Shown here piece after piece: positions 1 through 64,000 of a stretch of 64,000 nt of DNA. This DNA is from Acidobacteriota bacterium. GTDB taxonomy: Bacteria; Acidobacteriota; Terriglobia; Terriglobales; Acidobacteriaceae. The notes beneath the pieces are model-generated. The model was not told the DNA's origin and made no database searches. It saw only the letters and a program-made list of their open reading frames with translations. The number at the start of each line of letters is the position of its first letter. Position 1 is the stretch's first letter. The DNA lies in assembly GCA_021781795.1 (NCBI GenBank), contig JAJXWA010000001.1:496001-560000 (forward strand). The letters are read 5' to 3'. The position numbers were made by a program, and so were the translations under genes.

Positions 1-1887
1 GTAGACGCGATGCATTCCGAGGGTGCGGACGAAGTAACCTTCCATCAGCCAGAATGCCTCGGCCAGCAGCAGCGTACCGGGCACTTCTGCGGCGACGCGA
101 TCCACCACTTCGCGCCAGAACTCATGCGGCATGTGCTGGTTGAATTCATGCTGCGTCATGCTGTACTCAGCGCGCGATGGAATGGCTCCGCTCGACCCCG
201 GTCCCGGAAACCAGAGGCGGTGGAAGTGGCGCTTGGCCAGAGTCATGGCCGCATCAAATCGAATAATCGGAAACAGCCGCGCGACATGAAGAATGGTCTG
301 AATGACCTGCTCGCGGACCGCGGGATTCAAATAGTCGAGCTGCGCCGTGTCATTCCACGGAAAGCTCGTTCCATCGTTTCCGTGATAAATAAACCGCGTC
401 TCCCCCGTTGCCTTGTCCCGGCGGCGGAAGACTACGGCGGCGTCCGTCTGTTCGAAGTAGTGGTCCTCGATCTTGATTTCCGCGCGCCCATCGCTCGAAA
501 GATCCGGCCCTTCAAATGAATACGAAGGATAAGGAGGATACTCGCGCGCGATGAACCACTCCGGATGCTCGACAACCCACGGCGAATCGATGCCCATGTG
601 GTTGGGCACCATGTCGCTGGCCAGCCGCACACCATAGCGAAAGGCGCGGTCCCGCAGGTTGACGTAGGCCGACTCGCCACCCAGATCGTCGGCGATGCGA
701 TAATCGTAGAGTGAATATGCAGACGCGACCGCATCGTTGTTCCCGCAGAGCAGCTTGATGGTCTTCGATGCGCGGCTGCGCTCCCACACGCCGATCAGCC
801 ACAGCGAATTGATGCCGCGCCGCGCCAGCGTCGCCAGTTCCTCGTCGGGAATCTCATCCAGGCGGCGAATGTGCCGCCCGTGCTGCTTGCTCAGTTGCGC
901 CAGCCATACGTAGGTACTCTTCGCGATGAGTACCGTATTCGGCATCCACGCCGTATCCTCGCTGAACTTTTCGTACTCATGGGTCGGATCGCCAAAGGTG
1001 GGCACCTGCGACTCGCTCACGATCGAGGGCCACTGCTGCTCGCCGCGTTCGCGTCGCCGCCGCGCGGCTTCCTCCGCGGCAGAGCGCGCTCGGTTTGCAT
1101 CCGGATTGAACTGCATCCAGATGGCAAGCTCTTCCTCGCGCAGAATCTCGCCGCCAATCATCAGCAGACGGTCCAGGCTGTCGCCCAGCAGCACCTTCCA
1201 AAGGTCGCGAATGAGCTTGAGTTGTTCGCTGAGCGAGGTGGGCGAACCGAGCGCCGGTGCGCGAAGCACATCCAGCAGGTTCAGCTTGCGCGCATCAGGC
1301 ATGGCGATCAGAGGGCGAGTCGCAAAATACTCCGGCAATTCCTGTGTCACCTGCCGGTACACCGTCTTTTCGGCCAGGGTCTTTTCGGCAAACAGCTCCT
1401 CGAATGGCTTGAAGGCATCGTTGCGGTTGGCCGTCCACAGCAGCAGAAGTTCTTCGAGCGCGGCTTCGCGGTGGGACATGCTGTCGGTCTGCCCGGCCAG
1501 CCACTCCTGCGGAGTCTCGAGTCCGCGCATCACGCTCTGACCTGGGAAATGCTCAACGAATGTCAAAAGCAGCTTGTCGAGTTCGTCTGTGCCCACGCGG
1601 GAGCCGAACCAGTCCAGCGCAGCCTTCATCACTTCGGGGTCGTGCTGCTCGCGGTAGCGCGCCATCAGCACGTGGCTGGCCTCGTCAATCAGGCCCATCG
1701 CAAACAGCGCGCCAGCATGCACGGCCTGATCCGGAAACTGGTCAGCCTTCCGCACCTGGTTCATGCGGTACGCAAAGGCGCGGCAGGCGCCCAGATCGCC
1801 GAAGACCACATTACCGTCATAGGCAAAGAGCGACGCATCCAATTGATAGCGAGCCCGTGCATCCCGCGAGATGTGAAATTCCATCAT
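1..1887 (-). CDS. GH13 alpha-amylase family protein (partial, C-terminus beyond left edge)
   Basis: Open minus frame from ATG at 1887 to the window edge, absent from the ORF track because it has no stop in the window. My translation includes ...LDEIPDEELATLARRGINSLWLIGVWERS...RLASDMVPNHMGIDSPWVVEHPEWFI...RFDAAMTLAKRHF..., typical GH13 (beta/alpha)8 motifs. Confidence 0.85.
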   Translation of the reverse strand, partial: MMEFHISRDARARYQLDASLFAYDGNVVFGDLGACRAFAYRMNQVRKADQFPDQAVHAGALFAMGLIDEASHVLMARYREQHDPEVMKAALDWFGSRVGTDELDKLLLTFVEHFPGQSVMRGLETPQEWLAGQTDSMSHREAALEELLLLWTANRNDAFKPFEELFAEKTLAEKTVYRQVTQELPEYFATRPLIAMPDARKLNLLDVLRAPALGSPTSLSEQLKLIRDLWKVLLGDSLDRLLMIGGEILREEELAIWMQFNPDANRARSAAEEAARRRRERGEQQWPSIVSESQVPTFGDPTHEYEKFSEDTAWMPNTVLIAKSTYVWLAQLSKQHGRHIRRLDEIPDEELATLARRGINSLWLIGVWERSRASKTIKLLCGNNDAVASAYSLYDYRIADDLGGESAYVNLRDRAFRYGVRLASDMVPNHMGIDSPWVVEHPEWFIAREYPPYPSYSFEGPDLSSDGRAEIKIEDHYFEQTDAAVVFRRRDKATGETRFIYHGNDGTSFPWNDTAQLDYLNPAVREQVIQTILHVARLFPIIRFDAAMTLAKRHFHRLWFPGPGSSGAIPSRAEYSMTQHEFNQHMPHEFWREVVDRVAAEVPGTLLLAEAFWLMEGYFVRTLGMHRVY

Positions 1888-2084
1888 TTGACGTCCGCTC
1901 CCCTGAAGCCTCAACCACCCTAATCGGCGAGCGCCTGCCCGGCCCAATCCGCGTCGCGAACCGGCTTTGCCCAGCCAAAGGGTAAAGTAACACTCCCAAG
2001 TCGTCCCGCGCAGCAGGACTCCTTCACGTTCCCTGTTCCCGGCGTTGCGGAGGGTGCTTTTGCTGGTTCCTCGCGCACTCGGAC

Positions 2085-2654
2085 CTAGTCAAGAGATTTG
2101 TGGAAGCGCAGGTTGGCGACCGTGAGCAACAGGAAGGCCAGACCCGTCATGGCGGCGACGCGAGCCTGTTGCGATTCGCCGTTCAGATACAGCGCTGCGA
2201 CCGCCCTCACAATCAGATCCCTTGCATCCTGCTCATCCAGGCGGTCCGCTTCCAATTCGTGATTGCTCGCACGCAGCAGATTCAGTCCTTGCAGATCAAT
2301 CAGGTTCTGCTGCGCGTAAAGCCGGATATCGTAGTTGGAGAACGGCCCAACGACTTCCGGCATACCCGGCAGTGAAATTCCAAAGGCGCGCAGATCGCGG
2401 TTTTGGTAGTTCGCATACGTCTGCGCATTGACCCGCGGAAGAAGAACCGCCGAAAGCCTGCGAAGGCGTGTCCCTTCTGCTGCGTCGGTTCGCGCTCCGG
2501 CGAGCAGCCCGCTCAGATCCGCCTGCAATCCCCGGCTGAAAGCCTCAGACAACGTGAGGCGCACCGGTGCCTGCTGCCCTGCTCCCTGCGCAATACCGCA
2601 TCTCCCGCCGAGGAGCATGACCGCTGCTGCCATTAGACACACTTTCCGAATCAT
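2085..2654 (-). pseudogene. TolC/outer-membrane efflux protein N-terminal fragment (truncated)
   Basis: MIRKVCLMAAAVMLLGG signal peptide then VRLTLSEAFSRGL..LRRLSAVLLPRVNAQ..VAALYLNGESQQARVAA typical of a TolC N-terminus. It then diverges and stops at about 190 aa. Start overlaps the TetR stop (ATGA). Confidence 0.65.
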
Positions 2655-3316
2655 TGCCTCTTCCCCTTGCGCGGAGCTGCGACCGCGCTCCAGAAGTGCC
2701 GGAAGCTCTTCTCGATCCAAACCTTGACCTCTGGTTCTCCGTGCAACGACCACAGCAACACCGTGCCCAACAGCGTCTGCTGCAGTTGAAACGCCACCTC
2801 CTCGGGGTCCAGACGGGCATCAATCTCACCGCGGCTCTGGCCGCTCGCGATGATCTCGCAGAACATACGCCGCGCAGCCTTCATGCGCTCATCGAGCAGA
2901 CGCCTTACTCCCTCACTGGCGAGAAACGTCCCAATAAAAGTCCGCGCCAGAAATGGGCTGCGACAAGGCTCTTCCGAGAGCTTCACAAAGAGATGGTGCA
3001 GAGTGGATTGAATCCTCTGCCGGCCCGATTGGGCATGGCGCACCGCTTCCTGCACGTGCGCCAGTTGCACCTCAGCCATCACACCCAGCACGTGTTCCTT
3101 GCTCTCGAAGTAGTTGAAGAAGGTTCCCTTCCCCACGTCGGCGGCTTCGGTAATCTCCTCGACGGTCACATTGGCAAAGCCGCGCTCGCCAAAGAGTTGC
3201 AGCGCGCTGCGAAAGATCCGCAGCTGGGTTTCGGCCGCCTTCCGTTGTCGGCGATCCGGTTGCCGAGTCGCCGCCGCTATCTCCGTCGTAGCTGCTATTG
3301 ATCTCTGTTCACTCAT
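2651..3316 (-). CDS. TetR/AcrR family transcriptional regulator
   Basis: N-terminal HTH ..RIFRSALQLFGERGFANVTVEEITEAADVGKGTFFNYFESKEHVL.. is classic TetR. Confidence 0.93.
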   Translation of the reverse strand: MSEQRSIAATTEIAAATRQPDRRQRKAAETQLRIFRSALQLFGERGFANVTVEEITEAADVGKGTFFNYFESKEHVLGVMAEVQLAHVQEAVRHAQSGRQRIQSTLHHLFVKLSEEPCRSPFLARTFIGTFLASEGVRRLLDERMKAARRMFCEIIASGQSRGEIDARLDPEEVAFQLQQTLLGTVLLWSLHGEPEVKVWIEKSFRHFWSAVAAPRKGKRQ

Positions 3317-3713
3317 TCTGCACTGTCAGTCGTTTCTGACTGCTGGTCATATCGTGAGCGGTCTCCTCCTGACTGTCAACACCGGCTGCGCCATCTCTTC
3401 CGCAGAGAATCCGGCGCGACGGCATCGATCCGGAGTCTCGTCTAATCTCCATCGCAGCTTTCTTGACGCGATCCTTCACACTCTGCTCTACTTAGCTCAT
3501 TGCATGCGCATCCCCTGCCCTCATTCCGTTCGCCGCGCGTGGATTGGGATGTGTAGCAACCTGAAACCCCGTCGAATGCCTCGTTTGATCCCCTGCGCTG
3601 GGGGCCCGAACTGACAAGATGCCAAGTCGTCGTTGCGCAAGTCAGTGGGCCACCTCCAGCACAGGCAGAGGTGGTCTTCGTGTCTCGCCCTATTCTGCAT
3701 TGAGGAGAATCCA

Positions 3714-4928
<1,215 letters not shown>

Positions 4929-4936
4929 GGACCTCG

Positions 4937-5557
4937 ATGTACACTCCACGGTTCAACCAGGTCACGGACCGAAGCCTTCTCCTTGAAGCGATGCGAAGCT
5001 ACTCCTTCGCCGTTCTCTTTGGAGGCGCTTCTGAGGCTGGTCCCGGCACGCCGGTCGCCACACACCTGCCGTTGGTCGTGAAGGACGAAGGCGACCACGG
5101 TCTGCTGGAAGGCCACTTCGCCAAGGCCAATCCACACTGGAAGGCGCTCGCAGGTCAGGAGACGTTGGTTGTCTTCCCCGGTCCACACAGCTACGTCTCG
5201 CCCACGCTGTACGGCGACGCGCTCTCCGTGCCCACCTGGAACTACATTGCGGTGCATGCTTACGGCGCGGTCCAGCTTGTCGAAGACGATGCAGGAAAGG
5301 AAGCACTGCTGCGGGGACTGATCGAAGCCCATGAGCCTGCGTACCTGGCTCATTGGGAAGGCCTGCCGCAGGGTTTTCGCACCACTATGCTCGCGGGTAT
5401 CGTCGGATTTCGGATCCCCATTTCCCGCATCGACGGCAAATTCAAATTGAGCCAAAACCGGCCTGAAACCGACCAGCGCAACGTCCGCATCGCACACGGA
5501 GCGGGAACGCCCGATCAGCGGGAACTGGCTGCCTGGATGGAGCGCCTCGGCGGCTGA
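4937..5557 (+). CDS. FMN-binding negative transcriptional regulator, PaiB-like
   Basis: MYTPRFNQVTDRSLLLEAMRSYSFAVLFG...ATHLPLVV..VFPGPHSYVSPTLY matches the PaiB family. Confidence 0.85.
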   Translation: MYTPRFNQVTDRSLLLEAMRSYSFAVLFGGASEAGPGTPVATHLPLVVKDEGDHGLLEGHFAKANPHWKALAGQETLVVFPGPHSYVSPTLYGDALSVPTWNYIAVHAYGAVQLVEDDAGKEALLRGLIEAHEPAYLAHWEGLPQGFRTTMLAGIVGFRIPISRIDGKFKLSQNRPETDQRNVRIAHGAGTPDQRELAAWMERLGG

Positions 5558-5574
5558 AGGCGCGCGGCGAACTC

Positions 5575-6930
5575 CTATTGCGGCCCATACTCCGCGGCGA
5601 ACAGCTCCGCATATTCGTTGGGATTGCTGAACCCAGCAAACTGGCCGTAGGTCATGCCAGCCAATGCCACACCCTGACTGCCAAGGTTGAGAAAGATCGG
5701 CGTCGATGCGCCGGAAAACATGCGCGGTAACTCCTTGCCCGTGCCCAACTGCTGCGCCCAGATCGCCGATCCGGTTGACGACACCTTCGCCAGAAACACA
5801 TCGTCTGTGCCAGCCGTGGCGCCCGTGACGAGCGCGCCGTTGGTGATGCCGGCAACGTACAGGTTGTCGCTTGAATCTGCCACAATCCCCTGCCCAGGCA
5901 GATTCTGTGTGCCCGCACCGAACTGGTAGCTCCAGGCAATGCTTCCTGAAGAGGCATTCATCTTCATCACCTGAATCTGGGTGCTAGATGGCGATGTGCC
6001 GGTCTGACCTTCCAGGAAGAGTTGACCATCTGTCGTGGCAGTGATGGCCGACGGCGTGAAGCCGGCCAAACCCGGATTTGTATTCGACTGCTGAACCCAG
6101 ATGTTGCCGCCGGTCGAGGCACTGAATTCTCCAACGAATGGAAGCGACGCCATCGAACCTGCGCTGCCGGGGAAGGCGCCACTTGTAAAACCGGTAGCGT
6201 AGATATTGCCGCTCTTATCCACTGTGATGCTGCTTAATCCGTCCTGCGCGCCGCTGCCAAACGTCATAAACCATATCTGATTGCCATTAGAGTCGAACTT
6301 TGAGAGATATAGATCCTGGCCGCTTGCCCCATCGGCGATTTCGCCGCCCACGATGATGTTCCCGCTGGAGTCGCCCGTTACTGATGCCACCGTAATGTTC
6401 TTCGTTGAAGGGTATTGATATATCCAGATCAGGTCTCCAGCCATGTCGAAATTGCCCAGGAAGACCTCGCCGATTCCACTGGGATTGGAAAAACCGGGAT
6501 AGGCGCCGAAGGTTGTTCCGGCAGCAATTACGTTGCTGCCGACATTCACGAGTCCATCAATCGTGTCGCCCTTGCCGCTCGTCAGTTCCCTGCTCCACAC
6601 CGGGCTGCCCGTGCCCGTCAGTTCAAAAACTACTCCTTTCAGAACGCCCTCAGGGACGGTGTATCCCGGCAGATTGCCTGCTGTGTAACCTGCCACATAC
6701 ACATTTTTCAGGCTGTCCTGCGCAACGCCGGTGACGGTATCGCCCTGCTGCGTGGTCGCGTCGTAGGTGTTCGTGCCGAACTCCGTTGCGAACAAAAAGG
6801 ACGAACCGGCAGTAAAGGTCAGCACGGAATTTGAGCCGGTCGAGTTACTGGTCGAGTGCGACGAACTGCTGCAGCCTGTCGCGAAGAGAGCGACGCCTGC
6901 GAGAAGGAATATGCCGGTCAGGCTTTTCAT
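5575..6930 (-). CDS. secreted lipoprotein with SBBP-type beta-propeller repeats
   Basis: Lipobox LLAGVALFATGCSSSS; repeated units (DSSGNIIVGGEI, DKSGNIYATGFTSGAFPG, DSSDNLYVAGITNGAL). Confidence 0.8.
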   Translation of the reverse strand: MKSLTGIFLLAGVALFATGCSSSSHSTSNSTGSNSVLTFTAGSSFLFATEFGTNTYDATTQQGDTVTGVAQDSLKNVYVAGYTAGNLPGYTVPEGVLKGVVFELTGTGSPVWSRELTSGKGDTIDGLVNVGSNVIAAGTTFGAYPGFSNPSGIGEVFLGNFDMAGDLIWIYQYPSTKNITVASVTGDSSGNIIVGGEIADGASGQDLYLSKFDSNGNQIWFMTFGSGAQDGLSSITVDKSGNIYATGFTSGAFPGSAGSMASLPFVGEFSASTGGNIWVQQSNTNPGLAGFTPSAITATTDGQLFLEGQTGTSPSSTQIQVMKMNASSGSIAWSYQFGAGTQNLPGQGIVADSSDNLYVAGITNGALVTGATAGTDDVFLAKVSSTGSAIWAQQLGTGKELPRMFSGASTPIFLNLGSQGVALAGMTYGQFAGFSNPNEYAELFAAEYGPQ

Positions 6931-7125
6931 GGCAACAACCGCCCTTGCTGAATGGATAAGGCTACATAGTATCCGCTACCCTTATCAGAAGCGCACAGGC
7001 TATTTTGGTTGCTCGCACGAGCCTGTCCGACCATTACCTTCGCAGGCTCACGGAGCCCGCCATCGCAGGCCGGGTTCTCTCGCGCACCATCCTCCGCTTT
7101 GTTATACTCAGAGAGTTGTCCCTGT

Positions 7126-7210
7126 GCGGAAGTGGTGAAATTGGCAGACACACCATCTTGAGGGGGTGGCGCCGCAAGGCATGCGGGTTCAAGTCCCGCC
7201 TTCCGCACCA
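7126..7210 (+). tRNA. tRNA-Leu (anticodon GAG), CCA encoded
   Basis: Acceptor GCGGAAG/CTTCCGC, anticodon stem CCATC/GGTGG with loop TTGAGGG, class II variable arm GCC-GCAA-GGC, T arm GCGGGTTCAAGTCCCGC, 3' ACCA. Confidence 0.95.
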
Positions 7211-7264
7211 TCCGATCGCTTGCGCCCGGCGCTTCCGGGCAAAAGTTGGAAAGCAGCCTAAATC

Positions 7265-7570
7265 ATGCAGATTCTCTTCTACTTTGTGATGACGGTGCAC
7301 GTAATCGTCAGCCTCTTTCTCATCGGCGTAGTTCTCCTGCAGCAGGGGCGGTCAGCCGATCTCGCAGGCGCCTTTGGCGGGCAGGGTTCGCAGACCGCAT
7401 TTGGTCCCCGCGCCGCGGCGAACGTCATGACCCGCCTCACCACCTGGTCGGCAATCATCTTTATGGTCACCTCACTGACCCTGACGGTCCTGTATGTGCG
7501 CGGCGAGCGTAGCCATTCCGTCCTCGACGGCGCGGCGCCCATCTCGGGCCCAGCTAAGTCCGGCAAGTAG
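7265..7570 (+). CDS. secG: preprotein translocase subunit SecG
   Basis: Two-TM protein with VIVSLFLIGVVLLQQGRSADLAGAFGGQGSQTAFG, the SecG signature. Confidence 0.93.
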   Translation: MQILFYFVMTVHVIVSLFLIGVVLLQQGRSADLAGAFGGQGSQTAFGPRAAANVMTRLTTWSAIIFMVTSLTLTVLYVRGERSHSVLDGAAPISGPAKSGK

Positions 7571-7612
7571 CCCGTTCACAACCAATTCTTCCGGCGTTTC
7601 CAGACGCACCAT

Positions 7613-7643
7613 CAGGCAAGCCTTTCACGGCTTGCCTTTTGTG
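7613..7643 (+). terminator. putative intrinsic terminator downstream of secG
   Basis: AGGCAAGCC-TTTCAC-GGCTTGCCTTTTGT hairpin followed by a T run. Confidence 0.7.
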
Positions 7644-7785
7644 TTGTTGCGCCGTCTTGTCCGTCCAGGCCTGCCTGCGCGGAGTGACAAAAGTCCCTTC
7701 CCAACCACCACGGCCTGCGCTACCCTCTTCAAGTCTGGCAAAGCATATTCGCTGCATTCATTCCAACCCATCGCATTGAGGCGCC

Positions 7786-9024
7786 ATGTCCTTCCGATCC
7801 GTCTTCATCGCAGTTACGGTTGCCTTTGGCCTGATTCTGGGAGCCTTCCTTGTCAATCGAGCCCGTCCTCGGGTTGAGACGCAACAACCTACATCCGACT
7901 TTGTGCTGGCCAGCGGCAAGTGCGCCGAGTGCCACGCGCGCCTCCAGTACTCCGTCGTGCACGAGTACGAGATGAGCGCCCACGCCAGGAAGGGTGTCAA
8001 TTGCCTCGACTGCCATCAGCCTGGCCCCGGCCAGAAGAAGATGGACCATCACGGCTTTGTCATCGCCACGCATCTCACGGCAGGCAACTGCCGCAGTTGC
8101 CACGAGGGCATCTATCAGGAATTCCTGCGCAGTCGCCACGCCGCGCCGAGTTGGGCCGCCATCTACGGCGAGAAAGGCCTCAGCCCTGAGCAGGTCGCCT
8201 TCAGCGAGCAATATCAGCCCGGGGGCACAAAGCGTCCTCCGCATCCCTTCGTCACTGCAGAAGGCTCATCGGCGATGGCCTCCGGGTGCGAGCAGTGTCA
8301 CTCCATCGGCAAGCCGAACGATGACGGCACCATCGGCACCTGCACTGAATGCCACGCCCGCCACACAAGCTCGGTCGCGCTTGCACGACTGCCCTCTACA
8401 TGCGCCCAGTGCCACATGGGCCCGGACCACTCTCAGATTGAGATCTACAACGAGTCCCGGCATGGCGTGATGTTTGCCGCGCAACGTGACCTGCTCAAGC
8501 TCGACGCCAATCCCAAAACCCTGACCACCCGAGATATGTTTGTGCCCACCTGCGCCACCTGCCACATGAGCGGCATCAACGGCCTCAAGGTGACGCACGA
8601 CCCCTCCGAGCGCCTCGGCTGGTATCTGGCGGATGCCATCAGCACACGGCGGCCCAACTCGCTGCAGGCCCAGACCAACATGAAGCAGGTCTGCGAGCAG
8701 TGCCATACCTCCGCGCAGATTGACCGCGTCTATGCGCAGGCCGATCAGGTCGTGGCCAGCACCAACGCCAAGGTGCAGGCCGCGAAGAACATCATGGATG
8801 GCTTGCATAAAGACGGTATCCTTACTGGTCCGCCCTTCAGCAACCCCATCGACTTTACCTACTTCGACCTCTGGCACTACGACGGACGCACCAGCAAACA
8901 TGGCGCCTTCATGGGTGGCGCGGACTTCGTGCAGTGGCACGGCAACTATGGGTTGCTGCAAAAAACAGTTGAGCTGCAGCACGACGCCGATGAACTGCGG
9001 AGGGCGCATGCAGCTCGCCGATAA
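7786..9024 (+). CDS. octaheme c-type cytochrome, hydroxylamine oxidoreductase-like family
   Basis: Eight CXXCH motifs: CAECH, CLDCH, CRSCH, CEQCH, CTECH, CAQCH, CATCH, CEQCH. C-terminal YFDLWHYDGRTSKHGAFMGGADFVQWHGNY resembles HAO family; N-terminal hydrophobic anchor. Confidence 0.82.
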   Translation: MSFRSVFIAVTVAFGLILGAFLVNRARPRVETQQPTSDFVLASGKCAECHARLQYSVVHEYEMSAHARKGVNCLDCHQPGPGQKKMDHHGFVIATHLTAGNCRSCHEGIYQEFLRSRHAAPSWAAIYGEKGLSPEQVAFSEQYQPGGTKRPPHPFVTAEGSSAMASGCEQCHSIGKPNDDGTIGTCTECHARHTSSVALARLPSTCAQCHMGPDHSQIEIYNESRHGVMFAAQRDLLKLDANPKTLTTRDMFVPTCATCHMSGINGLKVTHDPSERLGWYLADAISTRRPNSLQAQTNMKQVCEQCHTSAQIDRVYAQADQVVASTNAKVQAAKNIMDGLHKDGILTGPPFSNPIDFTYFDLWHYDGRTSKHGAFMGGADFVQWHGNYGLLQKTVELQHDADELRRAHAARR

Positions 9025-9943
9025 GGCCATCCGCGCGCTCGGCCGCATCCTTGCTCTGCCCGCGCTCCAGTGGGTCTTCGATATGGAGCTGCTGCTCGAG
9101 CTCTTCGTCGCGGCCAACCTCGCCGTGTTGGCGGGCGACATCGTGCTTGCCCATTCGGTCAACCACTTCCGCAACCCGGCCGAGTACATTCCGCTTTACT
9201 TCTCTGCCGCCGCGCCAGTTGTGCTCCTCGTCCTGGACCTGCTGCGCTGGCGCTGGGGCTTTCGCGCTGCCTGGCGCGATGTGGGCCTGCTGGTCGGCGG
9301 CCTCTCGGTGCTCGTCGGTCTTGGCGGCGTGCTCTATCACCTCCAAAGCAGCTTCTTTTTGCAGCACACCGTCGCCTCGCTCACGTATGCCGCGCCCTTT
9401 GCCGCGCCGCTCGCCTACACCGGCCTCGGCTTCCTGCTGCTCGCCAATCGCATGGTCTCGCCGCGCACCATCGAGTGGGCACGATGGGTCGTCCTCCTCG
9501 CCACCGGAGGCTTCTTCGGCAACTTCGTCCTTTGCCTCACAGACCACGCCACCAATGGCTTCTTTCTCAAGACCGAATGGATTCCCGTTCTCTCCAGCGC
9601 TCTGGCCACCGGCTTTCTCATTGTGCCGGTCTTGCTCCCGGTCACGCGCCGCTACCTTGACGTCTGCCTCGGCGTCCTCGGCGTGCAGGCCTTGGTCGGC
9701 ATCCTCGGCTTCTGCTACCACCTGCGCATGAACCTGATGGAACCCGGCGCGAGTCTCTTTGAGAAATCCGTCAACGGTGCCCCGCCCATGGCCCCGCTGC
9801 TCTTTCCCAACCTCGTCGGCCTCACCCTCATCGGGCTATGGGAGCTGGCCGCCCACCTGCCCGACGAGTCAGCCGTCGATCTGAGCCTCTTCGGCCGCGC
9901 TCTCGCGCTCGCGCCTGCTCCGCTTCCCGACCCGGAAATCTGA
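9008..9943 (+). CDS. polytopic integral membrane protein of unknown function
   Basis: Multiple hydrophobic segments. ATG at 9008 overlaps the cytochrome stop by 17 nt; the track's upstream start (8720) lies inside the cytochrome in another frame. Confidence 0.8.
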   Translation: MQLADKAIRALGRILALPALQWVFDMELLLELFVAANLAVLAGDIVLAHSVNHFRNPAEYIPLYFSAAAPVVLLVLDLLRWRWGFRAAWRDVGLLVGGLSVLVGLGGVLYHLQSSFFLQHTVASLTYAAPFAAPLAYTGLGFLLLANRMVSPRTIEWARWVVLLATGGFFGNFVLCLTDHATNGFFLKTEWIPVLSSALATGFLIVPVLLPVTRRYLDVCLGVLGVQALVGILGFCYHLRMNLMEPGASLFEKSVNGAPPMAPLLFPNLVGLTLIGLWELAAHLPDESAVDLSLFGRALALAPAPLPDPEI

Positions 9944-9971
9944 TCGCCTGTCCGGCCGATAGAATCTCTTT

Positions 9972-10604
9972 ATGATCCTCGAGACCTTTCCCGTCGGCCC
10001 GTTGCAATGCAACTGCACCATCCTCGGCGACGAAGCCGCGAGAGAAGCCATCGTCATTGATCCGGGGGACGAGATTGCCCGCATCCACCGGCGCCTCACC
10101 GAACATGGACTCAAGCTCCGGCAGATTCTCATCACGCACGCCCACATCGACCACATCGGCGGGGCGCTTCGGCTCAAGCAGCTCACCGGCGCTCCCATTT
10201 ACCTCAACGAAAATGATCTGCCGCTGCTCCAGATGATGGCGATGCAGGCAGCCTGGCTTGGAGTATCGCCCCCTGAGACGGCTCCTCCTGATGAGTCGCT
10301 CACCGACGGCCAGAACCTTGGCCTCGCTGCCTACCCTGCCCAGGTGCTTCACACGCCCGGCCACACCCAGGGCTCCGTTTGCCTCCATTTCGCCCCGCTC
10401 AAGATGATCCTGGCCGGTGACACACTCTTCGCAGGAAGCATAGGACGCACCGATCTGCCCGGCGGAAACTACGACCAGATCCTTGCCTCCATCGAGTCCA
10501 GGCTCCTGGTACTGCCGGACGAGACGCATGTCATCCCCGGTCACGGGCCGGTTACCTCCATCGGCGCGGAACGCCGCAGCAATCCATTTTTGCAGGGGCA
10601 TTGA
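9972..10604 (+). CDS. MBL-fold metallohydrolase (glyoxalase II-like)
   Basis: THAHIDHIGG and HTPGHTQGS zinc-binding motifs. Confidence 0.92.
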   Translation: MILETFPVGPLQCNCTILGDEAAREAIVIDPGDEIARIHRRLTEHGLKLRQILITHAHIDHIGGALRLKQLTGAPIYLNENDLPLLQMMAMQAAWLGVSPPETAPPDESLTDGQNLGLAAYPAQVLHTPGHTQGSVCLHFAPLKMILAGDTLFAGSIGRTDLPGGNYDQILASIESRLLVLPDETHVIPGHGPVTSIGAERRSNPFLQGH

Positions 10605-10660
10605 ACGAAGGTAATTTACTTAATTAAATACTCTTTAATCATAGATTTAACAAACTATAC

Positions 10661-11905
10661 CTAAGGTTTTTGTTGAAGCATTTCGCCGCTCCCGTTACCA
10701 CCTTGGTGCGTTCCTAAATAGGCAAATAATCGGGTGACTCCCGTGCGAAATTCCGTACACGGCGCGAGCAGGCTCACTACCAGCCAACCGGACTCCTCCA
10801 TCCCAAAGAAGTAACCCGGATGCACCCAGACACCCTCGTTCAGCAGATCCAGAACCGTCTGTTCATCCGGCTGCAAAGCTGGAATCCGCAGCACGGCATA
10901 CCACCCGCCCTCAAACACGAGACGCTGGGTCGCGAACTGCCCGGCCAGATGGAGGTCGAGTTCCGCCAGGTTGGCTGTCACTCGCTCCCGAATCTGCCGC
11001 TGGATCTTCTCCCGGCCCTCAAGCCAGGCGACCATCGCCCACTGTACCGGCGCATTCATCGAGAGAAACGTGTCGGCAATTACGTCCAGCCGCGCCAGCG
11101 CCTCCTGCTGCCGGGGACCCGTCACGACGATCCATGCCGCCTTCATCTGCGGCAGCCCCGCAATCTTACTCAGCCCGCTGACCACGTACACCGGCACGTC
11201 GGTCAACCCGGCCGCAAAGCTTCCTTGACTCGCGCCCGCGCTGTAGTCCAGAAAGACTTCATCCACAATCAGGCTCAGACCATGCTCGCGGCAGAGCACC
11301 GCCAACACTTCTGCCTCCCAGGGCTTCGTAAAGTGCCCGGTTGGATTGTTGGGATGGACCAGCATGATCGCCCGCGTCTCTGGCGTGAGAGCGCGCCGCA
11401 ATCCCTCGGGATCGACCTGCCAGCCGTGGTCGTACACCAGGGCCGTCGCACGGACGCGCACATCGTCCAGTGCCGCCAGATAGTCGAAGAGCGGATACCC
11501 AGGCTGCGGCGCCAGAACCTCGCATCCCGGATCGCACAACAGTCGAAACAGAAAGCTGTATGCCTCGCTGGTGCTCGTCGTCAGCACCACCTGCTCAGGA
11601 TTGACGCTCACTCCGTGGTCTGCATAATAGCGACACACCGCCTCTCGCGCCGGCCGAAGGCCCTTGGGTTGCGGGTCATATTCCCGCGCGCGCGAATCCA
11701 GCAAAGCCGCCAGCAGCCCCTCGTCATAGGTCAATCCGCACCGCGTCGGATTGGAAGCCGTCAGGTCGGCAACAGGAAGCCCCACCGCAACTCGCGTGCG
11801 ATGTGCGCGCGCCAGCTCACTCTCTTCCGTATTCCATTCCGTTCTGCGCGAGAACCGCATGCTCATCCCTCGGCGCAGTCCGGCATCGTCCGCTTCATCA
11901 TGCAC
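10661..11905 (-). CDS. PLP-dependent class I/II aminotransferase
   Basis: HPNNPTGHF, VDEVFLDYSAG and VVSGLSKIAGLPQMK (PLP lysine region). Start codon uncertain (11905 or internal ATG near 11866). Confidence 0.88.
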   Translation of the reverse strand: MHDEADDAGLRRGMSMRFSRRTEWNTEESELARAHRTRVAVGLPVADLTASNPTRCGLTYDEGLLAALLDSRAREYDPQPKGLRPAREAVCRYYADHGVSVNPEQVVLTTSTSEAYSFLFRLLCDPGCEVLAPQPGYPLFDYLAALDDVRVRATALVYDHGWQVDPEGLRRALTPETRAIMLVHPNNPTGHFTKPWEAEVLAVLCREHGLSLIVDEVFLDYSAGASQGSFAAGLTDVPVYVVSGLSKIAGLPQMKAAWIVVTGPRQQEALARLDVIADTFLSMNAPVQWAMVAWLEGREKIQRQIRERVTANLAELDLHLAGQFATQRLVFEGGWYAVLRIPALQPDEQTVLDLLNEGVWVHPGYFFGMEESGWLVVSLLAPCTEFRTGVTRLFAYLGTHQGGNGSGEMLQQKP

Positions 11906-11957
11906 AATAGAGAGATGCGCCTCCCTTCAACATACATGGGCGCTCTCAGGAGGCACA

Positions 11958-12587
11958 TTGGTTCTGCGCGCGGTCGTCTTTGACTACGGCATGGTCTTGA
12001 CCGGCCAGCCTGACCAGGAATCTCACGATGCGTTGCTGCGCATCACCGGCCTGCCTTACGACCGCTTTGAAGAACTCTACTGGACCGACCGCCACGCCTA
12101 CGACGAAGGTAAGCTCTCCGGTATTACATTCTGGGGCAAGTTCCTTCGCGACGCCGGCCTCGATCTCGGCCCCAACGCCGTGGAAGAACTCAACCGTTGG
12201 GACGCCCGCATGTGGACCACAGAGAATCCCGCGATGCTCGCCTGGCAGCAGGCTCTGAAGGAACGCGGAGTGCGGACTGCGATTCTTTCTAACATGGGCG
12301 ACTCGGTCCTGGAAAACATGAAGCGCGAGTTTGATTGGCTCAACCGCTTCGATGTGCTCGTGTGGAGCTACCAGCTTGGAATGGCAAAGCCCGATCCAGC
12401 CATCTACCGCCATACCCTCGCTCAGCTAGGCGTGCAACCGGAAGAGACGCTCTTCATCGACGATAAGCCCGTCAACGTAGAGGCGGCTCGTACACTCGGC
12501 ATGAACGGTCTGGTCTTCACCGGCGTCGATCAGCTCCGCGCCGATCTGGTTGCCCACGGTCTCGATGCGCAGCTCCCGCTGCCCTGA
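11958..12587 (+). CDS. HAD-family hydrolase
   Basis: VVFDYGMVLTG motif I, AILSNMGD motif II, FIDDKPVNVEAARTLGMNGLVF motif IV. TTG start preceded by AGGAGG. Confidence 0.85.
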   Translation: MVLRAVVFDYGMVLTGQPDQESHDALLRITGLPYDRFEELYWTDRHAYDEGKLSGITFWGKFLRDAGLDLGPNAVEELNRWDARMWTTENPAMLAWQQALKERGVRTAILSNMGDSVLENMKREFDWLNRFDVLVWSYQLGMAKPDPAIYRHTLAQLGVQPEETLFIDDKPVNVEAARTLGMNGLVFTGVDQLRADLVAHGLDAQLPLP

Positions 12588-12622
12588 GCCACAGTACTAA
12601 GGCCTGGCAGGGCCGGCAGCGT

Positions 12623-13381
12623 TCAATGCACCAGTGGCGGATGCCCCAGATGATAGGTAATCCCTAGACTCGCATTCATCACGTCAAGGCCCGGATTCAC
12701 AGGCACGATGAAATCGTCCGAGAAATGAAAGTCTCCAAAGAGCCCCAGCCGAAGGTCCATGCGCGGCGTCAACTTCACCTGCAGACCAGTGCTGGACTGG
12801 AGGCTGAAGTTCTCATACGTTGCCTGCTGGGAAAGCTCCTTCTGCGTAAAGATGACCATTCCACCCTTGGCCAGAAGGTATGGTTTGATGGCTTTGCCAT
12901 CGCGCCAGAGCAAACGGAAACCAATCGGCGAAAACCCGACGCCCGGCACTAGCTTGTGAACCTTCGTCATAGGATTTCCCCAGATGTCTGTCTGGGCCGG
13001 CGCATTCAACAGCACAAAGGGAAGAAACTCCGCCACATAGTCAAAGCGCGCGCCTATCAGCCGTCCCCATGAATTGCGGTCATACTCCACACCACTTGTG
13101 TAGAGCTTCGCGTCCTTACCACTCGCAAAGATCTTGTAGTTCCCATACGAAGCGAGGCTGACAAACGTCAGATCCCTCGCCACCGGCAAGCTTGCTGTCG
13201 GAGACGACGCCGGCGTTACCAGCGCATCCGGTGAAGCCTCAATGGCTGGGCCGGGCGATGGCTGAGCCGCGGCTTGCACTGCGAGGGCCACACAGAACAG
13301 CGCTGCCGACAGCACGCATCGAGCAAGGGGACTAGTGGCGTACAGACACCCAATTCGCCACAGCGTCCATACGGGCTTCAT
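12623..13381 (-). CDS. secreted/outer-membrane beta-barrel-like protein
   Basis: Signal peptide MKPVWTLWRIGCLYATSPLARCVLSAALFCVALAVQAAA; alternating strands and C-terminal LGITYHLG. TAGGAG RBS before ATG at 13381. Confidence 0.65.
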   Translation of the reverse strand: MKPVWTLWRIGCLYATSPLARCVLSAALFCVALAVQAAAQPSPGPAIEASPDALVTPASSPTASLPVARDLTFVSLASYGNYKIFASGKDAKLYTSGVEYDRNSWGRLIGARFDYVAEFLPFVLLNAPAQTDIWGNPMTKVHKLVPGVGFSPIGFRLLWRDGKAIKPYLLAKGGMVIFTQKELSQQATYENFSLQSSTGLQVKLTPRMDLRLGLFGDFHFSDDFIVPVNPGLDVMNASLGITYHLGHPPLVH

Positions 13382-13703
13382 GAGGTGGAGATCTCCTAAT
13401 GGGAAAAGTTCTTCGTTCGGATATAGGGCTGATCGACTGGACCTGAAGGAGCTCGGCTGTCTCATGCAGTATATCGTCCGGATTCGCTCCCCTACCTTTC
13501 GACTGGTCCCTGTCACGTATGCATCCCACCCGTCTCACATGATGCACACATTGGACTGCATACAAATGCATGTCCAGTGCTTTACACTTGCTTGCCGTCG
13601 GATAGATGAGTACTCAATCGTTTATCTGAACGCAGAGCTGCATTCCCTTTCTTCCAGGATTGTGCGTCCAGATCGCGCGGCGGACCGTCCACAACCAATG
13701 TAG

Positions 13704-16424
13704 GTGATCCCAGTGAAATTCCACGATCTCTTCAGGCCTTCCTGCGCAGCCCTTCCGGCTGTGTTTGCGGCAGCGACTTTGCTGCTGGGCGCAACGCTTA
13801 CCTTCGCTCAATCCGTTCCGGTCGTGACCGGTGATCCGCGCGTGGACAAAATCCTCAGCCAGATGACCCTGGACGAGAAGCTCACGCTCATCCACGGCAC
13901 AAAGGAAGATCCTGCCGTCTATCAGGGCCAGGCCGGCTATCTGGCCGGTGTTCCGCGCCTCGGTATTCCGGGTCTTCGCTTTGCGGATGGACCTCCGGGC
14001 GTGCTCACGCGCCATCCTTCGCAGGGCGAGACAGCGACCATGGGCGTTGCCGCAACCTTCAGCCGCCGCGCGGCAGAGGCCAACGGCGTCGTCATCGGCC
14101 GCGAGGCCCGATCGCTCGGTATCGATGTCGCCCTGCAGCCCTTCGTCAACATCGACCGCGACCTCGAGTTTGGCCGCGGCTATAACACCTTTGGCGAAGA
14201 CCCCTACCTCACCGGACAGATGGGAGCGGCCGAGATTCGCGGCATTCAGTCGCAGCACGTCATGGCGCAGGTCAAGCACTACGTCGCCTACGACTCCAAC
14301 AGCGGCAATATCTTCGTGGATGATCAGACCCTGCACGAGGTCTACGTCGCGCCCTTTGACGAAGCGGTCAAGGCCGGTGTCTCTTCCATCATGTGCTCCT
14401 ACAACCGCCTCAACGGCACCTTCGCCTGCGGCAACGAGTCCACACTGACCAAAATCCTCCGCGACCAGATCGGCTTCAAGGGCTTTGTCACTTCGGACTG
14501 GGGCGCGGTCCACGCGGTCAACTTCATCAACGCGGGCCTCGACATGGAGATGCCCGGCGGCCAGCCCGGCCCCATGGGCTCCTTCATTCCCTCCTTCTTT
14601 GATTCCCTGCCCCCACCGCCGCCTATCGATCACAAGGCGGCTGCAACCGTCAACAACCTGATGTTTGGTGGCCATATTCCGGAAGAACCTGCTCGGGTTC
14701 GGGAAGGCGGTGGCGACTTCGGCGTGAAGCTCAACCCCGAGAAGATGCCCGAAGCTCTGAAAGACGGCACCGTCAGCGAAGCCACCATCACCCGCGCTGC
14801 CGGTCGCGTGCTCTACGAGATCGTCCACTTCGGCTACATGGACGGCGAGCAGAAGCACGACGTCACCGGACAGGCCATCGACGCCAACGCCCGCATCATT
14901 GAGAAGACCGGCGAAGATGCCGCCGTCCTGCTCAAGAACGACGGCGGCGTACTGCCCCTTAAGGCAGGCGATCTCAGCGACGTTGTTCTCATCGGGCCCA
15001 CAGCCGGCCAGATTGACTCCATCGGCATCAACGGTGAGCGCTCCGTCGGCCTGCCGTGGCGTCAGGTCGGCCCGCTCGCCGCCATGAAGCAGATCTCCGG
15101 CAACTCCAGCATCAAGTTTGCCGTTGATGATGACATGACCGGCACGACCATTCCCGCCAACCTGCTGAGCCACGACGGCAAGCCCGGCCTCGCCTGCACG
15201 GGAGCCGGCGACGCAAAGACGGACGGCGAGTTCAACTTCACCTCCAAGGGCGGCAACGCACTCGCGCCAAACTCAACCATCGACTGCAAGGGCACACTCA
15301 CCATTTCCGCAGCGGGCAACTACTGGATCTATCTCCAGGCCCTCGGCACCAACGCCAACATCGAAATCGACGGCAAGCCGCTGGCTCGCACCGGAGCCTT
15401 CCAGGGCGGCGTCCACGGCGACATTTTGCAGGCCAACCAGGACAATGCCATTCCCACCACCGACGGTCTCGACAACGTGCGTCGTGCCCTCGACCTCACG
15501 GCCGGCCCGCATGCAATCGAGATCAAGACCAGCCCCGACAGCTCGGCCGCTCCCGTTCAGGTACGCCTCAACTGGTACACGCCCGAACAGCGCAAGGCTG
15601 ACCATGAAGCCGCCATCAACGCCGCCAAGAGCGCCAAGGTTGCCGTCGTCTTCGCGTGGACCCGCCTCGAACCTGTCTTCGGCCTGCCCGGCGATCAGAA
15701 CAAGCTGATCGATGAGGTCGCGGCTGTCAATCCCAACACCATCGTTGTCCTCAACACCAGCCAGCCCGTCGCCCTGCCATGGGTCGACAAGGTCAAGGCC
15801 ATCCTCGAAATGTGGTGGCCCGGTGACGAGGGCGGCTGGTCCACGGCCAACCTGCTCCTCGGCAAGACAAGCCCCGCAGGCCGCCTGCCTGTCACCTGGG
15901 GCAAGAGCCTCGCCGACTACCCCGCCACCGACCCGAAGCACCCCGAGCGTTCCGCCAAAGGCGTCGATGGCAAAACCACCTACTCCGAGGGTGTCAACAT
16001 TGGCTATCGCTGGTTCGACAAGGAGAACATCGCGCCGTTGTTCCCCTTCGGCCACGGCCTCAGCTACACCACCTTCGACTACTCCAACCTGATGGTCGAG
16101 CGCGCGGCCGACGGAGGCCTCTACGTACAGGTCACGGTCAAGAACACCGGCAGCGTAGCCTCTGACGAAGTCCCGCAGGTCTACCTCGGCGCGCCCAGCG
16201 AAATTCCCGCCGGCGTGCAGTTCCCTGTCCGGGCTCTCGTCGCCTTCAACCGCATCCACCTCAACGCGGGCGAATCGCGGACCATCACCCTGCACGTCGC
16301 GCTACGGCAGATGCAGTATTGGTCCACGGCCAAGACCGCATGGGTCACGGCCAGCGGCAAGCGCGAGGTCAGTGTCGGCGCTTCGTCGCGCGACCTGCGC
16401 CTGCATCAGACCATCGAGGAATAA
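13704..16424 (+). CDS. glycoside hydrolase family 3 beta-glucosidase with PA14-like insertion
   Basis: GLRFADGPPGV, VKHYVAYDSN, GFVTSDWGAVH nucleophile region; PA14-like middle segment GNYWIYLQALGTNANIEIDGKPL; C-terminal fibronectin III-like domain. Confidence 0.92.
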   Translation: MIPVKFHDLFRPSCAALPAVFAAATLLLGATLTFAQSVPVVTGDPRVDKILSQMTLDEKLTLIHGTKEDPAVYQGQAGYLAGVPRLGIPGLRFADGPPGVLTRHPSQGETATMGVAATFSRRAAEANGVVIGREARSLGIDVALQPFVNIDRDLEFGRGYNTFGEDPYLTGQMGAAEIRGIQSQHVMAQVKHYVAYDSNSGNIFVDDQTLHEVYVAPFDEAVKAGVSSIMCSYNRLNGTFACGNESTLTKILRDQIGFKGFVTSDWGAVHAVNFINAGLDMEMPGGQPGPMGSFIPSFFDSLPPPPPIDHKAAATVNNLMFGGHIPEEPARVREGGGDFGVKLNPEKMPEALKDGTVSEATITRAAGRVLYEIVHFGYMDGEQKHDVTGQAIDANARIIEKTGEDAAVLLKNDGGVLPLKAGDLSDVVLIGPTAGQIDSIGINGERSVGLPWRQVGPLAAMKQISGNSSIKFAVDDDMTGTTIPANLLSHDGKPGLACTGAGDAKTDGEFNFTSKGGNALAPNSTIDCKGTLTISAAGNYWIYLQALGTNANIEIDGKPLARTGAFQGGVHGDILQANQDNAIPTTDGLDNVRRALDLTAGPHAIEIKTSPDSSAAPVQVRLNWYTPEQRKADHEAAINAAKSAKVAVVFAWTRLEPVFGLPGDQNKLIDEVAAVNPNTIVVLNTSQPVALPWVDKVKAILEMWWPGDEGGWSTANLLLGKTSPAGRLPVTWGKSLADYPATDPKHPERSAKGVDGKTTYSEGVNIGYRWFDKENIAPLFPFGHGLSYTTFDYSNLMVERAADGGLYVQVTVKNTGSVASDEVPQVYLGAPSEIPAGVQFPVRALVAFNRIHLNAGESRTITLHVALRQMQYWSTAKTAWVTASGKREVSVGASSRDLRLHQTIEE

Positions 16425-16591
16425 CTCAACTCGTTCCACCACCGATGCCGGGGCACTTGCTCCGGCATCGCCATTTTGCGTCGAATCTTCTCAGCCGACA
16501 GTTTCGCCCCGGTTTTCCTCATCAGGCCATTGCGGCGCAACCGCATCGCCATTTTTCCCGCTCCATCCGGCGACTAAAATTGACAGTAGCC

Positions 16592-19500
16592 ATGGCCGAG
16601 TTCACACACCTCCATCTGCACACGGAATACTCCCTGCTCGACGGCGCCTGCGACGTCACGAAGCTCATTGATCGCGTCGCGGCGCTCGGCCAGAAGTCCG
16701 TCGCCATGACCGACCACGGCAATATCTACGGCGCGGTTCACTTCTTCAATGCCGCCAAGGAGAAAGGCATCAAGCCCATCCTTGGCTGCGAGCTCTACGT
16801 GTGCAAGGCGGAAGACCACCGCGCAGAATCCCCGAACGACAGCTACAACCATCTGCTCGTGCTCGCCGAAAATGAAGAGGGCTATCGCAACCTCATCCGG
16901 ATCACATCGGAGGCTTCGCTCCACGGCTTCTATCGCAAGCCGCGCGTCAGCAAGCGCTACCTGGCTGAAAACGCCAAGGGCCTTATCGGATTCTCCGGCT
17001 GCCTCAGTGGCGAACTCTGCGAAGAGTTGATGGCCGGGCACTACGACAAGGCCAAGGCCACTGCGCTCCAGTATCAGGACATCTTCGGCCGCGGTAACTT
17101 CTATCTCGAAATCCAGGATCAGGGCCTCGAACAGGAACGCAAGATCCAGTCCGACCTCTTCCGGCTTGAAAAAGAGCTCGACATCCCGCTCGTTCTCACC
17201 AACGATTCGCACTACCTCTGCGGCGAAGACTCCCATGCACACGACGTAATGCTCTGCGTGCAGACTGGGTCGAAGGTTCACGATGCCGACCGCTTCCGCT
17301 TCGACAGCGATCAGTTCTTCGTCAAGAGCGCTGATGAGATGGCGCGTCTCTTTCCCGATTCACCCGGCGTTCTGCAGCGCACCATGGAGGTCGCGGAACG
17401 CTGCCAGCTCAAGTTGAAGCCTGTCGAAAGTCCCTTCCCCGAATTTGCCGTTCCGCCCGGCCACACTATCGACAGCTACTTCGAAGAGGTCTGTCGCGAA
17501 GGCCTCAAGAAGCGTCTGGATACAGCCGTGCGCCAACTGGAGCTGCGTGGCACACGAAGGTCGACGCCCGAGGAATATCAGGCGCGGCTCAGCTATGAGA
17601 TCGATGTCATCAAGCAGATGAAGTACTCAGGGTACTTCCTCATCGTCTGGGACTTCATCAAATACGCGCGCGACCACGGCATCCCCGTCGGTCCTGGGCG
17701 CGGTTCCGCTACCGGTTCTCTCGTGGCCTATTCCATGGAGATTACCAATATCGATCCGATGCAGAACGTGCTCCTCTTCGAACGATTCCTGAATCCAGAG
17801 CGCGTGACGATGCCCGACGTGGACGTGGACTTCTGCATGAATCGCCGCGGCGAGGTCATCGACTACGTCACGCGCAAATACGGCCGCGAGCAGGTCGCCC
17901 AGATCATCACCTTCAACACCATGGCCGCCAAGGCATCCATCAAGGACTGCGGTCGCGCCATGGACATGCCCTACGGTGATGTGGATCGTATCGCCAAACT
18001 CATTCCACCAACTGTGGGAATGACGCTGGAAGAAGCGCTCAAAGAATCACCTGAATTGCGCAAAGCATATGACAACGACAAGCAGGTTCGCGAACTGATC
18101 GATACCGCGAAGACGCTTGAGGGCCTGGTGCGCGGAGCCGGCGTGCACGCATCCGCCGTAGTAATCGCACCGCGACCGCTCACCGAGCTGGTTCCGTTGA
18201 ATCGCACCAAGAACGACGAAGTCGTGACCGCCTACGATATGAAGTCCGTCGAGAAGATGGGCCTGCTCAAGATGGACTTCCTGGGGCTGGCCACACTGAC
18301 GGTCATTACGGATGCGGTCAAGCTGATCGAGGAGACCCGAGGAGAAAAGCTTGACATCGAGATGATCCCCGTCGACGACCCGGAGACATTCAAACGTGTC
18401 TTTCACACCGCGTTGACCTCGGGCGTCTTCCAGTTTGAATCCTCAGGAATGCGCGACATTCTTCGTCGCTATAAGCCGGACACAGTCGAGGAATTGACGC
18501 AGTTGAACGCGCTCTACCGCCCCGGCCCGATGGACATGATCGACGACTTCATCGAGCGCAAGTGGGGCCGCAAAAAAGTGGAGTACCTCCTGCCACCGCT
18601 TGAAGGCATCCTGAAGGACTCCCTCGGCGTCATCGTCTATCAGGAACAGGTGATGCGGATTGCGAACGTTCTCGCCAACTATTCGCTTGGAGAAGCAGAC
18701 CTGCTGCGGCGCGCCATGGGAAAGAAAGACACTGCGGCGATGGCGAAGCAGCGCGACCGCTTCATGGAGGGCGCAGCCAAACTCGGACATCCGAAGGCTG
18801 CCGTCGAAGAGATCTTCGACCAAATGGCGAAGTTCTCGGGCTACGGTTTCAACAAGTCCCACTCGGCCGCCTATGCGTGGGTGGCCTATCAGACCGCATA
18901 CCTGAAGACTCATTACCCGGTCGAGTTCATGGCCGCGCTGCTGACCTCGGAAACCTCAAAGCCGGACAACGTGGTGAAGTACATCAGCGAATGCAAGGAG
19001 CTCGGCATTCACGTGTTGCCGCCTGATGTTCAGATTTCAGGGGCGCAATTCACGCCGGTCGTCACGCCAGAGGGCAATGCGATCCGATTCGGTCTCGCCG
19101 CGGTCAAGAACGTCGGCGGCAACGCGATTGAGTCGATCCAGAAGGCGCGCACAGAGACCGGCGGCCAGTTCGCCAGTATCTGGCAGTTCTGCGAAAAGGT
19201 CGATCTGCGCCTGATGAACAAGCGCGTCATCGAGTCACTCATTAAAGCGGGCGCGCTCGACTCCCTCGGCAACCGCGGGCCGCTCATGGCTGCAGTGGAC
19301 AAAGCCATCGAGCGCGCACAAAAGGCGCAACGCGACGCCGCCCAGGGCCAGACCGGGCTCTTCGGCCTATTCGACGAAGGGCCCAGGAGCAGTTCGCAGG
19401 CCGACGACCTGCCCCGCGTCGCCGATTGGGAAGAGAGCGAGCGCCTCGCCAATGAAAAGGAAGTCCTCGGCTTCTTCGTCTCCGGCCATCCCCTCGACAA

Positions 19501-20107
19501 GTATGCCGAAAAGCTGCGCAACCTCCCCGCAGTTATCGCTGTCGCCGAAGCGCTGGAGCGCAAGCCGCCCGAGCGCCGCTGGGGACAGCAGTCCGACCCC
19601 GCCGATGAGATTCAGGTAGCAGGCATGATTCACGGCCTGCGCGTGCAGAAGAGCAAGCGCGACCAGAAGCTCTACGCCCAGGCCTCGCTTGAAGACGCTA
19701 CGGGCAAGATCGACCTGATCTGTTTCTCGCGCGATTATGAGCGCCTGGCAGCGCAGCTCAAAATCGAAGCGCCCGTGGTCGTCCGCGGCGTGCTGATGGG
19801 CGAAGAGGACTCCGCGCCAAAGATTTCCATCCTCTCCATTCAGGCGCTGGATGATGTACAGATCAAACTGCCGGGGGGCATCCGCATTCGCATCAACCTC
19901 GACCAGGCGACAGAGGATTTGTTCGGCTCCCTCAAGAGCGCCGCTGACGCCGCGCCCGGCCCCGGAAAAGTCATGCTGCATCTCGAAAAGAAAGGCGAAT
20001 ACGCCGTCATCCTCGAGCCGGAAGGCATGAGCGTCGCCGCCGATCGCGGCTGGTTCGAGCGCGTCGAAGAACTTCTCGGCAAGGGTTCGGCTCAGGCCAT
20101 TGGCTGA
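16592..20107 (+). CDS. dnaE: DNA polymerase III subunit alpha
   Basis: PHP N-terminus MAEFTHLHLHTEYSLLDGA; GPGRGSATGSLVAYSMEITNIDP; PDVDVDFC catalytic motif. Start trimmed from track (16319). Confidence 0.97.
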   Translation: MAEFTHLHLHTEYSLLDGACDVTKLIDRVAALGQKSVAMTDHGNIYGAVHFFNAAKEKGIKPILGCELYVCKAEDHRAESPNDSYNHLLVLAENEEGYRNLIRITSEASLHGFYRKPRVSKRYLAENAKGLIGFSGCLSGELCEELMAGHYDKAKATALQYQDIFGRGNFYLEIQDQGLEQERKIQSDLFRLEKELDIPLVLTNDSHYLCGEDSHAHDVMLCVQTGSKVHDADRFRFDSDQFFVKSADEMARLFPDSPGVLQRTMEVAERCQLKLKPVESPFPEFAVPPGHTIDSYFEEVCREGLKKRLDTAVRQLELRGTRRSTPEEYQARLSYEIDVIKQMKYSGYFLIVWDFIKYARDHGIPVGPGRGSATGSLVAYSMEITNIDPMQNVLLFERFLNPERVTMPDVDVDFCMNRRGEVIDYVTRKYGREQVAQIITFNTMAAKASIKDCGRAMDMPYGDVDRIAKLIPPTVGMTLEEALKESPELRKAYDNDKQVRELIDTAKTLEGLVRGAGVHASAVVIAPRPLTELVPLNRTKNDEVVTAYDMKSVEKMGLLKMDFLGLATLTVITDAVKLIEETRGEKLDIEMIPVDDPETFKRVFHTALTSGVFQFESSGMRDILRRYKPDTVEELTQLNALYRPGPMDMIDDFIERKWGRKKVEYLLPPLEGILKDSLGVIVYQEQVMRIANVLANYSLGEADLLRRAMGKKDTAAMAKQRDRFMEGAAKLGHPKAAVEEIFDQMAKFSGYGFNKSHSAAYAWVAYQTAYLKTHYPVEFMAALLTSETSKPDNVVKYISECKELGIHVLPPDVQISGAQFTPVVTPEGNAIRFGLAAVKNVGGNAIESIQKARTETGGQFASIWQFCEKVDLRLMNKRVIESLIKAGALDSLGNRGPLMAAVDKAIERAQKAQRDAAQGQTGLFGLFDEGPRSSSQADDLPRVADWEESERLANEKEVLGFFVSGHPLDKYAEKLRNLPAVIAVAEALERKPPERRWGQQSDPADEIQVAGMIHGLRVQKSKRDQKLYAQASLEDATGKIDLICFSRDYERLAAQLKIEAPVVVRGVLMGEEDSAPKISILSIQALDDVQIKLPGGIRIRINLDQATEDLFGSLKSAADAAPGPGKVMLHLEKKGEYAVILEPEGMSVAADRGWFERVEELLGKGSAQAIG

Positions 20108-20119
20108 GCACCGCAGAGG

Positions 20120-20157
20120 CTTGCATACTTATTCATTGCGCTGTATATTTATACATG
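20120..20157 (+). promoter_or_regulatory. candidate tandem ARG boxes (ArgR operator)
   Basis: TGCAT-ACTT-ATTCA (20122-20135) and TGTAT-ATTT-ATACA (20142-20155), both close to the TGAAT-N4-ATTCA ARG box consensus, upstream of argR. Confidence 0.65.
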
Positions 20158-20204
20158 CGCGGTCGGAAAACCCGGCCGCGCTTTCGATTTGCCGGATACG
20201 CTCC

Positions 20205-20660
20205 GTGAAATTTCAGCGCCACAATGCGATTCGCGAACTAGTCGCCCACTCTCTCGTCGCCAATCAGGACGAGTTGCGCCGCAAGCTGCGCCGTCGCGGC
20301 TTTGAGGTCACTCAGGCCACGCTTTCGCGCGACATTCACGAACTGCGCCTCTCTAAAGGCCCGGCCGGATACGCCTTGCCCGCAGCAGCGTCCGCAGGCG
20401 AGACGGCTATTGATGACGGTCCGCCCTCTGTTGCAGAGGTTCTGGAGAGCTTCGGGCTTCGCGTGCGCCAGGCCATGAATCAGGTCATCATCAGCACGGT
20501 CATGGGCGGCGCGCAACCTGTGGCTGCCGCGCTCGATCATGAGGAGTGGCCCACCGTCCTCGGCACCATCGCCGGCGACGATACTGTCCTTGTCATCTGC
20601 ACCGATCCGCGCCGTGCGGCCGAGGTCGAAAGCCGCCTGAGGGCCATGCTCGAATCATGA
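20205..20660 (+). CDS. argR: arginine repressor
   Basis: KFQRHNAIRELVAHSLVANQDELRRKLRRRGFEVTQATLSRDIHELRLSK HTH and C-terminal GTIAGDDTVLVIC. GTG start at 20205. Confidence 0.93.
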   Translation: MKFQRHNAIRELVAHSLVANQDELRRKLRRRGFEVTQATLSRDIHELRLSKGPAGYALPAAASAGETAIDDGPPSVAEVLESFGLRVRQAMNQVIISTVMGGAQPVAAALDHEEWPTVLGTIAGDDTVLVICTDPRRAAEVESRLRAMLES

Positions 20661-21724
20661 GATCACATGTACAAACCGCAGTCATCGGCGTCACTGGATA
20701 TGCAGGCGCAGAGCTCGCTCGGTTACTGCTTAGGCATCCGCGCCTCAAAGTCGCTCCGCCCATCTTTGCCGGGCGGCTCGATGAGAAGGACACTGCCCGC
20801 GGCGGCATTCCTCTCACCGAAATTCATCCGCACCTGGCAGACAACAATGGTGCCAGCTCGCTGCGGATGGAAGCCTTCAATTGGGACCTCCTGGTCAACC
20901 GCAGCGTCGATGTTCTGTTCCTCGCTACGCCGCACGAGCAGTCGCGCAGTTGGGCGCCTGAGGCTCTCGCTCGCGGCATCCGCGTCATTGACCTCAGCGG
21001 GGCATGGCGCCTCACCAACCCGGCCAACCGCGCCATCTACAAATTCGAAGACGCCGATCCTGCGCTGGCAGACGCCACGCAAGCCCAGGCTGTCTATGGA
21101 ATGCCCGAGCTGCACCGGCAGGAAATCGCAGCCGCGCAACTTGTCGCGAACCCCGGCTGTTACGCGACCTCAGTCATTCTCCCGTTGCGGCCGCTTGTCG
21201 CCGCAGGCATTTTGGATCTCGATGCCGGCATCGTCGCCGACGCCAAAAGCGGTGTGAGTGGCGCAGGCAAGGCGCCGACGCCCAAGACGCACTTCATGTA
21301 TGCCGCAGACAACCTTTCGGCCTATAGCGTCTTTGGCCATCGCCATACAGGCGAACTGATTGAGCAGATTGGTCTCGACGGCAGCAATATTGTCTTCACG
21401 CCCCATTTGCTGCCCATTCCGCGCGGTATCCTCTCTACCATTTATGTGCGCTTCCGCCAACCGCAAACGCACGCAGGCGTGATGGATCTCTATCGCAGAT
21501 TTTTTGCAGAGAGTCCTCTTGTGCGTCTCTACGACAACGGACTGCCGCAAATTCAGTACTCCGTCCGAACCTGCTACGCGGACATCGGCGTCCAGCTTTC
21601 GCCGGACGGCAAGCGCGCCGTCATCGTGAGCTGTCTCGACAATTTGCTGAAAGGCGCATCCTCGCAGGCCGTGCAGAATCTCAACCTCATGTGCGGCTGG
21701 GGAGAAGCAGAGGGACTCGAATGA
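20657..21724 (+). CDS. argC: N-acetyl-gamma-glutamyl-phosphate reductase
   Basis: GVTGYAGAELARLL, NPGCYATSVILPL. ATGA overlap with argR. Confidence 0.95.
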   Translation: MRSHVQTAVIGVTGYAGAELARLLLRHPRLKVAPPIFAGRLDEKDTARGGIPLTEIHPHLADNNGASSLRMEAFNWDLLVNRSVDVLFLATPHEQSRSWAPEALARGIRVIDLSGAWRLTNPANRAIYKFEDADPALADATQAQAVYGMPELHRQEIAAAQLVANPGCYATSVILPLRPLVAAGILDLDAGIVADAKSGVSGAGKAPTPKTHFMYAADNLSAYSVFGHRHTGELIEQIGLDGSNIVFTPHLLPIPRGILSTIYVRFRQPQTHAGVMDLYRRFFAESPLVRLYDNGLPQIQYSVRTCYADIGVQLSPDGKRAVIVSCLDNLLKGASSQAVQNLNLMCGWGEAEGLE

Positions 21725-22503
21725 AGTTTGTGGTCAAGCTTGGCGGTGCAGGGCTGGAAGATCCGACGCTCCTCGACGGCTGCACGCGCGCCATTGCAGA
21801 GCTCGCCCGTGACGGCAATCAGGTCGCAGTCGTCCACGGTGGCGGAGTGCAACTGACAAAGATGCTCAAGGCCCTCGGCAAACAGAGCGAATTCATCAAT
21901 GGACTCCGCGTCACCGACGCGGAAACCCGCGATGTTGCCTTGATGGTTCTTGCCGGTAAGGTCAACAAAGGCCTTGTCGCTGCCTTCGGCGCGCTCGGCC
22001 AGCCCGCCGTTGGTCTTTCCGGCGGAGACGGTCTGCTCTTCCGTGCGCGCAAAAAACGCACGGCTCCCGATCTCGGTTTCGTCGGTGAAATCGCGAGCAG
22101 CGATCCTCGCTGGATTGAAGCGATCTGGCAGTTAAACGGAATCCCTGTCCTTTCATCCATGGCGCTCGGCTTTGATGGCCAGTACTACAACATCAACGCC
22201 GACGAGATGGCCGCAGCCTGTGCCGCTGCCTGTCGTGCCGACGCGCTCGTCTTCCTGACCGATGTCCCCGGAGTCAAGGGTGCGACCGGCGAGGTACTGC
22301 GATGGCTCTCGATCGATCAGATTGCAGAGATGGCAAGCTCCGCCGTCATCACCGGTGGCATGTTGCCTAAGCTCGCAGCATGTCGTGAGGCGCTGCTGAA
22401 CGGCGTCAAGCGTGTTCGTATTCTTCCTGCGGAAGCAGCCGCCTCGCTTCCTGATCTGTGTAGTTCACGCGTAGCCCATGGCACGGAAGTCATGGTGGCC
22501 TGA
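21721..22503 (+). CDS. argB: acetylglutamate kinase
   Basis: KFVVKLGGAGLEDP, VVHGGGVQLTKML, FLTDVPGVKG. ATGA overlap with argC. Confidence 0.94.
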   Translation: MKFVVKLGGAGLEDPTLLDGCTRAIAELARDGNQVAVVHGGGVQLTKMLKALGKQSEFINGLRVTDAETRDVALMVLAGKVNKGLVAAFGALGQPAVGLSGGDGLLFRARKKRTAPDLGFVGEIASSDPRWIEAIWQLNGIPVLSSMALGFDGQYYNINADEMAAACAAACRADALVFLTDVPGVKGATGEVLRWLSIDQIAEMASSAVITGGMLPKLAACREALLNGVKRVRILPAEAAASLPDLCSSRVAHGTEVMVA

Positions 22504-22509
22504 GGAGAA

Positions 22510-23772
22510 GTGGCAGTGTCCAGACTCGATGCAATTCGCGCAGCAGAAGCAAAGTTGCTGCTTTCCACCTATGACCGCAATCCGATTCTTTTCGTCGGCG
22601 GCGAGGGCGTTCATCTCGTTGACGAAAATGGCGATCGCTACCTCGACCTGCTCAGCGGTATTGGCGTCAATGCTCTCGGCTACCGTCACCCCGCCATTGA
22701 AGAGGCGCTCGTGCGCCAGGGCCGCACGCTCATCCACACATCGAACTTGTACTTTCACGAAGGACAGGCCGAGCTCGCACTGCGTCTCACGGAGCGTTCC
22801 GGCCTGGCCCGCGCGTTCTTTGCCAACACGGGCACCGAAGCCTGGGAAGGTGCAATGAAGTTCGCGCGCGCCCACGCTGGACTGCTGCGCAGCGAAGGCA
22901 AGCAGATTGGCACGAAGTTCCTCGCGTTGGAGCACAGCTTCCACGGCCGCACCTTTGGCTCCGTATCCACTACGCACAAGGCTAAATACCGCGAGCCTTT
23001 CGCGCCGGTTGTCTCCGGTGTTGACTTCGTACTCTTCGACGACGTCACCGATCTGCGCGCTAAATTCTCCAATGAGATCTGCGCCATCCTCGTCGAAGCG
23101 ATCCAGGGCGAAGGCGGCATCCGCCCGCTCTCGCAGGAGTTTCTCGCCGAAGCCCGCAAGCTGGCCGACTCCACCGGCGCGCTGCTCATCATCGACGAAA
23201 TCCAGGCCGGCCTCGGACGCACCGGCAAGTGGTTCGCCTATCAGTACTACGACATCCAGCCCGACATCACCACCGTGGCCAAGCCGCTCGCAGGCGGCAT
23301 CCCGCTCGGCGCAGTCCTGTGCACGGAAGAAGTCGCGCGCGCCATCCACCCCGGCATGCACGGCACCACCTTCGGCGGCGGCCCACTCGCCTGTGCCGTG
23401 GCCATCGCCGTCATCGACACGATTGAGAAAGACCAGCTGCTGAACAATGCCACGCAAGTCGGCAACTATTTCATGGACGGCCTGCGCACCCTCGCCAAGC
23501 GGCATGAGGCCATCACGGAGGTGCGCGGCAAGGGCCTCATGCTCGCTGCCGAGCTCGACTCCGCCGACCTCGCCAAGAAGGTCGTCGCCGAAATGCTTAA
23601 GCGTCATATCCTCATTAACTGCACCAGCGATACCGTGCTGCGCTTCCTGCCGCCCTACATCCTCACGCGCGCACATGTGGACACGGCGCTCAAGGCGCTC
23701 GATGAGATCCTGACCGAACATGTGGGAACAGCCCACTCCGCCGCAGCCGCAGGAGGTATCAAGCATGGCTAG
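22510..23772 (+). CDS. argD: acetylornithine aminotransferase
   Basis: LDLLSGIGVNALGYRHP, EAIQGEGGIRPLS, IIDEIQAGLGRTGKWFAYQ, KPLAGGIPLGAVL. Confidence 0.93.
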   Translation: MAVSRLDAIRAAEAKLLLSTYDRNPILFVGGEGVHLVDENGDRYLDLLSGIGVNALGYRHPAIEEALVRQGRTLIHTSNLYFHEGQAELALRLTERSGLARAFFANTGTEAWEGAMKFARAHAGLLRSEGKQIGTKFLALEHSFHGRTFGSVSTTHKAKYREPFAPVVSGVDFVLFDDVTDLRAKFSNEICAILVEAIQGEGGIRPLSQEFLAEARKLADSTGALLIIDEIQAGLGRTGKWFAYQYYDIQPDITTVAKPLAGGIPLGAVLCTEEVARAIHPGMHGTTFGGGPLACAVAIAVIDTIEKDQLLNNATQVGNYFMDGLRTLAKRHEAITEVRGKGLMLAAELDSADLAKKVVAEMLKRHILINCTSDTVLRFLPPYILTRAHVDTALKALDEILTEHVGTAHSAAAAGGIKHG

Positions 23773-24811
23773 CAAAACCCTGATTGAATCGAAATGCGCC
23801 ATTGTTGATGTTCACAAGGACGCTGACATCCTCGCCGCCGCCACGCGCCTTGCCGGTGAAGATCTTTGTTCCATTGCGGATCTTTCAAGCGCCGAGGTGC
23901 GCGCGATTCTCAAGCTCGGTCACGACGTCAAGCGCAATCCGCGCGAATATCGCAATGCCCTCGATGCCAGGCAGATGGTGCTGATGTTTGAGAAGGCCAG
24001 TCTGCGCACTCGCTTGAGCTTTGAGACCGGCTTCAGCACTCTCGGCGGGAATGCCATCTTTGTCGACCAGACCAATTCGGTTCTCGGAGAGCGCGAATCC
24101 ATCGCCGATGTCGCGCGCAATGTCGAGCGCTGGGTCGACGTCATTGTCTTGCGCACTTACGCGCACGACACCATCACAGAGATGGCTGCCAATTCACGCG
24201 TTCCCGTCATCAATGCGCTCTCTGACTTCGAACATCCCTGTCAGGCGCTCGCCGACTTCATGACGCTGCAGGAACACTTCGGAACCGTCACCGGCCTCAA
24301 CTTCACCTATGTCGGCGACGGCAACAACGTCTGCCACTCGCTGATGCTCACTGGCGCGCAGCTTGGCGCCAATATCACCGTAGCCACCCCGCGTGGCTAT
24401 TCGCCGGATATTGAAATCGTTACCCTCGCCCGTGACATCGCCCAGGCCAACGGTTGCGAAGTGCGATTACTGCAGGACCCGCACGCCGCCGCAGAAGGCG
24501 CCGACGCCATCTACACCGACGTCTGCGTCAGCATGGGCATGGAGCATGAATCCACCAAGCGCGCGCCAATCTTCCGCCCTTTCCAGGTCAATGAGGCGCT
24601 GATGGCCAAGGCCGCTCCCCACGCTGTCTTCATGCACTGCCTGCCCGCGCGCCGCAACGCTGAGGTTACGGATGCAGTGCTCGATGGCCCGCAGTCGATC
24701 GTCTTCGACCAGGCAGAGAATCGCATGCACGCGCAGAAGGCGCTCCTGCTCCTGCTGCTTGGCGGCCTTTCCAACACGCCATCGTTCCAGGGCGCTCGGG
24801 GAATAGCCTAG
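23765..24811 (+). CDS. argF: ornithine carbamoyltransferase
   Basis: EKASLRTRLSFE, EHPCQALADFMT, HCLPARRNAEV. ATG at 23765 overlaps argD end. Confidence 0.93.
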   Translation: MASKTLIESKCAIVDVHKDADILAAATRLAGEDLCSIADLSSAEVRAILKLGHDVKRNPREYRNALDARQMVLMFEKASLRTRLSFETGFSTLGGNAIFVDQTNSVLGERESIADVARNVERWVDVIVLRTYAHDTITEMAANSRVPVINALSDFEHPCQALADFMTLQEHFGTVTGLNFTYVGDGNNVCHSLMLTGAQLGANITVATPRGYSPDIEIVTLARDIAQANGCEVRLLQDPHAAAEGADAIYTDVCVSMGMEHESTKRAPIFRPFQVNEALMAKAAPHAVFMHCLPARRNAEVTDAVLDGPQSIVFDQAENRMHAQKALLLLLLGGLSNTPSFQGARGIA

Positions 24812-24915
24812 AGCGTGGCATTCACCTTGCCTGCGCAACAGGCAGGCTCACACGCAGCGCCTACTGCAACCGTTCCCACTGGCTTCGATTTGTGCGGAGC
24901 GAAGGAGAGATTGAA

Positions 24916-26328
24916 GTGAAGATGTGGTCCGGCCGGTTCCGCGAGCCGCTCGACGAGGAATTCGAACAGTGGCAGCGCTCCATTATCTTTGACTGGCGCC
25001 TTCTTGAAGAAGAGATCGCCGCCAGCAAAGCGCACGCCACCGCGCTCGCAGCAGCGCACATCCTCACTCCTTCCGAACTCGCGCAGCTTCTCGGTGCGCT
25101 CGGCTCGATTGCCGCCAGTCATCGCTCGGATGAGGGCAAGTCCGCCGTGCGAAATCACGCCACAGCGGAAGACATTCATCACTTCGTTGAGCTGTCACTT
25201 GTCGAACGGCTCGGCTCTCTCGGCCTTAAGCTCCATACTGGGCGCAGCCGCAACGAGCAGATCGCGACCGACCTGCGCCTCTATGTCCGCCGGCAGATTC
25301 ACCTCACCGTGCCGGCGCTCGCCAAGTGGGCGGATGCACTGGTGCAGCAGGCGCGCAACGCGGGCGAAGCGGCTATGCCCAGCTATACGCACCTCCAGCG
25401 CGCAGAACCTGTGCTTATTGCCCACTGGCTGCTCGCCTACGTCGAAATGATCCTGCGTGACGCAGATCGCCTCCAGGATTGCGCAAAGCGCCTGAATCTC
25501 TGCCCGCTTGGTTCCGGCGCCATCGCCGGCGCAACCCTCGCCCTCGACCGCAACATCGCGGCGCGCGAGTTGCACTTCGATGCGCCCACCGCCAATTCGA
25601 TGGACGCCACCAGCGACCGCGACTTTGTCCTCGAGTTTCTCCAGGCGCTCACCTTCGTTGGCTTGCACCTCAGCCGCTTTGCCGAGGAGATTACCCTCTT
25701 CGCCACGGCCGAATTCAACTTCGTTCAGCTTCCTGAGGCATTCTCCACCGGTTCCAGTGCCATGCCGCAGAAAAAGAACCCCGACCTCACGGAGCTCATC
25801 CGCGCCAAGGTGGGCCGCATCAACGCCGCCGCGCAGGCCGTCACATTGCAATTGAAGGGTCTGCCGCTCGCCTACAATAAGGATATGCAGGAGACTCAGG
25901 AGCCTGCCTTCCAGGTGGACTTCGTCCCGCAGATGATCGCGCTCGTCGCCCGCTTTACCGCAGCGCTTCGCTTCAACACCGCACAAATGCGCGCCGCTGC
26001 GCAGTCTGGCTATCTCAACGCCATGGCCGCAGCCACCTATCTTGTGCACAAAGGCGTTCCCTTCCGCACCGCGCACGAGAAGATCGGCAACGCCGTTCGC
26101 TATGCTTTGGAAAAGGGAGTCGAGTTGAACGCGCTCTCACTCGATGAACTGCGTCAGTTCGGCGAAGAGTTCGGTGACGACTTCTTCCCTGCCGTTGCCC
26201 TTGAGGCCACCATCGACTGCCATGACGTCCTCGGTGGCACCGCGCGTCATCGCGTGAGTCATGCGCTCGACAAAGCCACAGAACGCATCGCCACCCTCAC
26301 ACAGGAGGCCGCTCATGCAGGTGCGTAA
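24916..26328 (+). CDS. argH: argininosuccinate lyase
   Basis: MWSGRFREPLDEEFEQWQRS, HTGRSRNEQIATDLRLY, GSSAMPQKKNPDLTEL. GTG (24916) start. Confidence 0.95.
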   Translation: MKMWSGRFREPLDEEFEQWQRSIIFDWRLLEEEIAASKAHATALAAAHILTPSELAQLLGALGSIAASHRSDEGKSAVRNHATAEDIHHFVELSLVERLGSLGLKLHTGRSRNEQIATDLRLYVRRQIHLTVPALAKWADALVQQARNAGEAAMPSYTHLQRAEPVLIAHWLLAYVEMILRDADRLQDCAKRLNLCPLGSGAIAGATLALDRNIAARELHFDAPTANSMDATSDRDFVLEFLQALTFVGLHLSRFAEEITLFATAEFNFVQLPEAFSTGSSAMPQKKNPDLTELIRAKVGRINAAAQAVTLQLKGLPLAYNKDMQETQEPAFQVDFVPQMIALVARFTAALRFNTAQMRAAAQSGYLNAMAAATYLVHKGVPFRTAHEKIGNAVRYALEKGVELNALSLDELRQFGEEFGDDFFPAVALEATIDCHDVLGGTARHRVSHALDKATERIATLTQEAAHAGA

Positions 26329-26836
26329 GGCGCGGCTCCAGGATGCCACCAATGTCTACGACCTCGTGAACTCCCTCTCTGGCGACGGCACGCTGCTCAA
26401 GCGATCCTTCCCAGAGATCTGTGAAAACATCCGCGACTTCACTGTCGCCGAGTCGGACGCAGGCGTCTTCCTGGGCTGCGGCGCACTGCACTTCTACGGA
26501 CCGCACCTCTGCGAAGTCCGCTCTATCGTCGTCAAGCCCGAAGCCAAGGGTCAGGGCGCCGGTGGCCGCATCCTCGGCGCGCTCATCGATGAGGCCGAGG
26601 AACACGGCATTCAGTCCGTCTGCCTCTTCACGCGCATTCCCGATTTCTTCTTCAAATTCGGCTTTCGCACCGTCGAAGACAAATCCGAGCTGCCCGACAA
26701 AATCTTCAAAGACTGCCAGAACTGCCCGCGCCTGCACCGCTGCGACGAGGTGGCCATGGTGCGTGGACGCATTCCACGCATCTCTATCCTCGGCCCACGC
26801 CATGAAGCTCAGGAGCTTGTTCGTATTACTGGCTAA
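26315..26836 (+). CDS. GNAT N-acetyltransferase, ArgA-like (probable amino-acid N-acetyltransferase)
   Basis: MQVRKARLQDATNVYDLVN.. CGALHFYGPHLCEVRSIVVKPEAKGQGAGGRILGALIDEAEEHG..FTRIPDFFFKFGF. Start inside the last 14 nt of argH. Confidence 0.82.
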   Translation: MQVRKARLQDATNVYDLVNSLSGDGTLLKRSFPEICENIRDFTVAESDAGVFLGCGALHFYGPHLCEVRSIVVKPEAKGQGAGGRILGALIDEAEEHGIQSVCLFTRIPDFFFKFGFRTVEDKSELPDKIFKDCQNCPRLHRCDEVAMVRGRIPRISILGPRHEAQELVRITG

Positions 26837-29154
26837 TCCAGCCCGCGCAGTCGTGCCGCTGCCACCACAGCCTGTCCGTAGCTCAGCCCAGCATCGCCAG
26901 GACTGACCTTTTGATGCGTGTACACTCGGAATCCCGCGCGTTCCAGTCCCTCTCGCAAGAGCCGCGCTAACCTGCGGTTGTGCATACATCCACCGCTCAG
27001 CACGACCTGTGTGATTCCGCGTGCTTCGCGCGCCTGCACCGCCGCATCGATGAATCCCCTTGCAACTCCCGCATGAAACCGCGCCGCGATCAAAGACCTC
27101 TGCACGCCTTGCTGCATATCCTTCACCACTGCACGCCACATTGCATCAACGCGCAGAACCCTTGCATCCGCGGCAGTATCCAATCGCAGCGCATACTCTG
27201 CGGGAGGAGGCGCATACGGCTCATCGACAGCCAACCCTTCTAGTTCGATCGCCGCCTGCGCATCATAGTCTACCTGCCTGCGTTGCAGCACCACGGCGGC
27301 CACGGCGTCAAATAATCTGCCTAGACTCGAGGTGAGGGGCGCATGCACGCTGCGCTCCATCATGCGCTCTACCACGCGGATCTCCTGCGCAGTAGCTTCT
27401 GTATGCACCCGCGCCTCCGCAACGCTGAATCCTGCGCTCCGCAGATGCGCGAACGCCATCCGCCATGGCTGCTTCACCGCGGCATCCCCACCCGCCATTG
27501 GCACATACTCAAGATGCACAATGCGCTCAAACTCTGTGGTCCGGCAGATCAGCACCTCCCCGCCCCAGATGCAACCATCTGTACCGTACCCGGTCCCATC
27601 GAGCGCCAGCCCAATCACAGGTCCCGCTAGACCATGCTCCGCCATGCACGCCGCAATGTGCGCATGATGATGCTGCACACCCATCAACCTCAGCCCACGC
27701 CCACCGGCCCACTCCTTCGCCCACGTTGTGGATAGATAGCCCGGATGCAGATCGTGTGCCACCGCCTTCGGCTCTATCTCAAATGTGCGCATCCAGTGCG
27801 CCAGCGATTCTTTAAAGAACTCCAGTCCGGCCAGATTCTCGAGATCGCCCAGATGCTGGCTCTGGTATGCGAACCTCCCGCGCGTCAGCGTGAACACATT
27901 CTTAAGGTGGCCTCCCACAGCCAGAAGCTGCGGCGCGTCAAACGGCAACGCGACTCCCAGCGGCACGTATCCGCGCGCGCGCCGAATCACCTGCGGCGCA
28001 TCATCCACCACCGCCATCACGGAGTCGTCGCAGCGCTGCAGAATCTCACGGTCATGCATCACGAAACCATCCGCAATCGCTCCAAGCCGCCTGCACGCCT
28101 CATCGTTGTCAATCGCGATTGGCTCTTCGCTCAGATTCGCCGAAGTCATCACCAGCGCGCACAACCGTTCGTCACTCAGCAGCAGATGATGCAGCGGCGC
28201 ATAGGCAAGAAACACGCCGAGCCACGGAATCCCCGGCGCAATCGATTCTGCAATGCCATTGCCGCTCCGCGCACGCACCAGCACAATGGGTCTCGCCGCA
28301 CTGGTTAGGAGCACTTCTTCATCTTCCGTCAGCGCACACAACTCTCTGGCCCGAGCGAGGTCGCGCACCATCACCGCGAGCGGCTTGCCATACCGCCTCT
28401 TGCGCGCCCGCAGTGTCTTCACCGCAGATTCATTGCACGCGTCCACGCTGAGATGGAATCCGCCAATTCCCTTGATGGCGAGTACACCGCCGGCAGTGAT
28501 GCGCTCGACTGCTTCTCTCACCGGGTCCGCGCAGACAAGCTCTTCAGCCTCCGCATTCGCCAGCCACACGCGCGGGCCACATACGGCGCAGGCATTCGGC
28601 TGCGCGTGGAAGCGCCGGTTGAGCGGATCGTCGTACTCGGCCTGGCACGCCGCACACATCGTGAAAGCCGCCATCGATGTCTGCGGCCGGTCATAGGGAA
28701 TCTGCCGCGTGATCGTAAACCGCGGCCCGCAGTTCGTGCAATTCAAAAAGGGATACCGGTAGCGCCGGTCCTTCGCGTCAAACAATTCCCGCAGGCAGTC
28801 TTCGCAGGTCGCCGTGTCGGCCGGAATCCCGGTGCTCACCGCACCGTGCACTTCGCTCGCAACAATCCGAAAGCCCGTCTCTCCCGTAGCTTCCATCTCG
28901 ACCACAGTCACTTCGTCCAGGCGCGCCATCGGTGGCAAATCGCTCCGCAAGCGCGCGAGGAACGCAGCCACACGGCTCGTCTCACCCTCCAGTTCAATCG
29001 TTACGCCTTCGGTGTCATTGCTGATCTGTCCCGCCAGCCCTTGCTCTGTGGCGAGACGATACACAAACGGACGAAAGCCTACGCCCTGCACCACTCCTCG
29101 CACCCGGGCGCATACGCGTTGCTGCATCTTTGCCGCTTCCATCTCCCAGCTCAT
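26833..29154 (-). CDS. hypF: [NiFe] hydrogenase maturation carbamoyltransferase HypF
   Basis: Acylphosphatase domain RGVVQGVGFRPFVYRLA, zinc-finger CEDCLRELFD..CTNCGPRF..CAACQAEY..CAVCG, GLALDGTGYGTDG, VLSGGCMHNRRL. Confidence 0.96.
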   Translation of the reverse strand: MSWEMEAAKMQQRVCARVRGVVQGVGFRPFVYRLATEQGLAGQISNDTEGVTIELEGETSRVAAFLARLRSDLPPMARLDEVTVVEMEATGETGFRIVASEVHGAVSTGIPADTATCEDCLRELFDAKDRRYRYPFLNCTNCGPRFTITRQIPYDRPQTSMAAFTMCAACQAEYDDPLNRRFHAQPNACAVCGPRVWLANAEAEELVCADPVREAVERITAGGVLAIKGIGGFHLSVDACNESAVKTLRARKRRYGKPLAVMVRDLARARELCALTEDEEVLLTSAARPIVLVRARSGNGIAESIAPGIPWLGVFLAYAPLHHLLLSDERLCALVMTSANLSEEPIAIDNDEACRRLGAIADGFVMHDREILQRCDDSVMAVVDDAPQVIRRARGYVPLGVALPFDAPQLLAVGGHLKNVFTLTRGRFAYQSQHLGDLENLAGLEFFKESLAHWMRTFEIEPKAVAHDLHPGYLSTTWAKEWAGGRGLRLMGVQHHHAHIAACMAEHGLAGPVIGLALDGTGYGTDGCIWGGEVLICRTTEFERIVHLEYVPMAGGDAAVKQPWRMAFAHLRSAGFSVAEARVHTEATAQEIRVVERMMERSVHAPLTSSLGRLFDAVAAVVLQRRQVDYDAQAAIELEGLAVDEPYAPPPAEYALRLDTAADARVLRVDAMWRAVVKDMQQGVQRSLIAARFHAGVARGFIDAAVQAREARGITQVVLSGGCMHNRRLARLLREGLERAGFRVYTHQKVSPGDAGLSYGQAVVAAARLRGLD

Positions 29155-29302
29155 GGTACGCTTAAATTCTTGTCACTCATTGCCAACCAGCATAACGTAG
29201 GAGTTGCACAGGACAGCACGTGCCATCTCACGCACCTGCTCATTAGGTAAGGAACCAACCACGCTACTTGCCTGCATATTCTCCTGGAGGGCTCCCTACA
29301 CG

Positions 29303-30019
29303 ATGCGTCCAGCCTGCGCAGCATTTCTTCTTCTCGGCGCATCGCTGCCTCTCTCTGCTCAGGCCGCGGACACTCAAACGATCCTCCGCGGCATCGATCG
29401 ATCAGTTCAGAATCGCGTAAGCCGGGTCCTCTCCTTCACAGACGTGGAGCATTACGCGGTCTATCGCGGCGCAGATCTCACTCATCCCGCCGCGCAGATG
29501 ACCGTGAAGGTCACCTACCGCAAGGGCATCGGAAAGAGCTATCAGGTCCTGGAGCAGAGCGGTTCCGCGCTCATCCGCAGGTTCGGCCTCATGCCGCTGC
29601 TCGAAAATGAAAAAACCATCAATCTGCCCGGCAACGTTGAGCGCTCCTGGTTCACATCGGCAAACTACGACATGCAGCTCAAGTCCAGCGGCCCACAGCA
29701 AGTCCAGGGACGAGCCTGTTATGCGCTCTCCATCACGCCGAGACGCAAGGCTCCCAACACACTCATCGGTACGCTCTGGGTGGATGCAACGACCTTCGCC
29801 ATCGCACAGGTGGATGGCATCGCCTCGAAAAATCCTTCAGTCTGGTCAGGGGCCACCCACATGATGCGCCAGTACGCCGATATCGAGGGCATCCCAATGT
29901 CCACACGCGCCCGCGCAGAATCCAGTAGTAGCCTCCTTGGCCGTACCGTCGTCACAATTGAATATGGGCAATATAACTTGCGGCTTGTGCCCTCTTCCGG
30001 CCTGCATTCTGCCCCATAG
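29303..30019 (+). CDS. secreted protein, possibly outer-membrane lipoprotein-sorting-like
   Basis: Signal peptide MRPACAAFLLLGASLPLSAQA; LWVDATTFAIAQVDGIASKNPS resembles LolA/LolB-like folds. Family assignment uncertain. Confidence 0.6.
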   Translation: MRPACAAFLLLGASLPLSAQAADTQTILRGIDRSVQNRVSRVLSFTDVEHYAVYRGADLTHPAAQMTVKVTYRKGIGKSYQVLEQSGSALIRRFGLMPLLENEKTINLPGNVERSWFTSANYDMQLKSSGPQQVQGRACYALSITPRRKAPNTLIGTLWVDATTFAIAQVDGIASKNPSVWSGATHMMRQYADIEGIPMSTRARAESSSSLLGRTVVTIEYGQYNLRLVPSSGLHSAP

Positions 30020-30060
30020 CGCCCTGCACTCCACCAGGCCTGCTGCACTATACTGGGCGC

Positions 30061-30828
30061 GTGACTCTTCTTCTCGGCGACTGGAAGCTCGATGCTGCGC
30101 TGGGCTCCTGCCTTGTGCTGGGCCTTCGCCACGGCTTTGACTACGACCATCTCGCCGCGATTTCAGACATTACGGCCATGCAGCGCAGTTGGTGGAGCGG
30201 CCTGCGCCTCGGCATGGCCTACGCCCTCGGCCACGCCTGCACCGTGGCTGCCCTCGGCATTGCCGTCCTCCAGTTGCACATGGGTCTGCCCGATGGCCTC
30301 GATCACTGGACGGAGCGGCTCATCGGCCTCACCCTGATTGTTCTCGGCATCGGCGTCGCAGCAGGGATCCTCCGCAAAGATGCGCACGGCCACACCCACG
30401 GACGCATCGAGAGCCGCCTTGCCATCGCCATCAACGGCATTCTCTGGCTGGCATGGAGCACGCGCCGCCTCTGGAACCGTTCTGCGCAGCGTCCCGAGCG
30501 TTTTCATTGGATGTACAACGGCAAGTCGGTCTTTCTGATTGGCGTACTGCACGGGATCGGCGCAGAGACCCCAAGCCAGCTTGCGCTCTTCTTCCTCGCC
30601 GCCAATCTCGGCGGAACCTCACGCGGACTCCTCGGCCTCCTCGCCTTCTCATTGGGCCTCATTGCCATGAACGCGCTCATGACCGCTTCCCTGGGCGGCG
30701 CTTTCCGCTCCGGCGCGCATCGGCCTCGCCTTTACCATGCCATCGCATGGACCGGAGCCATTTACAGTTGCGGCATCGGCATCATCTTTCTCTTCGGTAT
30801 CTCCAGCCGGCTGCCCGCACTCGGATAG
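30061..30828 (+). CDS. NiCoT-like nickel/cobalt permease
   Basis: Polytopic; LGLRHGFDYDHLAAISD contains the HX4DH signature, plus LGHACTVAAL. GTG start. Confidence 0.75.
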   Translation: MTLLLGDWKLDAALGSCLVLGLRHGFDYDHLAAISDITAMQRSWWSGLRLGMAYALGHACTVAALGIAVLQLHMGLPDGLDHWTERLIGLTLIVLGIGVAAGILRKDAHGHTHGRIESRLAIAINGILWLAWSTRRLWNRSAQRPERFHWMYNGKSVFLIGVLHGIGAETPSQLALFFLAANLGGTSRGLLGLLAFSLGLIAMNALMTASLGGAFRSGAHRPRLYHAIAWTGAIYSCGIGIIFLFGISSRLPALG

Positions 30829-30902
30829 GCGATTCGTCTCGGTATATCCTTCCCAGCAATCAAACCTCTTTTGCTTCTTGATCGGCCACTCTGTGTTTGC
30901 GC

Positions 30903-30960
30903 GTACCTGCCTGCGTGACAGCAGTCACGGCTTGAGTTTCGCGCTGCAGGTACAAAATAT
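30903..30960 (+). promoter_or_regulatory. candidate hox promoter with nested palindromes
   Basis: CGTGAC-AGCA-GTCACG (30914-30929) fits GTGA-N6-TCAC CRP/FNR-family sites; flanking GTACCTGC (30903) / GCAGGTAC (30946); TTGAGT -35-like and AAATAT -10-like downstream. Confidence 0.5.
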
Positions 30961-31026
30961 CTAGACACAGAGCGCAACATCACAGCACAATCGCTCTAGA
31001 GTCAAAGTCACTTACCGGGAGGAACC

Positions 31027-31524
31027 GTGCCTGCCTACACGCCCCCACCCCTGCCGAGCGACGACAAGCGCTGGAAAATTGTGAACGGCACCATGCGCAA
31101 GAGCGGCTTTGCCCGCCATGCCCTCATTGAGACTCTGCACACCGTTCAGTCCTCTTTCGGCTACCTTGATGATGCTGCAATTCGCTTCGTCGCTCTGTCC
31201 CTGCGGGTTCCGCTGAGCCAGGCATACGGAGTTGCGACCTTCTACCACTACTTCAGCCTCAAGCCGCCCGGCAAGCACACTCTCACCGTCTGCGCCGGTA
31301 CGGCCTGCTTCATCAAGGGAGCAGATAAGTTGATTGCTGCAGCGGAAGAGCGTCTTGGTATCGTGCCGGGGCATACGACACCGGATGGTCAGGTGAGCCT
31401 GATGACAGCTCGCTGCGTTGGCGCCTGCAGCCGCGCACCCGTAATGCTCGCCGATGGCGAAGTGACCGGCGAAAGAACTCCTGAACAGTTGATTGAACAA
31501 CTGGAGAGGTGGGCAGTGGAATGA
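31027..31524 (+). CDS. hoxE: NAD-linked [NiFe] hydrogenase diaphorase subunit HoxE (NuoE-like)
   Basis: VATFYHYFSLKPPGKHTLTVCAGTACFIKGAD and ARCVGACSRAPVM 2Fe-2S motifs. Confidence 0.92.
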   Translation: MPAYTPPPLPSDDKRWKIVNGTMRKSGFARHALIETLHTVQSSFGYLDDAAIRFVALSLRVPLSQAYGVATFYHYFSLKPPGKHTLTVCAGTACFIKGADKLIAAAEERLGIVPGHTTPDGQVSLMTARCVGACSRAPVMLADGEVTGERTPEQLIEQLERWAVE

Positions 31525-33158
31525 CCATCGAGGAACTGGAGCAAATAGCCGAAAGCGTCCGGCGGGAGAACGCAAAGTTCGATTACGAAGTGAGCGTTTG
31601 CATGGATCTGGCCTGTGCCAGCCAGGGCTCGGATAAACTGCGCGACGCGCTGGTGCAGATAGCCGAGGCATCCGGGAAGAAGGTGCTGGTGCGCCGCACC
31701 GGTTGCATGGGCCCCTGCTCGCACGGCCCGCTCGTTCGAGTCGACCCTTACAAGACGTTTTACGGACACGTCCAGTCCGGCCATGCCGCTGCCATTGTAG
31801 ACCGTCTGGGCGGCGAACCGGTCCCCGATCTGCAGTGCGACCTGAACGAGCACTTCGATAGCCAGATGCGCGTCGTACTCGAGAATGCCGGATATATTGA
31901 TCCGGAAAAAATTGACGACTACATCGCGCGCGATGGCTACAAGGCCCTTGTCACTGTGCTGATGGAGATGACTCCAAACGGAGTTGTCCACCGTGTCACA
32001 GAAAGCGGCCTGCGTGGCCGCGGCGGCGGCGGGTACCCCACAGGCCTGAAATGGGCCACTGTGGCCAAGGCGGTTGGCGACGTCAAGTACGTGGTCTGCA
32101 ATGGCGATGAGGGCGATCCGGGTGCATTCATGGATCGCAGCGTAATGGAAGGCGACCCCCACCGTGTCATTGAGGGCATGGCCATTGCTGCCTACGCCGT
32201 CGGCGCAAGCAAAGGCTTTTTCTATGTGCGCGCCGAGTATCCCATCGCGGTCTCCCGGCTCACCATGGCACTGCGGGAAGCGCGCCGCCGCGGACTGCTC
32301 GGCATCAATATCTGCAATACTCCCTTCAGCTTCGATATCGAGATCCGTCTCGGAGCCGGCGCATTCGTCTGCGGCGAGGAAACGGCGCTCATCGCCTCGA
32401 TTGAGGGCCGACGCGGCACGCCGAAGCCGCGCCCGCCTTACCCAGCCGTCAGTGGTCTCTGGGGCAAGCCCACCCTCATCAACAATGTGGAAACCTACGC
32501 CAACATCGCCCCGATCATGCGCAATGGCGGCAAATGGTTCTTCAGCATAGGCTCCGAGCGCAGCAAAGGGACCAAGGTCTTCGCCCTCAGCGGCAAGATT
32601 GCCAATACCGGCCTCGTCGAAGTGCCAATGGGAATCAAACTCCGCGAGATCATCGAGACCATCGGCGGCGGCGTGCCCGCAGGACACAAGCTCAAAGCCA
32701 TCCAGACCGGTGGCCCGTCGGGGGGTTGCATCCCCGCCGACATGCTCGGCCTCGGAGTCAGTTACGATGCGCTGATGGCAGCCGGCTCCATCATGGGTTC
32801 CGGCGGCATGATCGTCATGGACGACACCTCCTGCATGGTCAACGTCGCCCGCTTCTTCATCGATTTCTGCCGGACTGAGTCGTGCGGAAAGTGCATCCCC
32901 TGCCGCGCCGGCACCGCACAGATGCACACCCTCCTCACCCGCATCTGCAACGGCTCGGCCACCATGGCGGACCTCCATCTGCTTGAAGATCTCTGCAGCA
33001 CCGTCAAGGAGACGAGCCTCTGCGGACTCGGGCAGACCGCTCCCAATCCCGTGCTCAGCACCCTCAAGTATTTCCGTGAAGAGTACATCCAGCACATCGA
33101 ACAGAAACGCTGCCCGGCAGGGGTCTGCAAGTTTGAAGCTGTGGAGGTGACGGCATGA
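31521..33158 (+). CDS. hoxF: hydrogenase diaphorase subunit HoxF (NuoF-like)
   Basis: [23 protein letters not shown] motif, [26 protein letters not shown] 4Fe-4S motif. Starts at ATG overlapping hoxE stop. Confidence 0.95.
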
Positions 33159-33868
33159 GCGACGCGGGCGACGTCAAAACACTCATCATCGATGACAAAG
33201 AGGTAAGTGCGCTGCGCGGCCAGACCATTCTCGAAGTGGCACGGGAAAACGGCATCGATATTCCCACTTTATGCCATGTCGACGGTCTCGGCGACGTGGG
33301 AGCGTGTCGGATGTGCCTCGTCGAAATCAAGGGTAGCAACAAGCTCCAGCCTGCCTGCGTCACCACGATCTTTGAGAGCATGGAGGTCAGCACAAATACA
33401 GAACGCCTCCAGAAGCATCGCCGCACCATCCTTGAACTGCTCTTCGCCGAGCGCAATCACATCTGCTCAGTCTGCGTTGCCAACGGCCATTGCGAACTGC
33501 AATCTCTCGCCCAGGCACAGGGCGTCACCCACGTGCGCCTGCCCTACCGCAATCCAGACCTCCACGTCGATGCCTCCCATGAGCGCTTCACCATCGACCA
33601 CAACCGCTGCATCCTCTGCACGCGATGCGTCCGTGTCTGTGCGGAGATTGAGGGAGCGCATGTCTGGGATGTCATGGGCCGCGGCATCGATTCCATGATC
33701 ATCTCCGACCTCAACGATCCCTGGGGAGAATCCAGTTGCACGCGATGCGGCAAATGCGTCCAGGTCTGCCCCACCGGCGCAATCTTCGACAAAAGCAAGA
33801 TCGGCGATCCTCATCCCAAGTATCCCGACTTCCTTCCCTATCTCAACCTCATGCGGGAGGCGAAATGA
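33155..33868 (+). CDS. hoxU: hydrogenase diaphorase subunit HoxU
   Basis: N-terminal 2Fe-2S ([15 protein letters not shown]), [39 protein letters not shown]. Confidence 0.94.
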
Positions 33869-34398
33869 GTAAGCTCACTCTGGCTACGGTCTGGCTTGAT
33901 GGATGCTCGGGTTGCCACATGTCCTTCCTCGATATGGATGAACGTCTGCTTGCACTCGCGGAGGTCGTCGAGGTCGTATACAGCCCCATCGTGGATCGCA
34001 AGGACTATCCCAACCACGTCGACATCGCGCTCGTCGAGGGCGCCGTCGCCTCCGTCGACGATGAAAAAAAGATTCGCAAGATCCGCGCGCACACAACCAC
34101 GCTCGTCGCTATGGGCGACTGCGCCGTTGCCGGCAACGTCCCTTCCATGCGCAACCCCATAGGCCCGCAAGCCATTCTCAACCGCGCCTATATCGAGAAC
34201 ACCTCCGCGCAGCCGCAGATTCCCTGCATCGTTGTCCCGCGGCTGCTTCCCGTCGTGCGGCCCATCCACGAGTTCGTCAAGGTCGATCTCTTTCTCCCCG
34301 GCTGTCCCCCCTCCGCAGACACCTTTCATACCGCGCTCACTGCCCTCGTCACCGGCGCACCACTGGATGTTCCAGCCCTCACCCGCTTTGGAGCCTGA
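33865..34398 (+). CDS. hoxY: NAD-reducing hydrogenase small subunit HoxY
   Basis: [49 protein letters not shown] overlap with hoxU. Confidence 0.95.
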
Positions 34399-34401
34399 CT
34401 T

Positions 34402-35823
34402 ATGACCCAGACCATCACCATCGATCCCGTCACGCGTCTCGAAGGCCATGGCAAAGTCACCATCCAGCTCGACGAACAGGGCAACGTGACCGATGCGCAC
34501 TTCCACGTCACGCAGGTGCGCGGCTTCGAGCGCTTCTGTGAGGGCCGGCCTTTCTACGAAATGCCCAGCCTCATGGCGCGGATCTGCGGCATCTGCCCGG
34601 TCTCGCACCTCGTCGCCTCAGCAAAGGCATGCGAGGCCATCATGTCCATCCGCATTCCCCACACCGCCGCGCAGTTGCGCCGCATGTTGAATCTCGCGCA
34701 GATGGTCCAGTCGCACGCCCTCAGCTTCTTCCATCTCTCCTCGCCCGACCTGCTCCTCGGTCTCGATTCCGATCCTGCCCATCGCCACATCTTCGGCGTC
34801 GCAGCCGCCCGGCCTGAGCTCGGCCGCGCCGGCATCGGCCTGCGCCGCTTCGGGCAGCACATCATCGAACTCCTGGGCAACAAGCGCATCCATCCCGGCT
34901 GGGTCATCCCCGGCGGCGTTACGGAGCCGCTCGCGCCCGCCAAGCGCGATGAGATTCTCGCTCTGCTTCCCGAGGCCTACTCCAACATCCAGATCGCGCT
35001 CAACTGGTACAAGCAGATTGCAGACACCTTCCAGTCCGAGATTGAAGTCTTCGCCAACTTCCCGTCGCTCTTCATGGGCCTCATCAATGAGGATGAATCC
35101 GTCGAATTCACTGACGGCGCGCTCCGCGTCATCGATGCCAAAGGCGCCATCATCGAGGATGGCGTCACGGCGACGCGCTTCACAGAGATCATCGGCGAAG
35201 CCGTCGAGCCATACAGCTACACCAAGTTCGCGTATTACAAGCCGCTCGGCTACCCACAGGGCAGCTACCGCGTCGGGCCGCTCGCGCGTCTCAACATCGC
35301 GCAGTCCATGGGCACACCGCTTGCAGACATCGAGCTCAAGCAGTTCAAACAGCTCGCGCTCGGCCCCTTGCAAAGCAGCTTTCACTACCATCACGCGCGT
35401 CTCATCGACATCCTCTACGGCATCGAAAAGATCGAGCAGATTCTCTCCGACCCGCTCATCCTCGACAAGCACGTCCGCGCCACCGCAGGCGTAAATCGTC
35501 TCGAGGGCGCAGGCCAGGCTGAAGCGCCGCGCGGAACGCTCATGCACAACTACAAGGTCGACGAAAACGGACTCATCACCTGGGCCAACCTCGTCATCGC
35601 CACCGGCCAGAACAACAACGCCATGAATCGCGGCGTTCTGCAGGCCGCGCAACACTACATCCAGAACGGCAAGTTCACTGAGGGCATCCTCAACCGCGTC
35701 GAGGCCGTCGTTCGCACCTTTGACCCCTGCCTCAGCTGTTCCTCGCACGCCTTCGGGCAGATGCCGCTCCACATCGAGTTGCTCGCCTCCACAGGCGATC
35801 TTCTCGACACGGTCTCCCGCTGA
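34402..35823 (+). CDS. hoxH: NAD-reducing hydrogenase large subunit HoxH
   Basis: RICGICPVSH N-terminal and DPCLSCSSHA C-terminal NiFe ligand motifs; C-terminal extension consistent with proteolytic maturation. Confidence 0.97.
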   Translation: MTQTITIDPVTRLEGHGKVTIQLDEQGNVTDAHFHVTQVRGFERFCEGRPFYEMPSLMARICGICPVSHLVASAKACEAIMSIRIPHTAAQLRRMLNLAQMVQSHALSFFHLSSPDLLLGLDSDPAHRHIFGVAAARPELGRAGIGLRRFGQHIIELLGNKRIHPGWVIPGGVTEPLAPAKRDEILALLPEAYSNIQIALNWYKQIADTFQSEIEVFANFPSLFMGLINEDESVEFTDGALRVIDAKGAIIEDGVTATRFTEIIGEAVEPYSYTKFAYYKPLGYPQGSYRVGPLARLNIAQSMGTPLADIELKQFKQLALGPLQSSFHYHHARLIDILYGIEKIEQILSDPLILDKHVRATAGVNRLEGAGQAEAPRGTLMHNYKVDENGLITWANLVIATGQNNNAMNRGVLQAAQHYIQNGKFTEGILNRVEAVVRTFDPCLSCSSHAFGQMPLHIELLASTGDLLDTVSR

Positions 35824-35831
35824 GCCGCATC

Positions 35832-36335
35832 ATGGGCGCCGAGCCGATTCCCTGCCTCATCCTCGCCTGCGGCAACACACTGCGCGAGGATGACGGCATC
35901 GGCCCGCGCCTCGCAGAATGGGCAGCCGAACACTGGCGCAGCGACGTACGCATTCGCATCCTGTCCCGTCAGCAGTGGACACCCGATCTGGCATCTGACA
36001 TCGCCGCCGCCCAGTCTGTCCTCTTTCTCGATTGCTCTATAGAATCCAATCCCGGCTGCGCAGCGGTTCATCCCGTCCATCCCGCCACCGCCCGCTCCGG
36101 TCTTAACACCCATCACTTTGGCGCGCCCGAGCTTCTCTCGCTCTCACGCGATCTCTACGGTGCTATGCCGCGCACCGCACTTCTGCTCACGGTCGGCGCA
36201 GCCTCGCTCGAATTCCATGAGGGCCTCAGTGCCACCGTACAGGCTGCGCTCCCGCGCGCTATCGACCTTCTCAAATCCGCCGTCTGCGATCTCCTCAGCA
36301 ACACAGGTGCAACCAGCCAATCTCACTCCGCGTAG
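35832..36335 (+). CDS. hoxW: hydrogenase maturation protease HoxW
   Basis: ILACGNTLREDDGIGPRLAEW is the HybD/HycI/HoxW protease N-terminus; directly downstream of hoxH. Confidence 0.9.
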   Translation: MGAEPIPCLILACGNTLREDDGIGPRLAEWAAEHWRSDVRIRILSRQQWTPDLASDIAAAQSVLFLDCSIESNPGCAAVHPVHPATARSGLNTHHFGAPELLSLSRDLYGAMPRTALLLTVGAASLEFHEGLSATVQAALPRAIDLLKSAVCDLLSNTGATSQSHSA

Positions 36336-37744
36336 CCGCTCAGCTTCAGCACGTATGCATACTTCCCCGGCAGTGTCGCAGGCAGGATGACCTGCAAATT
36401 GCCACCTTCCGATTTGCTCTTGAGCTGTGTTGCGTCTCCCAGCAGCATCACAGCGCCCTGCTTCGCAGTAGTGCCTTCGAGAGTCACTGTTTTCGCCCTC
36501 GGCGTTCCCAGAATCGTCACAAACAGGTCGCTTCCCTTCCGCGTGAAACGCAGATCGTCTCCCTCCTCGCTCTTGGCCGAAGCGTGCGTCCACGGCGTCG
36601 TGTCGTAGATCGCCTCGCCGTTCTGCTTCAGCCAGGCGCCCAGGGCCTTCAGCCGCTCCATCTGCACCGGCGGAATCGTTCCATCCGCCTCTGGCCCCAC
36701 GTCCAGCAGCAGATTGCCGTTCTTGCTCACAATATCTACCAGCAGCGCAATCAGCTCCGCCGGAGCAATCGTCTCCGCCTCACCCTCCGCGCGGTTGTAG
36801 CCAAACGACCGTCCCAGCCCGCGGCACTCCTCCCACTTCTTTGCGCTGATCTCATTCAGTTTTTTGTACTCCGGCGAAGTAAAGTCCGCATGCTTGATCC
36901 CAAACCGATCATCAATCACCCCATCCGGTACGGCGTTGTAATAGTCCGCCTCCACCTGCAACGCCCGTCCCGTCTTCGGCCAGTCAATGTCGTTCCACAG
37001 CACCGCTGGATGATACTTCTCAATCAACTCATGAATCTGCGCATACGCATAGTCGCCATACGCCTGGGTCTCCGGCTTCACCGTCTGATAGTCCGCAGCC
37101 GTCTCAATTGGCCCCGAGTTAAATGTCCAGTCATACCCGCCGGAGTAGTAAAGCCCCATCCGCAATCCCTGCTTCTGCACCGCAGTCGTCAACTCGCCCA
37201 CAATGTCGCGTTCCGCATGGCGCTCGTTCTGCGGAACCGAAGGGTTCGGATTCACCGTCGTACTCGGCCACAGCGTAAATCCCTCATGATGTTTGCTCGT
37301 CAGCACCACATAGCGCGCGCCGGCCTCGCGAAACACCGCCGCCATCGCATCGGGATTCCACTTCTTCGACTCGCGGTTGAATACCGGCGCAAAGTCGTAG
37401 TAGCTGAAGTCCGCGCCGTAGTGCTCGCGGTGATACGCTTGCGTCGGCGAGCCCGGAATCCGCATCACATTCAGATACCACTCTGCATACGGGTTGTACT
37501 TGATGTAGTCCGCCGACGTGAAGTCATGATCCGGATGCGTGAGCGGCGCCCACCCGGGCACCGAATACAGCCCCCAGTGGATAAAGATGCCCAGCTTCGC
37601 GCCGGCATACCATTGCGGCAGCGGATGGCTGTCCAGCGACTCCAGCGTCGGCTCATACTTCGTCTGCGCCTGCACCGCAGTGATCCCACACAATCCGGCA
37701 GCAGCAAGCACCGTCGTCACCATCCATGCACAACTTCTCTTCAT
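36323..37744 (-). CDS. alpha-L-fucosidase, GH29, secreted
   Basis: Signal peptide MKRSCAWMVTTVLAAAGLCGITAVQAQ; AKLGIFIHWGLYSVPGWAP, VVLTSKHHEGFTLWPS, LLLDVGPEADGTIPP. Confidence 0.93.
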   Translation of the reverse strand: MKRSCAWMVTTVLAAAGLCGITAVQAQTKYEPTLESLDSHPLPQWYAGAKLGIFIHWGLYSVPGWAPLTHPDHDFTSADYIKYNPYAEWYLNVMRIPGSPTQAYHREHYGADFSYYDFAPVFNRESKKWNPDAMAAVFREAGARYVVLTSKHHEGFTLWPSTTVNPNPSVPQNERHAERDIVGELTTAVQKQGLRMGLYYSGGYDWTFNSGPIETAADYQTVKPETQAYGDYAYAQIHELIEKYHPAVLWNDIDWPKTGRALQVEADYYNAVPDGVIDDRFGIKHADFTSPEYKKLNEISAKKWEECRGLGRSFGYNRAEGEAETIAPAELIALLVDIVSKNGNLLLDVGPEADGTIPPVQMERLKALGAWLKQNGEAIYDTTPWTHASAKSEEGDDLRFTRKGSDLFVTILGTPRAKTVTLEGTTAKQGAVMLLGDATQLKSKSEGGNLQVILPATLPGKYAYVLKLSGYAE

Positions 37745-37914
37745 CGACCTTTGCTCTCCTCTACGCAGCGTTCCACGAAGCTCAGTGATCCACTTCGCAT
37801 CTCCCTCCGCATCATAATCACGCCATCGCACTGTGCCAACCCGGTTTCTTCCGCAAAGCAAAACGGCGGCAGCAACCCTCTGCCACCGCCGTCCCTTTCC
37901 GGATTTCCATACAA

Positions 37915-38931
37915 TCAGAAAGCTGCTACAGTCTGCCGCAGGCTGTAGGAACTCAGCGTCTTGATGTAGTTTCCGCGGTCAAACGGCGAGACATCCGGAA
38001 CCGAGCGCCGGCTCAGGCCTCCCCGCGTTCCCCACAGCGTGTCGTACTCGTGTCGCTCCAGCCAGTACTGCATATCCGCCAGCACCCGGCCGATGTGGTC
38101 AATACCGTGAATGTGCAGCGCCGACGCCATCATCGTCATGCTCGCCCCGGCCATAATGCTCTTCAATACATCTTCCGCCGTGTGTACGCCGCCTGTAATC
38201 GCAATGTCGAGATCAACCTGCCCATACAGAATCGCTGCCCAGTGCAACCGCGGCAGCAATTCAGAAGACGTGGAAAAATGCAGAGACGGGCGCACTTCCA
38301 GCGCCTCAATATCGAAATCCGGTTGATAGAACCGGTTGAAGAGCGCTACGCCGCGCGCCCCCACCTGCTCCAGCCGGCTGACCAGAGATGCCATGCTCGT
38401 GAACGACTGCGAGAGCTTCACCGAAACAGGAACCTTCACCTCCTGGCAAACGCTCTCCACGAGCTCCAGCAGTTGCACCTCAAGCACCACCGAGGTCTGA
38501 TTCTTGTCCGTCGCCAGCGCATACGTGTTCAGTTCAATCGCATCCGCGCCCGCCTGCTCCATCTCCTTCGCGAAGCGCACCCAGCCCCCCGGCGTCGCAC
38601 CGTTCAGGCTCGCCAGAATCGGAATCCGGACCGCGTCCTTCGCCTTCCGCAGGTGCTCCAGATACACATCCTGCGTCACGCGATAATCTGCCTGCTTCGG
38701 TAAAAAGTCCAGCGACTCGGCAAACGACTCCGTGCCCCGCGCCAGATCCTCGTCCAGCGCCTTCGACTCCAGAATCAGTTGCTCCTCGAACAGCGACGTG
38801 AGCACAACCGCCGCAGCCCCCGCGTCCTCCATGCGCCGAATGTTGTCGAGTGACTCCGACAACGGCGTGGAAGACACCACAATCGGCCCCTTTAGATCTA
38901 ACCCCAGATACTTCGTCGAAAAGTCAATCAT
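37915..38931 (-). CDS. dihydroorotate dehydrogenase-like flavoprotein
   Basis: MIDFSTKYLGLDLKGPIVVSSTPLSESLDNIRRMEDAGAAAVVLTSLFEEQL; IAITGGVHTAEDVLKSIMAGA. ATGA overlap with the PFOR gene. Confidence 0.87.
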   Translation of the reverse strand: MIDFSTKYLGLDLKGPIVVSSTPLSESLDNIRRMEDAGAAAVVLTSLFEEQLILESKALDEDLARGTESFAESLDFLPKQADYRVTQDVYLEHLRKAKDAVRIPILASLNGATPGGWVRFAKEMEQAGADAIELNTYALATDKNQTSVVLEVQLLELVESVCQEVKVPVSVKLSQSFTSMASLVSRLEQVGARGVALFNRFYQPDFDIEALEVRPSLHFSTSSELLPRLHWAAILYGQVDLDIAITGGVHTAEDVLKSIMAGASMTMMASALHIHGIDHIGRVLADMQYWLERHEYDTLWGTRGGLSRRSVPDVSPFDRGNYIKTLSSYSLRQTVAAF

Positions 38932-41900
38932 TCCGCACCTCCGCCCACTGGCACCGCGACTTTCTCGTCCGGTTTCTCCTTGGGTGCAATATTCGGTGTC
39001 TCGCCACGTCCCGGCATCGCCGCCCGCGCGGAATAGACTCGCCACTGCCGCTCCACATCATCCTGCGCCTCTTCCAGCAGCTTTGCCGCCAGCTCCGGGT
39101 TGCTCCGCGCCAGCATCGTGTACCGTGCCTCGCGATACGCATACTCCTTCAAGCGGATCGAAGGCGCCTTCGAATCCAACTGGAACGGATTCTTCCCTTC
39201 CTCGCGCAACGTCGGGTTGTAGCGCATCAGCGGCCAATAGCCCGACTGCACCGCCAGCTTCTGCTGCTCGAGCCCATGCACCAGGTCATACCCATGCGCA
39301 ATGCACGAGGCATACGCAAGAATCAGCGACGGCCCTTCGTGAGCCTCTGCCTCCTGGAAGGCTTTCACCACGTGCGTGTCGTTGCCGCCCAGCGCCACCT
39401 GCGCCACATACACTGAGCCGTAGCTGACAGCCTCCATCGCCAGGTCCTTTCTGCTCACCCGCTTGCCGCTCGCCGCAAACTTCGCCACCGCCCCGCGCGG
39501 CGTCGCCTTCGACGACTGCCCGCCCGTATTGGAGTACACCTCCGTGTCCAGCACCAGCACGTTCACGTTCTTGCCCGAGCCCAGCACGTGGTCCAGCCCG
39601 CCGAAGCCAATGTCAAATGCCCAGCCGTCTCCGCCCAGAATCCACACGCTCCTTCGCACCAGCGCATCGGCAATCGCCAGCAAGTTGCGCGCATCGGAGG
39701 AATCCACTGCAGCCAGCTTCCCGCGCAGCATCTTCACGCGCTCCCTTTGCGCGTTGATCTCTGCTTCCGTCTTCTGCGGCGCATCCAGCAACGCATGCAC
39801 CAGATCGCTGCCCACCTGCGGAGCCAGCCGCATCAGCAGCGTCTCGGCAAACTGTTTCTGCTGGTCCAGCGCTGTCCGCATGCCGAAGCCAAACTCCGCA
39901 TTGTCCTCAAACAGCGAATTGGCCCATGTCGGTCCGCGTCCCTCCGCGTTCTTGCTATAGGGCGTCGTCGGCAGATTGCCGCCATAGATCGACGAGCACC
40001 CCGTCGCATTCGCAATATAGAGCCGGTCGCCAAACAACTGCGTCAGCAGCTTGATATACGCCGTCTCGCCGCATCCTGAGCATGCTCCCGAGAACTCAAA
40101 CAGCGGCTGCAGCAGTTGCAGATCCTTCACCTGCCCATGCGTGAGCTTGCTGCGATCCATCTCCGGCATCGTCAGGAAATACTCCCAGTTCTCGCGCTCG
40201 CTCGCGCGCAGTGGAGCCTGCGGCGCCATGTTGATCGCCTTCCGCCCCGCATCGCTCTTGTCCTTCACCGGGCACACATCCACGCACACCGCGCAGCCCG
40301 TGCAGTCCTCCGGCGACACCTGCAGTGTGTAGTGGTCGTTCTCCATCCCGCGCCACTTCGGCTTCGCCCACTGGAAGCTCGCCGGCGCTTTCTCCGCGTA
40401 CTCTGCGCCATACACCTTCGAGCGAATCACCGCATGCGGACACACCATCACGCACTTGCCGCATTGAATGCACAGATCCTTGTCCCATACCGGAATGGAC
40501 TGCGCAATATTACGCTTCTCCCACTGCGAAGTCGCCGTCGGAAACGCGCCACCCGCAGGAATCGCGCTCACCGGCAGCAGGTCGCCGCGCCCCGCGGCAA
40601 TCTCGCCCAGCACCGTCCGCACAAACTCCGGAGCCTTGTCCGAAATCGAAGGAATCAGGTCGAACTCTGACGACACGCTCGCCGGCAGGGTCACCTTTTC
40701 CAGATGCGCCAGCGCAGCATCCACGGCGGCGTAGTTCTTCTCCACCACCGCCTCGCCACGCTTGCCATAGGTCTTCTTGATTGCCTTCTTAATCTGTGCA
40801 ATGGCCTCTTCGCGCGGCAGCACGCCGCTGATCGCAAAGAAGCACGTCTGCATAATCGTGTTGATGCGCGAACCCATGCCCGCCTCGCGCGCCACCGTGT
40901 AACCGTCAATCACGTAGAACTCAATCTTCTTCTCGATCAGTTCCCGCTGCATCGTCCGTGGCAGCTTCTCCCAGATCTCCGCCGCGCTGTACGGCGCATT
41001 CAGCAGGAACACCGCGCCCGGCATCGCCGCTTCCAGCACATTCATCTTTTCCAGAAAGCTGAAGTTGTGGCACGCTACAAAACTCGCCTGCGTAATCAGG
41101 TAGGTCGAGTGAATCGGCTTCGGCCCAAAGCGCAGATGCGACGTCGTCATCGACCCGGACTTCTTCGAGTCGTACACGAAGTAACCCTGGGCAAAGTTCG
41201 GCGTCTCGCTGCCGATAATCTTGATCGAGTTCTTGTTCGCACCCACCGTGCCATCCGAGCCCAGCCCGTAGAACAGCGCACGCACCGTCTGCGGATCCTC
41301 GGTCGAAAACGTCGAATCATACCGCAGGCTCGTATGCGTCACATCGTCGTCGATGCCAATCGTGAAGTGATTCTTAGGTGTGATCTTTGCCAGCTCGTCA
41401 TAGATGCCCTTCACCATCGCCGGCGTGAACTCCTTCGACGACAACCCGTAGCGCCCGCCCACCACCTTCGGCATCGCCGCAAAAGGCAGCGTCGCAGCAT
41501 GTTCCGCCAGCACCGTCATCACGTCCTGATAGAGAGGCTCACCCGTCGCTCCTGGCTCCTTGCAGCGGTCCAGCACGGCCATCGACTTCACCGTCGCGGG
41601 CAGTGCATTCAGCAGCGCCTTCGCGTCAAATGGGCGATAGAGCCGCACCTTCACCAGTCCCACCTTCGCGTCATTCCGGTTCAGCACATCCACCGCTTCC
41701 TCCGCGGCCTCCGCACCCGAACCCATCATCACAATCACGCGCTCCGCGTCCGCCGCGCCCACATAATCAAAGAGGTGATACGCGCGCCCCGTCTGCGCTG
41801 CCAGCCGGTTCATCACGCCCTGCACGATGCCCGGCACGGCCGCATAGTACGGACTGCACGCCTCCCGCGCCTGGAAAAACACATCCGGGTTCTGCGCCGA

Positions 41901-42554
41901 ACCACGCAGCCGCGGCCGCTCCGGACTCAGCGCCTGCTCGCGATACGCAAGGATGTACTTGTCATCCAGCAGCGCGCGAATCGTCTCGTCCGCAATCGGC
42001 TCAATCTTCGCTACCTCGTGCGAAGTCCGAAAGCCGTCAAAGAAATGAATGAACGGAATCCGCGACTCCAGCGTCGCAATCTGCGCCACCAGCGCCATGT
42101 CCGCCACTTCCTGCACGGAGTTCGAGGACAGCATCGCCCAGCCCGTCGAGCGACATGCCATCACATCCGAGTGGTCGCCAAAAATCGACAGCGCATGCGT
42201 CGCAATCGTCCGCGCCGTCACATGCATCGTCGCCGGCGTCAGCTCGCCCGCAATCTTGAACATGTTGGGAATCATCAGCAGCAGGCCCTGGCTCGCCGTA
42301 AACGTCGTGCCAAACGCACCCGCCTGCAGCGCCCCATGCAGCGCGCCCGCTGCGCCGCCTTCGCTCTGCAGCTCTTCCACAATCGGTAGCGCGCCCCAGA
42401 TGTTCTTCTTCCCCTCAGCCCGCCACTGGTCGGCCCACTCCGCCATCGGCGACGACGGCGTAATCGGATAAATCGCCACGACTTCAGACAACCGGTAGGC
42501 CACTGAAGCCGCAGCTTCGTTCCCATCCAGAATCACCATCTTCTGCTCACTCAT
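38928..42554 (-). CDS. nifJ: pyruvate:ferredoxin (flavodoxin) oxidoreductase
   Basis: DGNEAAASVAYRLSEVVAIYPITPSSPMAEWAD; ferredoxin domains CIQCGKCVMVCPH and CTGCAVCVDVCPVK; TPP domain GCGETAYIKLLTQLFGDR..GGDGWAFDIGFGGLDHVLGSG. Confidence 0.97.
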   Translation of the reverse strand: MSEQKMVILDGNEAAASVAYRLSEVVAIYPITPSSPMAEWADQWRAEGKKNIWGALPIVEELQSEGGAAGALHGALQAGAFGTTFTASQGLLLMIPNMFKIAGELTPATMHVTARTIATHALSIFGDHSDVMACRSTGWAMLSSNSVQEVADMALVAQIATLESRIPFIHFFDGFRTSHEVAKIEPIADETIRALLDDKYILAYREQALSPERPRLRGSAQNPDVFFQAREACSPYYAAVPGIVQGVMNRLAAQTGRAYHLFDYVGAADAERVIVMMGSGAEAAEEAVDVLNRNDAKVGLVKVRLYRPFDAKALLNALPATVKSMAVLDRCKEPGATGEPLYQDVMTVLAEHAATLPFAAMPKVVGGRYGLSSKEFTPAMVKGIYDELAKITPKNHFTIGIDDDVTHTSLRYDSTFSTEDPQTVRALFYGLGSDGTVGANKNSIKIIGSETPNFAQGYFVYDSKKSGSMTTSHLRFGPKPIHSTYLITQASFVACHNFSFLEKMNVLEAAMPGAVFLLNAPYSAAEIWEKLPRTMQRELIEKKIEFYVIDGYTVAREAGMGSRINTIMQTCFFAISGVLPREEAIAQIKKAIKKTYGKRGEAVVEKNYAAVDAALAHLEKVTLPASVSSEFDLIPSISDKAPEFVRTVLGEIAAGRGDLLPVSAIPAGGAFPTATSQWEKRNIAQSIPVWDKDLCIQCGKCVMVCPHAVIRSKVYGAEYAEKAPASFQWAKPKWRGMENDHYTLQVSPEDCTGCAVCVDVCPVKDKSDAGRKAINMAPQAPLRASERENWEYFLTMPEMDRSKLTHGQVKDLQLLQPLFEFSGACSGCGETAYIKLLTQLFGDRLYIANATGCSSIYGGNLPTTPYSKNAEGRGPTWANSLFEDNAEFGFGMRTALDQQKQFAETLLMRLAPQVGSDLVHALLDAPQKTEAEINAQRERVKMLRGKLAAVDSSDARNLLAIADALVRRSVWILGGDGWAFDIGFGGLDHVLGSGKNVNVLVLDTEVYSNTGGQSSKATPRGAVAKFAASGKRVSRKDLAMEAVSYGSVYVAQVALGGNDTHVVKAFQEAEAHEGPSLILAYASCIAHGYDLVHGLEQQKLAVQSGYWPLMRYNPTLREEGKNPFQLDSKAPSIRLKEYAYREARYTMLARSNPELAAKLLEEAQDDVERQWRVYSARAAMPGRGETPNIAPKEKPDEKVAVPVGGGAE

Positions 42555-42862
42555 TTCGCTTTGCCTCACATGCGCGGTTCGAGGAGAAATCCGCTACCGT
42601 GAGTCTCTGCGCCGCCCACTCCACAGGCAGTGATGCGACGCACATGGGTGACACCATTTCTTACATCGTGGAACGCACCTCGCCCCAATCCGCTCCGTCC
42701 AATGCACGGCCACCGCACAGAACAGGCAGCTGAGATTGCTTTCCGCCGTCCAGCCCGTTAGCCTGACCCTGTCCCCGCGCCCGGCAGCCGCGCCTGTTCC
42801 TCGAACCGCGCCGGGGCCCGTCGCTCACTCACATTGCACCGCACACCCAAGCGAGGCGTCTC

Positions 42863-43582
42863 ATGCATCTCGATTTCTCAGGAAAGGTCGTTCTCGTCTC
42901 CGGCGGCACCGGAGGCCTTGGCCGCTCCGTCACTCTCGCCTTCCTTGCTGAAGACGCCGCGGTCCACGTCACCTATCGCAATCCCGACGAGTTCGCCGCG
43001 CTCCAGCAATCTGCCGGCTCAGCCGCCGCATCGCTCACCGGCCATCGCGTCGACGTCACCGACGAGTCCGCCGTCGCCGGTGTCGTCGCACAAATCCTCG
43101 CCACGCACAACCGCCTCGACGCGCTCGTCCACACCATCGGCGGCTATGCAGGCGGCATTCCTCTCTGGAACCTCGACGCCGCCACGCTCGACCGTATGTT
43201 GGCCCTCAATCTCCGCGCCGGATACGTCCTCGCCCGCGCCGCTCTCGCGCCCATGCGCCGCCAGGGTTCCGGCTCCATCGTCAACGTCAACGCCAAGGCC
43301 GCGCTCGACCACGCCGCCGGAGCCGCCGCCTATGCTGCCTCCAAGGCCGCATCACTCGCGCTCTTTGATTCCCTCGCCGCCGATCTCCGCGGCTCCGGCA
43401 TCCGCGTCAACTCCGTCCTGCCCAGCATCATCGACACTCCGGCCAACCGCAGCGCCATGCCCAACGCCGACTTCGCCACCTGGCCCAAGCCCGACGACAT
43501 CGCCCGCGTCATTCTCTTCCTCTCAGGAGACTCAGCCCGCGTCATCCACGGAGCTGCCATTCCCGTCTACGGCACCACTTGA
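42863..43582 (+). CDS. SDR-family oxidoreductase
   Basis: VLVSGGTGGLGRSVTLAFL and YAASKAASLALFDSLAADLRGSGIRVNSVLP. Confidence 0.93.
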   Translation: MHLDFSGKVVLVSGGTGGLGRSVTLAFLAEDAAVHVTYRNPDEFAALQQSAGSAAASLTGHRVDVTDESAVAGVVAQILATHNRLDALVHTIGGYAGGIPLWNLDAATLDRMLALNLRAGYVLARAALAPMRRQGSGSIVNVNAKAALDHAAGAAAYAASKAASLALFDSLAADLRGSGIRVNSVLPSIIDTPANRSAMPNADFATWPKPDDIARVILFLSGDSARVIHGAAIPVYGTT

Positions 43583-43597
43583 AACGCACGCGCCACA

Positions 43598-43927
43598 TCA
43601 ACCCAGCAACCCATCCAACAGCGCCGCCCACTCCGCCTCCAACGTCTCGCGCCGGTAGCGCCGTCCTGCGCGCCCGTACCAGTACTCCGCATTCCACTCC
43701 ACGCCTTCCTTGCGATGCAGATACGCATGCACGGCCATCCCATCGCGCGTCTCCAGCTCATCCACCAGCCCATGCGCCCGCGCCCACTCGCCCTTCGCAT
43801 CCCACCACAGCGCCTCCACCGGCGCGCTCAAGCCCTCCGGCGGCAGCGCTCGCTCCAGGCTCTCCTCAAACTCCGCTCGCGTCATGCGCCACCTCCGTCC
43901 CATCTTCGAGTCAATCCACTCCTCCAT
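43598..43927 (-). CDS. small conserved-looking hypothetical protein
   Basis: Intact 109 aa ORF with balanced composition, convergent to the SDR gene; family not recognised. Confidence 0.5.
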   Translation of the reverse strand: MEEWIDSKMGRRWRMTRAEFEESLERALPPEGLSAPVEALWWDAKGEWARAHGLVDELETRDGMAVHAYLHRKEGVEWNAEYWYGRAGRRYRRETLEAEWAALLDGLLG

Positions 43928-44140
43928 TGTTCCGCACGTCTCCGGAAATTCCCTGCCTCCGGTGATTTAGGTCACATCCTTACTCCCCTCAGACTGCTAC
44001 ACATAAATCGACGTCCGATACTCACCCGTAGAGGCCGTCTCCGGTCCAGGCAGGATGCACCACATTCCCAGTCCTCCCCGCGCCGGCCCCGGAGGAAATG
44101 ACTCCATGTTCTTCGCTCAAAAGTTTTTCTCTCCTGTGGT

Positions 44141-44193
44141 TTGCGAATCAGACCAAATTGGTCGTATACTGAAGTCCGACTATTCTGGTCGTA
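44141..44193 (+). promoter_or_regulatory. candidate feoAB promoter/operator
   Basis: TTGCGA (44141) -18 bp- TATACT (44165); GACCAAATTGGTC (44151-44163) between them and GACTATTCTGGTC (44178-44190) just downstream; TGGTCGTA shared by both. Confidence 0.5.
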
Positions 44194-44237
44194 GTTTTAG
44201 GGTGCTGCCCTTCAGGCGGCTCTTGGGAGTCCAACGG

Positions 44238-44516
44238 GTGAGCGTGCTGAGCGAACTCAAGATTGGCGAAACCGGCGTCCTGGTTGCCCTCGATCTCCCC
44301 GGCTCCGTCCAGAACCACCTGATGCATATGGGCTTTGTCCCCAACGCGCTCGTCACCGCTGTACGCCGCGCACCAGCTGGCGACCCCACCGTCTATGCCA
44401 TTGACGGCATGGAGATTGCTCTCCGCGTCGAGACCGCCAAGTCGATCCATGTCCGCACCGCCGAAGCCCATGAGATGACCCGCTCCTTTACCCAGCCCGT
44501 CGAGGTCGCGCAATGA
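44238..44516 (+). CDS. feoA: ferrous iron transport protein A
   Basis: LSELKIGETGVLVALDLPGSVQNHLMHMGFVPNALVTAVRRAPAGDPTVYAIDGMEIALRVETAKSIHV, FeoA SH3-like. GTG start at 44238. Confidence 0.87.
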   Translation: MSVLSELKIGETGVLVALDLPGSVQNHLMHMGFVPNALVTAVRRAPAGDPTVYAIDGMEIALRVETAKSIHVRTAEAHEMTRSFTQPVEVAQ

Positions 44517-46429
44517 ACGCCTGCTGCGAGACACCGGCCTTCGAGCCGCCCAAGGCGCCACCCACACCCGGCGCGCTACGCACCGTTGTCCTGATTGGAC
44601 CCCCCAACTCCGGCAAATCGACGCTCTTTAATCGCCTCACCGGCCTGCGCCAGAAGGTCGCCAACTATCCCGGCGTCACCGTCGAGCAGCGCATGGGCCT
44701 CATGGCCGGCATTGGCCGCGACGACCTCACCCTCATCGACCTGCCCGGCGTCTACTCGCTTGATCCGTACTCCGAGGATGCCCGCGTCTCCATCGACGTG
44801 CTCCAGGGCAGGATGCCCGGCACACCCAAGCCAGATGCTGTTCTGCTCGTGCTCGATTCGCTCCACCTCACGCGCCAGCTCATGCTCGCCGCGCCTGTGC
44901 TCGCCCTCGGCCTGCCCACCCTGGTCCTTCTCAATATGTCGGACCTCATGGAATCCCGCGGCGGCGAAATCGACGCCCTCAAGCTCGCCCGCGAACTCGG
45001 CACGCCTGTCGCGCAGATTAGCGCCTTCCGCGGCACCGGCTTGGATGCCGTCTCGCTCTTTCTCAATCAGCAGGCCACGCGCCAGGGCGCGCAGCCGCTC
45101 ACCTTGCCCGTACTCGGCAATGCCGCCAGCACCCACACCTGGGCCGCGCAGCTCAGCCGCAACACCGGCTACCGCGCGCCGCTCTCCGCCGAACGCAGCC
45201 GCAAGCTCGACAACATCCTGCTTCATCGCATCTGGGGACCGCTGCTCTTCCTTGTCGTTGTCATCGGCGTCTTTGAAGTCGTCTTCTCCATCGGCCAACC
45301 GCTCTCCGACGGTCTCGGCGACCTGCTCGCCCACGCGGCTGAGCTCGTCCGTCCGTTACTCCCCATGGGGTGGCTGCAATCGCTCCTCATCGACGGCGCA
45401 TGGAAAGGCATCAGCTCCATCCTCGTCTTCCTCCCCCAGATTCTTCTGCTCTTCCTCTTCATCGGCATTCTGGAAGACTCCGGTTATCTGGCCCGTGCCG
45501 CGCTCATCGCCGATCGCGTCATGCGCACCACCGGACTCAACGGCAAGGCCTTCATCCCGCTGCTCTCCGCCTATGCCTGCGCGGTCCCCGCCATCATGGC
45601 CACGCGCACCATTGAGAACAAGCGCGACCGCCTCGCTACCATTCTCGTCACGCCTTTCATGACGTGCTCCGCGCGCCTGCCCGTCTACATGCTGCTCATC
45701 GCGGCTTTCATCCCGGCCCGCTATTACCTGCATGGCATGATCGGACTGCAGACGCTCGTGATGCTCGGCCTTTATCTCGCCGGCTTCGTCGCCGCCATGA
45801 CCACCGCCTGGCTGCTCAAAAGCTCCGTCCTTAAATCCAGCGAGACGCCCTTTATCCTCGAGCTGCCGCAGTACCGCATGCCCACGCTGCGTTCCATCGC
45901 GCTTCGGCTCATTGATCGCGCCCGCGTCTTTCTCCGCCTCGCCGGAACCATCATCCTCGGTGTCACCCTCGCGCTCTGGCTCCTCGCGCACATCCCGCCC
46001 GTGCCCATCGCCGGCGGTCACTACTCCGCGCCCGAGCTTGCTGACAGCATGATTGGCCGCATGGGTCACTTCATCGAGCCCGCTATCGCCCCGCTCGGCT
46101 TCAACTGGAAAATCGGCATCGGCCTCATCTCCAGCGTCATCGCCCGTGAGGTGATGGTCAGCACCATGGGAACGCTCTACGGCGCAGACCCCAGCACCCA
46201 GACACTTGGCCTTCACGCCGCGCTACGCAGTGACCTCACCCTCGGTGGCGCGCTCGCGCTCATGATCTTCTTCGCCTTCGCCATGCAGTGCACCTCCACC
46301 ATGGCCGTAGTCCGCCGCGAAACCAATAGCTGGAAGTGGCCCGCGATTCAGTTTGCCTACATGCTGGTCCTCGCCTACGCCGCCGCCTTCGCTGTCAATC
46401 ACCTCACCCTGTACTTCTTCGGCTCGTAG
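44513..46429 (+). CDS. feoB: ferrous iron transporter B
   Basis: GPPNSGKSTLFNRLTGLRQKVANYPGVTVEQRMG, DLPGVYSLDPYSEDA, FMTCSARLPVYMLLIAAF. ATGA overlap with feoA. Confidence 0.96.
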   Translation: MNACCETPAFEPPKAPPTPGALRTVVLIGPPNSGKSTLFNRLTGLRQKVANYPGVTVEQRMGLMAGIGRDDLTLIDLPGVYSLDPYSEDARVSIDVLQGRMPGTPKPDAVLLVLDSLHLTRQLMLAAPVLALGLPTLVLLNMSDLMESRGGEIDALKLARELGTPVAQISAFRGTGLDAVSLFLNQQATRQGAQPLTLPVLGNAASTHTWAAQLSRNTGYRAPLSAERSRKLDNILLHRIWGPLLFLVVVIGVFEVVFSIGQPLSDGLGDLLAHAAELVRPLLPMGWLQSLLIDGAWKGISSILVFLPQILLLFLFIGILEDSGYLARAALIADRVMRTTGLNGKAFIPLLSAYACAVPAIMATRTIENKRDRLATILVTPFMTCSARLPVYMLLIAAFIPARYYLHGMIGLQTLVMLGLYLAGFVAAMTTAWLLKSSVLKSSETPFILELPQYRMPTLRSIALRLIDRARVFLRLAGTIILGVTLALWLLAHIPPVPIAGGHYSAPELADSMIGRMGHFIEPAIAPLGFNWKIGIGLISSVIAREVMVSTMGTLYGADPSTQTLGLHAALRSDLTLGGALALMIFFAFAMQCTSTMAVVRRETNSWKWPAIQFAYMLVLAYAAAFAVNHLTLYFFGS

Positions 46430-46678
46430 CGCGCTCATCGCACGCTGCACTCATCTCGGCTCCTCACGCCCACCTGCTATCCTCCTTCTTGCAAATCAAA
46501 AGCCGATTGCATTACATGAAAAGAAACAGCAGAGGTCGCACACAACCTTTTCTCGCGCAATGAGGAAGGTGCATCTACCCACAGAGGCTTTCTCTCAGTT
46601 GTTGTACTCAAGCCTGGTGAGAGAGGTGGCCATCACAGCCCGCTCCTCCCACCATTCGCCTCACGGAAAGGACCTTCG

Positions 46679-47791
46679 ATGCGCTCTGCCATTCTTGCTG
46701 CCGCATCCTGCTGCCTCATTGCCTGGTGTCCCTCACTCAACGCGCAGCAAGCTCCAGCGCCAAACGCCGCCTCCACCCAGCCCCAAACCAGTCAGGCCAG
46801 GACCATCCACCTCGATGTGCTCGTGAAAGACAAAGCCGGCATGCCTGTGTCCGGCCTCTCTCAGCAGGCCTTCACCGTGCTCGACAACGGCCAGCCCCAG
46901 TCTCTGGTCAGCTTTACTCCGGTTGCCACCCGCAACGATCCCAGTGCAGTCAGTGTCCTCATCGTGATGGACATGATCAATCCAGGCTATGACTCCGTAA
47001 CCTGGGGCCGCGAGCAGCTGGACGAATATCTCGCGCAAGAAAATGGCGCACTGCGTCATCGCACCTCCATCGCCGCCATGACGCAGGATGGGTTGGAGAT
47101 GATGTCCGGCTCCACCACCGACGGCAAGCAGTTGCTCGCAGAATTTCAAAAGTTCGCCACCGACCTGCGCCCCGTCACGCAGAGGGCCGGCTGGGAAGGA
47201 CTCGAGCAGTTGCTGCAACAGTCCCTGCAGCAGTTCACGCAGATTCTCGCCATCGAGCAGTCGCGCCCCGGCCGCAAGCTGGTGATGTTCATCACTCCCG
47301 GCTGGCCCATGCTCGGCCTGTGGGGCTCGGAACAAGACCTGCACTCGGTACAGCAGGACTTCAACATCCTTGTCGCCATGACCAACGCCATCCACGATGC
47401 CCGCACCGTCATCTACCGCCTCGATCCCTATGAAATCGGCGGCGTCCACGCCGGTCCAAATGACCCTTTTTACTACGAGGAGTTTCTGAAACCGGTCACA
47501 GATCCCAAAAAGGCGACCTTCCCATACCTGGGCCTGGGCGTCTTTGCCGTCCACTCCGGCGGACGTGTCCTCGTCACCGGCCATGACATCACAGGAGAGC
47601 TCCACAACGCGCTGCAGGACGCGGGCCACTATTACGAGATCACCTATCCAGCGCCGCCCGCCGGCGGGCCGAATCAGTACCACGCCATCGAGGTCCGCGT
47701 GAATCAGCCCGGCGCGACCGCGCAAACCATCAGCGGCTATTACGCCGATCCACAACTCGTCGGCCCCCAGGCAGTCGCAAAGAAGCACTGA
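46679..47791 (+). CDS. secreted VWFA-domain-related protein
   Basis: Signal peptide then TIHLDVLVKDKAGMPVSGLSQQAFTVLDNGQPQSLVSFTPV, typical of the Acidobacteriota VWFA-related family. Confidence 0.8.
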   Translation: MRSAILAAASCCLIAWCPSLNAQQAPAPNAASTQPQTSQARTIHLDVLVKDKAGMPVSGLSQQAFTVLDNGQPQSLVSFTPVATRNDPSAVSVLIVMDMINPGYDSVTWGREQLDEYLAQENGALRHRTSIAAMTQDGLEMMSGSTTDGKQLLAEFQKFATDLRPVTQRAGWEGLEQLLQQSLQQFTQILAIEQSRPGRKLVMFITPGWPMLGLWGSEQDLHSVQQDFNILVAMTNAIHDARTVIYRLDPYEIGGVHAGPNDPFYYEEFLKPVTDPKKATFPYLGLGVFAVHSGGRVLVTGHDITGELHNALQDAGHYYEITYPAPPAGGPNQYHAIEVRVNQPGATAQTISGYYADPQLVGPQAVAKKH

Positions 47792-47839
47792 CGGCTGACC
47801 TCGCTTCTGCGCTGCTGCTCTCAAGAAATACCGATTCGG

Positions 47840-47909
47840 GAAATCCATCCACCCTCAAGGTGGATGGATTTCTGGTGGCCAGCCCACCGCCGGAGCACCG
47901 GCGATGGGC
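47840..47909. repeat. two adjacent strong intergenic hairpins
   Basis: GAAATCCATCCACC-CTCAA-GGTGGATGGATTTC (47840-47872, 14-bp perfect stem) and GCCCA-C-CGCCGG-AGCA-CCGGCG-A-TGGGC (47882-47909). Confidence 0.75.
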
Positions 47910-48048
47910 GCCTCGCCTTGCATGCGCGCGTCAAGCACTGCAAATCCCGCCGCCGGCGCGTGGTGCCGTTTGAAACTCTGGCGAGATTGACAGTGCCACT
48001 CGCGACGATGGAGGACTACAATCGTCCCGTCGAGTGCCGAGGAGCCAC

Positions 48049-48807
48049 GTGAAGACACTCCTTTTGCTCACCTTACTGCTCGGTTGGCAAGGTGCTTCTT
48101 CTCAAACGAACGCGCAACCTGATACCGCTGCCTTCCCGCTTGCAGGCGACTGGGAGGGCGTTTTCATGTTTCAGGGCAAGGTCAATCATGTTGTGCTTCA
48201 CATGAACACAACGCCCGAAGGAAAGATGACAGCGCTCCTCGACAATACCGACCAGAAGTTCTCCGGCGATCCTGCGATCGGAGGTTCGTTCGACGGCAGC
48301 CATCTGATCCTTCGATTCTTCTATTGGAAGCCGAACGGCGATCGTGACCTGGAAGAGAAGTTTGCCACCTATGACGCGACCGTCAACCCGTCCAACTCAG
48401 AGCTGACCGGCGTCTTGACACAGGAAGGCTCGTGGCCGCTGAACTTCAAACGCCTCACCTGGCAGGCCAAGGTCCCTAAGCCCGCCCCGGCCACCAACTT
48501 CGACGGCGATTGGAAAGGCGTGGAGTACGAGAAGTACAAGGGAAAAGACCTCCAGATCCATTTCATCCTGCATCTTCATAACACCGAGGACGGCCTGATG
48601 GCCCTTATCGATTGCCCGGAAGAGAAATTCAAAGGAGCCTTGGCAAGCAAAGTCTCCTACGACATGAATTCGCGCCAGATCACGATCACGTTCAGCCAGG
48701 CAATCTTCGCTGGAAAGATGACCGCGGACGGCAAAGCTCTGGACACTTCCATGACGGAACCCGGTTTCCACTTTCTGATCCACTTCGATCGCATGGCGAA
48801 CCAATAG
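48049..48807 (+). CDS. secreted hypothetical protein with two internal repeats
   Basis: Signal peptide VKTLLLLTLLLGWQGASS; GDWEGVFMFQGKVNHVVLHMNTTPEGKMTALLDNTDQKFSG aligned by eye with GDWKGVEYEKYKGKDLQIHFILHLHNTEDGLMALIDCPEEKFKG. Confidence 0.75.
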   Translation: MKTLLLLTLLLGWQGASSQTNAQPDTAAFPLAGDWEGVFMFQGKVNHVVLHMNTTPEGKMTALLDNTDQKFSGDPAIGGSFDGSHLILRFFYWKPNGDRDLEEKFATYDATVNPSNSELTGVLTQEGSWPLNFKRLTWQAKVPKPAPATNFDGDWKGVEYEKYKGKDLQIHFILHLHNTEDGLMALIDCPEEKFKGALASKVSYDMNSRQITITFSQAIFAGKMTADGKALDTSMTEPGFHFLIHFDRMANQ

Positions 48808-49089
48808 GTCGAACCAGGTTGAGATGCTTTCTCTAGGAAGGCCGTGATCGCCGCAAGCATGCGCTCATCTATATGGTTCAGATGAAGGTGGAGCAACCCG
48901 GAACCTGAGTCTTACCCTGCCGGTCTTCCCACCGCGCACCACACCGCTTGTGAGAAACTAGAAGTGACAGGTCCTTGGGGCGTCGCACCCGTCTGCGCGC
49001 CCATACCGCGACTCAACACCATCTTTCTTACTCCGCCGGTTGCGCGCCGCACTTGCGCCCGCTCGCCGGCCTCCAGGAATGCAACGGCA

Positions 49090-50688
49090 ATGATCAGCGT
49101 CAGCAACGTCACCATGCGCTACGGCTCGAAGGTGCTCTTCGAGGACGTGAGTGTCTCCTTCGTCCCCGGCCGCCGCTACGGACTCACAGGCCCCAACGGC
49201 TCCGGCAAGTCCACCTTCATGAAGATCCTTACCGGCGAACTCGAGCCGCAGAAAGGCACCGTCGTCCGCCCCCGCAAAATGGGCGTCCTCCGCCAGGATC
49301 AGTTCGCCTTTGACGCCTATCGCGTCATCGACACCGTCATCATGGGCAACAAGCCCCTCTGGGCCGCCCTCGAAGAGCGCGACCGCATCTACGAGAAGGC
49401 CGAGCTATCCGACGCCGACGGCATGCGCCTCGGCGAGCTCGAAGGCATCATCGGCGACGAGGACGGCTACACCGCCGAGTCCGACGCCGCCGTGCTCCTC
49501 GATGGCCTCGATATCCGCGAAGATCTTCACGAGCGCAAGATGTCCGAGCTGCAGGGCGGCCAGAAAGTCCGCATCCTCCTCGCGCAGGCTCTCTTCGGCA
49601 AGCCCGAAGCCCTCATGCTCGACGAGCCCACCAACTACCTCGACCTCGACTCCATCCACTGGCTCCAGGACTTCCTGCAGAACTACGACGGCACCCTCAT
49701 CGTCATCTCCCACGACCGCCACTTCCTCAACAGCGTCACCACCCACACCGCCGACATCGACTATCAAACGATCATCACTTACACCGGCGGCTACGACGAC
49801 ATGGTCATGGCCAAGACGCAAATCCGCTCCACGCTCGAGTCGCAAAACGCCCAGCGCGAAAAGAAGATTGCGCAGCTCAACGAATTCATCGCGCGCTTCG
49901 CCGCCGGCACGCGCTCCTCGCAGGTCACCAGCCGCCGCAAAGAGGTCGAGCGCCTCCAGACCAACGAGCTCGCCCGCTCCAACATCCAGCGCCCCTTCAT
50001 CAAATTCGATCAGGTGCGCCCCAGCGGCAAGCACGTCCTCGAGTTCAAGCACCTCACCAAGGTCTACGGCGACCACACCGTCCTCGACGCCTTCTCCGCC
50101 AACGTTCTCCGCGGAGAAAAGGTCTGCCTCATGGGCCGCAACGGCGCCGGCAAAACCACGCTCCTCAAGAGCCTCCTCGCCAACTACCCCGGCCTCGCCG
50201 ACAAGGACTTCACCCTCGACTCCGGCTCCGTCTTCTGGGGCCACGAAGCGCAAATTGGCTACTTCCCGCAGGATGTCGGCTCCACCATCGAGCACGGCCT
50301 CACCGTCGCCGAGTGGCTCCATCGCTGGAACCCGCAGGCCCACGTCGAAGAGATTCGGGGAATCCTTGGCCAGATGCTCTTCAGCGGTGAAGAAGGCGCC
50401 AAGCCCACCAAGGCGCTCTCGGGCGGTGAGCAGGCGCGCCTCATCTTCTGCAAGCTCATCCTCACCAAGCCCAACATCCTCATCTTCGACGAGCCCACCA
50501 ACCACCTCGACCTCGAGTCCATCAACGCGCTCAACATCGCGCTCCAGCGCTACGAGGGCACGGTCCTGCTCGTCACCCACGACCACGACCTCATCGACGA
50601 AGTCGCCACCCGTCTATGGAACTTCGACCACGGCAGCATCGAAGACTTCCAGGGCCCCTACGAAGAGTGGAAGGGCAAGCACAACTAA
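49090..50688 (+). CDS. ABC-F family ATP-binding protein (YbiT-like)
   Basis: Two ABC cassettes: GPNGSGKSTFMK / LMLDEPTNYLDLDSIHWL and GRNGAGKTTLLKS / LSGGEQARLIFCKL / LIFDEPTNHLDLESINAL; no TM segments. Confidence 0.93.
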   Translation: MISVSNVTMRYGSKVLFEDVSVSFVPGRRYGLTGPNGSGKSTFMKILTGELEPQKGTVVRPRKMGVLRQDQFAFDAYRVIDTVIMGNKPLWAALEERDRIYEKAELSDADGMRLGELEGIIGDEDGYTAESDAAVLLDGLDIREDLHERKMSELQGGQKVRILLAQALFGKPEALMLDEPTNYLDLDSIHWLQDFLQNYDGTLIVISHDRHFLNSVTTHTADIDYQTIITYTGGYDDMVMAKTQIRSTLESQNAQREKKIAQLNEFIARFAAGTRSSQVTSRRKEVERLQTNELARSNIQRPFIKFDQVRPSGKHVLEFKHLTKVYGDHTVLDAFSANVLRGEKVCLMGRNGAGKTTLLKSLLANYPGLADKDFTLDSGSVFWGHEAQIGYFPQDVGSTIEHGLTVAEWLHRWNPQAHVEEIRGILGQMLFSGEEGAKPTKALSGGEQARLIFCKLILTKPNILIFDEPTNHLDLESINALNIALQRYEGTVLLVTHDHDLIDEVATRLWNFDHGSIEDFQGPYEEWKGKHN

Positions 50689-50710
50689 CTCCCGCGCATT
50701 ACGGAAGGAG

Positions 50711-50730
50711 CCGGGAGCTTCAGCTCCCGG
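50711..50730 (+). terminator. hairpin downstream of ABC-F gene, possible terminator
   Basis: CCGGGAGCT-TC-AGCTCCCGG followed by AAAG; no strong T run. Confidence 0.4.
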
Positions 50731-50851
50731 AAAGACAGCTCAACTTAAAATGGCCTTCAGGCCCGGATCCCACCTACGAACCCGACGGTTGATCTGGGCG
50801 TTGCACCCGATGCGAAGCGCCCCATTCCTGACGGTTGGAGGTTGCCGGGTG

Positions 50852-50884
50852 CCCATTCATGCGCGCCTTTTGCGCATGAGTGGG
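50852..50884. repeat. intergenic hairpin
   Basis: CCCATTCATGCGC-GCCTTTT-GCGCATGAGTGGG, 13-bp stem with one G-T pair. Confidence 0.7.
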
Positions 50885-51082
50885 GTTGGCTCACCTCCTC
50901 TTCAATGGCGATGGCTATAGCTCTCTAGCCCGTCTCTACGCCGCCCCGTGGCACCTTCGTGTTACTGGCCACCAATTTGTTGTATTGAGCACCTTGGCGA
51001 AATCCCTCATCCTAGACCTCAAAATAGTTCCCCGCGGCGCCAGCCATTGGGACTCATCGCGGAGAACATCGAGGAGAAGAAG

Positions 51083-51325
51083 ATGCGAGAAACCATCGAG
51101 GCCGGCGATCTGGTAAAAGTCTCATGCAAGACTGGGCTGTGGACGGTTGTCGCGGTCCGCGTACGAAACCTTGAGCCAAAATTCATGGTCCAGCTCGGAG
51201 AGGACCCGGCAACGAGTCAGTGGTTTCATAGCGACGCCGTAAGGCTCATGCAGAAAACTGCAAAGCCTCAGGATGATCCAGGCTTTACTTTCATGAGCAG
51301 CATCACCGAATGCCAACCGCACTGA
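51083..51325 (+). CDS. small hypothetical protein (80 aa)
   Basis: MRETIEAGDLVKVSCKTGLWTVVAVRVRNLEPKFMVQLGEDPATSQWFHSDAVRLM; GAGGAGAAG RBS upstream. Confidence 0.6.
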   Translation: MRETIEAGDLVKVSCKTGLWTVVAVRVRNLEPKFMVQLGEDPATSQWFHSDAVRLMQKTAKPQDDPGFTFMSSITECQPH

Positions 51326-51338
51326 AGATCACAGGTAC

Positions 51339-51377
51339 CCCATCCATGGCGCCTGCTCAGCGGGCGCCATGGGTGGG
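51339..51377. repeat. intergenic hairpin
   Basis: CCCATCCATGGCGCC ... GGCGCCATGGGTGGG, 15-bp stem with one T-G pair, 9-nt loop. Confidence 0.7.
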
Positions 51378-51877
51378 AGAGTACGACTCCATCCCCGCCA
51401 CCCTGCTGCCCCGCGGATGGCTGTCAAGCCCCGCACTTCAACAAAACTCTGCAACCCTCTCATTCCACTCGCAAAATTCCCCGCGCCCGTTTGCATATTC
51501 ACTCCCAGCAAACGCGCACAATAAAGATAGTCATGAAAAACCGCGCCCACCAACCCGTCGAACACCGCGTCTCGATCAGGTGGACTCTGTCCGCCTGCGC
51601 CCCGCAGGGAAATACACCACCCCCCTGGAATATTTTTCTTTTCCACAGACCGCACGTCTGAAAACTGCTCCTCGAACTCCGACCGAATCAGTCCGGCTCG
51701 CCACCGTCCCCGCCGCCGCTCTCGTACCGCTTTCATCACCCGCCCCGTGCGCCTACAATCCAATTAGCGGGCTCTTCCGGCCCACCGCGTCATCAGGACA
51801 CAATCGGGCCGGCTCACGCGCTGCATCAGATGCGCCCCATAAGGCGTCTGAATCCCACTTTTTATCCAGGAGTCGCA

Positions 51878-52408
51878 ATGGCACTCGCCGCAGGAATCTA
51901 TGCCGTCTTCCAGACCACCGAAGGCAAAATCACTGTTCGTCTCTTTGAATCCGACGCGCCCATCACCGTCAAGAACTTCATCGAGCTGGCCGAGGGGACT
52001 CGCGAGTGGACGCACCCCACCACCCGCACCAAGTCCACTACCAAGCTCTACGACGGCACCATCTTCCACCGCGTCATTCCAGACTTCATGATTCAGGGCG
52101 GCGATCCCGCTGGCAACGGCATGGGCGGCCCCGGCTACCGCTTCCAGGACGAGACCAAGGGCTCGCCCCACAAATTCGACAAGCCTGGAAAGCTCGCCAT
52201 GGCCAACTCCGGCCCCGGCACCAACGGCTCTCAGTTCTTCCTCACCGTCACACCCACGCCCTGGCTCACCGGCAATCACACCATCTTCGGCGAGGTCGTC
52301 GAGGGGCAGGAGATCGTCGTAAAAATCTCCAAAGTACCTCGCAACTCGCAGGACAAGCCCCACACCCCCGTCGTCCTCGAGTCCGTCGTCATCGAGCGCG
52401 TCGCCTGA
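51878..52408 (+). CDS. cyclophilin-type peptidyl-prolyl cis-trans isomerase
   Basis: IFHRVIPDFMIQGGDPAGNGMGGPGYRF...MANSGPGTNGSQFFLT...HTIFGEVVEG. Confidence 0.96.
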   Translation: MALAAGIYAVFQTTEGKITVRLFESDAPITVKNFIELAEGTREWTHPTTRTKSTTKLYDGTIFHRVIPDFMIQGGDPAGNGMGGPGYRFQDETKGSPHKFDKPGKLAMANSGPGTNGSQFFLTVTPTPWLTGNHTIFGEVVEGQEIVVKISKVPRNSQDKPHTPVVLESVVIERVA

Positions 52409-52456
52409 TCAATAGAACCGCGCCATTCCATCCTTTATGGGATGGCGCAACTCCCC

Positions 52457-54559
52457 TCACTCCTGCCCGCACAGCTCCAGCAGCGCCGCGCCAAACCGCT
52501 CCACCTTAGCCGGCCCCATCCCATCCACGCCCAGCATCTCCCGCGGATTCCTCGGTCGCGCCTGCGCCAGCGCGTACAGCGTCCGGTCGTGCAGCACCAC
52601 ATACGCCGGCACACCGAGCTGCTTGGCCATCCCCGTGCGCCACTCCTTCAGCCTCGCTGCCAGCGCAGCACCGTCCGGCGACAGCTCCTCCGTACCCGCC
52701 ACGGCCTTCGTGCGGCCCTGTTTCCCGGTCCGCGTCACGCCCCGCTCTGTTTTGGGCCCGAGTCCACCGCCCCCATCCTGCACCATTCCGTCCGCAATCA
52801 GCAGCTCCAGCGGCCTTGACCGCCGTATCTCCAAGCCCCGCTCCGTCAGGCGCACCTTGCGGAATCGCCGCACCTCGCCGTCCTTCTCGTACTCGGCATC
52901 TTCAATGTCAATCAGCCCGGCGCGAATCATCGCCGCCAGCAGCCCATCGAACTCCTTGCGGCTCATCTGCCCCGCCAGCTCGAGATTCCGCTGCAGCGTC
53001 CCAGTCGCCTTGTATTCCACGGCCCGTAGCTCATCGGCAATCGCCTGAGCCGCATCCCGCTCCGCGGCCGTCGCCCGCCGAAAAAGCTTCAGCACCGCGC
53101 CCACCGGGTCGCACACATCGCACACGCCGCAGGCTCTCCCCGCATCCTCCTCGTCGCCGAAGTGCCGCACCAGTTGCGCCATCCGGCACGCGCTTGATTC
53201 CGTAAACCGCAGTACCTTCTCCAGCTGCTCCGCCCGAAATTGCGCCTGCACCGCATAGGTCTTCTTCCAACCCGTTCTTCCACGCGTCACGTTGCCGATA
53301 AAGTCAACCTTGGCGCCACCATGAATCTCCAGCTTTTCCAGTGCCTTAGCAAAGGCTTCTTCACTCAGTTTCGACTTTTTCCGAACGTCTTCCAGCGGCT
53401 CCGCATCCTCGCCCAGGAGCCGAAAGACCTGCTCCAGATCCGCCGCAGGCGGGTAGTCGCGGGTCAGAAAAAAATCATGCGTCCTCTGGTCCGCATAGCT
53501 GTGCATCAGAATCGTGCGGCTTGCCTCTCCATCCCGCCCCGCTCTCCCAATCTCCTGGTAATAGCCTTCAAGCGTTGCCGGCAGTCCGGCATGGATCACC
53601 GTCCGAATATCCGCCTTGTCAATCCCCATCCCAAAGGCAATCGTCGCGACCACCACATGCAACTCGCCCGCCTGAAAAGCCGCCTGCACGCGTTCCCGCC
53701 GTTCGGCTTCCAATCCGGCGTGGTATGCCGCCGCCGGAATCCTCACCGCAAGCTCCTCGGCAAGTTGCTCCGCCATCCGGCGCGAAGGCGCATACACAAT
53801 CGCCGGACGCCGCGCCCGGTCCGCCAGCAGCCGGAAAATGGCCCCAGCCCGCTCCGGCACAGGGGTCTCCACCACCTCAATCGCCAGATTGTCCCGCCGG
53901 AATCCATGAATGAAACGGGCCGGATTCGCCAGCCCAAGCTGGGCAACGATGTCTGCCTGCACTGCCGGCGTCGCCGTCGCCGTCAGCGCGAGCACCGGCG
54001 CAGGCCGCAGCGTCGGAATGTACTGCCCCAGCATCCGGTAGTCTGGTCGAAAATCATGTCCCCATTGCGAAATGCAGTGCGCCTCGTCAATCGCAATCAA
54101 GGACAGCCGCTGCTTCGCCAGCATCTCCGGAAAACCCGGCACCCGCAGCCGCTCCGGGGCGATGAAGAGAAATTGCAGTTGCCCTTTCAAGTAGTCCACG
54201 CACGCCTGCCGCGATGCCGCACGGTCCATCGCCGAGTGGATCCGAGCCACGCGCAGCCCAAGCGCCGCCAGCTTCGTCGCCTGGTCCTCCATCAGCGCAA
54301 TCAACGGCGAAATCACCAGCGCCGTCCCTCCTCGCACAATGGCTGGCAGTTGGTAGCAGAGGCTCTTCCCGGACCCCGTCGGCATCACCAGCAGCAGGTC
54401 GCGGCCTTTCACAGCCGATCGGCACACCGCCTCCTGATTCGCTCGAAACTCTGAAAAACCAAAAACTTCGCGCAGAAAGCTAGAAAGATGATTCAGATTG
54501 GATGAGGGTGTCAAAAGGCTGCAATCCTTGGCCCTCGGACTCGTCAAAGCATCTCCCAT
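52457..54559 (-). CDS. recQ: ATP-dependent DNA helicase RecQ
   Basis: MPTGSGKSLCYQLPA, IDEAHCISQWGHDFRPDY, ATIAFGMGIDKADIRTVIH; C-terminal Zn (C..CGVCDVC) and HRDC domains. Confidence 0.96.
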   Translation of the reverse strand: MGDALTSPRAKDCSLLTPSSNLNHLSSFLREVFGFSEFRANQEAVCRSAVKGRDLLLVMPTGSGKSLCYQLPAIVRGGTALVISPLIALMEDQATKLAALGLRVARIHSAMDRAASRQACVDYLKGQLQFLFIAPERLRVPGFPEMLAKQRLSLIAIDEAHCISQWGHDFRPDYRMLGQYIPTLRPAPVLALTATATPAVQADIVAQLGLANPARFIHGFRRDNLAIEVVETPVPERAGAIFRLLADRARRPAIVYAPSRRMAEQLAEELAVRIPAAAYHAGLEAERRERVQAAFQAGELHVVVATIAFGMGIDKADIRTVIHAGLPATLEGYYQEIGRAGRDGEASRTILMHSYADQRTHDFFLTRDYPPAADLEQVFRLLGEDAEPLEDVRKKSKLSEEAFAKALEKLEIHGGAKVDFIGNVTRGRTGWKKTYAVQAQFRAEQLEKVLRFTESSACRMAQLVRHFGDEEDAGRACGVCDVCDPVGAVLKLFRRATAAERDAAQAIADELRAVEYKATGTLQRNLELAGQMSRKEFDGLLAAMIRAGLIDIEDAEYEKDGEVRRFRKVRLTERGLEIRRSRPLELLIADGMVQDGGGGLGPKTERGVTRTGKQGRTKAVAGTEELSPDGAALAARLKEWRTGMAKQLGVPAYVVLHDRTLYALAQARPRNPREMLGVDGMGPAKVERFGAALLELCGQE

Positions 54560-54729
54560 GGACCTTCCCCAATCTACCGCAACCGGGCAGCCTGAAAGGC
54601 CTCACCGCAGACACAACCTCGTCGGGCGCTCGCGCGCAGGCTTGTCACATTGATGCGCTCTGTCAATTGTTTCTAAAATAGCGATTAACGGTTCCTATGA
54701 AGCAAAACGACAAAATGGGAGAACCCGCC

Positions 54730-55632
54730 ATGAATCTGCAGGACCTGCGCTACCTCGTCGCCGTTGCCGAACACCGCCACTTCCGCCGCGCAGCCGAAGC
54801 CTGCAATGTCAGCCAGCCCACCCTCAGCAGCCAGGTCCGCAAGCTCGAAGACGAGCTCGGTGTCACCCTGCTTGAACGCTCGAATAAGCGCGTCGAGCTC
54901 ACGCCTGTTGGGAGCCGCATTCTTGAGCACGCCCGCCACGCCCTCCACGAGACCGCGCAGATGGAAGAGGTCGCCCGCGCTGCCCGCGATCCCCTCGTCG
55001 GCCCGCTCAAGCTTGGCGTCATTCCTACGCTCGCGCCCTATCTCATGCCGCTCATCCTGCGCCCCCTTCGCGCTGCACACCCTGCTCTCGGCATCGACCT
55101 GTGGGAGGACCAGACCCATTCCCTCATCGACGGCCTGCGCAACCACCGCCTCGACGCCGCTCTGCTCGCCACCGCCTCGGATACGCCCGAAATCACTGAA
55201 ATCGCCCTCTTCCACGAGCCACTCCTCGCCGCCCTGCCCTCCACACACTGCCTCGCCGCCCTGCAGACGGTCAGCGAAGACGCCCTCACCAGCGAACTCC
55301 TCGTCCTCGCCGACGGCCACTGCCTCGCCAACCAGACCCTCGACGCTTGCGGCGCGCGCCACACCGCGAAGACCGGCCTGCAGCGCTCCATGCAGGCCGC
55401 AACGCTGGAAACGCTAGTCAACCTCGTCGCCGCTGGCTACGGCGCCACCCTCATTCCAGCCCTCGCCGCCGGCTCGCTCGGCCAGCGCGGCATCGTCCTC
55501 CGTCCCCTAACCGGCCGCACCTTTCGCACCATCCGCCTCGCCAGCCGTCCCGGTTTCCCTCGACCCCAGGCCCTGCGCGCGATCGAGAAAGTCATCCGGG
55601 AGGCCGTCGTTCCAGCCCTTGCTGCCGCATAA
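54730..55632 (+). CDS. oxyR: LysR-family hydrogen peroxide sensor OxyR-like
   Basis: LysR HTH MNLQDLRYLVAVAEHRHFRRAAEACNVSQPTLSSQVRKLE; GHCLANQTLDACG has the two cysteines with 8-residue spacing as in OxyR. Upstream ATG at 54697 is an alternative start. Confidence 0.85.
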   Translation: MNLQDLRYLVAVAEHRHFRRAAEACNVSQPTLSSQVRKLEDELGVTLLERSNKRVELTPVGSRILEHARHALHETAQMEEVARAARDPLVGPLKLGVIPTLAPYLMPLILRPLRAAHPALGIDLWEDQTHSLIDGLRNHRLDAALLATASDTPEITEIALFHEPLLAALPSTHCLAALQTVSEDALTSELLVLADGHCLANQTLDACGARHTAKTGLQRSMQAATLETLVNLVAAGYGATLIPALAAGSLGQRGIVLRPLTGRTFRTIRLASRPGFPRPQALRAIEKVIREAVVPALAAA

Positions 55633-55884
55633 AAGCGCAGCAGCCAGCCTGTGGAAAAATCAGGCCAAAATCCAGACAAACACCGAAAAATTCCCTAAAT
55701 TCCCTAAGAACTCGGGATTCTTTGATTTCGGCCCGCCTTATCCACAAAAACCGCCTTCCACGCCGTTGACCCGGCCCCTCCGGCTCCTTACAGTCAGTAA
55801 TCAAACGGCGACTCAGGCCTCCCGGCTGGGGTTGCCGTGGGCCTATTCGTCCAACGACCCAGAGCCCGCACCACCGGAGTGACA

Positions 55885-58800
55885 ATGCTGAAACTGAAAA
55901 AAATCCACATCCTCGGCTTTAAAAGCTTTTGCGACCGCACGGAACTGATGGTCCCCGGCACCGGGATCGCCGTCATCGTCGGTCCAAATGGATGCGGAAA
56001 GTCAAACATTCTGGATGGAATGAGCTGGGTCCTCGGCGAGCAGAGCGCCAAAAGTCTGCGCGGCAGCCACATGCAGGATGTGATCTTCGCCGGTACCCGC
56101 GAGCGTAAGGCCCTTGGCATGGCCGAGGTCACCATTACCTTAGTCGATCCCGAGGCCTACGAAGGGCCAATCCCCATTGAGCCTGAGGTCGTCGTCGATC
56201 ACGACGGCCCCGCCGACTGGGACGAAGAGGAACTGCGCCGCCAGAAGGCCGCCGAAGCCGAAGAGATCGCCTCAGCCGAGCAGCCCGGCCAGGTCATTGA
56301 AGAAGAAGACGAAGCCCCGGAAGCGCAGGCAACAGGGGAAGGCCCTCAGCCCGTCGTCCTCAAGATTCGCCGCCGCAAGTTCCGCCGCACGCCACAGAAG
56401 GGCGAAGTGGTCATCACGCGCCGTCTCTTCCGCACCGGCGAAAGCGAGTACCTGCTCAACGGCAAGCTCTGCCGCCTGCGCGACATTCAGGACATCTTCA
56501 TGGGTACCGGCCTCGGACCGGACAGCTACGCCATCATTGCGCAGGAGCAGATTGGCCAACTCCTCAGCGCCAAGCCCTATGACCGCCGCGCCATCATTGA
56601 AGAGGCCGCCGGCATCACCCGCTTCAAGACCAAGAAGCGCCTCGCCGAGCTGCGCCTCGAGAGCGCCAAGCAGAACCTCGCCCGCGTCGACGACATCTTT
56701 GAAGAGGTCACGCGCCAGATGAACAGCCTCAAGCGCCAGGCCGCTAAAGCCGAGCGCTTCGCCGCCGTGCGCGACGAGCTGCGCAGCCGCCTGCGCGTCG
56801 TGCTCGCCAGCCGCATGGCGCAGATGGATGCCGACCAGGCGCGGCTCGAAGCGGAGATCGCCAGCCTCTCCGAGCAGATTCAGGCCTCCGCCACCGAGAT
56901 TGAAGCCTCGGAGGCGAGCCAGCATGCCTTGACCGAGCGGGGATACGAACTCGACCACCAGATTCAGGAGACTCAAAGCCGCGCCAGCTCAGCAGCCGTC
57001 GAACTGGAGCGCGCCGCCGCGCGCGAGCGCAGCAATGCCGAGCGCATCGGCGAATTGGAAGCTCGCGCAGCCTCCGCCTCCGCGGAGCTGGACCAGACGC
57101 GCATTCAGCTCGCCGGAATCGCCGAAGAGCGCAGCCAGCAGAAGACCTTCCTTGAGACGGCCGCCGGCGAGGCCCGCGCCTTTCATCAGCGCGTTGAAGC
57201 CCAGCAGCAGGAGGCGCGCAAGGCCGCCGAAGAGGTCTTTGCCGCCGAACGCAATCTGGAAACCAGCCGCCGTCACGTCATGCACCTGCTTACCCTGGCC
57301 GGCAACGCGCGCAACAGCACAGCGCAGGCCGAGGAGAGCCTTTCGGCCCTGGAGCGCGAAGCCGAACGTCTGACCGCTGAGATAAACCAGGCAAAAATTG
57401 AGCTTGAGAATCATGGCGTCGAGCGTGGCCAGGCCAGGATGCGCTTTGAGTCCGCGGCCGAAACGCTCAAGCGCCTCGAAGCAGAGATCGCGGCGCTGCG
57501 CGAGAGCCTGCAGGCGCGCCGCAATGAAGAGACCGCCCTGCGCACGCGGGCCAACCAGCTTCGCGGCCAGCACGCCGGCACTGAAGGCCGCAAGAATTCC
57601 ATCGAGGCCCTGATCCGTGACCACAGCTATTCTACGGACACGGTGCGCCGCCTGCTCAAACCCGGTGCGCTCGGCGAGAGCGTCGCCCCCGTCGGCACGC
57701 TCGCTGATTTTCTTGAGGTCAGTGGCGCGCACGAGCGCGTTGTAGACGAGTTCCTCCGCGAAGAGCTGAACTACGTCGTCGTCAAGAACTGGGGCGCAGC
57801 CGAAGAGGGCGTGCGCGTGCTCAAGTCCGGCGTAGACGGCCGCGCCACCTTCCTCATTCACGATGCCGCGCAGGGCAGCCTCTTCGCGGAAGCAGACGAC
57901 ACCGTCTGCGCGGAAGGCGTCACTCCGCTCAAGGAGACCATCCGCGTGCTCAATGGCTTTGGCCGTTCGCTGGAGACGATTCTTCCCAAGCTTCGTCACG
58001 GGTATCTGGTCGAGAATTCCGCCGTTGCGCAGGCTCTCACAGCGAATCACCCACATGCTTACTTCCTCACGCCCGAGGGCGAGTGTTTTCACAATGCGAC
58101 CGTCACCGGCGGCAAAGCTGCAGCCCAGGGACCGCTGGCGCTCAAGCGCGAACTGCGTGAGATGGACGCGCGTCTCGCCGGGCTGGAAAAGGATCTCGCT
58201 GAAGCCGACCTGCACGCAGCCACATTGCAGAAAAACATCGAAGAGCTGACCGGTCAACTGGAGGCCCGCAGCGAGGAGCGCCGCCAGTCCGAGCGCGACT
58301 CCGCCAACCAGGGCGCAGCGCTCAAGCAGATGGAGGCCGAAGCGCAGCGCATCGAGCGCCGCCTTCAGGAGTGGGATCTGCAGGCCGCCCGCAACAAGGA
58401 CGCGCGCGAAGCCAAACACACCATCATCGAGCAGAAGCGCGAAGAAGCCGTTCGGCTGGAAGCGGAACACGCCACCGCCGAAAAGTCGCTGGAAGAGCTT
58501 CAGACCAGACTCGCCGAGTTGCGCCAGACGCGCGAAGGCCTGCAACAGGCCGCCGCACAGGTGACGGCAGAACTGGCCGGTCTGGAAGAGCGGCGTCGTG
58601 GAGCAGAGGCCGCCTTCCAGCGCATCGACCGGCTTCATGCCGACCTCGAGCGCCGCGCTCTGACCCTCGAGCAGCAAAAGGCCGCCGCCGAAGCCGAACG
58701 TGAGCAGCGGACGCGCGAGAGCGCAGAGCTGGTCGAGCGCCAGCATCAGTTGACGGCCGCGCGCGCCGAGGCGCAGGCTCTGGCGCAGACCCTCACCGCC

Positions 58801-59697
58801 GAGGCGCAGACCCTCCGCCAGCAGCTTGCCACACTAGAGATGCAGCTAAAGACCAGCCGCCTTGCCCTCGACCAGTTGCGTGAAGAGCGCGCCGCCCGCC
58901 AGAGCGCGGTCGCCAAGCTGCGCTCCGACCTGGAGCATCTTGAAGGCAGTTGCATGACCGAGCTGAATATCGAGGCGTCTGTGCTCCGCGCCGACGCTGA
59001 GATCACTCCCCTTGCCGACGAGGCGCTCGCGCAGGAAGACGAGGCCTGCCGCGCCCTGCGTCAGCGCATGGAGCAGATGGGCCCCGTCAACATGATGGCG
59101 CTCGACGAATACAAGGAAACCGCCGAGCGGCACACCTTCCTCGAGTCGCAGCGCAGAGACCTGATTGAGTCCATCGAGAACACCCAGGAGACCATCAAGG
59201 AGATCGAGCAGATCTCGCGCACCAAGTTTGAAGAAGCCTTCGCGAGAATCAACGAGAACTTCGGCCAGGTCTTCTCCAAGCTCTTTCAGGGCGGCCAGGC
59301 CTTTCTGCGGCTCACGGACGAAGAAAATCAGGCCGAAAGCGGACTGGAAATCGTTGCTTCACCTCCGGGCAAAAAGCTGCAGAACGTCCTGCTCCTCTCC
59401 GGCGGAGAGAAGGCGCTCACCGCGCTGTCGCTGCTGGTCGGCATCTTCCAGTACAAGCCAAGCCCCTTCTGCGTGCTCGACGAAGTGGATGCACCGCTCG
59501 ACGAAACCAACGTGGGCCGGCTCGCCGACCTGCTCCACTCGCTCAGCCGCGAGACGCAGTTCCTCGTCGTCACGCACTCCAAGCGCATGATGCACGCGGC
59601 AGACATGATCTACGGCGTCACCATGCAGGAGCCGGGCGTCTCCAAGGTGGTCAGCGTCAAGCTCAGCCACCACGAGCAGCAGAGGGCTACCGCGTAG
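55885..59697 (+). CDS. smc: chromosome segregation protein SMC
   Basis: MLKLKKIHILGFKSFCDRTELMVPG..VGPNGCGKSNILDGMSWVLGEQSAKSLRG; long coiled coils with hinge; LLSGGEKALTALSLLVGIFQYKPSPFCVLDEVDAPLDETN. Confidence 0.97.
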   Translation: MLKLKKIHILGFKSFCDRTELMVPGTGIAVIVGPNGCGKSNILDGMSWVLGEQSAKSLRGSHMQDVIFAGTRERKALGMAEVTITLVDPEAYEGPIPIEPEVVVDHDGPADWDEEELRRQKAAEAEEIASAEQPGQVIEEEDEAPEAQATGEGPQPVVLKIRRRKFRRTPQKGEVVITRRLFRTGESEYLLNGKLCRLRDIQDIFMGTGLGPDSYAIIAQEQIGQLLSAKPYDRRAIIEEAAGITRFKTKKRLAELRLESAKQNLARVDDIFEEVTRQMNSLKRQAAKAERFAAVRDELRSRLRVVLASRMAQMDADQARLEAEIASLSEQIQASATEIEASEASQHALTERGYELDHQIQETQSRASSAAVELERAAARERSNAERIGELEARAASASAELDQTRIQLAGIAEERSQQKTFLETAAGEARAFHQRVEAQQQEARKAAEEVFAAERNLETSRRHVMHLLTLAGNARNSTAQAEESLSALEREAERLTAEINQAKIELENHGVERGQARMRFESAAETLKRLEAEIAALRESLQARRNEETALRTRANQLRGQHAGTEGRKNSIEALIRDHSYSTDTVRRLLKPGALGESVAPVGTLADFLEVSGAHERVVDEFLREELNYVVVKNWGAAEEGVRVLKSGVDGRATFLIHDAAQGSLFAEADDTVCAEGVTPLKETIRVLNGFGRSLETILPKLRHGYLVENSAVAQALTANHPHAYFLTPEGECFHNATVTGGKAAAQGPLALKRELREMDARLAGLEKDLAEADLHAATLQKNIEELTGQLEARSEERRQSERDSANQGAALKQMEAEAQRIERRLQEWDLQAARNKDAREAKHTIIEQKREEAVRLEAEHATAEKSLEELQTRLAELRQTREGLQQAAAQVTAELAGLEERRRGAEAAFQRIDRLHADLERRALTLEQQKAAAEAEREQRTRESAELVERQHQLTAARAEAQALAQTLTAEAQTLRQQLATLEMQLKTSRLALDQLREERAARQSAVAKLRSDLEHLEGSCMTELNIEASVLRADAEITPLADEALAQEDEACRALRQRMEQMGPVNMMALDEYKETAERHTFLESQRRDLIESIENTQETIKEIEQISRTKFEEAFARINENFGQVFSKLFQGGQAFLRLTDEENQAESGLEIVASPPGKKLQNVLLLSGGEKALTALSLLVGIFQYKPSPFCVLDEVDAPLDETNVGRLADLLHSLSRETQFLVVTHSKRMMHAADMIYGVTMQEPGVSKVVSVKLSHHEQQRATA

Positions 59698-59702
59698 TTT
59701 CG

Positions 59703-60536
59703 CTACAGTTCGACTCTGGCTGGGACGCGAAGCAGCGCCCGGCCCGCGCATGGGACAACGGCGCCCACCACCAGCCACAGCAGCACGCCATACCCTGCGT
59801 ACCAGAAGGCCTCCTGCGCTGCCGTGATATGCGTCGGGCTGAAGACGACCAGCGCCCCGGTTGAGCTGATGTGCATCATCTGGGCCAGCAGCAAGCTGCG
59901 GGTGTGCACATACAGCCAGCCGATGAGCACCCGCATCGCGGTCATCGCCAGGGCAAAGGCCAGAAAGTACTCCGGCCACCATGCGCCATGCGGCGTCACC
60001 GCGCCGAGATAGTTGATCACCGGCAGATGCCAGGCCGACCACAGCAGTCCCAACCCGACGCTCGCCTGGAGCGGGCTCCGCCGCGCCATCATGCTCGGAA
60101 AGGCAAAGCCCGTCCATCCCACCTCTTCCACAAGACCCGCAGGAATGCCGAAAAGCAGTCCCGGCAAAAAGAGATTGGGCGTGAAGGCCGGTGATGCCAG
60201 CCGGCTCAAGATCCACAGTGCGCAAAGAAGCGCGGCAGGTGGAAGTAGCAATACCCACCACCAACGCGCTGGGATGTGCGCGGGGTTCATCCCGGAAAAC
60301 AGCGCGCGAATACCAGCACGCCCCTTCAGCCGAGCCGTAAGCCGAATGGAAGCAAGCAGCGGCCCGAGCAGCATCGCCGGAAACATCAGGATTCCTGCCA
60401 TGGGCGAAACAGGCTGACCCCGAACCAGTGCCGGCGCCGCCACCGCCAGGGCTCCTGCCCACGAGACAGCGCCCGTCGCCAGAAAGAATGCGGTTACTGG
60501 ATGACGCTCCACGAAGCTCAGTCCAACCCGACCCAT
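59703..60536 (-). CDS. CPBP-family intramembrane metalloprotease
   Basis: EEVGWTGFAFPSMMARRSPLQASVGLGLLWSAWHLPVINYLG; multi-TM. Start placed at internal ATG 60536. Confidence 0.87.
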   Translation of the reverse strand: MGRVGLSFVERHPVTAFFLATGAVSWAGALAVAAPALVRGQPVSPMAGILMFPAMLLGPLLASIRLTARLKGRAGIRALFSGMNPAHIPARWWWVLLLPPAALLCALWILSRLASPAFTPNLFLPGLLFGIPAGLVEEVGWTGFAFPSMMARRSPLQASVGLGLLWSAWHLPVINYLGAVTPHGAWWPEYFLAFALAMTAMRVLIGWLYVHTRSLLLAQMMHISSTGALVVFSPTHITAAQEAFWYAGYGVLLWLVVGAVVPCAGRALLRVPARVEL

Positions 60537-60662
60537 GGGAACGAAACGGAACTGGAAGACGTCTAGTTCCCACTCTTTGGCAAGAAAATCGAATCTGTGC
60601 CTCGAAAATGCCCCCGCGCCGCCCTTGCGCCGGACTAGCAAACTTTGACGTTAAAAGAAATA

Positions 60663-60694
60663 TGCCTCCGGAGGAGATCGTCTCTCCGGAGGCA
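60663..60694. repeat. strong intergenic hairpin
   Basis: TGCCTCCGGA-g-GAGA-TCG-TCTC-TCCGGAGGCA, 14 bp of pairing with one bulge. Confidence 0.7.
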
Positions 60695-61137
60695 CTTGTG
60701 CATCGCACAAGAAAGCGGGGCCAGTAGCCGGCGCTGGAGGTCGGTAGCGCGCGGCTACTGGTGATCCCTTATGAAACGAAGCTAGCCGCGGCTTCCCCTT
60801 TCCACTGCTGCTTCGTGTCGCCCGGCTCAAAGAGAACATTCTTACGCGTCCTCCGAACCATGTTGACAAGCTGAGTCTCAAGCTTTTCGAAGATTCGTTC
60901 CGTGATGGCCGTCACACAAGTTGGTTTGGCTCGCTCTCTGGCTGCTCGCTGGCTGTCTGCGGCGTCGGCGCCCTTTCGTCCGGCGTTTGACAAACCGTTG
61001 AGCGGGCCAGAAAATCGAAGCTTCAGACATCAGGATGCTGGCCGACACCCAAACAAGCAGGGCAACCGCACCGCTCCGCGCGATGGAAGACTGCAACCCT
61101 CAGGCCTGAGCAAGCTTCAAGGATTTAACTACCCACG

Positions 61138-62031
61138 ATGAAAGCACTTCTCAAGTCAGAACTCGGTTCGATTCCCCTCCTGGGACGCGGCAAAGTGCGC
61201 GATCTCTACGCGGTCGGCGACGCGCTGCTGCTGGTCGCCACCGACCGAATTTCAGCCTTTGACCACGTCCTCGCGACGGGAATCCCCGGCAAGGGGAAGA
61301 TTCTCACCCAAATCTCGCTGTTCTGGTTCGAGATGATGCGCGAGATCCTTCCCAACCATCTGATCTCTGCCAGGGTCGAAGAATATCCGGCCAAGCTGCA
61401 AGCCTACGCGGACCAGCTGGAGGGCCGCTCGATGCTGGTAAAGCGGGCGAAGATGTTTCCCGTGGAGTGCGTGGCGCGCGGCTACCTCGCCGGCTCCGGA
61501 TGGAAGGAGTATCAGGCGTCGCAGACCGTATGCGGCATCGCCCTGCCGTCCGGTCTCAAGGATGGATCGCGGTTGCCGGAGCCCATCTTTACCCCTGCGA
61601 CCAAAAGCCAGGACGGCGCCCATGACGAAAACATCTCCTTCACCGAGACGGAGAAGCTGCTGGGCCGAGAAGACGCCGCGGAGCTGCGCCGGCTGACGCT
61701 CGCGATCTATCGCCGCGCCGCGCAGCACGCCGAGAGCTGCGGCTTGATTCTGGCAGACACTAAGTTCGAATACGGCAGGACGGACGAAGGCATCCTTCTC
61801 GCCGACGAGGTGCTCACGCCGGACTCGTCCCGCTTCTGGGACGCAGCCAACTGGTCTCCCGGCGGCGCGCAGCCCTCCTTCGACAAGCAATTTGTGCGCG
61901 ACTATCTTGAGAGCATCCAATGGAACAAGCAGGCGCCGGCGCCCGGCCTTCCTGAGGACGTCGTCGAACGCACGCAGGCCAAATATCTCGAAGCATTTCG
62001 TAGGCTCACGGGCCAGACGCTCAACCTGTAA
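61138..62031 (+). CDS. purC: phosphoribosylaminoimidazole-succinocarboxamide synthase
   Basis: LGRGKVRDLYAVGDALLLVATDRISAFD, RGYLAGSGWKEYQ, DTKFEYGR, FDKQFVRDYLE. Confidence 0.96.
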   Translation: MKALLKSELGSIPLLGRGKVRDLYAVGDALLLVATDRISAFDHVLATGIPGKGKILTQISLFWFEMMREILPNHLISARVEEYPAKLQAYADQLEGRSMLVKRAKMFPVECVARGYLAGSGWKEYQASQTVCGIALPSGLKDGSRLPEPIFTPATKSQDGAHDENISFTETEKLLGREDAAELRRLTLAIYRRAAQHAESCGLILADTKFEYGRTDEGILLADEVLTPDSSRFWDAANWSPGGAQPSFDKQFVRDYLESIQWNKQAPAPGLPEDVVERTQAKYLEAFRRLTGQTLNL

Positions 62032-62048
62032 TCCAGGAGCTGATTGAA

Positions 62049-62594
62049 GTGACGGTAGCGGATTGGACCATCGTTGCGCTGCTCGCAGGGTTTGTTTTGA
62101 CGGGCCTGATGCAGGGATTGGTGCGCTCGATCTTCACAGCGGCGGGCCTCATCGCCGGCCTGATTCTGGCGGCATGGAACTACCAAGCTATCGGACTGCC
62201 CCTGACTCGGTTCGTGGACGACTCTCAACTCGCCAATGCAATCGGTTTCCTTATTATTACGATCACTGTTCTCCTGCTCGCCGTACTGCTGGGCAGCTTC
62301 ATCGCGCACCTGCTTCACAAGATGGGCCTGGGTTGCCTCGACCGGATTGCCGGCGCCATCTTCGGACTCGCACAGGGCGTTCTTGTCGTCACCGTGGCCA
62401 TCCTCGTCACGCTGGCTTTTTACCCAAAGCAGAAATGGCTCGCCGAGTCCAGGTTACCTCCCTATTTCTTTCGTGTCTGCCATCTGAGCACGCACGTAAC
62501 ACCGAATGGCCTTGCAGGAAAAGTCCAGGGCGAACTTAAAATTCTTGAAGGCGCGTCTCCCGACTGGATGCACCGGCAAACGCCGGTGAAGTGA
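62049..62594 (+). CDS. CvpA family membrane protein
   Basis: VADWTIVALLAGFVLTGLMQGLVRSIFTAAGLIAGLILA; 4 TM; LDRIAGAIFGLAQGVLVV. Confidence 0.85.
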   Translation: MTVADWTIVALLAGFVLTGLMQGLVRSIFTAAGLIAGLILAAWNYQAIGLPLTRFVDDSQLANAIGFLIITITVLLLAVLLGSFIAHLLHKMGLGCLDRIAGAIFGLAQGVLVVTVAILVTLAFYPKQKWLAESRLPPYFFRVCHLSTHVTPNGLAGKVQGELKILEGASPDWMHRQTPVK

Positions 62595-62652
62595 AATTCG
62601 CGCGCGACTTCGGGCCATGATGTGGCAAGCTATTAGAGCGAGGTTTTTTAAC

Positions 62653-62940
62653 GTGAAACGAGAGTTGGAGAGCCTGGTCATCCAGATGCATTCGAGCGGC
62701 GTGCACTATGACGAGGCCGTGCGCGAATTCAAGAAGCAATACCTGCGTGAGGTGCTCGTGGCCAACCGGGGAAACCAGTGCAAGGCTGCCGAGGAACTGG
62801 GCATGCATCGCAACACGCTGAGCCGCACCATGGCCGAACTGGGACTCAATCTCGCGGAGGTCCGAGCCGGCCTCAAGCGTCCGCCGCGCAGCGAACGTCC
62901 TGTATTTGGAGTGATTCGCCAGGGGTATCGCCAGGGCTGA
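62653..62940 (+). CDS. Fis-type helix-turn-helix regulator
   Basis: FKKQYLREVLVANRGNQCKAAEELGMHRNTLSRTMAELGL is a Fis/NtrC C-terminal HTH. GTG start at 62653 or ATG at 62617/62620. Confidence 0.82.
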   Translation: MKRELESLVIQMHSSGVHYDEAVREFKKQYLREVLVANRGNQCKAAEELGMHRNTLSRTMAELGLNLAEVRAGLKRPPRSERPVFGVIRQGYRQG

Positions 62941-62956
62941 TCACGCCTCGGCCATC

Positions 62957-63694
62957 ATGGGAACCAATCCGCACCTCCACATTGCGCGCTTTCATGCAGA
63001 GCCCGGATTCGAGTGGGATCAGCAGAACGCGTATCTCTTCGATATTGACGGCACACTCCTGCGCAGCCGTGACCGGGTGCATTTCGACTCGATTCCCGCC
63101 GGCGTGCATCTTGTCACCGGCATTGTCGTAACGCTGGATGGAGTGGCGATCCATGGAAGCACGGACACGGCCATTCTGCGCGAAGCCTGCGCCAAGGCAG
63201 GAATTCCGGAAGAAGTGATCGAGCCACAGGTCGCCGCAATTCTCGAGGCAGTCAGCAACCACGTTGCAGAACGCCGCGAGGAACTGCAACCCTACCTGAT
63301 GCCCGGAGTGCGCGAAACACTTCACCACCTCGCGCAGCGCGGCGCCGTGCTCGGTGTTGCCACAGGAAACCTGGAAGCCATCGGCTGGATTAAGGTGGAG
63401 AAGGCAGGTCTGCGGGAATGGTTCCGCTTTGGCGGCTTCAGCGATCACTTCCCTGTCCGCTCCGAGTTGATCGGCGCCGCCGCCCACAAGGCGCGCCAAC
63501 TTGCAGGCGAGAGCGCAACCATCTGCGTCGTGGGCGATACGCCACGCGACATCGAAGCTGCGCGCGCCAATCATCTGCCCGTCATTGCAGTTGCGACTGG
63601 AAACTTCAGCTTCGAGGAACTCCTGCGTCATCGACCTACAGTTTGCACCACATCACTGGCTGATCTAATGGCAACTACCGGAGCCGCGCAGTGA
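62957..63694 (+). CDS. HAD-superfamily hydrolase (phosphoglycolate phosphatase-like)
   Basis: YLFDIDGTLLRSRD, LGVATGNLEAIG, VVGDTPRDIEAARANHLPVIAVATGNFS. Confidence 0.92.
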   Translation: MGTNPHLHIARFHAEPGFEWDQQNAYLFDIDGTLLRSRDRVHFDSIPAGVHLVTGIVVTLDGVAIHGSTDTAILREACAKAGIPEEVIEPQVAAILEAVSNHVAERREELQPYLMPGVRETLHHLAQRGAVLGVATGNLEAIGWIKVEKAGLREWFRFGGFSDHFPVRSELIGAAAHKARQLAGESATICVVGDTPRDIEAARANHLPVIAVATGNFSFEELLRHRPTVCTTSLADLMATTGAAQ

Positions 63695-64000
63695 GCCGCA
63701 GGCTTCCCTTCACGGAGAATCTTGGCGTCCAACTGGCCGCCGCCGTCTTTCTTGCCGGAGCAGGCAACCTTGCCCCTGCACAAAGCGCAACAAGCCCGGC
63801 GACCGGGTTCGTCGTAGCGCCTGCCACGAACGCCGACGGCGCGAGCGTGAGTCGCAAAGACCGGCGTAAAGCCGAACGGCTCTACCTTGAAGCAGCGCGC
63901 CTCTTTGACAAACAGGACTTTGAAGGGGCACGCATCGACTTTGAGCTCGCTGCCGCACTGGACCCAGGCAATACGAACTACAGGCCGTCTGCGCTGCTGG
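63691..64000 (+). CDS. secreted TPR-containing protein, N-terminus only (possibly secretin-type)
   Basis: Open frame from GTG at 63691 (GTGA overlap with HAD stop) to the window edge: signal-like segment, then DRRKAERLYLEAARLFDKQDFEGARIDFELAAALDPGNTNYR (TPR-like). Confidence 0.6.
   Translation, partial: MSRRLPFTENLGVQLAAAVFLAGAGNLAPAQSATSPATGFVVAPATNADGASVSRKDRRKAERLYLEAARLFDKQDFEGARIDFELAAALDPGNTNYRPSALL

Follow-up and report, generated by a model that had tools for sequence, protein, structure and literature searches.

A HAO-family octaheme cytochrome without the cross-linking tyrosine and its conserved, duplicated membrane partner form a two-gene module across diverse bacteria

The window analyzed here is a stretch of 64,000 nucleotides from a 3.4-Mb draft genome of a soil bacterium of the Acidobacteriota. 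It carries on its forward strand two overlapping genes, P0001 and P0002, the features of which are collected in Table 1. As stated in an earlier note made from the DNA letters, the P0001 reading frame contains exactly eight CXXCH motifs (at residues 46, 73, 102, 168, 186, 206, 256 and 303), and the C-terminal segment quoted there is present in the translated protein. The same number of motifs was found in all 45 aligned relatives, which come from many phyla. That note had overlooked what is unusual here, namely the N-terminal membrane anchor of P0001 and the partner gene P0002; a hydrophobic N-terminal stretch is present in each of the 45 relatives, the smallest maximum Kyte-Doolittle mean being 2.20. 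The nearest named relatives among the loci listed belong to Acidobacteriaceae and other Terriglobia MAGs. A tRNA-Leu (gag) gene (7126-7210) and then secG (7265-7570) lie just upstream of the pair.

Table 1. Features of the P0001-P0002 locus, in window coordinates
Feature	Position	Strand	Remarks
P0001, octaheme c-type cytochrome, HAO family, 412 aa	7786..9024	+	eight CXXCH, PF13447, AlphaFold2, Foldseek
N-terminal membrane anchor, residues 3-26	7792..7863	+	helix 3-26 in model
Heme 1 motif CAECH	7921..7935	+	
Heme 2 motif CLDCH	8002..8016	+	
Heme 3 motif CRSCH	8089..8103	+	
Heme 4 motif CEQCH	8287..8301	+	aligned with NeHAO CTMCH, catalytic P460 heme position
Heme 5 motif CTECH	8341..8355	+	
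Heme 6 motif CAQCH	8401..8415	+	
Asp214-His215	8425..8430	+	aligned with NeHAO catalytic Asp-His
Heme 7 motif CATCH	8551..8565	+	
Heme 8 motif CEQCH	8692..8706	+	
Phe381, cross-link position supposed in the earlier note	8926..8928	+	invariant; not the Tyr467 column
Gln383-Trp384, NeHAO Tyr467 column, no Tyr	8932..8937	+	both invariant in 45 relatives
P0002, 8-helix membrane partner, 311 aa	9008..9943	+	start overlaps P0001 end by 17 nt
P0002 first repeat unit, residues 49-135, H49 N52 E59 H111	9152..9412	+	hhalign
P0002 second repeat unit, residues 180-264, H180 N183 E190 H238	9545..9799	+	hhalign

We observed that P0001 matches the Pfam family Multi-haem_cyto (PF13447) at 9e-26, with 91.1 bits against a cut-off of 21.9. 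Its best sequence match in the PDB was the octaheme cytochrome IhOCC of Ignicoccus hospitalis (4qo5; 1.6e-26), followed by the HAO of Nitrosomonas europaea (NeHAO; 1fgj, 4fas; 5e-19), Kuenenia HOX, Kustc0458 and hydrazine dehydrogenase, and a profile of the 45 relatives lifted the IhOCC match to 2e-47. The AlphaFold2 model of P0001, a monomer without hemes (pLDDT 85.6), retrieved in Foldseek IhOCC (1e-12), Kustc0457/0458 (6h5l; 3e-12) and NeHAO (4e-10). The eight hemes align with those of HAO, and like P0001, NeHAO has them in the same order, together with the Asp-His pair and PF13447. The octaheme nitrite reductase ONR and NrfA were rejected as families for P0001, as they gave weak partial matches only (phmmer, at least 0.0018; Foldseek, at least 0.027). 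Sequence, profile and predicted fold thus back the placement among HAO-family octaheme proteins that the earlier note had put forward, the PF13447, PDB sequence and fold matches all pointing to the HAO type and not to another multiheme family. Given the PF13447, IhOCC and NeHAO matches and the eight motifs kept in every aligned relative, this assignment is not due to chance.

The same note had suggested that the P460 tyrosine is missing, on the basis of the Phe in ADFVQWHG. This residue, Phe381, is real and invariant in the 45 aligned relatives, and the tyrosine is indeed absent, but the column that had been named is the wrong one. Tyr467 of NeHAO, which sits in GGWTY467TEGWG and forms the P460 cross-link, aligned with Trp384 by MAFFT L-INS-i, whereas anchoring on the following Gly shifts it opposite Gln383; the window clade has Gln-Trp there. 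In the L-INS-i alignment of the C-terminal part, Kustc0458 too has Trp in this column and IhOCC has Phe. When Kuenenia HOX was aligned with NeHAO alone, its catalytic Tyr and Tyr467 shared one column without gaps. A register placing Tyr467 on Phe381 (Gly-Gly anchor) was dropped, since the mutual alignment of NeHAO and HOX and the L-INS-i alignment give Trp384. No alignment-supported register places a Tyr at the cross-link column of P0001, and its relatives have no conserved cross-linking Tyr. Residue 381 itself is not diagnostic, because the 450-aa acidobacterial paralogs carry either Tyr or Phe in this place and the divergent cassettes L158 and L159 carry Tyr, and none of them has Tyr at the true column (the two cassettes keep Gln-Trp there). 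A 428-aa octaheme HAO-like protein of the same genus (L014:1417-2703, genome G001), which is nearer to Kustc0458 and HOX than to P0001, has Met at the cross-link column.

The absence of the cross-link Tyr has been tied to reductive enzymes and its presence to oxidative members, and ancestral reconstruction describes the HAO-like proteins of bacteria other than anammox bacteria as mostly Tyr-less and reductive (PMC12758564). As the Tyr-less form is common there, its occurrence in P0001 is ordinary when taken alone, and the missing Tyr by itself is no proof of reduction. Asp214-His215, at which position IhOCC has Asp-Val, is kept in 45/45 relatives, and the surroundings of heme 4 are invariant too. 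P0001 is therefore a HAO-type octaheme family member in which the hallmark of oxidative HAO is lacking.

In a maximum-likelihood tree, the cytochromes of the two-gene cassette formed one clade (support 100/98), which the divergent cassettes adjoin. This clade, IhOCC and the 450-aa acidobacterial paralogs stood apart from NeHAO, HOX and Kustc0458 (100/99), although the references are partial, read from printed alignments and on long branches, so that the exact join is unsure. As judged from sequence, the cassette cytochromes are nearer to IhOCC than to HAO. IhOCC, the best match in both sequence and fold, likewise has no Tyr at the cross-link column, but it differs in the Asp-Val pair and in its chain of 521 residues as against 412; to our knowledge, it has no P0002-type partner. 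Kustc0458 shares the HAO fold and the Trp at the cross-link column with P0001, and its PDB entry terms it a reducing HAO-like protein. However, on these partial, long-branched references it joins NeHAO and HOX and not the window clade, and its partner in the PDB entry is Kustc0457, the name of which shows no relation to P0002. Kustc0457/0458 is soluble.

The predicted product of P0002 has eight membrane helices (model pLDDT 92.1, pTM 0.90). Pfam and NCBIfam hold no family for it and no credible one for its 42 aligned relatives; a profile search of PDB sequences returned nothing, and the model gave no PDB fold match at E<=0.001. The N-terminal half aligned with the C-terminal half by hhalign with a probability of 98.6 (E 1e-15), and P0002 is thus an internal duplication. 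In each half, the motif H..N.F....E[WY]IP is followed by VG..G...H and then by a GAP..APL-type motif. Four histidines, H49, H111, H180 and H238, are invariant in the 42 P0002 sequences, and in the model they are at the ends of helices 1, 3, 5 and 7, on the same side of the membrane, which is predicted to be periplasmic from the loops by the positive-inside rule. These histidines form two matched pairs, which hints at b hemes or metal sites. CtaA is also a duplicated 8-helix protein, having two 4-helix units with His pairs, and a CtaA-like layout was considered for P0002; no fold match backs the likeness.

Distant relatives of the duplicated type, also without a Pfam family, were found at L152:5371-6318, L153:5424-6401, L155:5230-6240 and L156:5158-6165 (hhalign probability 96.6-97.7%). 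Those of L152 and L153 adjoin genes for gluconate-dehydrogenase subunit 3, GMC dehydrogenase, enolase-superfamily and thiamine enzymes, and these dehydrogenase neighbors fit a general role in which such membrane proteins exchange electrons with redox enzymes of the periplasm.

Scanning of species genomes yielded at least 80 cytochrome loci that are 51-96% identical to P0001. The labels of the listed loci cover about 11 phyla, among them Acidobacteriota, Planctomycetota, Poribacteria, Zixibacteria, Eisenbacteria and Neomarinimicrobiota, with further labels of Gemmatimonadetes, Bacteroidetes, KSB1, Myxococcales and Leptospiraceae, although MAG labels can be wrong. All 77 listed loci that extend more than 400 nt past the cytochrome have a P0002 homolog directly 3' of it on the same strand, the two genes overlapping or lying close; no other gene besides P0002 is conserved in the neighborhood. 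Within the order, 37 of 399 genomes carry the close-form cytochrome, some as fragments, and every strong P0002 match in the 399 genomes adjoins a cytochrome match or is its sole partner gene. We found no intact P0002 elsewhere in these genomes, those without the cytochrome holding at most short remnants. Among 366 genomes of the phylum, P0002 was adjacent in 10/10 strong cytochrome matches, and two divergent cassettes (G415, G441) hold both genes; about 58 of these genomes have other HAO-like paralogs, and no P0002 stands beside them. P0001 and P0002 as a module are thus well supported.

Several irregular copies were also recorded. Partner-gene fragments are present at G018:C12:5955-6200, G234:C66:6765-6911 and G285:C132:8741-9037, and as G018 and G234 are without the close-form cytochrome, the module seems to have decayed there. 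In one locus (L012/L015, G008:C22:560239-561472), an apparent frameshift interrupts the cytochrome gene between residues 119 and 121, whereas the reading frame of the partner is open. The genome G323 holds two cassettes (C87, C7), one of them beside a divergent qNorB gene. The divergent cassettes of G415 and G441 (L158:4887-7077 and L159:4464-6768) belong to another acidobacterial family and are followed by a 500-aa membrane protein without a Pfam match, which is weakly like an unnamed membrane protein of Acidobacteriaceae NO clusters (short match, 7e-6).

The surroundings of the cassette connect it with nitrogen oxides in some of its hosts. Several Acidobacteriaceae have the pair in divergent orientation to the quinol NO reductase gene qNorB and near genes for RIC/YtfE (Fe-S repair), a Crp/Fnr regulator, radical SAM and hemerythrin proteins; by hand count, the divergent qNorB is directly beside the cassette in 11 genomes. 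qNorB was present in 23 of the 37 cassette genomes vs 80 of the 362 others (Fisher 9.5e-7, with relatedness left uncontrolled). The link with nitrogen oxides is suggested by these neighbors and by the qNorB co-occurrence. On the other hand, the neighbors of the pair in the window are secG and a metallo-beta-lactamase-fold gene, and outside Acidobacteriaceae, no nitrogen family recurs among the 77 neighbors scanned; we count both against the nitrogen-oxide reading. The window genome has qNorB on another contig and cytochrome c assembly genes; no NirK match and no other PF13447 protein were found in it (the genome is 88% complete). A 450-aa membrane protein without a Pfam or NCBIfam match recurs beside the cassette, qNorB and RIC (L051:7887-9245, with homologs in L047, L048, L052, L064 and L067), and it has an HGH motif that we take to recall NnrS.

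On balance, we consider it probable that the pair makes up an octaheme enzyme that is bound to the membrane, linked to quinone and free of the cross-link, and that reduces NO, nitrite or hydroxylamine, its direction and substrate being read from indirect signs. The two overlapping genes would give one membrane complex, in which P0002 would trade electrons with quinones on the periplasmic side of the membrane. It would do so through two symmetry-related His/Glu/His sites, in which b hemes or another metal may be bound. Electrons would then pass to the eight hemes of P0001, and heme 4, an ordinary uncross-linked heme with the HAO-type Asp-His pair, would reduce NO, nitrite or hydroxylamine in a reaction that may be energy-conserving or protective. 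P0001 most likely behaves as a reductive HAO that receives electrons of quinol through P0002, and this would most likely serve to detoxify or respire NO or nitrite. We infer the reductive role from the missing Tyr, which Kustc0458, a reducing protein according to its PDB entry, replaces with Trp at the same column, and from the neighborhood in some relatives. The redox cofactors of P0002 and its quinone link we infer from the four invariant histidines at same-side helix ends and the dehydrogenase neighbors of the distant relatives. This proposed link to quinone is common to the NrfH/NapC quinol dehydrogenases; however, P0002 has no CXXCH and no Pfam, NCBIfam or PDB fold match to either the NrfH/NapC or the CtaA type. 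A NapC/NrfH-type partner was accordingly rejected, P0002 having neither multiheme CXXCH motifs nor a family match.

The cytochrome could instead be an electron conduit, or act on a substrate outside the nitrogen cycle, with the HAO fold kept for heme wiring only. Seven of the eight hemes in HAO serve electron transfer alone, and the lack of a neighborhood theme outside Acidobacteriaceae would fit this explanation; but against it stand the Asp-His pair and the residues around heme 4, which are invariant in 45 sequences, and the linkage of the cassette to qNorB and RIC in some genomes, and we regard it as unlikely. The direction could also be reversed, hydroxylamine or NO being oxidized and the electrons delivered to quinone through P0002. 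The distant P0002 relatives in dehydrogenase operons, where electrons would enter the membrane, and the retained Asp214-His215 pair agree with such a flow. However, no ammonia oxidation genes were seen nearby, and the cross-linking Tyr, the presence of which is tied to oxidative members (PMC12758564), is absent from P0001, so that we consider this direction unlikely as well.

That P0001 is an ordinary reductive HAO of the epsilon-HAO or HAOr type with an incidental neighbor seems highly improbable. The family and the loss of the Tyr would be the same, but the window clade is separate from Kustc0458, HOX and NeHAO, and the overlapping or near-abutting genes are adjacent in all 77 listed loci across about 11 labeled phyla, from which we conclude that the neighbor is not incidental. 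Phycisphaerae octaheme proteins found with a HAO model, for which nitrite reduction was proposed (PMC11266412), may form an overlapping set, as the window clade includes Phycisphaeraceae loci. Their identity with the clade is putative, and the passages found in that article mention no conserved membrane partner. The open-licence literature contained reports on octaheme HAO-like proteins, and none of those found describes the partner.

P0002 defines a conserved membrane protein family without a Pfam model, an NCBIfam model or a solved fold relative. Genes such as P0001 are labeled 'hao' in metagenome annotation, and their carriers may then be credited with nitrification or anammox-like ability; this call is probably wrong in direction, because the hallmark of the oxidative form is missing from the clade, which has a membrane partner of its own. 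If nitrogen oxides are indeed reduced by the module, then a membrane-bound reductase that escapes the standard markers Nir, Nor and Nrf would be present in many bacteria of soils and the sea whose phyla are poorly known. Somewhat more tentatively, the pair may be an undescribed respiratory or protective complex of about 11 phyla, in which a tethered, cross-link-free octaheme enzyme and a new family of duplicated, pseudo-symmetric redox protein with two His/Glu/His sites carry out a quinol-fed and possibly ammonium-making reduction of NO, nitrite or hydroxylamine; this would be a nitrogen-retention route misread by current HAO or Nrf markers. The pair is also present in at least one named strain, Paludisphaera soli JC670, and the module is therefore open to experiment.

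Follow-up and report, generated by a model that had tools for sequence, protein, structure and literature searches.

A Duplicated Four-Helix Membrane Protein Encoded with an Octaheme Cytochrome in Acidobacteriota Is a Candidate Quinol Dehydrogenase

INTRODUCTION

Which membrane protein supplies electrons to an octaheme c-type cytochrome (OCC) of the HAO/OCC family? For reductive HAO-like cytochromes, the proposed donors are NapC/NrfH-like, or no dedicated partner is known in some genomes. One proposal for the epsilon-proteobacterium Nautilia is that CycB, a NapC/NrfH-type protein, connects HaoA with the quinone pool (PMC3701875). The window, which is the 64,000-nucleotide stretch of acidobacterial DNA analyzed here, encodes an OCC whose gene overlaps that of a membrane protein with eight transmembrane (TM) helices (8-TM protein). 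An initial annotation suggested that the two genes were translationally coupled and that the second might encode a new kind of membrane or quinone partner for an HAO-like protein. We found no report of this gene pair in the open-access literature.

RESULTS

The two genes overlap in a conserved geometry

The OCC gene (7786-9024, plus strand) encodes a 412-amino-acid protein with eight CXXCH motifs, and the 8-TM gene (9008-9943, plus strand) encodes a 311-amino-acid protein. According to the initial annotation, the second gene starts 17 nt inside the first in another frame. The ORF coordinates confirmed this. The ATG at 9008-9010 is within the OCC ORF in a different frame, and the OCC stop codon is the TAA at 9022-9024, giving a 17-nt coding overlap (9008-9024, plus strand). 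A Shine-Dalgarno-like GGAGG within the OCC coding sequence (8999-9003, plus strand) precedes the ATG with a spacing of 4 nt. The open frame of the 8-TM gene reaches further 5' (TTG at 8720), and protein conservation starts at the ATG at 9008.

The overlap and the position of the GGAGG recur in relatives. In about 25 complete family-level loci, the distance from the 8-TM ATG to the last base of the OCC stop codon is 11 to 17 nt, in most cases 14 or 17, and a GGAG-type site is just 5' of the ATG. Because the spacing of the ATG and the GGAG-type site recurs across these loci, the overlap is not a chance arrangement. This conserved geometry also makes the predicted translational coupling of the 8-TM gene to the OCC gene well supported, as had been suggested. 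The 8-TM gene is under purifying selection, with a dN/dS of 0.11 to 0.17 in comparisons with three relatives.

The cytochrome is probably reductive

The OCC has a TM anchor at its N terminus (approximately residues 5 to 25), followed by CXXCH motifs beginning at C46, C73, C102, C168, C186, C206, C256, and C303. These eight motifs and its similarity to HAO profiles (PF13447, E value of 9.3e-26) place it in the HAO/OCC family. Its best PDB match was the Ignicoccus protein 4qo5 (E value of 1.6e-26), its hemes are ordered as in HAO, and the conserved pair Asp214-His215 is present. The mean pLDDT of its predicted structure was 46. With Ruegeria HAO as a bridge to Nitrosomonas europaea HAO, the tyrosine that makes the P460 cross-link (Tyr467 in N. 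europaea numbering) aligned with OCC Gln383 (codon 8932-8934). This position was Gln in 25 of 25 paired OCCs, which thus lack the residue that marks the oxidative, P460-bearing HAO class. According to a recent study, a reductive function is predicted for HAOs without the cross-link tyrosine and is backed by experiments for some of them (PMC12758564). Because Gln replaces this tyrosine, the OCC is probably reductive.

The pair is conserved in Acidobacteriota

The initial annotation held that a lack of co-conservation would argue against a partnership. Our search covered 200 family genomes and a sample of 297 from the phylum. Wherever the upstream DNA could be read, the genes were strictly co-conserved: an OCC was directly upstream of every OCC-type 8-TM homologue. 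The pair was also present in several other Acidobacteriota families, with 47 to 60% identity between 8-TM proteins, and paired relatives within the phylum extended down to 31% identity. From the side of the cytochrome, all nine OCCs that matched at an E value of <1e-170 in the phylum sample had the 8-TM partner beside them, as did two that matched at 1e-110 (loci L059 and L060, in which the partner was 31% identical). It was absent from the approximately 1.5 kb of flank examined at more distant OCC loci (L061-L079 and L091-L100). A search of plasmid records with one divergent OCC-type 8-TM protein found no match and thus gave no evidence of the pair outside Acidobacteriota. OCC and 8-TM protein distances were correlated (r = 0.92 for 300 pairs), as expected for joint inheritance, with shared species history contributing to this value.

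Two genomes of the same genus have an incomplete pair. One has no OCC and encodes only an 82-amino-acid C-terminal fragment of the 8-TM protein (L011:1501-1746, equivalent to approximately 5.9-6.2 kb of L124) adjoining NnrS-like (weak match), ScdA/YtfE-type, and hemerythrin genes. A pair has probably been lost here, leaving this fragment. In the other (genome G191, L007 near 3220, minus strand), the 8-TM gene is open and the OCC gene has a frame change at approximately residue 119-120, which is a sequencing error or a recent inactivation.

The 8-TM protein is a duplicated unit with four invariant histidines

An AlphaFold2 model of the 8-TM protein (pLDDT 77, pTM 0.79) had eight long helices; its confidence was low in parts of the proposed periplasmic loops. 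Homology between residues 25-152 and residues 153-290 (hhalign E value of 8e-14, 35% identity over 95 columns) shows that the protein is a duplicated 4-TM unit. In the model, repeat 1 comprises TM1 to TM4 (residues 26-150; 9083-9457, plus strand) and repeat 2 comprises TM5 to TM8 (residues 154-283; 9467-9856, plus strand).

The initial annotation had proposed looking for heme b ligands among histidines in the TM helices. Exactly four histidines were invariant in 16 divergent members: His49 at the end of TM1 (codon 9152-9154), His111 at the end of TM3 (9338-9340), His180 at the end of TM5 (9545-9547), and His238 at the end of TM7 (9719-9721), all on the plus strand. Each is near the C-terminal end of its helix, and the four helices run in the same direction. 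Lys and Arg were most numerous in the loops after TM2, TM4, and TM6 and least numerous in the loop after TM5. This distribution is modest evidence for an N-in topology, which would put the four histidines at the periplasmic face, together with the OCC. A bis-His heme b in a four-helix bundle is usually held by one histidine from each of two parallel helices, as in cytochrome b, b561, and NarI. The four invariant histidines are as expected for one putative bis-His heme b in each bundle.

The 8-TM protein matches no described family

The 8-TM protein contains no CXXCH motif. This and its eight TM helices rule out a quinol dehydrogenase of the NapC/NrfH/CycB type, which has multiple CXXCH motifs and one TM helix; the initial annotation had already argued this from the missing motif. 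Sequence searches of Pfam, NCBIfam, and PDB with the 8-TM protein found no match. In particular, no transporter family was matched in Pfam or NCBIfam; assignment to one had been named in advance as evidence against a partnership. Weak matches to KefC (0.0056), Rhomboid, HlyIII, and phage holin were far below cut-offs and not common to members, and we rejected them. No NCBIfam HaoB model matched; a HaoB gene adjoins Ruegeria HAO. A similarity to NrfD/PsrC-type quinol proteins had also been suggested, but the Pfam NrfD profiles did not match the 8-TM protein up to an E value of 1 or the 16 members up to 0.1. Nor did the Pfam profiles of known membrane cytochromes b (b561/Ni-hydrogenase, NarI, formate dehydrogenase gamma, and cytochrome b/b6).

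Fold comparisons were similarly unproductive. The best Foldseek match to the model had an E value of 0.37, and all matches were poor. Chains of NrfD, NarI, and cytochrome b561 were absent from the fold matches, a result that speaks neither for nor against a known fold. The top VIA match was 3dby, which is soluble and consists of two four-helix bundles (Z of 15.9, rmsd of 3.9, 233 residues aligned). Since this Z is slightly above the level of unrelated helical bundles, we treat it as probably a generic double four-helix bundle match. No solved diheme cytochrome b structure was matched in the PDB sequence or fold searches.

A homologous protein is encoded with GMC dehydrogenases

Other Acidobacteriota encode 8-TM proteins of approximately 320 to 370 amino acids whose genes immediately precede those for gluconate 2-dehydrogenase subunit 3 and a GMC oxidoreductase. 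Plasmid records of Paraburkholderia and Nitrobacter have the same order. Profiles of the OCC-type and GMC-type proteins matched each other with an E value of 5e-11 and 97% probability over 220 to 228 columns, and all four histidines were aligned. Neither profile matched PDB by sequence. The window's 8-TM protein has the features that define the GMC-operon family, which are two 4-TM repeats, each with HxxxxF and GxxGxxxH, and then PxxAP. We aligned 53 repeats from all groups, including a single-repeat protein of Deinococcus. Only the two histidines were invariant across the superfamily, along with a Gly N-terminal to the second histidine and a Pro C-terminal to it.

The GMC operon is conserved in several phyla (L014-L016, L013, L049, L141:4815-5732, and L142:4749-5753), with genes for a TPP enzyme, an enolase-like protein, the 8-TM protein, gluconate 2-dehydrogenase subunit 3, and the GMC oxidoreductase, often together with SDR and GH15 genes. 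Its 8-TM protein is unnamed in Pfam and NCBIfam; a weak match of one relative to DUF6962 was far below the cut-off and not common to members. In Deinococcus, the corresponding protein is a single 4-TM repeat of 157 amino acids with two histidines (L140:4004-4477). A 132-amino-acid ORF that is weakly VKOR-like (E value of 4e-5, below the cut-off) precedes and overlaps its gene (L140:3622-4020).

The same module is beside two unrelated redox enzymes. Therefore, its presence is best explained by a role in membrane electron transfer, which this homology supports for the 8-TM protein, and a channel for a nitrogen compound is disfavored.

Other OCCs have quinol-linked neighbors, and some pairs have nitrogen-related ones

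More distant OCCs have other partners. In Desulfosarcina and Desulfobaculum, OCC relatives with 30% identity have a NapC/NirT cytochrome gene directly upstream, and NorR and NO reductase genes are also near the Desulfosarcina OCC. In two Acidobacteriota loci (L061, assigned with Pfam, and L062), the gene for a different OCC is flanked by those for a bc-type cytochrome b and a porin-like protein, which suggests a further route for electrons to an OCC. Thus, the 8-TM protein appears to occupy the place of a quinol-linked partner. In loci L065-L067, a different OCC is downstream of genes for a heme-copper subunit (COX1, possibly NOR-like) and a cupin-like protein.

An NO reductase gene (PF22085 and COX1; qNOR) is divergent from and next to the OCC gene in 5 of 25 loci, with only a truncated piece in L119. 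ScdA/YtfE-type, hemerythrin, and radical-SAM genes follow the pair in several loci. A radical SAM/SPASM protein, TIGR04053, related to the heme b synthase AhbD and to NirJ (L026:11331-13022), is encoded repeatedly near the pair where ScdA/YtfE-type genes are also present. An NnrS gene is directly after the pair in L117, and there was a weak NnrS match near the L124 relic. Genes downstream of the pair in L110, L111, and L118 looked NnrS-like by eye, had no Pfam match, and were not counted.

In the window, the pair has secG and tRNA-Leu upstream, an MBL-fold hydrolase gene downstream, and no adjacent nitrogen genes. A probable lipoprotein with SBBP beta-propeller repeats (5575-6930, minus strand) adjoins tRNA-Leu (7126-7210). 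Elsewhere, the genome encodes a NorB-type protein, on a different contig, as well as proteins for cytochrome c assembly. Because of the window neighbors, the nitrogen link is indirect for this genome.

DISCUSSION

Strict pairing, four invariant histidines, and homology to a protein of GMC operons all favor the idea of a new membrane or quinone partner for an HAO-like protein. With moderate confidence, we propose that the 8-TM protein is a diheme-b quinol dehydrogenase that replaces NapC/NrfH for an OCC that reduces nitrite, NO, or hydroxylamine. From sequence and gene context, we infer the heme b, the quinol, the direction, and the substrate. The two genes would encode a single unit for respiration or detoxification. 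Two b-type hemes would be bound by the 8-TM protein near the periplasmic face. Within each four-helix bundle, two histidines on parallel helices that are diagonal to each other would coordinate one heme (His49 and His111 in repeat 1, and His180 and His238 in repeat 2). The 8-TM protein would oxidize quinol and pass electrons to the periplasmic, membrane-anchored OCC, whose heme 4 would be the site where a nitrogen oxide is reduced, whether nitrite, NO, hydroxylamine, or more than one of these. A protein unrelated to NapC/NrfH-type tetraheme cytochromes would then do their job for reductive HAO-like proteins.

The same complex might run in reverse. Hydroxylamine, or another nitrogen compound in reduced form, would be oxidized by the OCC, and the 8-TM protein would reduce quinone, as happens in the forward hydroxylamine:ubiquinone redox module. 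The intact HAO heme order and Asp214-His215 pair would suit this, and the GMC relatives of the 8-TM protein would run in the oxidizing direction. However, we consider it unlikely, given that every paired OCC has Gln in place of the cross-link tyrosine of oxidative HAOs and that the NO reductase and ScdA/YtfE-type neighbors fit reduction.

The four histidines could bind a non-heme metal such as iron or copper, and the 8-TM protein would then be a membrane metalloprotein that handles NO or transfers electrons. Acidic residues are near the first histidine of the repeats (Asp44, Asp179, Glu59, and Glu190), and the best aligned structure, 3dby, is from a group that we take to be metal-binding. However, in the GMC family the positions of Glu59 and Glu190 are Met or Gln while the histidines stay invariant, and the 3dby score is barely above background, which leaves this reading rather doubtful. 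We give about as little credence to an assembly, anchoring, or transport factor (for substrate or product, for example) that has no part in electron transfer. Such a role would accord with the lack of a match to any recognized redox family, but the OCC already has its own TM anchor, the homologue is found with GMC dehydrogenases of quite different substrates, which argues against a nitrogen-compound channel, and the residues that the superfamily repeats keep are only the two histidines, Gly, and Pro.

Several points weigh against our preferred reading of a diheme-b quinol dehydrogenase, among them the lack of a match to a solved diheme cytochrome b, the low-confidence loop stretches of the model, the modest positive-inside signal, and the absence of nitrogen genes next to the window's pair. 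Both hemes would be on the same side of the membrane, whereas in most diheme b subunits the hemes span it. Also, the window's genome encodes a NapC-domain protein elsewhere, so another donor is possible and the 8-TM protein may not be the only one. More broadly, the 8-TM protein may represent an undescribed superfamily of diheme-b electron-transfer modules, each built from a duplicated 4-TM bis-His unit and plugged into two or more periplasmic enzymes that are unrelated to each other, including the reductive OCCs of Acidobacteriota and, in several phyla, GMC dehydrogenases, as an alternative to NapC/NrfH and NrfD. We regard this wider proposal as evenly balanced. Acidobacteriota are abundant in soils, and the pair gives this phylum a concrete candidate, open to experiment, for a further type of donor and ties it to NO and nitrite reduction there. 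An electron-transfer role is also suggested for a hypothetical protein of GMC operons in Acidobacteriota, Deinococcota, Actinomycetota, and Pseudomonadota.

A close counterpart of the 8-TM protein is that of the GMC operons (L013-L019, L049, L141, and L142). It has the same two-repeat architecture, four invariant histidines, and Y/W-x-P and PxxAP motifs. However, its partner is a GMC-type dehydrogenase rather than an octaheme cytochrome, and it does not keep Glu59 and Glu190. NrfD/PsrC proteins also have eight TM helices as two four-helix bundles and partner a periplasmic redox protein, but to our knowledge they lack hemes, which the invariant histidine pairs suggest here. The 8-TM protein also has no Pfam similarity to them and no Fe-S partner protein. 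The cytochrome shares the OCC family with that of Ignicoccus hospitalis (PDB 4qo5) and with anammox and AOB HAOs, but it is a shorter protein with a TM anchor at its N terminus. A further close parallel would be the epsilon-proteobacterial HAO and its reverse hydroxylamine:ubiquinone redox module (PMC3701875), in which an HAO-like protein without the P460 tyrosine also has a proposed membrane link to the quinol pool. There, the partner is a NapC/NrfH-type tetraheme c-type cytochrome, whereas here it is an 8-TM protein with no CXXCH motif and no sequence relation to it.
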